Origin: Planctomycetota bacterium
Lineage (GTDB): Bacteria > Planctomycetota > Planctomycetia > Planctomycetales > Planctomycetaceae
Direction of reading: 5' to 3'
NCBI GenBank assembly: GCA_030836185.1
Contig: JAURQH010000041.1
Location: forward strand, 1-43,303
DNA: 43,303 nucleotides
A program made the position numbers and the translations under genes. Positions 1 to 43,303 of this stretch are shown piece after piece. Below the pieces are notes generated by a model that saw only the letters and a list, made by a program, of their open reading frames with translations, searched no databases and was not told the DNA's origin. Positions within the stretch are counted from its first letter, which is position 1. Each line of letters opens with the position of its first letter.

Positions 1-1
1 C

Positions 2-163
2 TTGAAAGCGGGAGAGAATGAACGGCGTTTTCGTGCCATGATTTTCCTCGGTCAATTGAATCCTGAATGGGCTCCATTTTTACCGATCAAAACGCAAATA
101 TTCTCTCTTAACCCGTGGTCCAAATATTGGGGTCCACTTCATTACGTGCAGAAAGAATTTTGA
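2..163 (+). CDS. Possible 3' end of a gene entering from the left edge
   Basis: An open frame of 53 codons runs in from the left edge and stops at TGA 161-163. It reads like protein (for example WAPFLP and NPWSKYWGP), but I recognise no family. It overlaps the end of the minus-strand gene by 56 bases, which is unusual for two real convergent genes, so one of the two ends may be spurious. Only the upstream sequence outside this window can settle it. Confidence 0.25.
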   Translation: MKAGENERRFRAMIFLGQLNPEWAPFLPIKTQIFSLNPWSKYWGPLHYVQKEF

Positions 164-1226
164 TAAGCAGGCTTAAGCCCGGCTCTTGATCAAACAATTC
201 TGTCATCGGAATTGAAAATGTGAACAACTTATTTTTTGTGGAAGAAGTGGTTTTTTCAATCAGCTTGGCAACAAGGCTTTCGAACTGCTTTCGTTCATCG
301 ATTGAGAGTACTGTGAACGCAGCATTTGCCGGACTTCGTGTTGAGGATTGTCTCATGTTTTGTTTTATCATGAGACCATGCATGAATTGTTTATTGATCT
401 CCTTAATTTCATCTTTTTCTACCTCTATCGTGATCTGCATAAGCGTCTCATTGTTTAATCCACCCATTAGACTTTGGATTTTTGTGTTGTATGGCAGTTG
501 CCGAAAAAGATTCAGTTCCGATTGAAATAGACTTGGACATATTCGTCTAACTTGTCTTTTAACCCACCCTGCTGGGAGTGCTCGATCGGCTGCGAAGATG
601 AGATCATAAGAATGTTGACACTTTTTTAAATTCTTGATCAGTATGCTTTCGATAGATCGCTTCTCTATCATTTTAGTCAACAAACTTGATCGAGTGGCGA
701 TGAGAGTTCTGCGATCCACAAAATGGAAAACTTCTGGTAAATCGGGATTGGAAGAAACCTTCACTACCAAACCATCTTGTTTCGAGTTATTCATTTCTCC
801 AAATATTTCAGGATCAAATAGTTCATCTGGATTTATATTTTCTTCGAATGTAAAAACTAGAGTTATTGGAAATTCCCGTTTTTTCTCAGCAATACCGAAA
901 CTATCTATCAATGATTTTTCATAGAGAAACATCACACTTTCAAGTTTGGGGAAGACAGACGAAATTTCGTTATCCAATGAAAGTTCTAATCCACGGATTT
1001 TTGTGATTAAATCGGAACGCAAAAAACGGGAAGAATGGAAGATGAGAGCGGCAGAAATATCATCCGTGATAAAACTGAGATCGAGTCGGCCAGCACTGCT
1101 TTCTGTAGTTGTGAGATTTTCTTCAATTCGATTATTTTCAACCAATTCGGCATCAACTATTTCACTGACAGTGAAAATGCAGATCGATGTCGTTACCAAC
1201 AATGAAAGACGATTATTCAATTTCAT
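108..1226 (-). CDS. Exported protein of unknown function, A+T-rich
   Basis: I do not recognise a named family. The chosen ATG at 1226 gives 372 residues starting with a signal-peptide-like stretch (MKLNNRLSLLVTTSICIF), so the product is probably exported. The frame stays open upstream to a GTG at 1295 that overlaps the TGA of the Tat-signal gene as GTGA. That start would add 23 basic residues before the signal peptide and has no clear Shine-Dalgarno sequence, so I prefer 1226. The body (LDLSFITDDISAALIF and later VFHFVDRRTLIATRSS) resembles in layout the planctomycete exported proteins that open with 'D..Y.P.DA.A....P.R', but this is only an impression. The gene is rich in Asn, Ile and Lys and looks more A+T-rich than its right-hand neighbours. 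It probably shares a transcript with the short gene upstream. Confidence 0.6.
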   Translation of the reverse strand: MKLNNRLSLLVTTSICIFTVSEIVDAELVENNRIEENLTTTESSAGRLDLSFITDDISAALIFHSSRFLRSDLITKIRGLELSLDNEISSVFPKLESVMFLYEKSLIDSFGIAEKKREFPITLVFTFEENINPDELFDPEIFGEMNNSKQDGLVVKVSSNPDLPEVFHFVDRRTLIATRSSLLTKMIEKRSIESILIKNLKKCQHSYDLIFAADRALPAGWVKRQVRRICPSLFQSELNLFRQLPYNTKIQSLMGGLNNETLMQITIEVEKDEIKEINKQFMHGLMIKQNMRQSSTRSPANAAFTVLSIDERKQFESLVAKLIEKTTSSTKNKLFTFSIPMTELFDQEPGLSLLIKILSARNEVDPNIWTTG

Positions 1227-1291
1227 CACTTTAGCTTTCAATTTCCTCGAATAAGTTTTGTACCATTTTCTCAAACAAGAAATCCACGAAC

Positions 1292-1603
1292 TCACTTCGC
1301 TGTAAAGACAAATGGTGCTTCGCCATTCGCTAGTGGAACCGACTTCAACACCCGGCTGCGATATTGATGCCCGGCAATGTCACGCCGAATTTGTGTGAGA
1401 ACATCGCTCGTCAGATGTTCCGAAGGATACTTCTGACGAATGACATCAAGCAATAAATCCTCGGCTGGCTCGATCTTTTCTTTTGTAGGGGTCGATTCTG
1501 GCGTGGACTCTGTTTCTTCTCCAGTAGCGGTCCCAACTCCCACAGCGAGGGACGACAAGACGGCTCTGCGGGCAAATTCACGACGATCACAGGTTTCTGA
1601 CAT
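1292..1603 (-). CDS. Short Tat-signal protein of unknown function
   Basis: The product is 103 residues and starts with a twin-arginine motif (RREFARRAVLSSLAVGVG), so it is probably exported folded by the Tat system. A Thr/Pro/Glu-rich linker follows (about residues 28-45), then a small helical domain ending in VPLANGEAPFVFTAK. ATG 1603 is chosen because GAGGAG lies 8 bases upstream; a GTG at 1606 is an alternative. Short Tat proteins with this kind of 'NGE.P.FVF' ending recur in planctomycetes, often beside an enzyme they may accompany, but no such enzyme is next to this one. Its stop overlaps a possible GTG start of the downstream gene. Confidence 0.6.
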   Translation of the reverse strand: MSETCDRREFARRAVLSSLAVGVGTATGEETESTPESTPTKEKIEPAEDLLLDVIRQKYPSEHLTSDVLTQIRRDIAGHQYRSRVLKSVPLANGEAPFVFTAK

Positions 1604-1720
1604 CACGAATTCTCCTCGACAATCGGGTTCAGAACGATTTTATCACTGTCTCTAAGGGAATGCGCTGCTAATATGAAAGGGACGTTTTTTTCCTGTGATT
1701 CCTTATTCAATTGTGACTTC

Positions 1721-3028
1721 ATGTATCTGAAATTCGCGAAACGATTACTGTTGGAAGCCGATAAACGACACCTGCTCAAAGTCGCCTGGACAATGGGTTG
1801 GAAGGGAACGCGCTCCGTCCGCAAACACAAACAGCGATTGAAAAAGGGCGAATACTTCCCGCCGTTCTTGTATATCTCGGTGATCAATAGCTGTAATTTG
1901 CGCTGTCAGGGATGTTGGGTCGACGTGGCCGCCAAGCAGGAAATCATCGATCTTGATGCGATGAACAAACTGATCACCGAAGCCAAAGAGATGGGGAACG
2001 TCTTTTTCGGCATCGTGGGTGGTGAGCCGTTCATGCACCCCCAATTGTTAGAGATTCTGGAAGCCCACCCCGATTGTTATTTTCAGGTCTTCACTAACGG
2101 CCAATTTATTACCGACGAAAAAGCGAAGAAACTCCGTGAACTCGGCAACGTCACGCCGCTCATTTCGGTGGAAGGAAATGAGATCATCAGCGACGAACGC
2201 CGCGGTCGAGATGGAGTTTACTCCAAAACGATGGCCGGCATTCAAAATTGTCTCAACAATCACGTGATGACGGGAGTTTGTACGAGTGTCTGCAAAACTA
2301 ACATGGACGATTTGGTCACCGAAAAATGGCTCGACAACCTGATCGAGATGGGCGTCATGTACACATGGTTTCATGTGTATCGACCCATGGGACCGGACGC
2401 TTCTCCTGAACTTTGTTTGACTCCCGCCCAACAGTTGGAGTTACGGAAGTTCGTCGTCGAGATGCGAGCGAAGAAACCCATAGTCATCGTCGATGCCTAT
2501 TTTGACGGCGAAGGGAATGCACTTTGTCCCGCAGTGACCGGTATCAGCCATCACATTAACCCTTGGGGCGACATCGAACCTTGTCCCATCGTGCAGTTCT
2601 CTAAAGAGTCGATACACTCTTCCGAAGCCGACCCGCGACCGCTCAAAGAAAAGTTCATGCAGTCGGAATTCCTGAAAGACTTCCGCGATGTGGCCGGCGA
2701 TCATACTCGTGGTTGTATCGTGCTGGAACGCCCGGATGTCTTGAAAGCCTTGGTCGATAAACACTCGGCCAAAGATTCGACCGTCCGCAAAACTGCGATG
2801 GCGGAACTCGAAGCGATGCAAATTCGCACGTCGCAATTTAACCCGGCTGAGAAAATCCCGGAAAAGAGTTGGGCGTACCGCTTTGCCAAACGACACTGGT
2901 TCAGTGATTTCGGCGTCTATGACGGCAAAGATCACACCGACAAGGCGGCTCCCGATCTGGTACAACTCGACACCGGTACGGCAACACAGGAAGATGTCGC
3001 CAACCGGGAAGAGACACTGTCCGTCTGA
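1721..3028 (+). CDS. Radical SAM protein with SPASM-like C-terminus
   Basis: This is a radical S-adenosylmethionine enzyme. The cluster-binding motif CNLRCQGC is near the N-terminus (Cys 58, 62 and 65 from this start), followed by VGGEPFMHP, the usual SAM-binding 'GGEP' strand. Further Cys residues in CPAVTG, EPCPIVQ and TRGCIVL suggest an extra cluster of the SPASM type. ATG 1721 gives 435 residues and starts at the basic helix MYLKFAKRLLLEADK. An ATG at 1673 would add 16 residues; neither has a strong ribosome binding site. The substrate is unknown. It resembles HpnH only at the level of the superfamily. A permease gene follows 49 bases downstream on the same strand, so co-transcription is likely, but a functional link is unproven. 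Confidence 0.8.
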   Translation: MYLKFAKRLLLEADKRHLLKVAWTMGWKGTRSVRKHKQRLKKGEYFPPFLYISVINSCNLRCQGCWVDVAAKQEIIDLDAMNKLITEAKEMGNVFFGIVGGEPFMHPQLLEILEAHPDCYFQVFTNGQFITDEKAKKLRELGNVTPLISVEGNEIISDERRGRDGVYSKTMAGIQNCLNNHVMTGVCTSVCKTNMDDLVTEKWLDNLIEMGVMYTWFHVYRPMGPDASPELCLTPAQQLELRKFVVEMRAKKPIVIVDAYFDGEGNALCPAVTGISHHINPWGDIEPCPIVQFSKESIHSSEADPRPLKEKFMQSEFLKDFRDVAGDHTRGCIVLERPDVLKALVDKHSAKDSTVRKTAMAELEAMQIRTSQFNPAEKIPEKSWAYRFAKRHWFSDFGVYDGKDHTDKAAPDLVQLDTGTATQEDVANREETLSV

Positions 3029-3077
3029 AACAAATTAACCGCTTGATTCGTATCGGCGATTCGGTTCTCCTTGCTGC

Positions 3078-4373
3078 ATGAATCGATTTCTCTCTGACTA
3101 TGCGATGCCGCTCGTGCTGGTCCTGTTGTGTGCACTGTTCAGCGTGTTGACGATCAAAGAACAGACACCCACCGGCGAAACCGCTGCGCGGCAACTGGCA
3201 AAACGAGTCGAATCGGGACAACGCATTCTGATTGCCGCCGCGGACCGCGATGCCGAGTTCTTTCACTCTCTGAAATCGCAATTGGACACACAAGAGATCG
3301 CGTACGATGCGGTGATCGGAGAACCTCGGGAGGCCGCCCTGAAATTGAAGGAGCGATCAGACTCTCAGCAAGCACTCGATGTGATTGCCGTCGCCGGTGC
3401 GGCTTCCGACTGGCTCGTCTTCGCCGATCTGGAGATCGGTTATCCCGGCATTGGCCCGGCAGAGGTGATCATCCCGGAATCATATCGCTGGCCCGTGTTC
3501 CTTAATCGAGCCAATCTACTGAATATTGGCAGCCAAATTTCAATTATTGCCATCATGTCAATCGGTATGACGATGGTGATCATCACAGCGGGGATCGATT
3601 TGTCTGTCGGCAGCTTGATCGCGCTATCAGCAGTCATTTGTACGCTGTTTATTCAAAATATTGCCGGTGGTGAATCGGCCTCAACCGCAGGTATGTTGGT
3701 CGGTGTATGTCTGGCGATTGTTGGATGCGGATTGGTGGGAGCCTTCTCCGGCTCGATGGTGACGGTCTTTCGTGTCCCACCCTTCATCGTGACGCTGGCG
3801 ATGATGCTTGTCGCGAGTGGTTCTGCCTCGTTGCTGTCTCAAGGGAAATCGGTCTACAAGATACCGCCTTCGTTCACCTGGCTCGGTCGTGAAACGACTT
3901 TCCTCGGCTTACCAAACTCCGTCACTTTGATGCTGATCCTGTATGTGATCGCTCATATTGTCATGACACGGACTGTCCTTGGACGTTATCTATATGCCGT
4001 GGGCGGAAACTCCGAAGCGGCACGCCTCTCGGGTGTTCCCGTGAAACGAGTGATTCTGTTTGCCTATGTGATGTCTGGTTTACTGGCGGGCGTTGGTGGT
4101 GTCGTGATGGCATCCCAGCTCAAAAGCGGTTCGCCCACTTATGGCACAATGTATGAACTGTATGTCATCGCTGCGGTCGTCGTGGGAGGAACTTCACTCT
4201 CTGGTGGCGAAGGAAAAATTCTCGGCACGCTGACTGGTGCTTTCATCATCGCCGTGATTCAGAACGGTATGAACCTATGGAAGATCGAACCGTTCACACA
4301 AAAAGTCGTTTTGGGAATGGTCATCCTACTGGCTGTGCTGCTGGATACGCTTAAGCATCGACGCGCTTCCTGA
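3078..4373 (+). CDS. RbsC-type ABC transporter permease with an inserted domain
   Basis: The C-terminal 290 residues are a clear sugar-type (BPD_transp_2, RbsC-like) permease: ITAGIDLSVGSLIALSAV, the central FIVTLAMMLVASG helix, VGGTSLSGGEGKILGTLTG and IQNGMNLWKI are family landmarks. It would form the membrane channel of an importer for a sugar or related solute. It is unusual because about 110 residues (27-140) lie between the first helix and the next one. That segment contains an alpha/beta-looking stretch (ILIAAADRDAEFFHSLKSQL and VIAVAGAASDWLVF) that could sit outside the membrane. No ATPase (RbsA-like) or binding protein is adjacent, so its partners must be elsewhere. Its TGA (4371-4373) touches the opposing gene's stop codon with no gap. 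Confidence 0.85.
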   Translation: MNRFLSDYAMPLVLVLLCALFSVLTIKEQTPTGETAARQLAKRVESGQRILIAAADRDAEFFHSLKSQLDTQEIAYDAVIGEPREAALKLKERSDSQQALDVIAVAGAASDWLVFADLEIGYPGIGPAEVIIPESYRWPVFLNRANLLNIGSQISIIAIMSIGMTMVIITAGIDLSVGSLIALSAVICTLFIQNIAGGESASTAGMLVGVCLAIVGCGLVGAFSGSMVTVFRVPPFIVTLAMMLVASGSASLLSQGKSVYKIPPSFTWLGRETTFLGLPNSVTLMLILYVIAHIVMTRTVLGRYLYAVGGNSEAARLSGVPVKRVILFAYVMSGLLAGVGGVVMASQLKSGSPTYGTMYELYVIAAVVVGGTSLSGGEGKILGTLTGAFIIAVIQNGMNLWKIEPFTQKVVLGMVILLAVLLDTLKHRRAS

Positions 4374-7349
4374 CTAATCCACGAACACATATTCGTTCAG
4401 ATTGAGCATCAGGCGGCAGGTGTGCGTTCTGCCGTTCTCTTTGGCGTAAGCAACGAGTGCATTCAGTTCAGCATCAGTCGGTGGTCGGGAAAGAGCCAGC
4501 CAAAAGCCTCGTGTGATTTGATCGCGCAAGTCATCCGCTTCAGCTTTGAGTCGTTGAGCAAATTGTTCTGACATCGCTACCATAAATTTGTTGTTGAGCA
4601 GCGATAGAGCCTGGAGCGGGGTGATGGTTTGGTTCCGTTTGGGAACCTGCATCGAAGGGTCGGCACAATCAAGCGTCGTCATGAAGGGTTGTTGTTGCGA
4701 GCGTACAGCGAATCGATAGACAGAACGACGATGCGACTTCGGATCGAGAGGATCGTGCAAGTGATATTGATAGTGGGGCGAGTGTTGCGGCTTCTCGATC
4801 ACAAAGTCCTGAAAGCCGGGACCGTACATTTCCAAATTGAGTCTTCCACTCACTGCTAGCACGGCATCACGAATGGCTTCTGCGTCGAGACGTTGTCGCG
4901 AGAACTTCCAGTAATATTGATTCCCGGCATCAAGCTCGTGATTGGTGGAAACATCGACCGAAGATTGCCGATAGGTGGCACTGTTGCAGATCAGACGGTG
5001 CAGGTCTTTAATCGATTGACCGTTGTCTCGGAAGCGGCTGGCCAACCAGTCGAGTAATTCGGGATGCGTGGGTGACTGTCCCATACGACCAAAGTCATTG
5101 GGCGAGTCGACAATGCCGCGTCCAAAGTGATACAACCAGACACGATTCACAATCGACCGCCAGGTGAGAGGATGATCGTTATCGGCGATCCATTCAGCCA
5201 ATCGTTTGCGCCGTTCGCCTTCGGTCAGTTCGTCCCCCTCTTCAAACAAGCCGTTGACATGGTCGAATGCCTCGATGGCAGATGGCGACATCACATCGCC
5301 GGGTGTGGCAATGTTGCCGCGGTGTAGCAAGCGAATTTCGCGAGGAGTCCCGTCAGTTGGCTTGAAGTTTCCCTGCGGCTTAAATTTTGTCGCTGCTGCG
5401 TAGACAAGTTTTGGTTTGGGCATTTCGTTGATCTGAGTGCTGACTTGTTCCAAGTTAGCCAACAATTGAACGCGATGTGTCCATTGTTCGTCAGTCAGAG
5501 CAGAACGGGTCAGTTGTTGTTGACGACTCAGTAATTTCTTGTGCTGCTCAGTAGCATCGCCAGATTGTTTCTTGCCAACGTATAATCCATCGACCAAATT
5601 GGTTTTCTGCCAGCGAACGGGGGCTTCGATGGAATCAAGTGCGGTAACTGTCTTCCCCAACGCAAGATTGTTTCCAGCGGCATCAATCGCCTCTAACTCG
5701 GCGACTGCCAGAATGTAATCGTTCTTGCGTTCGGCGAGTTGAGTAGCCGTAAGCCGAATATAGCGAATTGTCTGTTGATTGGCGGCGAAGACCAGCGGAT
5801 CGGTGCCGGGATTGGGGACGTTTTCGGTTGTTCGGTCAGCGAGTAGAATCACCTCATTCGCGAAATCTGCGGTGAGGCATCCCTCCAGTTTGAATCGGAC
5901 CGGAAATCCGAAGCCGGCTCCGATGTTGGCGTAATTATCTTCACACCCTGCCAATAGAATTTTGTCGAGAGCGACCGGCTCCCCTAAATCGACTTGCACC
6001 CATTTGACGACATTCGACGTTTGGACAATCTGACTGTGATAGCCGTACTCCGGTTGACTGACACCGGCCGATGCCTGATCAGAAAGTGATTTCAATTGCT
6101 GTGCAACGACGGCAAGCTCTTTCCCTTTGTTCTTATTGATCACTTCGGCAAGTTGTTGTTTCTCTGCTTCCAAAGTTTCCTGTCGGGCGAGTAACTTTGT
6201 TCGTTGTTCCTGCAATTCGGGATCATCATAGTACCAGCGGTCAGCCCGATCAATGGCTGAAAAAACAGCCTGCAAACTGTAATAATCTTCCATCGAAAAC
6301 GGGTCGAATTTATGATCATGACAGCGAGCACAGCCGATGGTCACACTGTTGAATGTCTCCATCACTGTGCGAACCATATCGTCTCGGTCGAGATTACGGG
6401 CAATCTTACCGTCCAGTTTTGATTCGGGAACTTCCACATGGCTGATGTAATCCCACGGCCCCGATGCGAGAAGCCCAGTCGCAACAATTCCCTCGCCACC
6501 TGTTGACTCCATCACGTCGCCGGAAATCTGTTCCTTAACGAACTGGCCATACGGCTTGTCGTCATTGAAAGCGCGAATGACATAATCGCGGTAAGGCCAT
6601 GCGTTGGGCCGCAGTTTGTCTTTGTCGTAGCCGTGCGTGTCGCCGTAATGGACGACATCCAACCAATGCCGGGCCCAGCGTTCGCCGTACTGGGATGAAT
6701 CGAGATATCGATCCACCAGTTTCTCGTAAGCCTGCGGATCCGTATCTCTAATGAACTGTTCGACTTCCTCAGGAGTGGGTGGTAAGCCTATGAGATCATA
6801 TTTCAGACGACGAATCAGTGTTCGTCGGTCCGCTTGCGGAGACGGCGTTAAGCCGCGCTCGTTCAGTTTTGAGAGAACAAATGCATCAATGGGGTTCCGA
6901 ACTCGGTCGCGGTTAGTCTGTTCGAGCTCTGGTACTTTGGGAGACTTCAGTGGACGGAGTGACCACCAAGTTGCCTCAGCCGGATCCAATACGACTTGTT
7001 TGGGCCACGGGAGTTCCTGTTTCACCCATTCGGTGAGCAACGCGACTTCTTCGACGGTCAGCTTGTCGCCTGTTTTCGGCATCTTCGGCTTGTCGCCCGA
7101 AACATAATCGATAATCAGACTCAAGTCAGGATCACCCGGCGTGACGGTCAAACCACTTTCACCACCAGCGACAAGGGATTCGCGAGTCGTGAGATCAAGT
7201 CCTCCCTTTTTCTGTGTCGGGTTATGACACGCGAGGCATTTCTCGGTGAGGAGAGGAGCAATCTGCTTTTGAAAATCAATGGGTGCTGCGGCGCACCACG
7301 ACCCCAAAATCAATGACCAGAAGAATGTCACATAAACGAGGTGCTTCAT
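4374..7349 (-). CDS. PSCyt1 / DUF1549 / DUF1553 planctomycete cytochrome-type protein
   Basis: A typical large planctomycete exported protein. After a signal peptide (MKHLVYVTFFWSLILGSW) comes a PSCyt1 domain with one haem c motif, CLACH (Cys 38, Cys 41 and His 42 from this start), then DUF1549 (WWSLRPL, RNPIDAFVL, GERWARHWLDVVHYGDT, GCARCHDHKFDP) and C-terminal DUF1553 (NRVWLYHFGRGIV, PTHPELLDWLA, NEYVFVD). Between them, around residues 440-590, lies a discoidin-like beta-rich insert (WVQVDLGEPVALDKILL, QTIRYIRLTATQLAE). The biochemical role of the family is unknown; it is thought to act at the cell surface in polymer use. ATG 7349 is preferred over the GTG at 7376 because it starts the signal peptide. 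The DUF1501 gene that often follows in planctomycetes is absent. Confidence 0.9.
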   Translation of the reverse strand: MKHLVYVTFFWSLILGSWCAAAPIDFQKQIAPLLTEKCLACHNPTQKKGGLDLTTRESLVAGGESGLTVTPGDPDLSLIIDYVSGDKPKMPKTGDKLTVEEVALLTEWVKQELPWPKQVVLDPAEATWWSLRPLKSPKVPELEQTNRDRVRNPIDAFVLSKLNERGLTPSPQADRRTLIRRLKYDLIGLPPTPEEVEQFIRDTDPQAYEKLVDRYLDSSQYGERWARHWLDVVHYGDTHGYDKDKLRPNAWPYRDYVIRAFNDDKPYGQFVKEQISGDVMESTGGEGIVATGLLASGPWDYISHVEVPESKLDGKIARNLDRDDMVRTVMETFNSVTIGCARCHDHKFDPFSMEDYYSLQAVFSAIDRADRWYYDDPELQEQRTKLLARQETLEAEKQQLAEVINKNKGKELAVVAQQLKSLSDQASAGVSQPEYGYHSQIVQTSNVVKWVQVDLGEPVALDKILLAGCEDNYANIGAGFGFPVRFKLEGCLTADFANEVILLADRTTENVPNPGTDPLVFAANQQTIRYIRLTATQLAERKNDYILAVAELEAIDAAGNNLALGKTVTALDSIEAPVRWQKTNLVDGLYVGKKQSGDATEQHKKLLSRQQQLTRSALTDEQWTHRVQLLANLEQVSTQINEMPKPKLVYAAATKFKPQGNFKPTDGTPREIRLLHRGNIATPGDVMSPSAIEAFDHVNGLFEEGDELTEGERRKRLAEWIADNDHPLTWRSIVNRVWLYHFGRGIVDSPNDFGRMGQSPTHPELLDWLASRFRDNGQSIKDLHRLICNSATYRQSSVDVSTNHELDAGNQYYWKFSRQRLDAEAIRDAVLAVSGRLNLEMYGPGFQDFVIEKPQHSPHYQYHLHDPLDPKSHRRSVYRFAVRSQQQPFMTTLDCADPSMQVPKRNQTITPLQALSLLNNKFMVAMSEQFAQRLKAEADDLRDQITRGFWLALSRPPTDAELNALVAYAKENGRTHTCRLMLNLNEYVFVD

Positions 7350-7423
7350 GGAGTTCGCCAACGGTTTCTGAATCACAATTCGGATGGTTCCAGTTTACCG
7401 CAAGCGAGAGGAAGTATCGATGT

Positions 7424-8200
7424 TTATTCGCTAATTCGTCTAATCGAGATCGTGTCCACATTTTCGAGCGACTTCGTCTGCTCAGTCGATAGAGACAGTG
7501 TCACAAAACCCTTTGCCGGGTATTTAGCGGATGTAAATGGACCAGACACTTTCCACCGCACATAAGTCACAGAAACAGCTTCCATAATTTTTTGTGGTGG
7601 GTTTGTCGAAGCATCCCAGACATCGACTTGTTGTCCCGGTTCCACCGGATCAGATTGTTCGACCATGATTTGCTTCAATTCGCGATAGTCGTCGGGATTA
7701 TCCAGCAACTCGGGTGCGTTCACGTTCAATCGCATTAATTTCCAGTGACCTTCGTCTTGTTCATAGAGAACTGTCATGACGCCCGTACCTTGGGAAAAGT
7801 CTGCTTCACAGACCGCTGTCGCAATGATACGACCTTCTTGTGGAACAAATTGGCTCTCTCTGATTCGATGATCTTGAAGAGTCCCCAAACGCAAATTGAT
7901 TTTGTCACAATAGTTGCGAAACTCGTCCAGGGAGACCGCTTGTTGGAGTTTCGAGGAAGAGGATGCGTAGATATCGTCAACTTTCCCGTCTGATATCGAT
8001 TGGAAATGATCAATGATCGCTGATGAAATCTCAGTCGAATAGATTGCGATATCGATATGGAGGGGTGGCTCTGTTGATGATGTTTGTTTTTGAGTTGTTG
8101 TTGATTCCTCCGAACAACCTGCGATTGATAAGCATATTACCATCAATGTGAAAACGAAGATGGCTTGAACGGGATTGATTGTGCGTTGAAATTCCACCAC
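7424..8200 (-). CDS. Lipoprotein of unknown function
   Basis: The 258-residue product has a signal peptide ending in the lipobox SIAGC (Cys 29), so it is probably a lipid-anchored envelope protein. A helical segment (HFQSISDGKVDDIYASSSSK) followed by beta-rich sequence (EGRIIATAVCEADFSQGTGV, GHWKLMRLNV) resembles the NTF2-like/DUF3887 type of fold, a weak resemblance only. The C-terminal part after about residue 170 is a second beta-rich module. The GTG start at 8200 is supported by GGAAGG about 6 bases upstream. It lies just downstream of mqnE on the same strand (29-base gap) and may be transcribed with it, without an obvious functional tie. Confidence 0.7.
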   Translation of the reverse strand: MVEFQRTINPVQAIFVFTLMVICLSIAGCSEESTTTQKQTSSTEPPLHIDIAIYSTEISSAIIDHFQSISDGKVDDIYASSSSKLQQAVSLDEFRNYCDKINLRLGTLQDHRIRESQFVPQEGRIIATAVCEADFSQGTGVMTVLYEQDEGHWKLMRLNVNAPELLDNPDDYRELKQIMVEQSDPVEPGQQVDVWDASTNPPQKIMEAVSVTYVRWKVSGPFTSAKYPAKGFVTLSLSTEQTKSLENVDTISIRRISE

Positions 8201-8229
8201 GGTAACCTTCCGTCACAAAATTTGAGACA

Positions 8230-9357
8230 CTAATTCGTCGCACCGACAAGAATCGGTTCGCCGATTTGCCAATTGACACCGTCACGGATCACTTGACGAT
8301 AAAGCGTATCACGCTCCACCGGTTCACGACCCGCTTCACGAATCAAACGGTGCAACTGTTCGACGGTCTGTCCCTGCGGCGTTTTGGCACCCGCGTCGTG
8401 ATAAATAATTTCATGGACTACCGTACCGTCGATATCGTCGGCACCATAGCCGAGAGCCATCTGGGCAATTTGCTCACCCAGCATAATCCAATAGGCTTTG
8501 ATGTGATCGAAGTTATCGAGCATCAGACGCGACAGCGCAATCATTCGCAAATCCATGACTCCTGAGGGCTTGGGGATGTGCGACAAGTTTGTATTCTCGG
8601 GATGAAATGCCAACGGGATAAAGGTTTGGAATCCACCCGTTTTGTCTTGTTGTTCTCGCAATCGAACCAAATGGTCAATGCGATGCCGGGCCTCTTCCAG
8701 ATGGCCGTATAACATCGTGGCGTTTGTTTTGAGTCCGAGCTTATGCCCGGCATCATGGACATCGAACCAGACTTTCGTATCGGCTTTGTGTTCGCAGATT
8801 TTCTCGCGGACTTCAGGATCAAAGATTTCCGCACCACCGCCAGGCATACTGCCGAGGCCAGCATCGATGAGTTCTTGCAGCACCCATTCGATGGGTTGTT
8901 TGGTGAGATGCGCAAACCAGCCGATTTCGACCGGCGTCCAAGCTTTGATGTGAAGTTCGGGCCAGGTTTCATGAATCACGCGGATCACATCGAGATACCA
9001 ATCGAACTTCTTCAGGTGATGGAGTCCACCAACCACATGAATTTCTGTCACACCTTTTTGACGAGCTTCTTCGACCCGTTCGCGGACCATGTCGTCCGTG
9101 AAGGTATAAGCTTTGTCGGCTTTCAAGTCGGCGCGAAAGGCGCAGAAGTCACACCGATAGACACACACATTCGTTGGGTTCAAATGAATGTTGGTGTTGT
9201 AATAGGCGAAGTTGCCGTTCTTTCGCTCGCGAACAATATTCGCCAGCCGCCCCAATTCGTGCAGGTCGGCCTGTTCGTCGAGAAAGAGACCCTCTTCGAA
9301 CGAAAGCCGTTCTTCAGCGAGCACTTTTTGTTCGATTTGTGGGAGTAAGTCGGTCAT
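8230..9357 (-). CDS. mqnE: Aminofutalosine synthase MqnE
   Basis: MqnE is the radical SAM enzyme of the futalosine route to menaquinone; it joins 3-[(1-carboxyvinyl)oxy]benzoate to adenosine carbons from SAM, giving aminofutalosine. The motif CVYRCDFCAF (Cys 65, 69 and 72) binds the iron-sulfur cluster, followed by HVVGGLHH, MPGGGAEIF, and the family-specific end IDGTVVHEIIYHDAGAKTPQ. These features separate MqnE from the related MqnC. Its length of 375 residues is normal. No other menaquinone gene is next to it, so the pathway is dispersed. Presence of mqnE implies an organism that makes menaquinone without the chorismate-isochorismate route. Confidence 0.92.
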   Translation of the reverse strand: MTDLLPQIEQKVLAEERLSFEEGLFLDEQADLHELGRLANIVRERKNGNFAYYNTNIHLNPTNVCVYRCDFCAFRADLKADKAYTFTDDMVRERVEEARQKGVTEIHVVGGLHHLKKFDWYLDVIRVIHETWPELHIKAWTPVEIGWFAHLTKQPIEWVLQELIDAGLGSMPGGGAEIFDPEVREKICEHKADTKVWFDVHDAGHKLGLKTNATMLYGHLEEARHRIDHLVRLREQQDKTGGFQTFIPLAFHPENTNLSHIPKPSGVMDLRMIALSRLMLDNFDHIKAYWIMLGEQIAQMALGYGADDIDGTVVHEIIYHDAGAKTPQGQTVEQLHRLIREAGREPVERDTLYRQVIRDGVNWQIGEPILVGATN

Positions 9358-9606
9358 GACGGCGTTTTCTGCAAATTGAATAACTTGATAATGCTAAATT
9401 TTAGACATTTTATGAAGTAATCACCACTGATCTGTCTGTAATGCTGACCGTATTTCAAAGGTTGGATTCACTGTCGAAATTGTCAAAGTGGATTCCGATT
9501 CCAACCACCAGTTCCAGGCATACTTTTCAAAATGCTTTGTGCTTTAAGGCTCTTGTCCCCTTATTCCCGAACATTCAACAGCCATTTCAAGATTCGGAGA
9601 TTCGCC

Positions 9607-9627
9607 TTGACCAAATGTTGACCAAAT
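9607..9627. repeat. Two tandem copies of TTGACCAAAT
   Basis: TTGACCAAAT occurs at 9607-9616 and again at 9618-9627, a period of 11 bases, close to one helical turn. Two copies on one face of the helix could be a protein-binding site, or chance; no matching -10 box is obvious. Confidence 0.3.
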
Positions 9628-9808
9628 CTTGTGTACTCTTGAGCAAGTTGTTGGCTTTCATGCCTTTTCGTCGATCTTCGTTTTATGAGGGCGTATTGTT
9701 TTTTCACGATGCGCATTTTTCACTCCACGCGAAATCGCTCTCTTTCTCACGTTGCAGCGGTCGTCATTGTTGAACAGGCAACGAGACAAAACCGACAACA
9801 TCATTCTT

Positions 9809-9825
9809 GGCCGGTGGAACCGGCC
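9809..9825. repeat. Perfect hairpin GGCCGGT-GGA-ACCGGCC
   Basis: Seven-base perfect inverted repeat with a three-base loop in intergenic DNA. It is not followed by a T-run on either strand, so it is not a normal intrinsic terminator. It resembles the 'GTGG-A-ACCGG' type of dispersed palindrome seen in planctomycete intergenic DNA. Confidence 0.5.
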
Positions 9826-9889
9826 CTTCAAAATCTATTCGCTTTTTGAGCCGCCGAAGGAAGTCGGCAGGACTTGATGGTCATTGACT

Positions 9890-9918
9890 CACCCAGAGAC
9901 GCGGCGGCGCAAAGGAAG
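9890..9918. repeat. Degenerate 'CAGAGACGC..GCGCAAAGG' periodic repeat
   Basis: The sequence CCCAGAGACGCGGCGGCG followed by CAAAGGAAGG matches a widespread kind of low-complexity intergenic repeat (variants of CAGAGACGCAGAG and CGCAAAGG). Its false translations (RDAAAQRKG-like) often appear as bogus proteins. The open frame 9874-10059 is probably one of these. Confidence 0.4.
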
Positions 9919-9973
9919 GGGAGAACGCTCATCTTCGCTCACCAGAAGAATGCTCTTGATCAACATTGGGTGG

Positions 9974-9997
9974 CACTGGACGGCTTGTCAGCCAGTG
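9974..9997. repeat. Imperfect palindrome CACTGG...CCAGTG
   Basis: CACT and AGTG flank a GGCT-TGTC-AGCC stem, preceded by GGGTGG. It looks like the 'GGTGGCACTGGCGGCTTGCCAGCCAGTG' kind of dispersed planctomycete palindrome, here slightly decayed. Genome-wide copies would confirm. Confidence 0.4.
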
Positions 9998-10122
9998 AGA
10001 TAGCAGTAGAACAATTATTTTCAACTGCTAATCACGTCGATCTGCCGATGAAGAATTGATTTTGAGGTGGTCGAAGAAAATTCACGCAGCGACAAATTGG
10101 CATGGAGTGCCGTGTAATGTCG

Positions 10123-10797
10123 TTACGCTGCGTCGCCGATATCGTCCGAGACATAGTATTCAAAGAAATGACGTCCGATTTCATAAGACAATCGGTACAG
10201 GTATTCTTTCTTGAACTGTTCCAGCGAAGTATCTTGCGATGACCGTGGGATTCTCAAAGGAAATGTTGTCGTGTTCTCTTTGGAATAAATCTTTTCTCCT
10301 TCTCCGCTATCGGCCATTTCCCAGACATTGATTTCGCACTGAGTGGTTCCGCGATAGAGCGTATGAGAGTTCTTCTCGTACAGCGAGTAATCCAGAATAT
10401 CGATGTGAATCACGTAGGTGACTTCGAAGAATTCACCGATCTCTGCGGGAGTTGTCCAGTCCGGGTTTTTATCAAGCCAGGCTCGAACCTGATCAGGATA
10501 AATGACATTGATTTTTTTCTGTCCCATTTGGATTGTGACGGCTTCTGCCACGAGATTGTCGATTTCGTCGTAGCTCCACTTCAAATCTTTGGGTGCCGTA
10601 CAGACCACAGCCACGGTGACACCGAAGTCTTTCATGTCTTTGCCGGTTTGTGCGGCAAAGTCAGGCTCGATACTCGGAGGTCCGCCAATCAGATAGCCGA
10701 GAAATATCCCGTACTCGCAGCCTGTCAGCATAATGCACGGCATGATGACCAGAAACAACTGGCAGAATTTCTGAGCGATTTGATTTTTGCGGGACAT
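10123..10797 (-). CDS. Lipoprotein, second member of a paralogous pair
   Basis: A 224-residue protein with a lipobox MLTGC (Cys 27), so probably anchored in the envelope. Function unknown. It is clearly related to the upstream gene (10860-11537): both share a beta strand plus helix (VAVVCTAPKDLKWSYDEIDN here), a segment ending WLDKNPDW, the strand-rich core TYVIHIDILDYSLYE and an 'RGTTQCEINVWEM' strand, then a C-terminal helix. The layout, with a conserved tail that predicts similar folds, suggests the two came from a gene duplication and may form a hetero-oligomer. Both genes face the same way with a 62-base gap. Confidence 0.7.
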   Translation of the reverse strand: MSRKNQIAQKFCQLFLVIMPCIMLTGCEYGIFLGYLIGGPPSIEPDFAAQTGKDMKDFGVTVAVVCTAPKDLKWSYDEIDNLVAEAVTIQMGQKKINVIYPDQVRAWLDKNPDWTTPAEIGEFFEVTYVIHIDILDYSLYEKNSHTLYRGTTQCEINVWEMADSGEGEKIYSKENTTTFPLRIPRSSQDTSLEQFKKEYLYRLSYEIGRHFFEYYVSDDIGDAA

Positions 10798-10859
10798 GTC
10801 GCATCCTTGCTTGATGTCGAATTAAAAATGGACGGTTATTGAAATCGTCTAAAAAACGA

Positions 10860-11537
10860 TTAGTAAATTTCTTCACTCGAATGGTGATCGTACAACTGAT
10901 GGGCCAAGGCGAGGGAAACATGCTCCATCAACTTGCGATGAAATTCTTCACGCGACATACGATCTGCTAATTGAGGGTAACCATCCGGGTATTTACGTTC
11001 GAAGGAATGATTGAAAATTCGATGAGCGACTTTCGAGTTTCCCGATTGATGAACTTCATAGCCGTAAACGGTACCCGAAACTCGACCTTCAAACATGTCC
11101 GGGCTCCCCGGTTGTTTCAGCCGAATACTGTCGATTTCGAGGTGAATGATAAAATCGGTCTCAAAGGCGTTGGCCAATTCGTCCACTTCGTCCCAGTATC
11201 CGCCATTGTCGTCGAGCCAAGTCGCAATTTTGTTGTAGTTGACGACGTTCACCCCTTCAGACTTTAGCTTGCGCGAAACTTTTTCGATCAAATTGACCGT
11301 CGCTGCGGGGAATTCGACTTTAATGGTTTCAGGAGTCGATGCCACAATGACCACGCGATGTTGACCAGTCCGCAAATCGACATTTGAAGCACGCGAAAAG
11401 GGCGAGTTCACAACCGGATCACCCAATATTGACTTGCCAGCCATCACGAATAGCGAACAACCTCCAGCGGTCGCCAGTATCAGGCAAGCAGTCAGCCAAC
11501 AGGTGAGTCGAGTGAGTTGTTTGGTATTCACGGGCAT
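10860..11537 (-). CDS. Lipoprotein, first member of a paralogous pair
   Basis: A 225-residue lipoprotein with lipobox ATAGGC (Cys 27, the same position as in its paralogue). ATG 11537 is chosen because GAGG lies about 8 bases upstream; a GTG at 11558 would add seven residues. Core segments HRVVIVASTPETIKVEFPA, KIATWLDDNGGYWDEVDELA and TDFIIHLEIDSIRLKQ align by eye with those of the next gene. The family is unknown to me. A DUF2752 membrane protein lies 77 bases upstream on the same strand. Confidence 0.7.
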   Translation of the reverse strand: MPVNTKQLTRLTCWLTACLILATAGGCSLFVMAGKSILGDPVVNSPFSRASNVDLRTGQHRVVIVASTPETIKVEFPAATVNLIEKVSRKLKSEGVNVVNYNKIATWLDDNGGYWDEVDELANAFETDFIIHLEIDSIRLKQPGSPDMFEGRVSGTVYGYEVHQSGNSKVAHRIFNHSFERKYPDGYPQLADRMSREEFHRKLMEHVSLALAHQLYDHHSSEEIY

Positions 11538-11614
11538 AGTCCGACCTCGATCTGTCACGATGAGGTGATTGTTTGGTTATTTATTTGGGAATGTTTGAAT
11601 TGAGACAGGACATC

Positions 11615-12088
11615 TCAGAAAGGTAAGTCGTTTCGCCAGCCCCATTCGAGGAAGACAATAATCAACCAACCTGGAAGCAGGCCAGTGATCACCAAGTCCA
11701 TCCGTCTTATCAGCCAGAATTGACCAATCACGACAGAGGCCGCACTCCAGGGAAGAAATAACAGGCAACCGCAGGCCAGCAAAAAACCGGAGGTATTTGC
11801 ACGGACGGCAGCAGCCCAATCTCCCCGCACGAAATGCGAAAAACTGGTTGTCATCCCACAGGTGGGACAGGGGGTATTTGTTAAGGAAAGGATGGAACAG
11901 GGAGGTAAACCAAGTTGCCGATGTGTTCCGCGACCAGTTTTGGAAGGTGTCAGATTTGACGCCAATCCGAATCCGGCCAACACCAGCACTGCCAACACGA
12001 CCAAGACCACTCGAGTTCGAGTGTTGATTGGTGTCCCATATTGCGAGGAGTCTCGCGACACGGGGTGTTGGTGAACTGTGATAGTCAT
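11615..12088 (-). CDS. DUF2752 membrane protein
   Basis: A 157-residue protein with an N-terminal helix (TRVVLVVLAVLVLAGFGLA), then the DUF2752 core: PCSILSLTNTPCPTCGMTTS followed by SHFVRGDWAAAVRANTSGFL and two more membrane helices. The Cys-containing 'CP.CGMT' motif and the following 'G...A...N' helix define the family, whose role is unknown. AAGG 6 bases before ATG 12088 supports the start. It could be first in a unit with the two lipoprotein genes downstream. Confidence 0.82.
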   Translation of the reverse strand: MTITVHQHPVSRDSSQYGTPINTRTRVVLVVLAVLVLAGFGLASNLTPSKTGRGTHRQLGLPPCSILSLTNTPCPTCGMTTSFSHFVRGDWAAAVRANTSGFLLACGCLLFLPWSAASVVIGQFWLIRRMDLVITGLLPGWLIIVFLEWGWRNDLPF

Positions 12089-12266
12089 TTGACCTTTTCA
12101 CTGCAAGGTGTAGTGTTCAATGGGCCGTTACAAACACACGCTGGAAGTAGGAAATGGGAAATGAATGTTCTGGAAACTATTTGCTGATCGGTAGTTACGG
12201 CCATCAAAGGGAGTCTGGATTTGGGTGATTTACGAGGTAAAGGTCATTGTTTCAGAAATCAAACTC

Positions 12267-13445
12267 TCATCTGACATTGAATGATTTACAAAACTGGTAG
12301 TAGATTTCTGCCGCTTGTTGAAGTTGTCGAATCTCAATCCATTCATCTTTGGTATGGGCTTGGGCAATATTTCCGGGACCAAACACAACAGACGGAATTC
12401 CGACTCTCGCCGTGCGCGAGGCGTGAGTGCCGAAGGCCACTCCAATCGTCTCATGCGGACCGGCAACCTCATCAATCGATTTCAACAACGAAGTTGCCAA
12501 CGCTTCATTTTCGTCATCAGGTAGAGGCGCGCTGATCAGCCAGGGTTGGTGATGGATGACTTCAAACGGCAACGATTGAAGTTCATCAATGACGGCTTGT
12601 TGGGCCTCTTGTGCTGTTTCTCCGGGAATCAAACGTCGGTCAACTTCAATCCAGCATTCCTCAGGCACGATGTTGACACTGGCGCCTCCTCCAATCCGTC
12701 CCACACTGAGAGTCGATGGTCCGCATTTCGGGTGAGCCGGTTTTTGAGTCGGTAGCGATTCGGCATATTTTTCAATTCGATTCAATACCTGCCCCATTCG
12801 ATAAATCGCATTCTCTCCCAACTCGGGAGTCGAGGAATGACAGGCGGTCCCGGAGGCCTCAATCTTCCAACGGACTACGCCGCGATGAGTGACAATAATA
12901 TCGAGTTCGGTGGGCTCGGCGATGACGGCAGCAACTGGTTTTGGACATGGGAGGTCTCCGGTACTCAACCAATTCGTCAACGCGTTGATTCCCATGGTGG
13001 TGGCTTCTTCATCAATTGTACACGACAGCATCACTGAGGGAGCGTCGGGAGGAGCCTTTTGAACAATGCGTGCGAAGGCCGACATCATCGCGGCAAGGCC
13101 TCCTTTGACATCGCAGGCTCCTCGACCAAACATTTTCGCATCTTGGACAACCGGCTTGAACGGTTCGATGGTCATGCCGGCAACGGGGACTGTATCCTGA
13201 TGCGCATCCAGCAAGATGACTTCTGAGTTTGGCTGATGAGGGTTTTCCCACAACAGGACCACATTCGACCGTCCCTCTTCAATCTCCTGGATGATCGGTT
13301 CGATACCCAGTTGTCGGCTCCAATTGATCAGAAACTCGGTCACGCGCGTCTCAAAACAGATCTCGGGGTCGGCTTCCCCTCCCATTGGATTGACCGAAGG
13401 TAGAGCAATGAGTGTTTTTAACAATTCGACGGGTTCACTGAGCAT
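12267..13445 (-). CDS. M20-family metallopeptidase / ArgE-DapE-like deacylase
   Basis: A zinc-dependent amidohydrolase of the M20 family, cytoplasmic by its lack of a signal peptide. The expected metal and catalytic residues are visible: His 82 and Asp 84 in AHQDTVP, Asp 112 in GRGACDVKGG, the catalytic pair in IDEEATT (Glu 146, Glu 147), Glu 177 in AEPTE, and His 364 in AQAHTKDEWI. A dimerisation-domain stretch is present (HSSTPELGENAIYRM). Its 392 residues fit acetylornithine deacetylase or succinyl-diaminopimelate desuccinylase; the exact substrate cannot be told from sequence. It is divergent from the membrane-protein operon, with about 170 bases between the starts holding both promoters. 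Confidence 0.88.
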   Translation of the reverse strand: MLSEPVELLKTLIALPSVNPMGGEADPEICFETRVTEFLINWSRQLGIEPIIQEIEEGRSNVVLLWENPHQPNSEVILLDAHQDTVPVAGMTIEPFKPVVQDAKMFGRGACDVKGGLAAMMSAFARIVQKAPPDAPSVMLSCTIDEEATTMGINALTNWLSTGDLPCPKPVAAVIAEPTELDIIVTHRGVVRWKIEASGTACHSSTPELGENAIYRMGQVLNRIEKYAESLPTQKPAHPKCGPSTLSVGRIGGGASVNIVPEECWIEVDRRLIPGETAQEAQQAVIDELQSLPFEVIHHQPWLISAPLPDDENEALATSLLKSIDEVAGPHETIGVAFGTHASRTARVGIPSVVFGPGNIAQAHTKDEWIEIRQLQQAAEIYYQFCKSFNVR

Positions 13446-13615
13446 AACTCATATTTTCAATGGGGAAGGTCACGATTGATGGCGAGTCTCTTTATGAGTC
13501 TGCGCGACCGGAATGCCGAAGACAAGAGGAGAGTCTTGCTTGCGCGGTACGGTTGTCGTAATCTCAATAGTCTCTCGACTGGATCGAACCTCTTCCACAG
13601 CGCGGCCAGAACTTC

Positions 13616-15274
13616 ATGGATGCAATTACCGGCTGGTTTCTGATCCTGATCATCTTGAGTTCGATTGCGCAGTCGGTCGCGATTCTGATCGACAATGAGA
13701 GATTCTTCAAGTTCAGTTTTCTCGCAGTCTCGACCATCCTGGCGTTCCTCTCTCTGATGGTATTCCAGAAAGCGGTGATCTGGAACGGCCCGACAATATT
13801 TGGACTCGATTCCTTCCATCAAGTGCGTTGCCATTTCAGAGTCTCTCTTTGGCAACTCCCACTGCTTTGGATGACATGGTGGTGGATGTCAGACAGAAAG
13901 CGAGATGAACGAGCCTCAGAGAGATTCTGGTTTCTCGCAGTGCTGATGATCTTCCTGCTTTGTGATGACGTCTGGCTTTGGATGATCACACTGATTGGTT
14001 GTTCCTGTCTTCAACAATCTTTACTCGCGTCAAAAAGTCAATTCCAGAAAGGGTTGTCACTTTTACGCGGTTGTCATTGGATGGCAATTTTACTTTTGCT
14101 CGTTGTTGTCGGCATACTCTCTTTCGACTTTGGCATTGCTTCGTATCACGAACTTCCCGAGACGATTCAAAACTGGGATAACTTCACGTCCGCTCAACAA
14201 GCCGACCTGGTTCTTGCGGCAATGTTGGGTTCACTCTCGCTGATCTTAATGACTGCGGTATATCCGATCTCAGTCTTGCGAATTGATTGTGAACCTGAAA
14301 ATGATCTCGAACCTATCAGCTTGATTTTTGCTGCTGCCGTGTTCATCAAACTGATTCCGTTGTTTGTCCTCACAAACGTCACCGCAATTCACTCAACGCT
14401 AATTCTGTTGACCGTTGTTGTCTCGATGGTTTGCAGTTGGGGGCTTGTTGAGAAAAAAACAGTTCGCCAGACAGTGCTGACGGCTTTTCTCATGCTGGGA
14501 CTGTTTGGCATGTTTCTGTCGAGCAATCCGGTCTTGAATACACTTGGGCTCGAACAATTTCTGCTGACGGTCATCATGTGGCGACTGTGGAACAGTTATG
14601 ACGAGAGAACTCTCTCTCATCGAGCGGCCATATTGTTTTCAGGGTTGTGGATCATGGTGGGAATGTCTGGCTGGACTCTTGCTATCCAATCCTCGGAGCT
14701 TTTGGGGAACAACGAACATATGACAAAGGTTGTTCTGGGAGTCATCTCTGTCGGCTTGATGGTTCCATTTTTTCGTGAAATATTGGCTGACTGGAAGACG
14801 TTACCCGCAGGCATCCATCCCGCTGGACAGAGGAAATCGTCTGGCTTAATGATCATCCCGATTGCTTTCGTGATTGCAGTCATGCGCTATTGGCTATGGA
14901 AACAAGGGGAGCCATGGCTGATCGTGCCGGGTTGGGAAACAATTGTTGGAATCATTGTGGGAGCCGGCATTGCCGGTATTCTCGCACGCCGTACGAGTTC
15001 GGAAGGTGTCTCTCGCCAACGTACGGGGAGCTTTCAACGCTTGGCGGAATCGCATTTTCATGGCCTTACCATCTGGAAAGGCATTGCGAGTATTCCGACG
15101 GGAGTTGTGACTGCATGTGCCAGTCTCCTTGATCTTTGGGGAAGTCGCGTCGAGCGACGATTCATTCACAAAGAAAATCCGTTGCAGTCCCCCGCGCCCT
15201 TTGTCTGGGAACTTGCCTTAGGCGGAATTGGTTTTCTGTTACTTGCCAGTCTGTTTCTCTGGATGAAAGGGTAA
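13616..15274 (+). CDS. Divergent NuoL-like membrane protein
   Basis: The product is 552 residues, almost all hydrophobic, with many membrane helices. It reads as a highly diverged relative of the antiporter-like NuoL subunit of complex I. The segment FRVSLWQLPLLWM then SERFWFLAVLMIFLLCDDVW matches the NuoL 'FRVDQLS...' to 'FF.YLNLF....LV.ADN' stretch. YPISVLRIDCEPENDLEPIS matches 'VPLHVWLPDAMEGPTPVS'. A C-terminal helix with a lateral tail (about 478-517) is in the right place for the NuoL end. The proton-channel Glu ('GWEG') is replaced by Leu 125 and the 'GKSAQVP' Lys by Met 212 in my alignment. The ATG is the first possible start after an in-frame stop. It leads a three-gene operon and overlaps none of its neighbours. 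Confidence 0.6.
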   Translation: MDAITGWFLILIILSSIAQSVAILIDNERFFKFSFLAVSTILAFLSLMVFQKAVIWNGPTIFGLDSFHQVRCHFRVSLWQLPLLWMTWWWMSDRKRDERASERFWFLAVLMIFLLCDDVWLWMITLIGCSCLQQSLLASKSQFQKGLSLLRGCHWMAILLLLVVVGILSFDFGIASYHELPETIQNWDNFTSAQQADLVLAAMLGSLSLILMTAVYPISVLRIDCEPENDLEPISLIFAAAVFIKLIPLFVLTNVTAIHSTLILLTVVVSMVCSWGLVEKKTVRQTVLTAFLMLGLFGMFLSSNPVLNTLGLEQFLLTVIMWRLWNSYDERTLSHRAAILFSGLWIMVGMSGWTLAIQSSELLGNNEHMTKVVLGVISVGLMVPFFREILADWKTLPAGIHPAGQRKSSGLMIIPIAFVIAVMRYWLWKQGEPWLIVPGWETIVGIIVGAGIAGILARRTSSEGVSRQRTGSFQRLAESHFHGLTIWKGIASIPTGVVTACASLLDLWGSRVERRFIHKENPLQSPAPFVWELALGGIGFLLLASLFLWMKG

Positions 15275-15281
15275 TCCAGAG

Positions 15282-16916
15282 ATGAACGCGTTCACGTCAA
15301 TCCTCAATCAGATGCCGATGCTCTTAATCTGTGTTCCTCTGTGTGGCTTGTTCAGTTTGGGAATGTCACGCTGGTGGGGTGAGCGATTCATTCAGCGTAC
15401 GTTGCTGCTCAACGGTGCGTTGTCGATGTTGTGTACGTTGTTGATGGTCACAAATTTTTCGCACGACCCACAGCGCACACGATTAAATGCTGCAGAGAGT
15501 TTTCAATCGATCAATGTGCTTGTTCTTCAGCAAAGCGAAACTTCAGGTTACCGATTTGGTGTCGATGGTTGTTCGTTCCTTCTGATTGTCTGCGCGGCGG
15601 CGTTACCATTTTTAATCGGGTTAGAAAAGTATATTTTGAGTGACCAGCAACCACTCGCGACTCGACCTGTATCGCCCCCCACCTCTCTCAGCCGAGCAAT
15701 GGGATTGTTGGTGTTTCAATTGCTGATGTATTGTTTCCTGCTCACGATCGATCGTCGTGTGCAAATGGTGACACTCTTGTTCATTCCCCTTTCGGTACAT
15801 TTTCTGTTAGCGACATTGGTGTCACCACAACATCGCCAAGGTCTAAGCCGACGAATGAGGCAACTGTTATTAAGTGATTTTTTGATTGTGGCCGGAATCC
15901 TCAGCACATTGACACCATTAATGCGATACACGGCTCTGGAGAATGACCCTGCGGAACTTTTTGACATCCCGCGCATTCTGGCAGCCATTGAGCTCGCAAA
16001 ATTTGAAGATTTGACCGGGCACGACCGTTTGATGCGTTCTATCTCACCGGCTTTGAGCGTCATGATCGTCGGCTGCGTGATGCGTTTTGGATCATTTCCG
16101 TTCACAAAAGATAGTCGCAAGATGTGGAGCGACACGGCCCCCATCACTCGTCTGATATTTTGGTGTTACGGGCCGGTACTCGGGACGGCCGTGATTTTGA
16201 GAGAGTGTCAGTTATTTCCGTTTGTTGCCTATCGGATGTTTTCAATACTCTCTTATGCCTGGTGTGTCGGTCTCCTCTGGCTGGCAATCACATCGCGAAT
16301 TCGATCAGACAAACCGGATGATTCTCAAAGTTTTCTATTTCTCTCGACCATGTTGATCCTGACTCTCGGCGGTTCTAACAAAACCTCAATCGCCGCAGCG
16401 ATGTTGTTGTTGATGACGATTGGTTTGAAATCCGCTATTCCTCAGCAGACGAAAAGTTCTCGCTTCTCGTCCGTCTGGCTCTGTCAGTGGACGGCTTCTG
16501 TCTTTCTGGTTTCGGGATTGATCCTGGGACTTGTGGGGACATGGCAGTCCACGGGGCCGGGTTCGCGCGAAGTGGGAGCGGCATTGATCGTGGGTATCGC
16601 GATCCTCTTGATGAAAAGTCAGCATAAGGTCTGCGATGATCGGGGCAGAAACTCAGTATCCTCTCATCGATTGCTGGCACAAAATTTCGTTCGCGTTCCC
16701 AGACGAAATCACGAATTGCCTGTTTGGGAAATTGGCGAACACCCAACCACACTCGAACCTCAAAGTGGCTTTCTGAAAACAAGCGTAGTTCTGGTCGTTG
16801 CCGTTTTAATCCTGTTGATACCACAAGTGATCTGGACTCACATTCGTTGGGATCTGCAAAAGCTCGAATTCCCGGTTTCCGCAGGTGGGTTTTCGTTGGA
16901 GGAGAAACAGCAATGA
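15282..16916 (+). CDS. Divergent NuoM-like membrane protein
   Basis: A 544-residue polytopic membrane protein that reads as a diverged NuoM. YRFGVDGCSFLL (90-101) corresponds to the NuoM signature 'Y.LGVDGIS..L'. TIDRRVQMVTLLFIPLSVHF corresponds to 'ALDLLLFY.FWE.MLIP.YF', placing Thr 164 where NuoM has its proton-channel Glu. VMRFGSFPFTKDSRKMW corresponds to 'VK.PLFPFHTWLPDAH', with Arg 268 in place of the Lys. The last 110 residues contain a charged soluble segment and a final helix, longer than usual for NuoM. Start ATG 15282 follows the previous stop by 7 bases, and the stop overlaps the next start as ATGA, so the three genes are translationally coupled. Confidence 0.6.
   Translation: MNAFTSILNQMPMLLICVPLCGLFSLGMSRWWGERFIQRTLLLNGALSMLCTLLMVTNFSHDPQRTRLNAAESFQSINVLVLQQSETSGYRFGVDGCSFLLIVCAAALPFLIGLEKYILSDQQPLATRPVSPPTSLSRAMGLLVFQLLMYCFLLTIDRRVQMVTLLFIPLSVHFLLATLVSPQHRQGLSRRMRQLLLSDFLIVAGILSTLTPLMRYTALENDPAELFDIPRILAAIELAKFEDLTGHDRLMRSISPALSVMIVGCVMRFGSFPFTKDSRKMWSDTAPITRLIFWCYGPVLGTAVILRECQLFPFVAYRMFSILSYAWCVGLLWLAITSRIRSDKPDDSQSFLFLSTMLILTLGGSNKTSIAAAMLLLMTIGLKSAIPQQTKSSRFSSVWLCQWTASVFLVSGLILGLVGTWQSTGPGSREVGAALIVGIAILLMKSQHKVCDDRGRNSVSSHRLLAQNFVRVPRRNHELPVWEIGEHPTTLEPQSGFLKTSVVLVVAVLILLIPQVIWTHIRWDLQKLEFPVSAGGFSLEEKQQ
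16898..16904 (+). promoter_or_regulatory. Strong ribosome binding site GGAGGAG fixing the third gene's start
   Basis: GGAGGAG lies inside the end of the NuoM-like gene, 8 bases before ATG 16913. It decides the start of the NuoN-like gene, which could otherwise be read from 16724 in the same frame with 63 extra, soluble residues. Confidence 0.8.
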
Positions 16917-18328
16917 TTTCTTCTCTTCCTGTTTTGTTGATCATGCTGGTTCCATTTTTCGCCGGGATTGCCTGTTGGGGAATCGTTCGAAAACCACGAT
17001 CCTCGGAAATCGCTCGGCCTCTCACACAAACTTCATTGGCGTTTGCGATGGGAACATGGTGGCTGCACGCCGATCAACTTCTCTCTGAGGCCACAGGCTC
17101 CTTCGCACTCTCCCTAATCCCCTGGATTTTGGCGTTTCATCTCCTGCTAACACTTCTCATGGTCAAACAAGATGAGGGTGCTTTGACTCTTCATCCGACG
17201 GCCTTGTTGCTTTCGGCTTCGTTTTTGTGCGGTATATGTTTCTCGACAGATCTCAGATTTCTTTTTCTGTTTGGAGAAGCCATTTCCGTCACGACATGGT
17301 TGACTCTGCCCGCAGCTCAGCATCGTTCGGCAATATTACGCTCGATTGTAACTTTTGGAATGCTCGCCGCGGGGATCTTGTTAGTTTCTTCTGAAATGAA
17401 AACCTGTCAATTCGACACCTGGAGACCGTTGTCTGAGTTAAACACCGATCAAAGTGAAGCGGCTTTTTACGCCCAACCTTCCTCAAGTGCCGGAACGGCT
17501 CTGAGTGTCGGTGTGTTGTGTCTCATTTTTGGATCCGCATGGAGAATTGGCTTCTTTCCCTTTCAATTGCCGTTCTCGGATGAAAAGTCATGGGACGAGA
17601 TCCAACGATTGACGGGACTGATTTCGTCGAGCGTTTTGCTACTTGCCATCGTGCTTCCCGACATTCCCGGCATGGAATCCATCGGGCAAATGCTGCTCGC
17701 AACATTTGCCATTCCGACATTGATTCGTGAAACGCTAAAATCAGGATGGGTGGACAACATGACTTTCCGATTACGCGGCTGGTTTCTCGCTTCCGCCGCG
17801 TTGATGTGGTTGGCAATTGGCCAGGAACTGTTTTTGATCTCTCACTCCGTGGCGTTAGGTTTATGGCTTCCATCGGGACGTGAGTTATTTCGGATCGAGT
17901 TCATCAGCAGTATTTTCTCCTTCATTGTGCTGATGGGAGTTCTGCATGAGTTGACTCGATTAGGAAAACCATGTTTACAAAAAGAAGACTTGTCGGGATT
18001 TCTGTGGAGTCACCCACTTCCTGCACTTGTGATTTTGGTCTCGATGTTCAGTTGGGTCGGAGTTCCCGGACTAATGGGATTCGAATCGCGCCTGGGGCTG
18101 ATTGCGGGCGCATTTGAAATTGCCGGAGCGGGAGTGGAATCGGCGGCCGGATATTCGCTCATGGGAGTGATCATCGTCAGTAGCGAAATCGTACTCTTCT
18201 TTCTCGCACTCATGATGTTGCAGACATTGTGTGACGCAACTGCCTCTCATCGCTCACAATCAAAACGGGTCTCTTGGCGTCTCTGTGTTCTGGCAATTCT
18301 TATCGTGGCCTTGAGAGCTTTCAAATAA
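16913..18328 (+). CDS. Divergent NuoN-like membrane protein
   Basis: A 471-residue polytopic membrane protein, the best preserved of the three complex I-like subunits. STDLRFLFLFGEAISVTTWL matches the NuoN/NuoM 'A.DLL.LFL.LE.LSLP.Y' helix and keeps its key Glu (Glu 122). SAWRIGFFPFQLP matches 'AFK.AA.PFH.W', with Arg 211 for Lys. LSGFLWSHPLPALVILVSM then FSWVGVPGLMGFESRLGL matches 'L.GL....P..A...A...LSLAGIPP..GF..K', with Arg 393 near the Lys position. The start overlaps the upstream stop by 4 bases (ATGA). The gene order L-M-N is that of the end of normal nuo operons. The role is unknown; proton or cation translocation is possible only in part. Confidence 0.65.
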   Translation: MISSLPVLLIMLVPFFAGIACWGIVRKPRSSEIARPLTQTSLAFAMGTWWLHADQLLSEATGSFALSLIPWILAFHLLLTLLMVKQDEGALTLHPTALLLSASFLCGICFSTDLRFLFLFGEAISVTTWLTLPAAQHRSAILRSIVTFGMLAAGILLVSSEMKTCQFDTWRPLSELNTDQSEAAFYAQPSSSAGTALSVGVLCLIFGSAWRIGFFPFQLPFSDEKSWDEIQRLTGLISSSVLLLAIVLPDIPGMESIGQMLLATFAIPTLIRETLKSGWVDNMTFRLRGWFLASAALMWLAIGQELFLISHSVALGLWLPSGRELFRIEFISSIFSFIVLMGVLHELTRLGKPCLQKEDLSGFLWSHPLPALVILVSMFSWVGVPGLMGFESRLGLIAGAFEIAGAGVESAAGYSLMGVIIVSSEIVLFFLALMMLQTLCDATASHRSQSKRVSWRLCVLAILIVALRAFK

Positions 18329-18360
18329 GCCGTCGCACATAAGAATGTGTAGGGAGCTTG

Positions 18361-18385
18361 CTCAAAATGTTTGATCATTTTTGAG
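18361..18385. terminator. Possible bidirectional terminator hairpin
   Basis: CTCAAAATG-TTTGAT-CATTTTTGAG forms an A+T-rich stem with one bulge between two converging genes. It has T and A tracts inside the stem but no clear T-run after it, so a terminator role is a guess. Confidence 0.3.
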
Positions 18386-18401
18386 TCTAATCCCCGTAGG
18401 T

Positions 18402-18419
18402 ATGACACATAGTTGTCAT
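18402..18419. repeat. Hairpin ATGACA-CATAGT-TGTCAT
   Basis: A perfect six-base inverted repeat in the 228-base gap between the converging NuoN-like and UAP1 genes. It could aid termination or be a binding site; nothing more can be said. Confidence 0.3.
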
Positions 18420-18556
18420 CCTTGTGATGTACAAATTTTATCGAGGCGGCTTCATGCCCTCGCGTAACCCTCTGGGAGATGGAGAGGCTGCGCGGCGTTT
18501 GCCAGGCTGGAGCCGTCTCGTTTTGAATTCACGCAACTTGCAAATATCTTCCGCAA

Positions 18557-19966
18557 CTATTTCAGCAATAGTATCCCAGATTGAGGTTTGCCAATTTCTG
18601 CTTTGCGAGCGATGAGGTCTGCTTCATCCAAAGCAAAGCTGGGTTGAATTTCGACTGTCACGTCGTCACCGACTTCAATTCCCGCTGCGGATAGCCACGA
18701 ACGCCAGATAGTATCAAGTGCGGACTGGCACGTTGCCGGAGAATCATTTCCCTCCGCATTTTTGACGGGATTAAATTCTCGCTCTCGGGAGGTTTCCACG
18801 ACAAGCGCAACGTCGGCTGCTGGCAGCGCGTCGAAAATAAATTTTTCAAATTTGAACGCATTCGAAGACTCAGGGGATTGTGACACACCCGCATCGTCAA
18901 TGTATGGCACTTTCTTGGAAGCTTTATGAAAAGGCAGTGCAGTGGCCGAAGCCGCCAATGATTTTAAGAACTGAAAGGAGAACGCATGGCATGCGGTGTT
19001 ACCCGCCCAGAACTTCAGGCTGCCGTCGATCGCTTTTTGTGCCGCCAGCTCAGGCGGGAAATCAGAGTATTCAATGATTTGTGTTTTGCCGTCGATATCG
19101 ACGAGCAGTCCCATTTTTTCTTCGGGGGCCACTTTGCGCACAACCTTTGTGGACATCTCTGAATCCATCTGGCGATGTAATCCGAGAAATTCAGGATCGC
19201 ACATTTTCAAACACGGATTGTCTACTTGATGGTAATAGACCACTTCCAAACCGCGCGCTTCCATGTCGCGGAGCACGCCTTGTTTGTCGAGTGCAGACAC
19301 CATGCCACCATGACCGTCCGGGCTGAGTGCGAGCGAGTCTTTCGCAGACAATAGCAACTTTCCACTAGCCGCATCAACTGCCGGCATGTGTCCCTGCTTG
19401 AAGAACATTACCTGATTCGGGCTCAAGCCAAACCAATCATGTTCTTGAAATGCTGCAGTGACCTCATCGTGAGTCGCGTCGCTCGTCATGATGTAATAGG
19501 GAATATCAACCTGATAACGCTTCGTCAATGCGGCAATTTGTCCGCACAAAAAATCGAACAAAGTCGCATTAGAAATCGGCCCTATGGGAAAAAGTCCCTT
19601 GGCGTGTTCGAATCCCAACCGACTTCCCTGTCCACCCGCGACGACAATCGCGCCGACTTTCCCGTTTCTGAGCAGTGTTTCTCCACGCTCGTGAAGATCG
19701 GCCTTGTTGGGATCTGACCAAATGGGGTCACTCAAACCGACGAGAGTTTCGGGAGGAGTCGCTTTCTTTGCGTGTTCCGATTGTTCAGCCGCATTATCGG
19801 CTTCGATATCATTGAGCAGACGATCAAGTTCATTCCAGTTGATTGATTCCAACTGATCAAAAAGCGAGACTCGCTGCGATTCATCGAGTTCGTCCCACCA
19901 TTGAATTAGATGGGTTTGGCTACGAGATTGGAGTGTGGTTTTCAATTCGTCGAGAATTTTCATCAT
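18557..19966 (-). CDS. UDP-N-acetylglucosamine pyrophosphorylase, eukaryotic (UAP1) type
   Basis: A nucleotidyltransferase of the UDPGP/UAP1 family that makes UDP-sugars, most likely UDP-N-acetylglucosamine from UTP and the sugar 1-phosphate. The nucleotide loop VVAGGQGSRLGFEHAKGLFP (GGQGSRLG at about 111-118; Lys 123 corresponds to the family 'PKG' Lys) and GHGGMVSALDKQGVL, YHQVDNPCLKMCDPEFLG, STKVVRKVAPEEKMG and IIEYSDFPPE are family landmarks. The length of 469 residues is close to eukaryotic UAP1 (about 500). ATG 19966 is preferred because AGG lies just upstream and the first real helix begins there; an upstream start at 20002 would add 12 residues. UDP-glucose pyrophosphorylase is the alternative specificity. 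Confidence 0.85.
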   Translation of the reverse strand: MMKILDELKTTLQSRSQTHLIQWWDELDESQRVSLFDQLESINWNELDRLLNDIEADNAAEQSEHAKKATPPETLVGLSDPIWSDPNKADLHERGETLLRNGKVGAIVVAGGQGSRLGFEHAKGLFPIGPISNATLFDFLCGQIAALTKRYQVDIPYYIMTSDATHDEVTAAFQEHDWFGLSPNQVMFFKQGHMPAVDAASGKLLLSAKDSLALSPDGHGGMVSALDKQGVLRDMEARGLEVVYYHQVDNPCLKMCDPEFLGLHRQMDSEMSTKVVRKVAPEEKMGLLVDIDGKTQIIEYSDFPPELAAQKAIDGSLKFWAGNTACHAFSFQFLKSLAASATALPFHKASKKVPYIDDAGVSQSPESSNAFKFEKFIFDALPAADVALVVETSREREFNPVKNAEGNDSPATCQSALDTIWRSWLSAAGIEVGDDVTVEIQPSFALDEADLIARKAEIGKPQSGILLLK

Positions 19967-20005
19967 CTTGAACCTACTACTTGATCTATTTTGAATAGTC
20001 ACTTA

Positions 20006-20029
20006 CCCCTCTTAGTAAGGAGGGAGGGG
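20006..20029. repeat. Palindrome CCCCTC...GAGGGG of the 'CCTCCTTACTAAGGAGG' kind
   Basis: CCCCTC and GAGGGG flank TTAGTAAGGAGG and can also pair internally with one bulge. This motif type is common in intergenic DNA of several bacterial groups and is probably a dispersed repeat between csaA and the UAP1 gene. It has no T-run, so it is not a standard terminator. Confidence 0.45.
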
Positions 20030-20078
20030 GGATGATACTTTGAGTCTACCAGATATCCACAACCAGTGAAGGAGTCCT

Positions 20079-20447
20079 TCAGCCGAGTTTGGTACCATTC
20101 GGGACATTCTGATCGGGGACTGCGAGAATCACGCTGCCATCATCCCGATAAAAACCCGTCACTAGGCATTCGGACTGTATCGGTCCAATTTGCTTGGGAG
20201 GAAAGTTGACGACAGCGATGATCTGCCGACCAATGAGAGAGACGTTGTCGTAGTGATCGGTAATTTGAGCAGACGACTTTCGCTCGCCTATCTCGGTGCC
20301 GAAATCAATCGTCATTATCCACGCTGGTTTGCGGGCTTCGGGAAAGTCATTAACGGCGATGATCGTTCCCACGCGCAGCTCAACTTTTTCAAAATCGCTC
20401 CACTGGATTGATTCATATTCGCTCACAGCAATCAGGCTCTCAATCAA
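20079..20447 (-). CDS. csaA: CsaA/Trbp111-like tRNA-binding protein
   Basis: A single OB-fold tRNA-binding domain of 122 residues or fewer. FEKVELRVGTIIAVNDFPEARKP is the family opening ('F.KVD.RVG.I......P.ARKP'), followed by KSSAQITDHYDNVSLIGRQI, AVVNFPPKQIGPIQSECLV and the end VPNGTKLG. CsaA proteins bind tRNA and have been called export chaperones in Bacillus; the role here is unproven. The frame starts at TTG 20447, directly after the upstream stop; a GTG at 20426 would give the usual length of about 115 and may be the true start. It abuts the DUF116-polyprenyl synthase gene with no gap, so the two are very likely co-transcribed. Confidence 0.85.
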   Translation of the reverse strand: MIESLIAVSEYESIQWSDFEKVELRVGTIIAVNDFPEARKPAWIMTIDFGTEIGERKSSAQITDHYDNVSLIGRQIIAVVNFPPKQIGPIQSECLVTGFYRDDGSVILAVPDQNVPNGTKLG

Positions 20448-22313
20448 TTACGGACGAGGTGGTGCCGTCAATTGGAGTTCTACGGTTGGAGGATCGGCGG
20501 GAGTCTGTTCTTCGTGAGCGAGGACCGAATCGACCAGGAAGTAAAGCAATTGTCGCAGGTCTTCGTTATCGACCTCATCTGCTAATGCTTCTGCTCGTGC
20601 CTGTGATTTGTCGACGAGAGATTCCGCCGTCTCAAAGGCGCCCAGTTCGGTGTACAGTTTTTTGAGTTCCTGCAAACGATCAATGGCAGGTCGCTCTGAT
20701 TCAAACAGTTCTTTCAACTGAGATTTCTGCTCGTCATTGGCTTCCTGCATGGCAATGGCAAGGAGCACGGTCGGGCGGAACGACAAAGCGTCCTGGCCGG
20801 CGACCAGTTTGTTGTTCTCGTCTCCCTGCCAGTCTTTCAAATCGTTGAGAATCTGAAAGCCGACCCCGATATGACGACAGAATGAGGAAATCATCTCCTC
20901 ATACGGTTTCACATCACCCGCCATTCGAATGCCAGAGTACAACGCGGCTTCAAAGGCTGGAGATGTTTTTAACGCATAAATTTGCAGCGCATCGATGGGT
21001 TTAAGATTCCAGTCGCGAGATTCACTCCACGACATTTCCGCTCCCTGTCCTTCACACAGTTTGATATGCGCGGCTGACATTTGTTGAAGGACATCGGCGG
21101 TCACTTCGGCCCCTAAACTTCCGACGGCGGAAGCGATCAGTTTATAACCTATCCCAATCAGGTAGTCACCAATGTTAATGGCTTGCCCGGTTCCATGTTT
21201 ACGATGCAATGTTTCGCGACCGTAGCGATACAAGTCACTGTCCTGAATGTCATCGTGAACCAACGAGGCTTTATGAAACGCTTCAATCGCCATAGCAATC
21301 CGGCAGACATCCGCGTCAAACTGATAAGCGGTCGTGCGATCTCCCGTTTCGTCGCGTGCGTGGTTAGCAGCGGTGGCTCCCGTGAGAGCGTCGTAAGCCG
21401 CGAGTGTGATAAATGGTCGGAAGCGTTTCCCACCTTTAGCCAACCAGTCATACGCGACTTCTTCTGTAAACGCGATAGGCGTTGCGGGAGCCTGATCTTT
21501 TCCACTACGAACGGCTGGCAACAGTTCTTCGAGGCGTTTTTCGAACATTTCATTCGAAGCTCGCATGATGGGAAGATAGCTGGAGGTTTGTTGCTCGGGG
21601 AGCGGTTCGTATTTCTCGATGACATCCCAGATCCACGATTCATCGAGTGAGGTGTTTTTGCAATCGCCAGAGTGTAATGGAACGGCGTAAGACGGAACAC
21701 CGGCAATCAGAACTTTATCAATCGCTTTTTCCAATACGTTCAAGCAAGCGACACCCAAAATCCCTTCCACATATCCTGAAACGATAATTTTCAGAACGAC
21801 CGGCGATCCTTCGGCGACGAGAACTTTGTAACCGAGTTGCTCCGCGCGAACTTTATAGTCGGCAATCGAACAAGCACCACATGATTCGCAATCGAGACCA
21901 AATTGGTCATATTCGGCAGGACAACCTTCCGCATGTTTCAGACAATGCGGCAACAGCAGCATTCGTTTTTCAAACGGGATTGCCAAAAATTGTCGCTTCC
22001 AGAAAAAATTGCCGATCAGCACCATTACAAAGCCGAGAAATTTCTCGGGCAAATCCATCTGCTTGAGCAGCTTTCGACCGTGTTGTTCGAGTTCTCCCTT
22101 ATTGAAAGGTCGGGTTTTGTCCAGTGGCTCGGCGTATTTCTCGGAGGCATCTCGGATCTGCTCACGCTGCGCGAGAGTTTCGGGCACCGCTTTGAGATGA
22201 CTGGTACTACGGCGTTTTTTCTTCCGTTTCACGGGACGTTCGATATCACCACTCTCAACATCGGTGGAGTGCTGCGAATCTGTCTCGGAGGAATTCAGGG
22301 GGGCGATCGACAC
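20448..22313 (-). CDS. DUF116 - polyprenyl synthase fusion protein
   Basis: A two-domain protein of 621 residues. After a basic, low-complexity N-terminus (1-70), the DUF116 domain covers about 75-220 with many cysteines (PHC 124, Cys 131, and CESCGAC at 142-148), typical of a metal- or cluster-binding region, plus [20 protein letters not shown]. The second half, 255-600, is an isoprenyl diphosphate synthase: GGKRFRPF (294-301), the first aspartate motif DDIQD (354-358) and the second NDLKD (490-494, usually DDxxD). It should condense allylic diphosphates with IPP into a chain of unknown length. GTG 22313 is backed by GAGAGG 5 bases upstream. It lies next to a squalene-cyclase-like gene. Confidence 0.88.
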
Positions 22314-22414
22314 GTCGACCTCTCTTTATGGATGGACGCCAAGTCGGCATTGTTGTCGACTATGGCAATAATAATGTGGCAATAACAAGTTGAAAACTCT
22401 CTTCGCTGAACGAC

Positions 22415-24271
22415 TCAATTGGTGGGACTCATTTCCGCATCCGCAGGTGGAACCCAACTATTGTAGTCACTTCGACACGCTGAATGCAGGGTCGAAACCG
22501 TAAAAATCACAGGATATAAGTCCTCGTAATACCATAACTTGGCGAAATAGAACCCGATTGGCTGCGGTTTTCGGAGATCTCCCGAGTCGATAGCACTCAT
22601 CAGCCAGTTGATTCCCAAGCCGAGATGACTGCCAGTTCGACCACAACTGAGCAGGATCTCCAAAGCCAAAGCGGTTTCTTCGACGGAAGAATCTGTTTCC
22701 GATCCACCCCCCCAACCACCATCCGCGTTTTGATTGGCTTCCAGCCAATCGAGGCCTCGTTGAGCTTCTAGATCGGTGAGCCTCCCACAATCACGATAGG
22801 AGGCAACGACTTTCGCGGTGCCGTAAGTCGGATTTTCATCATCGGGGACACGTTGATTTCCGAACCACAAAGGCAACCACGATCCATTTGATCGTTGTGA
22901 TTTTTTCAGATGCTGAAATCCTCGTTCAACGGCTGCATCCGCTCGATCAGTCAACGCGGCTGAATGAGGCTGATCGGGTTCCTGAACGATCCAATCAAAA
23001 ATTGCACGGATAGCGTGAGCCGTGATGTCGTTGGAACTACGATCAAACGGCAACGTCCCCCAACCTTTGCAGAATGTTGGCCAGCCACCGTCACGGTTTT
23101 GTAGATCAAGCAGCCACTTCACACCGTGAGTCAAAGATTCGTCGATACGATACTGAGTTTTTTCAGAGCAGCGTGGACGGAGATTTGCGAGTGCCAACAT
23201 AGCTCCCGGCGTATCGTCGGCATCGGGAACACCTCCCGAAAGGTCGGTCCATGCCCAACCACCGGGATCGGCATTCGTATAAGGATGAATGGTTTTGTAT
23301 TGCTGATTGAGAAGCCAGTCTGCGATTGGCTCGACATACTCTTGAGGGAGTGAATCTTCGAGAGCGTTGACCGAAAGTGTGGTGACCCAAGTGGCGAGAT
23401 TTGTATCAATCGGCCAACTTCCATCATCGCGGACAGAATCGATCAAAAATTTGATGCCCTTCTGCAAGACCGGGTGATCAAGTAATCCCATTCCCGCCAA
23501 ACTCATTGAAACGAAACTGGTGAGAGGAGTCGCTTCGAGAAAACCGCCTGATTCTGGTTGGATTCGTTCCAGAACTCGCAGTGTCGGTTTGACGGACAAA
23601 TTTCGAACCCATCGCCAAGGTAAAAACCAGGTTGGCTTGTGATGATGTTTCACTTGCCCAATGGCAATCAAAGCCGGCAGCGCGTAGCTGACAACTGGTA
23701 ATTTGACAGTTTTATAAAAGTTCGCAGGGAGGCAGGCGAGTTCAAAAGGGAGGGAAGAAATGTCAGACCAGTCTGCTTGTCCCGAAAGGGCACAATGAGT
23801 GAGGATGGGAATCGAGAAGGTTTTGTCTTTCCCATATCGTTTGAGGAGGGCGGGGACGCCGCCTGACTTGTCGATGTGTTTTTTTGCAGAGGTCACACAT
23901 TCGGAAAACTGATCGGCTTGATCGGTGGCATGAAACGCCGCATGGCACAACATGGTCGTGGAGATGTTGCTCAGACTTTGATCCGTATCGCCCCAACCAC
24001 CATCGACATTCTGATGCTTTTCGAGATAAGCCAGCCCGCCATCGATGAGTTCTCTCAGTCTCGAAGTCTCGTAGGGCTGCGTGGGTGCGTCGTCTTCCGA
24101 TCTCCTCAGAACGGTTTGCATGGCCACCACGGCCGTTGCCGTGGAGAGTGGTGACGAAGAAAGTCGTCCGAACCAGTGGCCGCTTTTGTGATCATACTGA
24201 TCAAGCAAACTCTGCGTCGCCTGATCGCAGGTGGATTGCAGTCGGTCACGATCAATTCCGGGAAATTCCAT
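22415..24271 (-). CDS. Squalene-hopene cyclase-like terpene cyclase
   Basis: A 618-residue alpha/alpha-barrel cyclase of the squalene-hopene/prenyltransferase-repeat family. The proton-donor motif DxDD is present as DADDT (350-354) in GGVPDADDTPGAMLAL. Several QW repeats are present: QNVDGGWGD (87-95), QNRDGGWPTF (391-400), QRSNGSW and QNADGGWG. It is probably associated with the inner membrane, as in other members. Substrate and product are unknown; squalene-to-hopene is possible but other polycyclic isoprenoids are equally so. The end (GFYFAKLWYYEDLYPVIFTV) is also family-like. It is transcribed with the iron-sulfur gene before it and the fusion gene after it, suggesting one isoprenoid pathway. 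Confidence 0.88.
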   Translation of the reverse strand: MEFPGIDRDRLQSTCDQATQSLLDQYDHKSGHWFGRLSSSPLSTATAVVAMQTVLRRSEDDAPTQPYETSRLRELIDGGLAYLEKHQNVDGGWGDTDQSLSNISTTMLCHAAFHATDQADQFSECVTSAKKHIDKSGGVPALLKRYGKDKTFSIPILTHCALSGQADWSDISSLPFELACLPANFYKTVKLPVVSYALPALIAIGQVKHHHKPTWFLPWRWVRNLSVKPTLRVLERIQPESGGFLEATPLTSFVSMSLAGMGLLDHPVLQKGIKFLIDSVRDDGSWPIDTNLATWVTTLSVNALEDSLPQEYVEPIADWLLNQQYKTIHPYTNADPGGWAWTDLSGGVPDADDTPGAMLALANLRPRCSEKTQYRIDESLTHGVKWLLDLQNRDGGWPTFCKGWGTLPFDRSSNDITAHAIRAIFDWIVQEPDQPHSAALTDRADAAVERGFQHLKKSQRSNGSWLPLWFGNQRVPDDENPTYGTAKVVASYRDCGRLTDLEAQRGLDWLEANQNADGGWGGGSETDSSVEETALALEILLSCGRTGSHLGLGINWLMSAIDSGDLRKPQPIGFYFAKLWYYEDLYPVIFTVSTLHSACRSDYNSWVPPADAEMSPTN

Positions 24272-24317
24272 AAGCGGCAGGAGCCCACATTGTAAGGAGA
24301 GGCATTGGGAGGAAAGG

Positions 24318-25394
24318 TTAAAGGCCGAGATTATCCAGATCGTCTAACATCTCGTCGAGATCGTCTCGTTCTGCGTTTTCTTCCGTTTGACGTTTAGGGA
24401 TACCGACCGTCATCCCGACCGCTTCCCGTCCATCGGCCACCAATTCGGTATCGCGTTCCAAAGCCGCTTGTTCAAGAGCCGTCGGCGCACCGAATAATTG
24501 AGACAGATCAATTTTGAGATTACCAATTTCCCCAGGAGCACCGGCAATCGAAGCCGATTTGTGCTGAGGAAAAATGATGGCATTCTCAGGACAAACTCGA
24601 CTGCATGCCGGGCATCCTTTTTTGCAGTTGTCTTGTTCATCGACCAGAATTCGGTCGAGCCCATCGACGCCGTACACTCCGAACAAACAGAAATCGATAC
24701 ACTCCATGCAGTTTGTGCAGCGAGAATAGTCGATCACCGGATACCAGCGGCGTGAGACTTTTTCGGTGTCGCCATTCTGCGATGAAGCTGCTTCGCCGTT
24801 TTGAGTTGACCCGTTGTTCGCGCCATTCGCAGCCGGCGTTCCATTTCCGTTCCCATTCAAAATAGGAAGCGGATTCAGATAGCGTTCAAGCTGTTCTTGT
24901 TTTGGGTTGCCTTGAATAAATGACATCAGATCGACGGTTTGTGTCGTGGCTTCTGAGGCAATGCGTTTCACTTCATCGAGATACGGCTCGGCATCACCAA
25001 AAGACCGTAAGTCGAGACAATAAATTTTACGGGAAGGAACTTCGACAGAACCGATGCCGTTCGCCTGCTGCTGATTCTCTTCACTCAGTTCCTCTTCGTC
25101 TTCTTCAGTATGCAGAGTGGTAATGCCTTCCTGACCTCGGATGCCGTCTCGGTCGAGAGTCCAAAATGCGGCTCGGGGATACAACCACGAAGCAAATACG
25201 ATATCGCCGGGGATGCCCTTGAGAAACAACATACCGCTATGATCGGCAGACATGTCGTAGAGATGCGGCACAAGAGATACTTCGACCTCTCCCGACATCA
25301 TTAAGTCGGCAGCAATCGTCTCTTCGAGGTCTCGGTGTGCAGGATTTTTGCTCTGCGACTGCGAGATAACGACGGTCAGTTTTTTGCCAGCCAT
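24318..25394 (-). CDS. Ferredoxin-like protein with two 4Fe-4S motifs
   Basis: A 358-residue protein with an N-terminal alpha/beta domain ([20 protein letters not shown]), acidic and Asn/Gly-rich linkers (about 96-112 and 178-208), and a C-terminal iron-sulfur domain: [11 protein letters not shown] (Cys 226, 229, 232 and 236) and [13 protein letters not shown] (Cys 257, 261, 264 and 268). The second spacing, CxxxCxxCxxxCP, differs from the classical one. It probably carries electrons for a redox enzyme. It is placed between the cyclase gene (46-base gap) and the GcvH-like gene (41-base gap), all on one strand. The electron donor and acceptor are unknown. No signal peptide, so cytoplasmic. Confidence 0.8.
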
Positions 25395-25435
25395 GATAAT
25401 TTCCGTGAAAACTCTTTGGTGTCACACTTTCGAAC

Positions 25436-25954
25436 TCAGGATTCGTTGATCTGTCCTTTGATCACTCGTTGAGTTTTTTCCCAAACGCTATCCAGCAATT
25501 CCACATATTGTTCGGCGGTGAGTAGCTCTGCTTCGGTCTGAAATTCGTAAAGCCACCCTTTTTCATATCCATCAGAGTTGATCAACGAAGGGTCGTCCAT
25601 CAACAACGTATTAAAGCTTTTAATGTTTCCATCATAGGGAGCAAATAAATCCGACAAGGCTTTTGAGGATTCAATCTCTCCAATATCCTGTTTTTTACGG
25701 ACGTTTGTGCCGGATTCAACCTCCCAACTCAGAAAATAGACATCTTGCAAAAGTCTCACCGAATACGCCGTAAACCCGACACGATAGCCGTCTCCCACTG
25801 ATTTCAACCACAGATGGTTCTCGGAATAGAGTCGATCTGTGGGGATTCGGGCCTCATATTGGCCCATGGCAAAGGTAAGTTCAGGCGACATGAAGGCAGG
25901 ATGCACTTTCGCGCGGAGGGTCTTCGGGATCACAATCGGCGACCCACAGGCCAC
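25436..25954 (-). CDS. GcvH-like lipoyl carrier protein
   Basis: A stand-alone relative of the glycine cleavage H protein. [20 protein letters not shown], then [20 protein letters not shown] and [12 protein letters not shown] follow the H-protein pattern, with Lys 98 in ESSKALSD at the position that would carry lipoate. No glycine cleavage T or P genes are next to it, so it may serve a different pathway, as the lipoate-binding proteins of some sulfur-oxidation systems do. GTG 25954 is used here; an ATG 21 codons later (25891) would remove a poorly conserved N-terminus and may be the real start. It lies just upstream of the ferredoxin-like gene. Confidence 0.82.
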
Positions 25955-26049
25955 CGCTCATCAATGTTCACATTTCATCAATTCTGACTGTGAAAAATGT
26001 GTCTGTTAAAATAGTAAAAAGCAGATCGAGTACGGATGCAAGTCGATTG

Positions 26050-27351
26050 TCAGGAATCATGCGTTTCAGAAGAGTCTTTCTCTTGATTTTGAGGGTCTTT
26101 GACCAATAACAGCCACTGAGGAGCCAATAGTCGCAATGCGAACGAAATCAGAATGATCGCCGTGGCCCCACTGGTGACCGAATTCCCGCTCTCGGTAACA
26201 CGACTCAACCATAAACCCCCGGCAAACCCACTCAGCCCCGAAAAAAGGCCTCCCATTTGTCGAAAAAGTCCCAATTCGGTCTGATTCTCACTTTGAGGCG
26301 AGTGTTTCCAGACCAATTGCCACTGGGCAATATTGGCGATGGCGTAAAATCCCCACAAGGCATGTGCGAGAAACAGAATTCCCCACGTGGCCTCGGAACT
26401 CATGAGCCAGATCGGTGTCCCCAATGCGGCCACCATTAAACTGCCCCACAATAATCGTCTTGCTCCATAGCGATCAATCCAACGACCCGCCAACTCACTC
26501 AACGGAATTTTGATCAGGTTCATGGTATTCAGCAACAGGAAACCATTCACCAATGAGAGGTGGAGCACTTCGTAGCGGTAGTGAAAGAACGCCGATTGCG
26601 TGACCCCGTTCGCAATGGCCAGCGACCACGAGTAAAGGCACAGGTATCGAAACGAACGCTTTTGCCAGGCCAGTTTCAGATGAGAGAATACAAAATGTCT
26701 CGTGGAAGAGACCATTGGTTCGACCGTCGGCAGTTTTCTCATCGGCCAGAGAGAGGCTAATTGCAGCACATTCCCGACTAGAAAAACAATCAGATACGCT
26801 GCATATGTTTTTTCGCTGGGAAGTTCGGTCTTCCAACCATCGCGCAAGAAAGCTCCCGCCAAAGGAACCACCAACAATATGACCAGCTTCGCGATATTTC
26901 GTCGCGCAAGAAAACGTCCCCAATTGGTTTCAGGAACCAGATCTGACAACCACGATAGATACGCCAAATAAGCAATCGCCTGAAACAACTGTGAAATCGC
27001 CAGACAGACAGTGAGCCAGACAACGGGCTGCGGCAATTGGACTCGAATCTGATCGATGGCACATAGCGGAATCCCCAACGCAATGATTCGAGAGATCCAA
27101 CTGGAAATCCACCACAATTGTTTGCGACTTCCCGACATCGGCAACAACCGGGAACTCCAGATCGCCAACACGCCGATTGTTTCTGGAATCACCAAAATCA
27201 AAGAGATGAGAGTCCAGTCGGCACCCAATTCTCGTGCGAAGTAAGTCAGAAAAGAGCCCGATGTCAAAGAGTAACCAGCCGTCCACAGCATTTGATTCTG
27301 GACGACGGCCTTTTGAACGAGCGAAACTGAGGGGGAGTTGGTGCTGTCCAT
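26050..27351 (-). CDS. MFS transporter
   Basis: A 433-residue polytopic protein with about 12 hydrophobic helices and the general layout of major facilitator transporters (for example a charged loop MSGSRKQLWWISS after the second helix, and AGRWIDRYGARRLLWGSL after the seventh or eighth, the usual 'G..DR.G.RR' motif). The substrate is unknown. ATG 27351 is chosen; a TTG at 27360 overlaps the sulfatase stop (TTGA) and gives three more residues. It directly follows the sulfatase gene, which makes it a candidate exporter or importer of a desulfated product. Confidence 0.8.
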   Translation of the reverse strand: MDSTNSPSVSLVQKAVVQNQMLWTAGYSLTSGSFLTYFARELGADWTLISLILVIPETIGVLAIWSSRLLPMSGSRKQLWWISSWISRIIALGIPLCAIDQIRVQLPQPVVWLTVCLAISQLFQAIAYLAYLSWLSDLVPETNWGRFLARRNIAKLVILLVVPLAGAFLRDGWKTELPSEKTYAAYLIVFLVGNVLQLASLWPMRKLPTVEPMVSSTRHFVFSHLKLAWQKRSFRYLCLYSWSLAIANGVTQSAFFHYRYEVLHLSLVNGFLLLNTMNLIKIPLSELAGRWIDRYGARRLLWGSLMVAALGTPIWLMSSEATWGILFLAHALWGFYAIANIAQWQLVWKHSPQSENQTELGLFRQMGGLFSGLSGFAGGLWLSRVTESGNSVTSGATAIILISFALRLLAPQWLLLVKDPQNQEKDSSETHDS

Positions 27352-27356
27352 CGGGT

Positions 27357-28832
27357 TCAATCACGACCGTCATCGTAAACCGGATCGCCCTTTGATTGTC
27401 CCCACCGCTTCAGTTCGGCATGCAACATTTTTTCCACACGTGTACGCTCTCCCGAAAGGTTGCGTAATTCGTGAGGATCACTTTCCAGGTCAAACAATTG
27501 CGAAGTACCGAGATGGGGATACTCGACGAGCTTCCAGCGATCAGAACGGATCATGCGTTGCTTGTCCCGAAAGTATCCAATCACATACGGATGAATGGCG
27601 TCTCGTTCGCCGCGTAAAATAGGAGCGAAAGATTTCGCCGTGACGGAATCGGGAATCCCGATGCCAGAGAGTTCGCAAATTGTTGGATACAAATCTCGCA
27701 GATAAACCTGTGCAGAAGTTCGTTCGTTTTGGGGAAGTCCCGGACCGGCGACAATCAACGGCACATTGATCGTATGCTCGTACATACTCTGCTTGCCGCG
27801 CAGGCCATGTCGCCCAACACCCAAGCCGTGATCGCTACTGAAAACGATGATCGTGTTGTCGTATTCCCCGGAATCGCGCAACGCTTGAAGGATTCGACCA
27901 ATCTCACGATCCATGTGAGAGATCACCGCGTAATACACGGCAATCGTCTGTTTGACAATTTCAGGAGAGCGAGGGAACGGCAATAAGACTTCATCTCGAC
28001 CGGCAAAGTTGCCATGATCGAACGGATGTTGCGGATAGTAATTGACCGGTAAGGGGATGTTCTCCGGGTCGTACATCTCCTCAAACTCAGGTGGCAAAAA
28101 GAGTGGGTCATGCGGTGCCGTAAAATTGACCTGCAGAAAGAATGGCTTGTCGCGTTCCTCTTTCAGAAATCCAATAGCGGCATCGGCAAATTTCTCGGAG
28201 ATATTCGGCGTCAACCCGACACCTTTGTCTGGGTACTTCTCTTTGCCATCGCCACTTTGAAAAATCCAACCACGATAACCGGTGACAGTCATCCCTTTCC
28301 AATCGGTTTGTGTTTCGTACCATTTTCCGCCACCTCCTGAAAAAAGTCCCGGGGTTTTCTCAAACCCGCGATTAATGGGGCGTCCATCATTGTGCCACTT
28401 GCCGACATACCCGGTCTCATAGCCGGCATTCTGCATCGCTTCAGGCCATAAGGTGAGTGCCGGATCAATCCGTCGCCCAAAATCGATCACACCATTGGTG
28501 AAACTATCGCAGCCAGAAAGAATCTCCGCTCGGCTTGGCGTGCAAATGGGATTTGCACAAATCGCCTTCGAAAAACTGGTCCCTGATCGAACGAGACCAT
28601 CAAGATAAGGAGTCTTGATGATAGAGTTGCCGAGTGCATGAATGGTATCGGGCTGCTGATCATCACTGAGCAGAAATAACACGTTGGGGTAATTCTTTTC
28701 AGGAGTTTGACTCTTTGCGGGACGAGTCTCTGCAGGGTCATCGTCCGCCCACAAATGATCTCCCGACACCAAAAGAAGAGGTAAACAAAAGATTGCCAGC
28801 TTCCGGCAACTCGAATAATAAATTGAGATCAT
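27357..28832 (-). CDS. Exported type I sulfatase
   Basis: An arylsulfatase-superfamily enzyme that hydrolyses sulfate esters. NVLFLLSDDQQ holds the metal-binding Asp pair, and the CTPSR motif (Cys 97 from this start) gives the formylglycine residue. KWHNDG and a distal FSSDHGLGVGRHGLRGK bear further active-site residues. ATG 28832 begins a signal peptide (MISIYYSSCRKLAIFCLPLL), so the enzyme is exported; an upstream start at 28883 lacks signal features. At 491 residues it resembles N-acetylgalactosamine- or iduronate-type sulfatases, but substrate cannot be inferred. It needs a formylglycine-generating enzyme encoded elsewhere. The TGA overlaps the region just before the MFS gene, so they form an operon. 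Confidence 0.9.
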   Translation of the reverse strand: MISIYYSSCRKLAIFCLPLLLVSGDHLWADDDPAETRPAKSQTPEKNYPNVLFLLSDDQQPDTIHALGNSIIKTPYLDGLVRSGTSFSKAICANPICTPSRAEILSGCDSFTNGVIDFGRRIDPALTLWPEAMQNAGYETGYVGKWHNDGRPINRGFEKTPGLFSGGGGKWYETQTDWKGMTVTGYRGWIFQSGDGKEKYPDKGVGLTPNISEKFADAAIGFLKEERDKPFFLQVNFTAPHDPLFLPPEFEEMYDPENIPLPVNYYPQHPFDHGNFAGRDEVLLPFPRSPEIVKQTIAVYYAVISHMDREIGRILQALRDSGEYDNTIIVFSSDHGLGVGRHGLRGKQSMYEHTINVPLIVAGPGLPQNERTSAQVYLRDLYPTICELSGIGIPDSVTAKSFAPILRGERDAIHPYVIGYFRDKQRMIRSDRWKLVEYPHLGTSQLFDLESDPHELRNLSGERTRVEKMLHAELKRWGQSKGDPVYDDGRD

Positions 28833-29149
28833 CGTTTTTCTTCGCAATATGAAGGTCGGGTCCGCAACAACTTCCAGTGGCAATTAACAGTCGAGTCTAT
28901 CAGAACTGCACGACAATCTCTGTTCAAATCCAATAGGGCCAATTGGAAGAATAATCAGAGTATTCGGAAGAGTTTCACTGGTTTCACATTTCCAAAGTCG
29001 TTCCAGTCGTTACATCCGTCAACATCGCCGGGTGTCGTCCTGATATCGGCAACATTTGCCGGTTGATTCCTCTCTCACGGTCATTCATCGATTAGAGTTG
29101 CCTATCGTATGAAACCCGTAACATGACTTTTGCATAGCAGGGATTGGCC
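28833..29149. other. Intergenic region between divergent sulfatase and csrA genes
   Basis: 317 bases without a gene, holding the promoters of both. Besides the hairpin listed separately I see no recognisable site. A weak TTGCCT (29098) with TAACAT (29119) has only 15 bases between and is doubtful. Confidence 0.5.
29047..29061. promoter_or_regulatory. Hairpin CGGCAA-CAT-TTGCCG upstream of csrA
   Basis: A perfect six-base inverted repeat with a three-base loop, about 90 bases before the csrA start. It could be an operator or a leader hairpin. Confidence 0.35.
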
Positions 29150-29365
29150 ATGCTTGTACTCAGCCGCAAGAAGGACGAGAAGATCGTCATTGGTGATCAA
29201 ATTACACTAATGGTGATTGACATCCGAGGAGACAAAGTTCGTCTTGGAATCGAAGCGCCCAAGGATGTGGCCGTTCACCGACAGGAAGTCTACGAAGCGA
29301 TTCAAAAAGAGATGGAAATGGACGCTGCATCGACCAACGAATTAAAAGATTCGTCTGTCGGTTAA
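29150..29365 (+). CDS. csrA: CsrA carbon storage regulator
   Basis: A 71-residue RNA-binding regulator that binds GGA motifs in mRNA leaders. [33 protein letters not shown] and EVYEAI are diagnostic of CsrA, including the RNA-contact residues at the start (L-V-L-S-R) and the VHR near residue 44. ATG 29150 is chosen, with AGGGA about 9 bases before it. It stands alone, without the flagellar genes (fliW, flagellin) that often accompany it. An intrinsic terminator follows. Confidence 0.93.
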
Positions 29366-29378
29366 ACATCCAGGACAT

Positions 29379-29439
29379 CGCCCAAATCACGAACGTTCGC
29401 TGAAGGCTGCCGGCCAGTCTTCCAAGCGGGCGTTTTTTT
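29379..29439 (+). terminator. Intrinsic terminator after csrA
   Basis: CGCCC (29379-29383) can pair with GGGCG (29428-29432), with an inner stem CGCTGAAG (29398) against CTTCCAAGCG (29419-29428), followed by seven T residues (29433-29439). Its place 14 bases after the csrA stop fits. Confidence 0.65.
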
Positions 29440-29540
29440 ATGCGCGGAAATTTGTGAGAGAGTGATTCGGCACTCCCCCAGAATTGTTATAGTCTTGAAG
29501 GGGTTCATTTGCCCGTACTTGGCTTAAACTCAGGGAATCC

Positions 29541-30497
29541 ATGACCGCACTATTTCTCACCGAACAAAACGTCGAATCTCTTGTTGATATGTCGACCGCC
29601 GTCGATGTTGTTCAAGAAGCATTTCTGCAATGGGCGAACGGCAAAGCCATGAATGTCTCTCGCCGCCGCGCGAAAGCGCCCGGCATTGTCCTGCATTCGC
29701 TCTGTGCGGGAGCCGAGTATCTCGGATACGTCGGTTGGAAAAATTATACGACCACAAAGCACGGTGCCAAGTTTCACGTCGCGATTTACGACAACGAAAC
29801 CGGCGAGATGGCCGCATTCATCGAAGCCGACTATCTGGGACAATTGCGGACAGGAGCGGCAAGTGGCGTCGCGACGGCTGCGATGGCTCGTCCCGAAAGT
29901 CGTACGGTCGGTCTGTTCGGAACGGGCGGTCAATCGCGGACACAACTCGAAGCCGTCTGTAATGTTCGCAAGATCGACTACGCAGAAGTCTACAGCCGAG
30001 ACGAAAGTCGGCGCGAACAATTCGCAGAGGAAATGAGTGACAAACTCGACATCGAAATCGAACCCTCCCCCTATCCCTCCGATGTGGCTGCCGAGAAAGA
30101 CATTGTGATTACGGCCACAACGTCAAAAGAGGCACTCTTCCCCGGCAATGTACTTTCCGAAGGGACACATCTGAATTTGATGGGATCGAATCATCTGCGT
30201 AAAACCGAAGTAGACGTCAACACGATTCGCCAAGCCGATGTGATCGTCTGTGATAGTCTCGAACAATGTCAGTGGGAAGCGGGTGATTTCGTTGCCGCTT
30301 TGGAACTCGGCGTGACCGAGTGGTCGCTCATGCACGAACTGAAGGATGTTGTTTCAGGGCATGTCACAGGCAGGCCGACAAATGAAGCAATCACGCTATT
30401 CAAATCTGTGGGCTTAGGCTTAGAAGATGTGGCCCTGGCTGCGGAAATTCTCAAACGCGCCCGCGAACAGGGAGTCGGCGAAGAGCTGCCGTTTTAA
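29541..30497 (+). CDS. Ornithine cyclodeaminase / mu-crystallin family oxidoreductase
   Basis: An NAD(P)-dependent enzyme of the ornithine cyclodeaminase/mu-crystallin/alanine dehydrogenase family, 318 residues, cytoplasmic. LRTGAASGVATAAMARPES, then the Rossmann loop GLFGTGGQSRTQLEAV (GTGGQ at 127-131) and NLMGSNHLRKTEVD are diagnostic; GWKNY holds the Lys expected in the substrate site. AGGGA five bases before ATG 29541 supports the start. The exact substrate (ornithine, alanine, ketimine or an opine) cannot be read from the sequence. Confidence 0.88.
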   Translation: MTALFLTEQNVESLVDMSTAVDVVQEAFLQWANGKAMNVSRRRAKAPGIVLHSLCAGAEYLGYVGWKNYTTTKHGAKFHVAIYDNETGEMAAFIEADYLGQLRTGAASGVATAAMARPESRTVGLFGTGGQSRTQLEAVCNVRKIDYAEVYSRDESRREQFAEEMSDKLDIEIEPSPYPSDVAAEKDIVITATTSKEALFPGNVLSEGTHLNLMGSNHLRKTEVDVNTIRQADVIVCDSLEQCQWEAGDFVAALELGVTEWSLMHELKDVVSGHVTGRPTNEAITLFKSVGLGLEDVALAAEILKRAREQGVGEELPF

Positions 30498-30505
30498 GAA
30501 GTGAT

Positions 30506-31051
30506 TCATTTCCTAGAAGAATTTCTTATCATCAATTTTACCTGATCTAATCCTCGACAACTGCCACCATGGTGAATTACAGCGTGGCAATTGGGACAAA
30601 CAGGGGCAAGATCCTTCTCGGGGTTAATACTCTGTGGACCACCAGCTTCAGAAATTGGTTTCAAATGATGAACGTGAATCAAACCACGAACTTCGTCACC
30701 GTAGATATCAATCAAATCTGTATTACAAACTTTACATATAGTACCTTGTAATTCCACACACAATCGTCTGAGGATGGGATCACGTTCATAGCGATTCACA
30801 AGAATTCGACGGTGCTTGCCTTCAACTCGCTCTTCGCTATCACTAACCTCTTCCGCCAACTTGAATTCATCCGAATTCAAGTAATCATTGATTGTAAGTA
30901 AGTAACTCGAATTGCGATAAATCTCCGAATAGCTCGTTGTTTTCCTCGAATTTGTTCGACTGAAGACCTCGCAAAAATTTTGGACTTCAGATTCAGATAT
31001 GGACCTACGTTTTTTTGACTCCAATGTCACTTCGATGCCATTGCCAATCAC
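30506..31051 (-). CDS. HNH endonuclease, possibly 5'-damaged
   Basis: A 181-residue protein with a C-terminal HNH nuclease domain: CKVCNTDLIDIYG and IHVHHLKPISEAGGP, then PVCPNCHAVIHHG, giving the catalytic HH, the distal His, and two Cys pairs for a structural zinc. The only available start in frame is GTG 31051. Upstream the frame continues as KFVLKV in front of it before TAA (31066-31068), and that residue run looks like the first half of a beta hairpin, so the real N-terminus may lie in another frame beyond the A-run at 31064-31070. Such nucleases occur as defence or mobile genes; its neighbours are toxin-antitoxin genes. Confidence 0.75.
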   Translation of the reverse strand: MIGNGIEVTLESKKRRSISESEVQNFCEVFSRTNSRKTTSYSEIYRNSSYLLTINDYLNSDEFKLAEEVSDSEERVEGKHRRILVNRYERDPILRRLCVELQGTICKVCNTDLIDIYGDEVRGLIHVHHLKPISEAGGPQSINPEKDLAPVCPNCHAVIHHGGSCRGLDQVKLMIRNSSRK

Positions 31052-31179
31052 CTTGAGTACAAACTTTTTTTATATGTAAGTGTAAGAAGTTGATAACCCT
31101 CTAATTGCCGAGCATGTTCCAAAAATATATCGGGAGTGATTTGATTTGTCGTACTTGTCAAGGTGTTCTCAGCATTCAA

Positions 31180-31485
31180 TTATCCAGCGTCATTCAAAGG
31201 CAGCACATCATTTTTCAATGCTTGTCCGAATTGATCGCGTTCGATTTCCAGTTCATAGTGTGATTGCAGATTCATCCAGAAGCGATCAGTGGTCGAAAAA
31301 TATCGCGCCAAACGCAACGCAGTATTCGCAGTGATAGAGCGAGTCCCTTTCACAATTTCGTTAATTCGCCGGGGAGAGACAGAAATTTCTTTGGCTAATC
31401 GATACTGGCTGATCCCGAGCGGTTCCAGAAATTCCAGTTGCAGAATTTCTCCCGGATGAATGGGGGGATGTTTTTTGACAGGCAT
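31180..31485 (-). CDS. higA: HigA antitoxin
   Basis: The antitoxin of a HigBA module, 101 residues. The N-terminus HPPIHPGEILQLEFLEPLG leads to a helix-turn-helix (SQYRLAKEISVSPRRINEIV) and TANTALRLARYFSTTDRFWM, as in the HigA/VapI family. It should neutralise HigB and repress its own operon. It follows the toxin gene after 11 bases, the toxin-first order typical of hig. Confidence 0.92.
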   Translation of the reverse strand: MPVKKHPPIHPGEILQLEFLEPLGISQYRLAKEISVSPRRINEIVKGTRSITANTALRLARYFSTTDRFWMNLQSHYELEIERDQFGQALKNDVLPLNDAG

Positions 31486-31496
31486 AATAAAAATTC

Positions 31497-31778
31497 CTAA
31501 TGATAATCGACCAGTTCGACATTTGAGGCATTACCGTCACTCCAAGCAAAACAAATTCGCCATTGATCATTCACGCGAATACTATATTGACCTTCGCGAT
31601 CACCCTTCAGCTTCTCCAGCCGATTGCCGGGAGGAACTTTCAAGTCCTCCACTGTTTCTGCCGCTTCGATGATGAGTAGTTTGCGTAAGGCAGCACGTTG
31701 CAAATCTTGCGAGACTCCTTTCGCGCGTTCACGTTGAAAGATTTTTTCAGTTTTCCGATCTCGAAAAGAGCTGATCAT
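31497..31778 (-). CDS. higB: HigB toxin (RelE-like mRNA interferase)
   Basis: A 93-residue RelE/HigB-family toxin expected to cut mRNA on the ribosome. FRDRKTEKIFQRE, the helix RAALRKLLIIEAAETVEDL, the motif PPGNRLEKLKGDREGQYSIR and NDQWRICFAW are characteristic. It is the first gene of the hig operon on the minus strand. Confidence 0.92.
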   Translation of the reverse strand: MISSFRDRKTEKIFQRERAKGVSQDLQRAALRKLLIIEAAETVEDLKVPPGNRLEKLKGDREGQYSIRVNDQWRICFAWSDGNASNVELVDYH

Positions 31779-31832
31779 ACATCAAACATTAACGAGAGTC
31801 GTTATTGCAGGCAATATTATTTAACTGGATTC

Positions 31833-32786
31833 TTATCTATTTTCTAGCTTTCCGAAAAATTGACTTAACGTCTCATAATACTCGTCACCTTGCGGTGAAT
31901 TGTGAGTGCCGTTGGTGATGATCACAAACTCTTTCGGCTCGTTCGCAGCTGCAAACAATTGTTGTCCCAATTCAAATGGGATCACTTTGTCAGCCGTGCC
32001 GTGACTTTGAAGTAACGGCCCCTGATACTCGGAAATTCGGTTGATCGAATTCAGTTTTCCTGCCGATACAATCCACGCTATTTTCGAATAATGGACCGAG
32101 GCGACTTCTTTCATCGAGGGAAAGGTGCTTTCGACAATCAATGCGCGGGGATTAGTTTCTGTCGCCAGATCAATCGCCACTGCACCTCCCAGAGAACGTC
32201 CCATCACAACAAGTTCCTGTTCCGAAATTCCTGCTTGTTCAGCCAGAGTTCGACTTGCGGCTCGCGCATCTTCTAATACTCCCTTCACCGTCGGCACACC
32301 CTCGCTTCGACCGTATCCACGATAATCGAACATCATCACAGAAACATTCAATTCTGTCTGCAGATACTTGAGCAAGTCCGCGCGGTGGGCCAAATGACCA
32401 CCATTGCCGTGCGCAAACAAGATCACTGCGATTGGTTTCTCGGAAGGACAATACCAAGCGTGCAACTTCGTGCTGTCGGCAGAATTGAACCAGACATCTT
32501 CATAGTCGAGACCTGCTGGCTCCCAATCGCCTTGCGGGTATTTGGAAGGCTGGAACAGCAACATTTCGTCGAGGGATCGCAAGGTCGGTTTAAGCTTAGG
32601 AGATTTGCTGTCCGATGTTGTGGTCGGTGTTGGCTTGGAGACCGCTTGTGTTGATGTGTTCTCCGACTCCATCGGCGATTGATATTGGGGAGAGCTGTTG
32701 GATTTTGCCGTTGCGGAACCAGTGCGAGGCTGACTCCAACAGCCGGTCAGACCACAAAGCACAAAAATACTGAATAGAATACGCAT
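31833..32786 (-). CDS. Alpha/beta hydrolase lipoprotein
   Basis: A 317-residue serine hydrolase with a lipobox LTGC (Cys 16), so it should be lipid-anchored in the envelope. After a Ser/Thr-rich linker, the fold shows ILFAHGNGGHLAHR (oxyanion region), the nucleophile elbow MGRSLGGAVAIDL, the acid in SHGTADKVIPF and the His in NGTHNSPQG. It resembles the BEM46/FrsA-type hydrolases. Substrate unknown. Confidence 0.85.
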   Translation of the reverse strand: MRILFSIFVLCGLTGCWSQPRTGSATAKSNSSPQYQSPMESENTSTQAVSKPTPTTTSDSKSPKLKPTLRSLDEMLLFQPSKYPQGDWEPAGLDYEDVWFNSADSTKLHAWYCPSEKPIAVILFAHGNGGHLAHRADLLKYLQTELNVSVMMFDYRGYGRSEGVPTVKGVLEDARAASRTLAEQAGISEQELVVMGRSLGGAVAIDLATETNPRALIVESTFPSMKEVASVHYSKIAWIVSAGKLNSINRISEYQGPLLQSHGTADKVIPFELGQQLFAAANEPKEFVIITNGTHNSPQGDEYYETLSQFFGKLENR

Positions 32787-33092
32787 GGTGATCCCCTTCG
32801 ATAACCTTTCAGATCTTATGATATCTCATTTGGAAATTTTGTTGAACAGATTTCCCCAAGATCGTGAACAAGTTGTGGTCTCATCGGTAATTGATTTGAA
32901 GTGCGGAGACTTGTCATCGCTTTCTATTCCAGTCTGCGAAGGAATGTTGAATATGAAATTGAGCTTTTTCTGTCATCTCATACCTTTCCTCCAGATCAAC
33001 ACATGAATTCAGTCGCTGTTCTCCAAAAAGTTTCAGGATCTTGGTCAACTGATAGACTACAATCAGTTTGCTCAAATGACCTTAAGTTTCAG
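32787..33092. other. Gene-free upstream region of the hydrolase gene
   Basis: 306 bases with no supported gene. Open frames on the plus strand here have no recognisable domain and no good ribosome binding site. Its right end runs into the decayed gene start listed next. Confidence 0.45.
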
Positions 33093-33281
33093 CTCAGGGT
33101 AACGCCTGACCAACTTTCATTCTTAACCTGTCAGGATTTCTCTGTGCTTATTACTTCGATGTCCGCGATAAGGAATTTGCTCGTTCATGGGATTGGCAGT
33201 TCTGTCGGCTGTGATTTCATCTGTAGAGTCACGGACTCTTTAGCGAACGTTCACAGACAGAGTCCCCTAAAGATCTGCTAA
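33093..33281 (+). pseudogene. Decayed copy of the start region of the NMT1-type gene
   Basis: Ungapped comparison of 33093-33162 with 33955-34024 gives 49 of 70 identical bases, and 26 of 29 over 33131-33159. The match spans the ribosome binding site (AGGATTTCTC) and the GTG start of the functional gene, here GTG 33144. The next codons still give LITS, then a hydrophobic stretch and GC (SVGCD), like the lipobox of the intact gene (SIIGCQ), before the frame runs on to a stop at 33281. It therefore looks like the remains of a second copy whose body is gone, replaced by the ParE module. Chance similarity of 70 bases at this level is unlikely. Confidence 0.6.
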
Positions 33282-33563
33282 TCGCTCTCGCCATTTTTCG
33301 ATGGACCGTGCAGTATGCAAAACGGCCAAGAAGATCAACGTTTCATCGACCACATCAAACAACACGACATAAGGGAAACGATGCGTCTGAACATATCTCA
33401 CACCTAACCTTGTGACTGCAAATCGCTCAGGGTCTCTGATAATATTATGAACGGACTCGCTGACTGCCGACACAAATCGATCACCGAGACTGGAATTGCG
33501 ATCTTCGTACCAGGCAGCAGCTTCTCGAACGTCAGAATCAAAGAGCGGATGATACCTGATCAC
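33267..33563 (-). CDS. ParE/RelE-type toxin
   Basis: A 98-residue toxin of the RelE/ParE superfamily: MIRYHPLFDSDVREAAAWYE, FVSAVSESVHNIIRDPERFA and the strand RFPYVVLFDVVDETLIFLAV are the family pattern. ParE poisons gyrase, RelE cuts mRNA; the sequence does not decide. The GTG start overlaps the antitoxin TGA by 4 bases (GTGA), so they are translationally coupled. Confidence 0.88.
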   Translation of the reverse strand: MIRYHPLFDSDVREAAAWYEDRNSSLGDRFVSAVSESVHNIIRDPERFAVTRLGVRYVQTHRFPYVVLFDVVDETLIFLAVLHTARSIEKWRERLADL

Positions 33564-33790
33564 TCCGAAATCTCTTTTCTGCGTTCAATCCGGGACCAAA
33601 CTTCTTCGTGAGTCAGACCGATTTCGGGATTGGCAATCAACTCGGCACGTCGGCGAACCGCTTCTTCATCGCCCCAAGCGGGAAGGGGGATCTCTTGATC
33701 AGAACTGCCCAGATCATCCCAGAGCATCTCGATAATATCGAGTTTTTCTTTGGCAGACAGTGCCAACAATTCTGTTCGGTCGATACTCAT
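33560..33790 (-). CDS. Addiction module antitoxin (TIGR02574-type)
   Basis: A 76-residue antitoxin of the short helical 'addiction module component' family: LLALSAKEKLDIIEMLWDDL then PAWGDEEAVRRRAELIANPE and LTHEEVWSRIERR. AAGG 7 bases before ATG 33790 supports the start. Antitoxin comes first, as usual for this pair. The module sits between the intact and decayed copies of the NMT1 gene start. Confidence 0.9.
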   Translation of the reverse strand: MSIDRTELLALSAKEKLDIIEMLWDDLGSSDQEIPLPAWGDEEAVRRRAELIANPEIGLTHEEVWSRIERRKEISE

Positions 33791-34005
33791 TGATGGGCCT
33801 TAAGTCATAAGAAAGATCATTTTTGTTTGGCAATACCTCAATTGTAACGAGAAGATCGCGCTCACCAACAGGCCATTTTCGAATTTCAGACGGATCTGGT
33901 TGCGATCAGTGACTACAATATTGCTGCTGGAACCTTTTCGTGTACTGACTCGACGTCAGGCTACCATCTGACCGATTTCCCATTTCAAGCAATCAGGATT
34001 TCTCA

Positions 34006-35001
34006 GTGCTTAATACATCGACTCGACTTCGAATAATTCTCGCCTTCCTGATTTTGATTCCGCTTTCCATCATCGGTTGTCAATCGGATGAAGAAGCCGC
34101 TCCCCAAACGACCGCAGACGGTCTCACCAAAGTCACGTTGATGCTTAACTGGTTTCCCGAAGCCGAACATGGTGGGTTTTATGCGGCTCTCAAGCACGGC
34201 TACTACAAAGATGCCGGCCTCGAAGTGGAGATTATTCCCGGCGGTCCGGGCTCTCCCGTACAACAAAAAGTAGCTCTTGGAGACGTGACCTTCGGCGTGA
34301 CGAATGCCGACGATATGTTGTTGGCCCGTGCTCAAGACGCCGATGTGGTGGCGGTGATGGCACCGCTGCAAACTTCTCCGCGCTGTGTGATGGTCCATAA
34401 GTCGTCGGGCATTGAAAACTTTGATCAGCTCAAGAACGTCACGCTGGCGATGAGCGGCGGCAAGGCTTGGGCTCAGTTCCTCAAACAGACATTGCCGCTC
34501 GACGGCGTCGAGTTGCAGGAAGGGGCAGCCGTGGCCAAGTTTCTTGTCGATGAAAACTATGCACAGCAAGCGTACATTTTCAGCGAGCCGTTTGTGGCCG
34601 AGCAAGAAGGTGGCGACCCGGTCAGCCTGCTTGTTTCCGAACTCGGCTTTAATCCCTATACGAGTTTGCTGATTACCAAACAATCTCTCATTGACGAACA
34701 ATCAGAACTGGTTAAGAAAATGGTGACTGCATCGATCAAAGGATGGGACAAGTACCTTGCTGAGCCGGAAGAGACCAACGCCCATATTCATGAGCAAAAT
34801 GAAGAAATGGGGCTCGAAATTCTCGCTTACGGCGTCGAGGCCATGAAGCCACTGTGCATCGTCAAAGAAGAGGACGGCAGTACCGGTCATATGACTGCCG
34901 AGCGGTGGAAGACGTTGCATCAGCAGATGATCGATGTTGAGGCGATTGAGGTGGATGCGGTCGATCCACTGGAAGCGTTTACGACGCAATTCCTGCCATG
35001 A
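34006..35001 (+). CDS. NMT1/THI5-like ABC substrate-binding lipoprotein
   Basis: A 331-residue solute-binding protein of the NMT1/SsuA family. A signal peptide ends in the lipobox SIIGC (Cys 25). VTLMLNWFPEAEHGGFYAAL, YYKDAGLEVEIIPGG, VTFGVTNADDMLLAR and AYIFSEPFVAEQEGGDP are family landmarks; the 'LNWFPE..H.G.Y.A...GYY...GL.V' opening is typical of pyrimidine or thiamine-precursor binders and related substrates. GTG 34006 has AGGA 8 bases upstream. No permease or ATPase is adjacent, so it is an orphan binder. Confidence 0.88.
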   Translation: MLNTSTRLRIILAFLILIPLSIIGCQSDEEAAPQTTADGLTKVTLMLNWFPEAEHGGFYAALKHGYYKDAGLEVEIIPGGPGSPVQQKVALGDVTFGVTNADDMLLARAQDADVVAVMAPLQTSPRCVMVHKSSGIENFDQLKNVTLAMSGGKAWAQFLKQTLPLDGVELQEGAAVAKFLVDENYAQQAYIFSEPFVAEQEGGDPVSLLVSELGFNPYTSLLITKQSLIDEQSELVKKMVTASIKGWDKYLAEPEETNAHIHEQNEEMGLEILAYGVEAMKPLCIVKEEDGSTGHMTAERWKTLHQQMIDVEAIEVDAVDPLEAFTTQFLP

Positions 35002-35091
35002 TTCAAAGAACGTCTAAAAAAACTGACATTGATGTACCAGACATCAGACGGGAAGCTAAAGTCACTTTTCTATCTGGGGTGTTGACCTCTT

Positions 35092-35799
35092 TCAACCATT
35101 CAACCATCCGGTGAATCGGCTGCGTGACATCGGCTTATCCATCCACGAGGTATCTGGCTCTGGTTTTTGAAGTGCCTTTTCGACGGTCAACCAGCCCGAC
35201 CGGAGGGCGTGGTCCGACGTTTTTCCTTTTTGATTCACCCAGCGAAGTTGTTTCTCTCTTTCACAAGCGAGTGCCAAGTCTAGCGTACATCGAACGTCCT
35301 GTGAGACATAATCGAGCACTTCGTCATAGCGGCCATCCTGCCAGAACTGTGGGGCAAGATGGCCTTTTACGGTTTCAGATTTTTCCTTGAGCTTCATCCC
35401 TCGTAAGGCACTGTTGAGCCCAATGGGGAAACCACGTTCACAGAAGACTTGAAACATCATATCAACATGATGTCTTGCAAGATTTTTGCATTCTTTGACC
35501 AGTCCCGATTCTTCCGCGAGAACATCGAAATCGAATCCCAAGCCGTTCCACGTCAGGATGTGATATCCATTTTCGACCACTGCGCTCAAAAACTGGATCA
35601 GTTCTGCAAGCTCTTCACGATTCATCTGTGGAGTCGGGGAACCATCACCATTTTTACCAAACCACAATTTGAGTTCATCGTCTGCTGAGAGAGTTGCTGC
35701 ACAGCAAATTCCCAGAGGTCTATGTTCGAGCAAATTGCCAACTTGCTCAGGGAGAACTTTGGCTGTTTCAATGTCGAATGAGAGATATTTTCGAGCCAT
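35092..35799 (-). CDS. DEDD-type 3'-5' exonuclease-like protein
   Basis: A 235-residue ribonuclease H-like protein of the DEDD exonuclease superfamily. The three metal motifs are visible: FDIET at the start, LTWNGLGFDFDVL in the middle, and YVSQDVRCTLDL near the end, the Y-x-x-x-D pattern of the DEDDy subgroup. It probably degrades DNA or RNA from the 3' end. A long loop contains HHVDMMFQVFC. ATG 35799 starts a natural first strand; a GTG at 35811 would add four residues. Substrate not known. Confidence 0.8.
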   Translation of the reverse strand: MARKYLSFDIETAKVLPEQVGNLLEHRPLGICCAATLSADDELKLWFGKNGDGSPTPQMNREELAELIQFLSAVVENGYHILTWNGLGFDFDVLAEESGLVKECKNLARHHVDMMFQVFCERGFPIGLNSALRGMKLKEKSETVKGHLAPQFWQDGRYDEVLDYVSQDVRCTLDLALACEREKQLRWVNQKGKTSDHALRSGWLTVEKALQKPEPDTSWMDKPMSRSRFTGWLNG

Positions 35800-35906
35800 T
35801 TGTTGAATCACTTTTTATCAATTATGTGCGTTTGTCATTCTCTATCAGAATCAACAAAATGAGGTGGCTGTAGCGAGTGAAACGAAGCGTAACCCGCTTC
35901 CTACCA

Positions 35907-37298
35907 CTACTCTCCCAGCACCAACGGAACCGCTTTTTGGATCATCCCGGCGGGACGTTGAAGTTCGCCGGATTGATCTTTGTCGCCGTAATTCCGGCGG
36001 GCTTGTTCCGCGTAAGTTAAGAGCAATTTCACAACTTCGGGATGATCTTTCGCGACATCGTTTGATTCTGCAATGTCGTCTTCCAGATGGTAGAGTTTCA
36101 TAGGAACTTGTTGTGCGGGTTTCTTTCTGGGTTTCACCGTTTTGGCCAAATGCAATTTCCACGGGCCAGATCGAACAGCTTGCAACGTGTCGCGAAAGTA
36201 ATAGTAATACGCTTCATGCGGCGACTTCTTCGAGTCTCCCAACCACACATCGGCGATGGAACGACCATCTATATGAGTTTGAGCCGGTGCGTCTGCTGAC
36301 GAGAGTTCTGCAAATGTCGGCAACAAATCGATGGTCGAGGCGACTTGATCAAACTCCGACCCGGCTGCGATGTGTCCTGGCCAGCGAACAACACAAGGCA
36401 CTCGCATGCCTCCTTCCATCGTGCTGCCTTTGAAGCCTGAGAGTGGTTTGTTCGTCCCTCCCCAACGACTGGCGGCACCGTTGTCGGAGGTGAATAAGAC
36501 CAGCGTTTTCTCATCGAGATCGAGTTTTGCGAGTGTCTTCAAGATCTCACCGGTCGACCAATCGATCTCTTCCACACAGTCACCGTAACCGCCGTTGGCA
36601 CTTTTTCCGGCGAAGGCTTTACTAGAATGAACGGGGTTATGGGGCATGGTGTGAGGGAGATAGATGAAGAAGGGTTGGTCTTTGTTCTCAGTGATGAAGT
36701 TGACCGCCTGTTCGGTGTATCGCTGGGTGATTGTGTTTTGGTTGACGGGCGCTTCGACGACAGTCTTATCGACCAATAAAGGTAATGGAGGATTCTGTTT
36801 TCGTTGTTGTGATCCCATGTCATTGCTGTAGGGAATTCCGAAGTATTGATCGAATCCTTGTTCGGTGGGCAGAAACTCTTTTTGATCACCCAAATGCCAT
36901 TTGCCAATACAGGCCGTCGCATAGCCTTTTGTTTTTAAGACTTCCGCGACGGTGGTTTCTTTGGGATTCAAACCTTTGCGTGCCAGTGGGAACAAGACCC
37001 ATTCTCCGCGAGCCGATTCATGCATGTTGACACGCCGAGGGTAACAACCAGTCATCAAGCTTGAGCGTGAAGGCGTACAAACACCACAAGTCGAATAAAA
37101 ACTGGTCAGCTTCATGCCTTCGGCAGCCAAGCGATCAATGTTAGGTGTGCGATGTTTTTCCGATCCGAAACAACCAATGTCACCATAACCGAGATCATCA
37201 CAGAAAATGAGGATGATATTGGGTGGTGCAGCCAAGAGCTTGGACGAAAAAGTGAGAAATATCAGACCAGTCAACAGCAGTGCGAGACGCGGTCGCAT
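35907..37298 (-). CDS. Exported arylsulfatase
   Basis: A type I sulfatase of 463 residues with a signal peptide. PNIILIFCDDLGYGD gives the metal-binding Asp pair, CTPSR (Cys 74) the formylglycine, and ACIGKWHLGD, PHNPVH and LVLFTSDNGAASRWGG the remaining active-site residues. Of the three sulfatases here it is the most canonical. GAGGAA about 7 bases upstream supports ATG 37298. The natural substrate is unknown; planctomycete sulfatases mostly act on sulfated polysaccharides. It is followed by nothing on its strand before the exonuclease gene. Confidence 0.93.
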   Translation of the reverse strand: MRPRLALLLTGLIFLTFSSKLLAAPPNIILIFCDDLGYGDIGCFGSEKHRTPNIDRLAAEGMKLTSFYSTCGVCTPSRSSLMTGCYPRRVNMHESARGEWVLFPLARKGLNPKETTVAEVLKTKGYATACIGKWHLGDQKEFLPTEQGFDQYFGIPYSNDMGSQQRKQNPPLPLLVDKTVVEAPVNQNTITQRYTEQAVNFITENKDQPFFIYLPHTMPHNPVHSSKAFAGKSANGGYGDCVEEIDWSTGEILKTLAKLDLDEKTLVLFTSDNGAASRWGGTNKPLSGFKGSTMEGGMRVPCVVRWPGHIAAGSEFDQVASTIDLLPTFAELSSADAPAQTHIDGRSIADVWLGDSKKSPHEAYYYYFRDTLQAVRSGPWKLHLAKTVKPRKKPAQQVPMKLYHLEDDIAESNDVAKDHPEVVKLLLTYAEQARRNYGDKDQSGELQRPAGMIQKAVPLVLGE

Positions 37299-37326
37299 AT
37301 CATGTTCCTCGTGAAAAAAGGGGGTC

Positions 37327-37842
37327 CTAAGTCTCTAAAAATTCAATCACTGCTTGCAACAACAATTCGACGGCTGCCCGTTGTCGATGAATTCGCAGAG
37401 TGATGCCGACTTCGGCTTGATTGTCGGGGATCGCAGCCGGTAATTCAACAAGTTTTGTCAGTCGTCGATGATCGCGAGAGATGATGGTAATCCAGGCGGT
37501 GCCATCCGTTTCGGGAGAGGCATCGGGGCCGAGATCTCCCGTAATCGAGGCGGCAATTGTCGCATGCGAGGTCAGATCGAGCACGCCTTCGGCCATCGCG
37601 ATGGCCACTTTTTGGCTGACATAACCATGTTGATCGATCAAGGCGGGAGCAATGTTGAGCCACGCCACTTTGGTCGGTATTTGATACACAACCGCCGAGC
37701 CACAAAGGTGTTGTGAAATCCCCGGCACGCTCGCCAAAGTTGCCGCAGCGAGTCCTGCCGTGCAACTTTCGGCAAAAACCAGTTGCTCTCCCGACTGCTG
37801 AAGGAGTGTGGCGAGCGACTGTGGAGTGTTTGAGTGCGTCAT
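37327..37842 (-). CDS. pncC: CinA-type amidohydrolase domain (PncC-like)
   Basis: A stand-alone C-terminal CinA domain, 171 residues, which in E. coli hydrolyses nicotinamide mononucleotide to nicotinate mononucleotide. FAESCTAGLAAATLASVPG and GSAVVYQIPTK, then VSQKVAIAMAEGVL are family landmarks. The usual 'GIAGPGG' loop reads SITGDLGPDAS here, a departure that may alter activity. ATG 37842 is chosen as it fits the family start; an ATG at 37890 would add 16 residues. It lies just upstream of the arylsulfatase gene on the same strand (28-base gap). Confidence 0.85.
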   Translation of the reverse strand: MTHSNTPQSLATLLQQSGEQLVFAESCTAGLAAATLASVPGISQHLCGSAVVYQIPTKVAWLNIAPALIDQHGYVSQKVAIAMAEGVLDLTSHATIAASITGDLGPDASPETDGTAWITIISRDHRRLTKLVELPAAIPDNQAEVGITLRIHRQRAAVELLLQAVIEFLET

Positions 37843-38021
37843 TGGTCTGCTTGATTGATCCTGATTATCGATAGAGAAGTCGTGTCTCATCGCAGCATAT
37901 CAGGAATGGTGCTGTTTTTTCTGACTTTATCCTGTAGTTTTTCGTATCATTGATACCTTACCATTCATCAACTGGCTGCAATTCTGGCAGGATGTCGTTT
38001 CAATTCGACGAGGTTTTCATC

Positions 38022-38927
38022 ATGTCGCTCACTCCCTTTCGTTCGCCTTTCGTTGCCTGCTTAATCTGTCTGCTCTTCCTGGCGACTTCGCACGTTGTTT
38101 CCGTTCAAACTCTCTTCGGGCAGTCTGCCGTTCAAGAAGCACCTAAGAAGAAGGATGAAGAGGCGAAAGAGAAGAAGACAGACGAGAGTACGAAGGAAGA
38201 AGACGAGAAATCAAAACCCAAAGTTCGTAAAGAGTCTCCCGAAGAACGGCAACGGCGTATTCGCGAGCGTGCGCAGAATAACATGGGATCAGTGACGAAC
38301 CTGATTGGGATCCCGCAGATTCAGAAAGAACTCGGGCTCAACGATGATCAACGCAAACAGATTGCCGATGAAGTGAAGTCAATGCAGATTTACTTGCGTC
38401 AGCAGTTTATGGAAGTTCGCAAATTACCTCGCTCGGAGCAGCCAGCCAGAATCCGAGAATTAAAAGTTGCCACGTCTCCATTCGTCAGTGAACGACAAGC
38501 TATAATTCTTGAAGTGCTCACACCGTCCCAAAGAAATCGACTCACGGGAATATCGATGCAGTACCGGGGAGTCGAATCTCTTTTGGATGATCAAATTGCC
38601 GATCTGTTGGAACTTTCCAAAGAGCAGCGTGCCGAAATTTTGAAAATTGCCGAGGAACTTGATGTCACCTTAGCTGCCGAACGTCAAGCAATGATGAGTC
38701 AGCAGTTTGAAGAGCGTCAAAAAGGGCGAAAGGGATTTCTGCAGAAAATGCAGCGTCTTCGTAAGGAGGCCGAGGGCGAAATGCTTGCCGTGTTGACCGA
38801 AGAACAACACAAAAAATTTGAGCAGCTTCAGGGAGAGAAATTCCGGGTTCGTCGTCCGAAAGGTCCAACATTGATTCAATCTCCTAAATCGGATCCCAAT
38901 CCGCAGTCGCTCAAAAAACTCGATTGA
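38022..38927 (+). CDS. Exported helical protein with LTXXQ-like repeats
   Basis: The 301-residue product has a signal peptide ([20 protein letters not shown]), then a highly charged Lys/Glu stretch and a helical body with repeated 'L(T/S)..Q' motifs: [36 protein letters not shown] and [12 protein letters not shown]. This is the pattern of Spy/CpxP-like periplasmic proteins. The role here, perhaps chaperone or stress sensing, is inferred from that resemblance only. ATG 38022 is preferred, with GAGG about 9 bases before it; a longer frame starts at 37950. Confidence 0.75.
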
Positions 38928-39022
38928 ATCAGTTCTCCCGTCTGGAAGACTCCCTCGCTTCTCTGGTAGCCGTTAGGATAGAACGACCTCTTTGGTCTTA
39001 TTCTTCTAACTTGGCTGCTGTC

Positions 39023-39922
39023 ATGACTGATTCCTTACCTGCTCCCGGCACCCCTCCCGTCTCTGAAATAAATCAGGCGGCGTTTCAAAATTTTTGCGAA
39101 GTGGTCGCCAAGTTACGTTCGCCGGAAGGTTGTCCATGGGATCGTAAACAGACACTTGAAACCATAAAGCCACACACACTCGAAGAAACTTACGAATTGC
39201 TGGAAGCCATCGATTCGGGCAACGACGCGCACATTGTTGAAGAGTTGGGCGACGTTCTGTTACAAGTCGTGCTCGATGCTCAAATTGGCGCGGATGAAGG
39301 TCGTTTTGAAATTGTGGAAGTCATTGAAGGAATCACGTCCAAAATGATTCGCAGGCATCCACACGTGTTTGGAGACGCCATCGCCAAAACCACAGACGAT
39401 GTTCGTCGAAACTGGGACGCCGCCAAAAATGCTGAAGCCGAGAAGAAGGATCGTCAATCTCTTCTCGATGGCTTACCATCCGCACTCCCGCAATTGGCGC
39501 GTGCCGCCAGGCTGACCTCCAAGGCGGCTCGTGTCGGTTATGATTTTCCACAACGTGAAATGCTATTCGCCAAACTACAGGAAGAACTTTCGGAACTCGC
39601 TGAGGAGTTGTTCCCGAACGGAGAGATCCCCAATGTTCCCGCAGATGTTGATGCCGAGATTGTCCCCGATGAGCCGATTGACGATGCCGCGTTGAAGTCG
39701 CGAATCGAGAGCGAACTTGGGGATGTGTTATTGGTGGTTGCAAATATCGCCCGGCGTTGGGGTATCAACCCGGAAGAAGCGTTGCGGCAAAGTAATGAAA
39801 AGTTCGAACGTCGCTTTCGCTACATCGAAGAACGTGTCCGCGAACAGGGCCAGACAATGACCGACGTATCACTCGTCGAGATGGAGACGCATTATCAGGA
39901 AGGAAAATCAAGAGAGGATTGA
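39023..39922 (+). CDS. mazG: MazG nucleoside triphosphate pyrophosphohydrolase
   Basis: A 299-residue two-domain MazG that hydrolyses NTPs to NMP and pyrophosphate. GCPWDRKQT (36-44) and the metal motif [13 protein letters not shown] then [11 protein letters not shown] in the first domain, and [12 protein letters not shown] with [11 protein letters not shown] in the second, are diagnostic. The hallmark [10 protein letters not shown] precedes the linker. ATG 39023 is used; an upstream TTG (38924) would begin inside the preceding gene's stop and add a non-conserved tail. The second domain is longer than E. coli's because of an acidic insert around residues 200-220. Confidence 0.92.
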
Positions 39923-40034
39923 TAGGGCTGTTTTTTGTGGATGACATCATTCACTGCTTGACCTGATGGTGGCATTGGAGTGAAGATAGAGGCGTCGCAA
40001 TCTCAACACTTCACACACCGAGAAAGTCGCTCGA

Positions 40035-41228
40035 ATGCCACCACTCAACCATAAATGCCTTCTTCTGCTGACATCCATTGCCGCAACCATGATGTGTGAT
40101 GTCTCTTTCGCACAACGTAATTCATGCGGCTCACAATCCGTGAGCCTTAATGTTCCCAAATTCGATCAAGTTGCTGAAGTTCTGGAAAAAGAACGTGCCG
40201 CGGGACGCATCAGCGGAGCAGTCACTTTGGTGGCAAAAGATGGTATTGTCCTTGATGTGACCAGCATTGGGATGGCCGATCTCGAAGCCGAGCGTAAGAT
40301 GACGGATGAGTCTTTGTTTTGCATTGCGTCGATGACCAAACCCGTTACGGCAACTGCCTTAATGCTGTTGGTCGAAGAAGGGAAAGTCTCCGTTGATGAT
40401 CATGTTTCAAAATACATTCCCGAGTTCGCACAAATGAAACTTAAGTCGGGAGAAGCGACTGAACCAGTCACCATTCGTCATTGCCTCACTCATACCGCCG
40501 GCCTTCATGGCGACCAGAAAGTCGAGGGCTCTTTGGAAGAACACATGCAAGTTCTTGTGAAACGAGGACTCGCATTTTCTCCCGGCACAAAGTGGCAATA
40601 CAGTCCGGGATTGAATGTATGTGGTCGAATTATTGAAGTCGTCTCGGGAAAGCCTTACCACAAGTTTTTGAAAGAACGATTGTTCCGTCCGCTCAAAATG
40701 GCCAATACGACATTCTTTCCCACCAAGGCACAGCAGCAACGCATTGCACAGGTCTATCAGCCGGGCGACGAAGCAGGAACATTGAAGCTAGCCGGACATT
40801 GGTTGACTGATTTTTCCGATGCGCGGGTCGCCAATCCATCGGGTGGTCTCGTTTCTTCGGTAGCCGATATGGCCAAGTTCTATCAATTTATTCTGAATGG
40901 AGCGACTATCGGTAATCTTCAGTACCTGTCCGAAAAGAGTGTCCGCGAGATGACCACAATCCAGACCGGCGATCTGGTGACAGGTTTTACACCCGGCAAC
41001 GGTTGGGGGCTTGGTTGGTGTGTTGTTCGCGAGCCTCAAGGCATCACGGCAGATAACTCTGCGGGGACATACGGACACGGCGGTTTGTTCGGCACACAAG
41101 GTTGGGTTGATCCTGAACGGCAAATGATTTTTGTCTTAATGATTCAGCGATCAAATTTCGGTAACAGCGATGGTTCGGATTTACGACGTGACTTTCAAAA
41201 AGCCGCCGTTGATGCGATCAAAGAGTAG
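40035..41228 (+). CDS. Beta-lactamase-family serine hydrolase, exported
   Basis: A 397-residue penicillin-binding-fold hydrolase (class C beta-lactamase family). A signal peptide (MPPLNHKCLLLLTSIAATMM) precedes the domain. The catalytic SxxK is SMTK (Ser 99, Lys 102), the Tyr of the second motif is Tyr 189 in QYSPGLN, and the third motif region is YGHGGLFGTQGW, where HGG replaces the KTG of true lactamases. This pattern is typical of esterases or D-amino-acid peptidases rather than resistance enzymes. Probable envelope location. Substrate unknown. Confidence 0.88.
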   Translation: MPPLNHKCLLLLTSIAATMMCDVSFAQRNSCGSQSVSLNVPKFDQVAEVLEKERAAGRISGAVTLVAKDGIVLDVTSIGMADLEAERKMTDESLFCIASMTKPVTATALMLLVEEGKVSVDDHVSKYIPEFAQMKLKSGEATEPVTIRHCLTHTAGLHGDQKVEGSLEEHMQVLVKRGLAFSPGTKWQYSPGLNVCGRIIEVVSGKPYHKFLKERLFRPLKMANTTFFPTKAQQQRIAQVYQPGDEAGTLKLAGHWLTDFSDARVANPSGGLVSSVADMAKFYQFILNGATIGNLQYLSEKSVREMTTIQTGDLVTGFTPGNGWGLGWCVVREPQGITADNSAGTYGHGGLFGTQGWVDPERQMIFVLMIQRSNFGNSDGSDLRRDFQKAAVDAIKE

Positions 41229-41289
41229 AATATCTCCGGTAACATGTCGTCGTTACGCCAGTCCCCACTTCTCGCACTCTCAGTAAAAG

Positions 41290-42678
41290 ATGATCTCAAT
41301 GACTATTCGTGCGATGCTGTTCGCTGTCTTATCACTTGTCGGGATATTTCATTCGGTCTCCGCTGCCGAAAAACCGAATATCATTCTGATCATGGCCGAT
41401 GATTTGGGAATGGAGGGTCTGGGGTGTTACGGCGGAAAATCGTACAAAACGCCCCATCTCGACAAACTGGCTGAACAGGGTTTACGATTCACTCACGCTT
41501 ATTCGCAACCACTTTGCACGCCGACCCGCGTGCAATTCATGACCGGCAAATACAATCAGCGCAACTGGCAAGCGTTCGGGATCTTACCGAAAGGTGAAAA
41601 GACCTTTGGCCATCTCATGAGCGAACGGGATTACAAAACTTTGATCGCCGGTAAGTGGCAACTCACCTCTTACGATCCCCCCGATTTTCCGGGAGCCGAA
41701 AAACGTCGAGGCACGGGGACGCACCCCAAAGATGCGGGGTTCGACGAGTATATGCTGTTTCATTCCGAAGAGACGGAAGACAAAGGTTCGCGATATGCGA
41801 ACCCGACATTTATGAGAAATGGTACTTTGAACAAAGAACTGACCGGCAAATATGGCGAAGATTTGACCGTCGACTACATTCTTGATTTCATGAAACGCAA
41901 ACAGGACGAACCTATGTTTGTCTATTACCCCATGGCATTACCTCACTGGCCCATGGTGCCGACACCCATTTCGAAAGTGTGGTCCGATCCGTCAAGAAGG
42001 CTCGAAGAAAGTACCGAATATTTCCCCGACATGGTGGAGTACATGGATCAATTGGTCGGTCGAATTGTGGAAGGAGTCGACAAATTGGGACTCCGTAAAA
42101 AAACGCTGATTATCTTCTATTCCGACAATGGGACGGATCTGCGCATCACCTCCCAATTCAAAAATAGATCGGTCAAAGGCGGGAAAGGGCAACCCACACA
42201 AACCGGTATTCGTGTCCCCTTGATTGTCAATTGGCCCGGACAAATTCAATCAGGGATCTGTCGGGATTTGATCGATGCCTCCGATTTCTTTCCGACACTG
42301 GCAGACCTTTCGGGAGAGCAGCTTTCCCAAGATTGGTTCACAGACGGAGTCAGTTTTGCCCCACAATTAGTTGGCGAAAGAGGAACACCCCGTGACTCGG
42401 CATTCTTCTGGTACGACCCCCGACCTGGTTGGGATAAGGATCAGTTCCAACGGGATATCTTTGCTCTCGACAAACAATATAAACTCTTTGCCGACGGACG
42501 GTTGTTCAACATTCGGGGAACCGGATTTCGCGAGAAGCTAATCGATCCACAACAGGCCACTGCCGAGACCAAAGCCGCCCGCATCAAGTTGCAAGCCGTG
42601 ATTGAAAAGATGATGCAACCACCACTCTCTCATGCCGCAACGCATGAAGTGGACGCCTTCGGCAAGCCCGTAAATTGA
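41290..42678 (+). CDS. Exported sulfatase with CTPTR motif
   Basis: A sulfatase-family protein of 462 residues with a signal peptide (MISMTIRAMLFAVLSLVGIF). KPNIILIMADDLGMEG has the Asp pair, and CTPTR (Cys 76) stands at the formylglycine site, with Thr in place of the usual Ser of CxPSR. KWQLTSYD, ALPHWPMVPT and IIFYSDNGTDLR hold further residues. Since Cys and Arg are kept, activation by formylglycine-generating enzyme is likely but should be tested. Substrate unknown. It follows the beta-lactamase-fold gene with 61 bases between, possibly co-transcribed. Confidence 0.9.
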   Translation: MISMTIRAMLFAVLSLVGIFHSVSAAEKPNIILIMADDLGMEGLGCYGGKSYKTPHLDKLAEQGLRFTHAYSQPLCTPTRVQFMTGKYNQRNWQAFGILPKGEKTFGHLMSERDYKTLIAGKWQLTSYDPPDFPGAEKRRGTGTHPKDAGFDEYMLFHSEETEDKGSRYANPTFMRNGTLNKELTGKYGEDLTVDYILDFMKRKQDEPMFVYYPMALPHWPMVPTPISKVWSDPSRRLEESTEYFPDMVEYMDQLVGRIVEGVDKLGLRKKTLIIFYSDNGTDLRITSQFKNRSVKGGKGQPTQTGIRVPLIVNWPGQIQSGICRDLIDASDFFPTLADLSGEQLSQDWFTDGVSFAPQLVGERGTPRDSAFFWYDPRPGWDKDQFQRDIFALDKQYKLFADGRLFNIRGTGFREKLIDPQQATAETKAARIKLQAVIEKMMQPPLSHAATHEVDAFGKPVN

Positions 42679-42965
42679 GTGAGCACTCACTCATATCTTG
42701 CAGAACTTTCTCAATCGCCGCGGTGGTTTCTGCCGAGGGTCGGAAGTTTCCCGGTCGGTGTCCTTGAGAGATTTCTAACGGCGTTCGCTTGAATCGATTC
42801 TGGCGATTCCAAACCTCAAGGTCGGCACCATGATCGGCAAGAAACTGGACCAGTTTCGTCCAGCTTTTGTAAGCCGCCCCGTGCATTGCGGTCATTTTTC
42901 GATTCTCGATGGTATTGATGTTGACCACATTCGAACAGCATTTGTATCACTGGCGGATAATTCGA
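42584..42965 (-). pseudogene. Frameshifted remnant of an ankyrin-repeat protein
   Basis: One frame reads NRKMTAMHGAAYKSWTKLV, then QFLADHGADLEVW and RTPLEISQGHRPGNFRPS, the C-terminal ankyrin repeat of a family common in planctomycetes. Just upstream, in another frame, VIQMLFECG supplies the preceding half repeat, with the break near 42924. An in-frame stop lies at 42966-42968, so nothing more of the gene remains to the right. The 3' end now runs into the sulfatase gene, past the expected end near EKVLQDMSE. Alternatively the piece could be a displaced fragment. Confidence 0.65.
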
Positions 42966-43042
42966 TCAGTGCCACTCGATTTTGGAACGCGGAAAACTGA
43001 CAGCCGATGACTGTCCTTCACGCACCATTCGACATCGCTCAT

Positions 43043-43062
43043 GCCGACAGAGGACTGTCGGC
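43043..43062. repeat. Perfect hairpin GCCGACAG-AGGA-CTGTCGGC
   Basis: Eight-base perfect inverted repeat with a four-base loop, followed by CTACAACAAC. It is not followed by a T-run. The 'GCCGACAGAGGACTGTCGGC' palindrome is a plausible dispersed repeat of planctomycete intergenic DNA. Confidence 0.55.
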
Positions 43063-43091
43063 CTACAACAACGCTTTCACTTGCTCTCTTT

Positions 43092-43213
43092 GATCTGTGT
43101 GATCCGCGTCATCTGCGGTGAAATCCTCCGTGGATAAGTTTCGGGAACTTCCGTTTCTCAATGCGCCCGCCGCCACCCTTTTTTATTCGCTTGATTCGAG
43201 TCATTCGTGGTGA
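43092..43213. repeat. Two degenerate nine-base periodic repeat stretches
   Basis: First stretch, 43092-43121: GATCTGTGT, GATCCGCGT, CATCTGCGG, TGA. Second stretch, 43185-43213: ATTCGCTTG, ATTCGAGTC, ATTCGTGGT, GA. Both show a nine-base period and end GGTGA. They match a known kind of low-complexity intergenic sequence ('ATTCGTGTCATTCGTGGT'). Confidence 0.5.
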
Positions 43214-43303
43214 GTTCTTTCTCACGACTCCGGCTGACGAGTTTCATTGCACGTCGAATGACACTTGCCACCATCCCGACTGCTGGCGCAGATCGGGCTA
43301 TGC

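Follow-up and report, generated by a model that had tools for sequence, protein, structure and literature searches.

NuoL-, NuoM- and NuoN-type subunits are usually read as a sign that protons or cations are translocated. The locus considered here, in a window of 43,303 nucleotides (the whole stretch of planctomycete DNA analysed), encodes three such proteins in L-M-N order and raises the questions of where they come from, whether they could still pump, and what kind of membrane assembly they might form.

Organization of the locus

The three genes lie between two genes of the opposite strand, as follows:

12267–13445, minus strand: M20-family peptidase, flanking and divergently transcribed (Pfam, synteny)
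13616–15274, plus strand: gene 1, NuoL-like protein of 552 aa (ORF list and profile comparison)
15282–16916, plus strand: gene 2, NuoM-like protein of 544 aa (ORF list and profile comparison)
16898–16904, plus strand: ribosome-binding site GGAGGAG of gene 3 (read directly)
16913–16916, plus strand: ATGA overlap of the gene 2 stop and the gene 3 start
16913–18328, plus strand: gene 3, NuoN-like protein of 471 aa from the ATG (ORF list and profile comparison)
18557–20002, minus strand: UDPGP-family nucleotidyltransferase, flanking (Pfam, synteny)

The tightly coupled L-M-N operon of the original prediction was found in each of its elements, namely a 7-base gap between genes 1 and 2, the ATGA overlap, and the ribosome-binding site; its signature stretches are also present, GVDGCSFLL in protein 2 and SWVGVPGLMGF in protein 3. 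In the mechanical ORF list, gene 3 begins further upstream, at a TTG (16724); the overlapping ATG at 16913 is the likely start. Each protein has 12–14 hydrophobic segments, compared with 11–18 in ordinary NuoL, NuoM and NuoN rows. Synteny holds for both flanks in the relative G001 and for the nucleotidyltransferase in G002, whose contig ends just upstream, short of the peptidase gene; neither flanking gene is regarded as belonging to the module. Given these shared flanks and the intact frames in three genomes, an assembly chimera was rejected.

Homology to NuoL, NuoM and NuoN

Comparison by hhalign against NuoL, NuoM and NuoN profiles made from relatives' genomes matched protein 1 to NuoL (96.3%), protein 2 to NuoM (98.4%) and protein 3 to NuoN (98.0%), against ≤6.0% for reversed-sequence controls. 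At the level of sequence profiles, these matches establish the trio as homologues of the corresponding complex I subunits, in the order predicted. The alignments span residues 76–509 of protein 1, including a stretch like the NuoL C-terminal region, and residues 3–342 of protein 2 (to 375–379 with other profiles), the remainder of which is unaligned. Identity in the L and M alignments is ~14–15%, as low as had been anticipated, and protein 1 is the most diverged of the three.

Hmmscan gave no above-cut-off Pfam match for any of the three proteins, and none reached the curated NCBIfam cut-offs for NuoL, NuoM or NuoN; the only relevant NCBIfam match was that of protein 3 to NuoN (TIGR01770, E 1.8e-7, far under cut-off). 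Genome searches with PF00361, PF00346 and PF00420 matched this contig in gene 3 only, where a 51-codon stretch alone scored 22.8 against the PF00361 cut-off of 21.5. When PDB sequences were searched by profile, protein 3 matched a NuoN at E 2.2e-5 and an unrelated enzyme at E 0.5, and proteins 1 and 2 matched nothing. AlphaFold models from alignments A1 and A2 (three rows each) reached mean pLDDT values of 45.4 and 39.1 and therefore carry no structural claim. Of the check originally proposed, by profiles and AlphaFold, the profile half gave the expected high scores and the AlphaFold half low-confidence models. In Foldseek searches with these low-confidence models, protein 1 matched E. coli NuoL best (E 5.6e-4) and protein 2 matched chain M of a plant complex I best (E 0.03). 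Both results are consistent with complex I homology, at TM-scores of about 0.2–0.3 for the complex I matches.

A probable clade of diverged modules in the family

The trio probably belongs to a clade of diverged NuoJ/K/L/M/N-type modules of the Planctomycetaceae, labelled deg here, with which it groups in the trees (M tree 100/100; N tree 97/95; L tree 100 SH-aLRT); the N and M trees were built carefully, and the L tree is a quick one. Of 170 family genomes, at least 43 carry an L-like member of this clade; counted by genus, the clade is present in no fewer than 12 of 58. The modules have no adjoining redox arm and keep differing subsets of subunits: J-K-L-M-N, J-K-L-M, K-L-M, J-L (K doubtful), L-M-N, or L alone. 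A protein of ~335 aa encoded upstream in the modules of genus g56 (c6) found no support as a NuoH (4.7%; E. coli NuoH against c6, 0.8%). Branches leading to the trio are very long: the full trees give 2.7–4.3 changes per site, and those without the deg rows 6.6–7.9. Of all clade members, the trio has probably changed most.

Several of the first deg loci were chosen by a weak M-like match to the trio's M profile, and one (L143) by protein 1, so some of the resemblance of those proteins to the trio comes from the way they were picked. L138 has a 919-aa frame, NuoN-like over 441–916, which stood in the deg M profile of early comparisons and was excluded from the M trees, the residue mapping and the final hhalign runs. 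L136 was excluded from the L and M trees, the x_L038 row (wrong frame) was dropped, and the NuoN-like frame of L037 is absent from the N set.

Proton-path residues

Residues were mapped to the E. coli K-12 numbering of NuoL, NuoM and NuoN. Protein 1 has no counterpart of NuoL Glu144, Asp178, Lys229, His254, Lys342, Lys399 or Asp400, and the Lys229 position reads M, L and M in the three genus members. In protein 2, Arg occupies the position of NuoM Lys234, the equivalents of Glu144, Lys265 and Glu407 are gone (V at K265), and H322 falls in a gap. Protein 3 retains NuoN Glu133 and carries Arg at Lys217, Lys247 and Lys395 in 3/3 genus members. The residue set of a working pump (Glu in TM5; Lys/Glu in TM7, TM8 and TM12) is therefore not complete in the trio, the L protein having none of it, the M protein only the Lys234-to-Arg substitution and the N protein only its Glu. 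Proton exchange is not expected of Arg, and the axes of NuoL and NuoM are broken, so the trio would be unable to pump protons by the known mechanism.

Outside the genus, 40 deg-clade genomes were counted, and all 39 of them that were examined have Arg at NuoL K229 and lack E144 (in one case as a gap). The NuoN K395 position is Arg in 9 of 10 deg rows outside the genus (Q in x_L028) and in 3/3 trio rows, versus Lys in all 18 nuo1 and nuo2 rows, nuo1 being the genome's own complex I and nuo2 the family's second complex I type. The trio thus carries the NuoN part of a shared Lys-to-Arg signature and not its NuoL part. These changes may partly follow a general drop in the K/R ratio. The clade is not uniformly dead, since NuoM K265 is retained in 15 of 16 deg rows (and both dx rows), and K234 and E407 in 6 of 16 each.

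The charged Glu/Arg axis kept in the NuoN-like protein makes an altered ion path possible, in which Arg in place of Lys would conduct or bind another ion, such as an anion, instead of protons. This fits the retained Glu133 beside three Arg positions, and also an acidic residue at NuoL position 178, next to Arg229, in 21 of 26 rows of relatives. However, the trio's own NuoL-like protein has neither member of the 178/229 pair, its NuoM-like axis is broken at K265 and H322, and no transporter partner was found among the ten neighbours scanned; we consider such a conduit unlikely.

Ancestry and the genome's own complex I

As for the complete nuo operon that might exist elsewhere, the search covered subunits A, D, H and J–N and found them all on other contigs, A and D on C19 and H and J–N on C7. 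The trio could in principle supply this complex with an alternative distal arm, or help in its assembly as a partner, swapped for or attached to the standard L, M and N subunits. With PF00420, only the nuo1 NuoK scored above cut-off in 3/3 genus genomes, so such a partner would have to share J, K and H. A sub-cut-off candidate for a second NuoK (G000:C62, 18.4 bits) has CRISPR-repeat-like and Cas2-like frames nearby by our own reading, and the match was therefore taken as chance.

The trees bear on this directly. Without deg rows, the trio moves to the nuo1 side of the M tree (88/59, unstarred), and grouping with nuo1 is not rejected for N at 0.05 (p-AU 0.058); nor is it rejected in the full M tree (p 0.092). 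By contrast, once deg rows are included, a grouping of the trio with the nuo1 subunits of its own genus is rejected (N p 0.008; M p 0.020), and in the hhalign comparison each of the three proteins matches deg and nuo2 better than nuo1. Ancestry of the trio and deg modules on the nuo2 side is likely. Moreover, PMC9802314 reports that the Paracoccus NuoM-homologue variants E141Q, K232Q, K263Q and E405Q do not catalyze NADH:UQ oxidoreduction; judged from the numbering offset, these residues would correspond to E. coli E144, K234, K265 and E407. A NuoM-type subunit without them would be expected to block catalysis, and partnership with nuo1 appears distinctly unlikely.

Selection within the genus

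The three frames are unbroken, with no internal stops, in 3/3 genus genomes. Their dN/dS values are 0.25 (L), 0.17 (M) and 0.16 (N), ~4–6 times those of the genome's own NuoL, NuoM and NuoN (0.03–0.05), yet well under 1, and L, M and N of relatives give 0.20–0.27. The trio is thus under relaxed purifying selection, in keeping with the earlier suggestion of a paralogue under different selection. A slowly decaying, functionless relic would account for the raised dN/dS, for the 34–45% identity to G001 compared with 75–79% for the immediate flanks, and for an in-frame TAG in the NuoL-like gene of the relative G021, a sign of possible decay in at least one relative. However, the intact frames and the dN/dS of only 0.16–0.25 mean that the trio is not a plain pseudogene, and related modules persist across genera; a "relic" in the sense of decay is improbable.

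Gene neighborhood and comparison with known systems

A Pfam scan of ten neighbours of the trio (two without any Pfam match), plus the gene at 4374–7376 in the window, revealed among the ten no peripheral complex I subunit, NuoH, NuoJ, NuoK or DabA, as predicted, and no Mrp gene set (MrpA to MrpG). The trio had also been proposed as an antiporter-like module serving another membrane complex, which fits poorly with pumping residues that are mostly gone and with the lack of any specific partner found. Recurrence with a constant neighbour was borne out only in its first part: diverged modules do recur, but the adjoining genes (PfkB, NPCBM, GNAT, GATase, cyclophilin, PSD/PSCyt) vary by genus. Within ~10 kb, DUF1501, PSD1/PSCyt, PPC-domain, DUF1552, GFO/IDH oxidoreductase, cyclophilin and sulfatase genes occur in more than one genus. 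Counted over 488 kb of 29 deg loci versus 404 kb of 31 other loci, with profiles seeded from deg loci (a bias) and several deg loci near copies of one another, DUF1501 genes number 8 versus 3, PSD1/PSCyt genes 7 versus 3, and PPC-type genes 6 versus 0. We treat these recurring families as probable common background.

Compared with the family's nuo2 subunits, the trio shares subunit-by-subunit homology, gene order, operon coupling and the number of hydrophobic segments, but has no peripheral or H/J/K genes adjoining and has mostly lost its proton-path residues or exchanged Lys for Arg. An additional NuoM likewise gives some complex I variants an altered set of antiporter-like subunits, adding pumping capacity inside a complete complex, whereas the trio's pumping residues are gone and no redox arm adjoins it. 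Mrp antiporters (MrpA, MrpD) share the PF00361 superfamily fold and operate without a redox arm; the trio, however, maps to L, M and N and lacks the key residues. DAB complexes (DabA with a NuoL-like DabB) place a complex I-type membrane subunit outside complex I, and such uses of the fold, of DAB and Mrp type, are known (PMC13144422, PMC7419157). That the trio is a working transporter of either type with its partner encoded elsewhere is nevertheless very improbable: no MrpA-, MrpC- or DabA-like gene lies among the ten neighbours scanned, three of the genome's four PF00361 loci are NuoL, NuoM and NuoN, and DabB2 retains the NuoL proton-channel residues for proton transfer (PMC13144422), which the trio has lost.

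Interpretation

On balance, we favour the view that the trio comprises diverged L/M/N paralogues within the deg clade, forming a membrane module without redox function in which the known pumping mechanism does not operate; this is probably the best reading. Specifically, deg modules of J/K/L/M/N type would have split off from the family's nuo2 complex I, and the trio proteins would still assemble side by side like L-M-N subunits. Without pumping, they would most likely act as a scaffold or a regulatory assembly in the membrane, serving a membrane process encoded away from the locus. More tentatively, the family may hold a whole clade of complex I membrane arms freed from redox chemistry, in which pumping was lost with the shared Lys-to-Arg signature and the arms were kept, in varying subunit subsets, as a new membrane machine, the trio being the most changed. 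In searches of an open-access library, which lacks most subscription papers, no paper was found whose title or abstract describes such a clade.

A maintained clade with its pumping residues lost or changed would mean that this fold can be retained for another purpose, and the deg modules would supply natural variants with which to test the residue needs of pumping. It would also be a reason not to count such genes in metagenomes as complex I or antiporters.

Homology of the trio to complex I subunits

Three tightly coupled genes encode the proteins studied here (the trio):

13616-15274, + strand, protein 1, NuoL-like, 552 aa
15282-16916, + strand, protein 2, NuoM-like, 544 aa
16913-18328, + strand, protein 3, NuoN-like, 471 aa

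The 7-base gap, ATGA overlap and ribosome binding site (GGAGGAG, ahead of gene 3) described in the original prediction are all present. Promoter-like (3 versus 4.5 in shuffled sequence) and terminator-like sites (9 versus 6.2) are near shuffled numbers, and Rfam at gathering scores gave no match anywhere in the window. None of the three proteins exceeded the Pfam cut-off, and in NCBIfam the sole relevant match in the trio was that of protein 3 to NuoN, which was weak.

Profiles were built from relatives' complex I operons and, in our naming, represent nuo1 (the type on contig C7 of the same genome), nuo2 (a second type, taken from family- and class-level relatives) and deg, a diverged group identified here, of which d34, d31 and dx are lower-scoring members. 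Using hhalign, protein 1 matched the deg, nuo2 and nuo1 NuoL profiles at 96.3%, 0.7% and 0.2%, protein 2 the NuoM profiles at 98.4%, 92.0% and 10.9%, and protein 3 the NuoN profiles at 98.0%, 97.4% and 34.8%, respectively; reversed-profile controls reached at most 6.0%. Proteins 1 and 2 scored ≤8% with non-matching subunits in this main comparison, and in a second comparison protein 1 scored 17.5% with a combined NuoM profile versus 86.5% with NuoL. Protein 3 also matched NuoM (deg 95.1%, nuo2 87.8%) and NuoL (deg 87.9%), as expected because these subunits form one superfamily. The proposed NuoL/M/N identity is thus borne out by profile comparison, and Foldseek searches with poor predicted models agree in kind. 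As to whether a complete nuo operon exists elsewhere in the genome, contig C7 carries ordinary NuoL, M and N with NuoH, J and K, and contig C19 carries NuoA and NuoD; a complete set is likely.

Distribution and ancestry

The trio occurs in 3/3 genomes of the genus, with 80-85% identity to G002 and 34-45% to G001; both flanks are kept in G001, and the downstream one in G002, where the contig ends just upstream. With proteins 1 and 2 as queries, the trio was absent from the other 56 of 59 relatives. Protein 3 gave 12 weak matches in 11 of those 56, comprising seven in L-M-N operons (loci L029-L034 and L036), two single NuoN-like genes (L028, L035) and three others (L013, L037, L038). Taking the best three candidates per genome, a protein 1 profile matched 13/397 class genomes at E ≤0.1, the genus's three included, the strongest match beyond the genus (23.1 bits) being a deg NuoL. 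The lone NuoN-like protein of L028 (6943-8529), with Gln at the Lys395 position, adjoins a 1409-aa frame and groups with deg in the NuoN tree.

The trio and deg (with dx) form a single clade in the M (100/100), N (97/95, with the L028 protein) and L (100, quick tree) phylogenies, within which the trio pairs with genus g56 for L (98, quick tree) and weakly for M (86/74). In the M tree this clade is nested within nuo2; in the N tree it neighbours the family's nuo2, and in the L tree it neighbours nuo2. Topologies uniting the trio with nuo1 subunits of the genus itself were rejected (p 0.008 for N and 0.020 for M), and grouping with all nuo1 gave p 0.037 for N and p 0.092 for M. When deg rows were left out, the trio fell on the nuo1 side of the M tree (88/59) and on the nuo2 side of the N tree (94/99; trio with nuo1, p 0.058). 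The closeness of some M and L deg rows is partly selected, because L132 and L136-L142 were picked via a weak match to the trio's M profile and L143 via protein 1; later-fetched loci were picked mainly by the deg NuoL profile. We consider it probable that the trio shares deg/nuo2 ancestry.

A wider clade of diverged modules

A profile of the first eight diverged NuoL proteins identified 31/170 family genomes at our cut of ≥314 bits (best seven candidates per genome), the next rows (≤308 bits) including ordinary nuo2 NuoL. Thirty loci from these 31 genomes were examined, all 30 carrying the residue signature, and 16/31 were placed in the tree. Nine more loci (L189-L191, L193-L198) fall inside the deg clade of the NuoL tree, such that, counting the three genus members, the clade spans at least 43/170 genomes and at least 12/58 genera (best seven candidates per genome). 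Outside the family, the top score in a 397-genome class sample was 244 bits, comparable to the scores of ordinary nuo2 NuoL; members scoring as low as those of g31 and g34 (~145-190 bits) would be missed there because the best three candidates per genome at E ≤1e-60 were considered.

Gene content of diverged modules (locus, genome or genus: genes)
L132, L142: J-K-L-M-N
g56: J-L-M, K recognised in 4/6 loci
g72: J-K-L-M in L139; L-M-N in the other 5/6 loci
G036, G021: L-M-N
G011: K-L-M
g34: J-L and a doubtful K (31%)
g31 (4 loci): L alone
G015: L and M, at a contig end
G013: L and an N-like protein

Apart from the g34 K, the J and K assignments scored 57-97% in hhalign, and the NuoL-like frame of the G021 module contains one TAG. 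The constant neighbour sought for the module did not emerge as a specific partner; nearby recurring families are ones common in these genomes.

Several features of these neighbourhoods were recorded separately. About 6 kb ahead of the trio, positions 4374-7376 of the window encode a PSD1/PSCyt protein that has a planctomycete cytochrome c domain. Modules of g72, g31 and G001 also have DUF1501 and PSD1/PSCyt genes nearby, and a further PSD-type protein is close to two g34 modules, a recurrence that is possibly only background. The 621-aa protein at 20448-22313 combines DUF116 and polyprenyl synthetase domains; at 98% identity to its G002 counterpart, it ranks first in conservation among the four neighbours compared, and squalene-hopene-cyclase-like and 4Fe-4S protein genes adjoin it. 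Adjacent paralogues at 10123-10797 and 10860-11558 (~20% mutual identity, no Pfam match) are kept as a pair in G001. In g56 (L143, L180-L184), two conserved, unassigned proteins, c5 (~147 aa) and c6 (~335 aa), precede the module operons at 6/6 loci. The last half of a 919-aa frame (L138:2547-5306) is NuoN-like, its first 440 residues matching no NuoM/NuoN profile used. An additional type of complex I, with the genes H-I-J-K-L-M-N, is present in L192 (G190); each of the three quick trees places it outside nuo2.

Proton-path residues and selection

Residues were mapped onto E. coli K-12 NuoL/M/N. NuoL Lys229 is Arg in 39/39 non-genus clade genomes examined (alignments of 26 and 30 rows, with 17 genomes in common) versus Lys in 16/16 ordinary rows; Glu144 is absent from every clade row (one a gap) and present in 16/16 ordinary rows, and the Asp178 position is acidic in 21/26 clade rows outside the genus. 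The NuoN Lys395 position holds Arg in 8/8 deg, 1/1 dx and 3/3 trio rows and Gln in the L028 protein, versus Lys in all 18 rows of nuo1 and nuo2. In the trio (G000, the window's genome/G002/G001), NuoL has M/V/L at 144, I/I/V at 178, M/L/M at 229, L at 342, W at 399 and T/A/A at 400. NuoM carries Arg at the Lys234 position and lacks a charged residue at 144, 265 and 407; single positions in trio NuoL and the C-terminal part of NuoM are uncertain because alignment is weak there. Trio NuoN retains Glu133 and has Arg at 217, 247 and 395, the first uninformative alone because Lys217 is already Arg in 6/11 nuo2 rows. Among deg NuoM rows, Lys265 is retained in 15/16, Lys234 and Glu407 each in 6/16, and Glu144 in 1/16; these retained residues count against uniform loss across the clade.

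Between G000 and G002, dN/dS is 0.25, 0.17 and 0.16 for proteins 1, 2 and 3, versus 0.049, 0.040 and 0.026 for the genome's own NuoL, M and N and 0.016-0.132 for four neighbours. Values against G001 were set aside because synonymous sites are near saturation. Related modules gave 0.20-0.27 for L, M and N, and 0.18-0.33 over all module rows, with one flank at 0.033. Judged by these ratios, constraint on the trio and related modules is relaxed yet present.

Functional interpretation

Full-text searches of an open-access library brought up no paper describing such modules by title or abstract, and a word search found 'planctomycet' absent from the main text of a 2025 survey of prokaryotic complex I (PMC12361115). 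Earlier work gives these Glu/Lys residues a role in proton transfer (PMC9271201), and variants at four such positions in the Paracoccus NuoM homologue are reported to be unable to catalyse NADH:UQ oxidoreduction (PMC9802314). In E. coli, altering E133 of NuoN reportedly had less effect than altering E144 of NuoL and NuoM (PMC3046159). From these residue assignments and variants, we infer that the trio would be unable to pump as NuoL/M/N do. The best overall explanation, a diverged non-redox membrane module that would not pump by the known mechanism, seems somewhat better than evenly probable, our confidence being trimmed slightly because deg rows were partly selected, L028 has Gln and G021 has a TAG. 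The trio may act as a scaffold, a regulator or an altered conduit; we favour a non-pumping membrane assembly.
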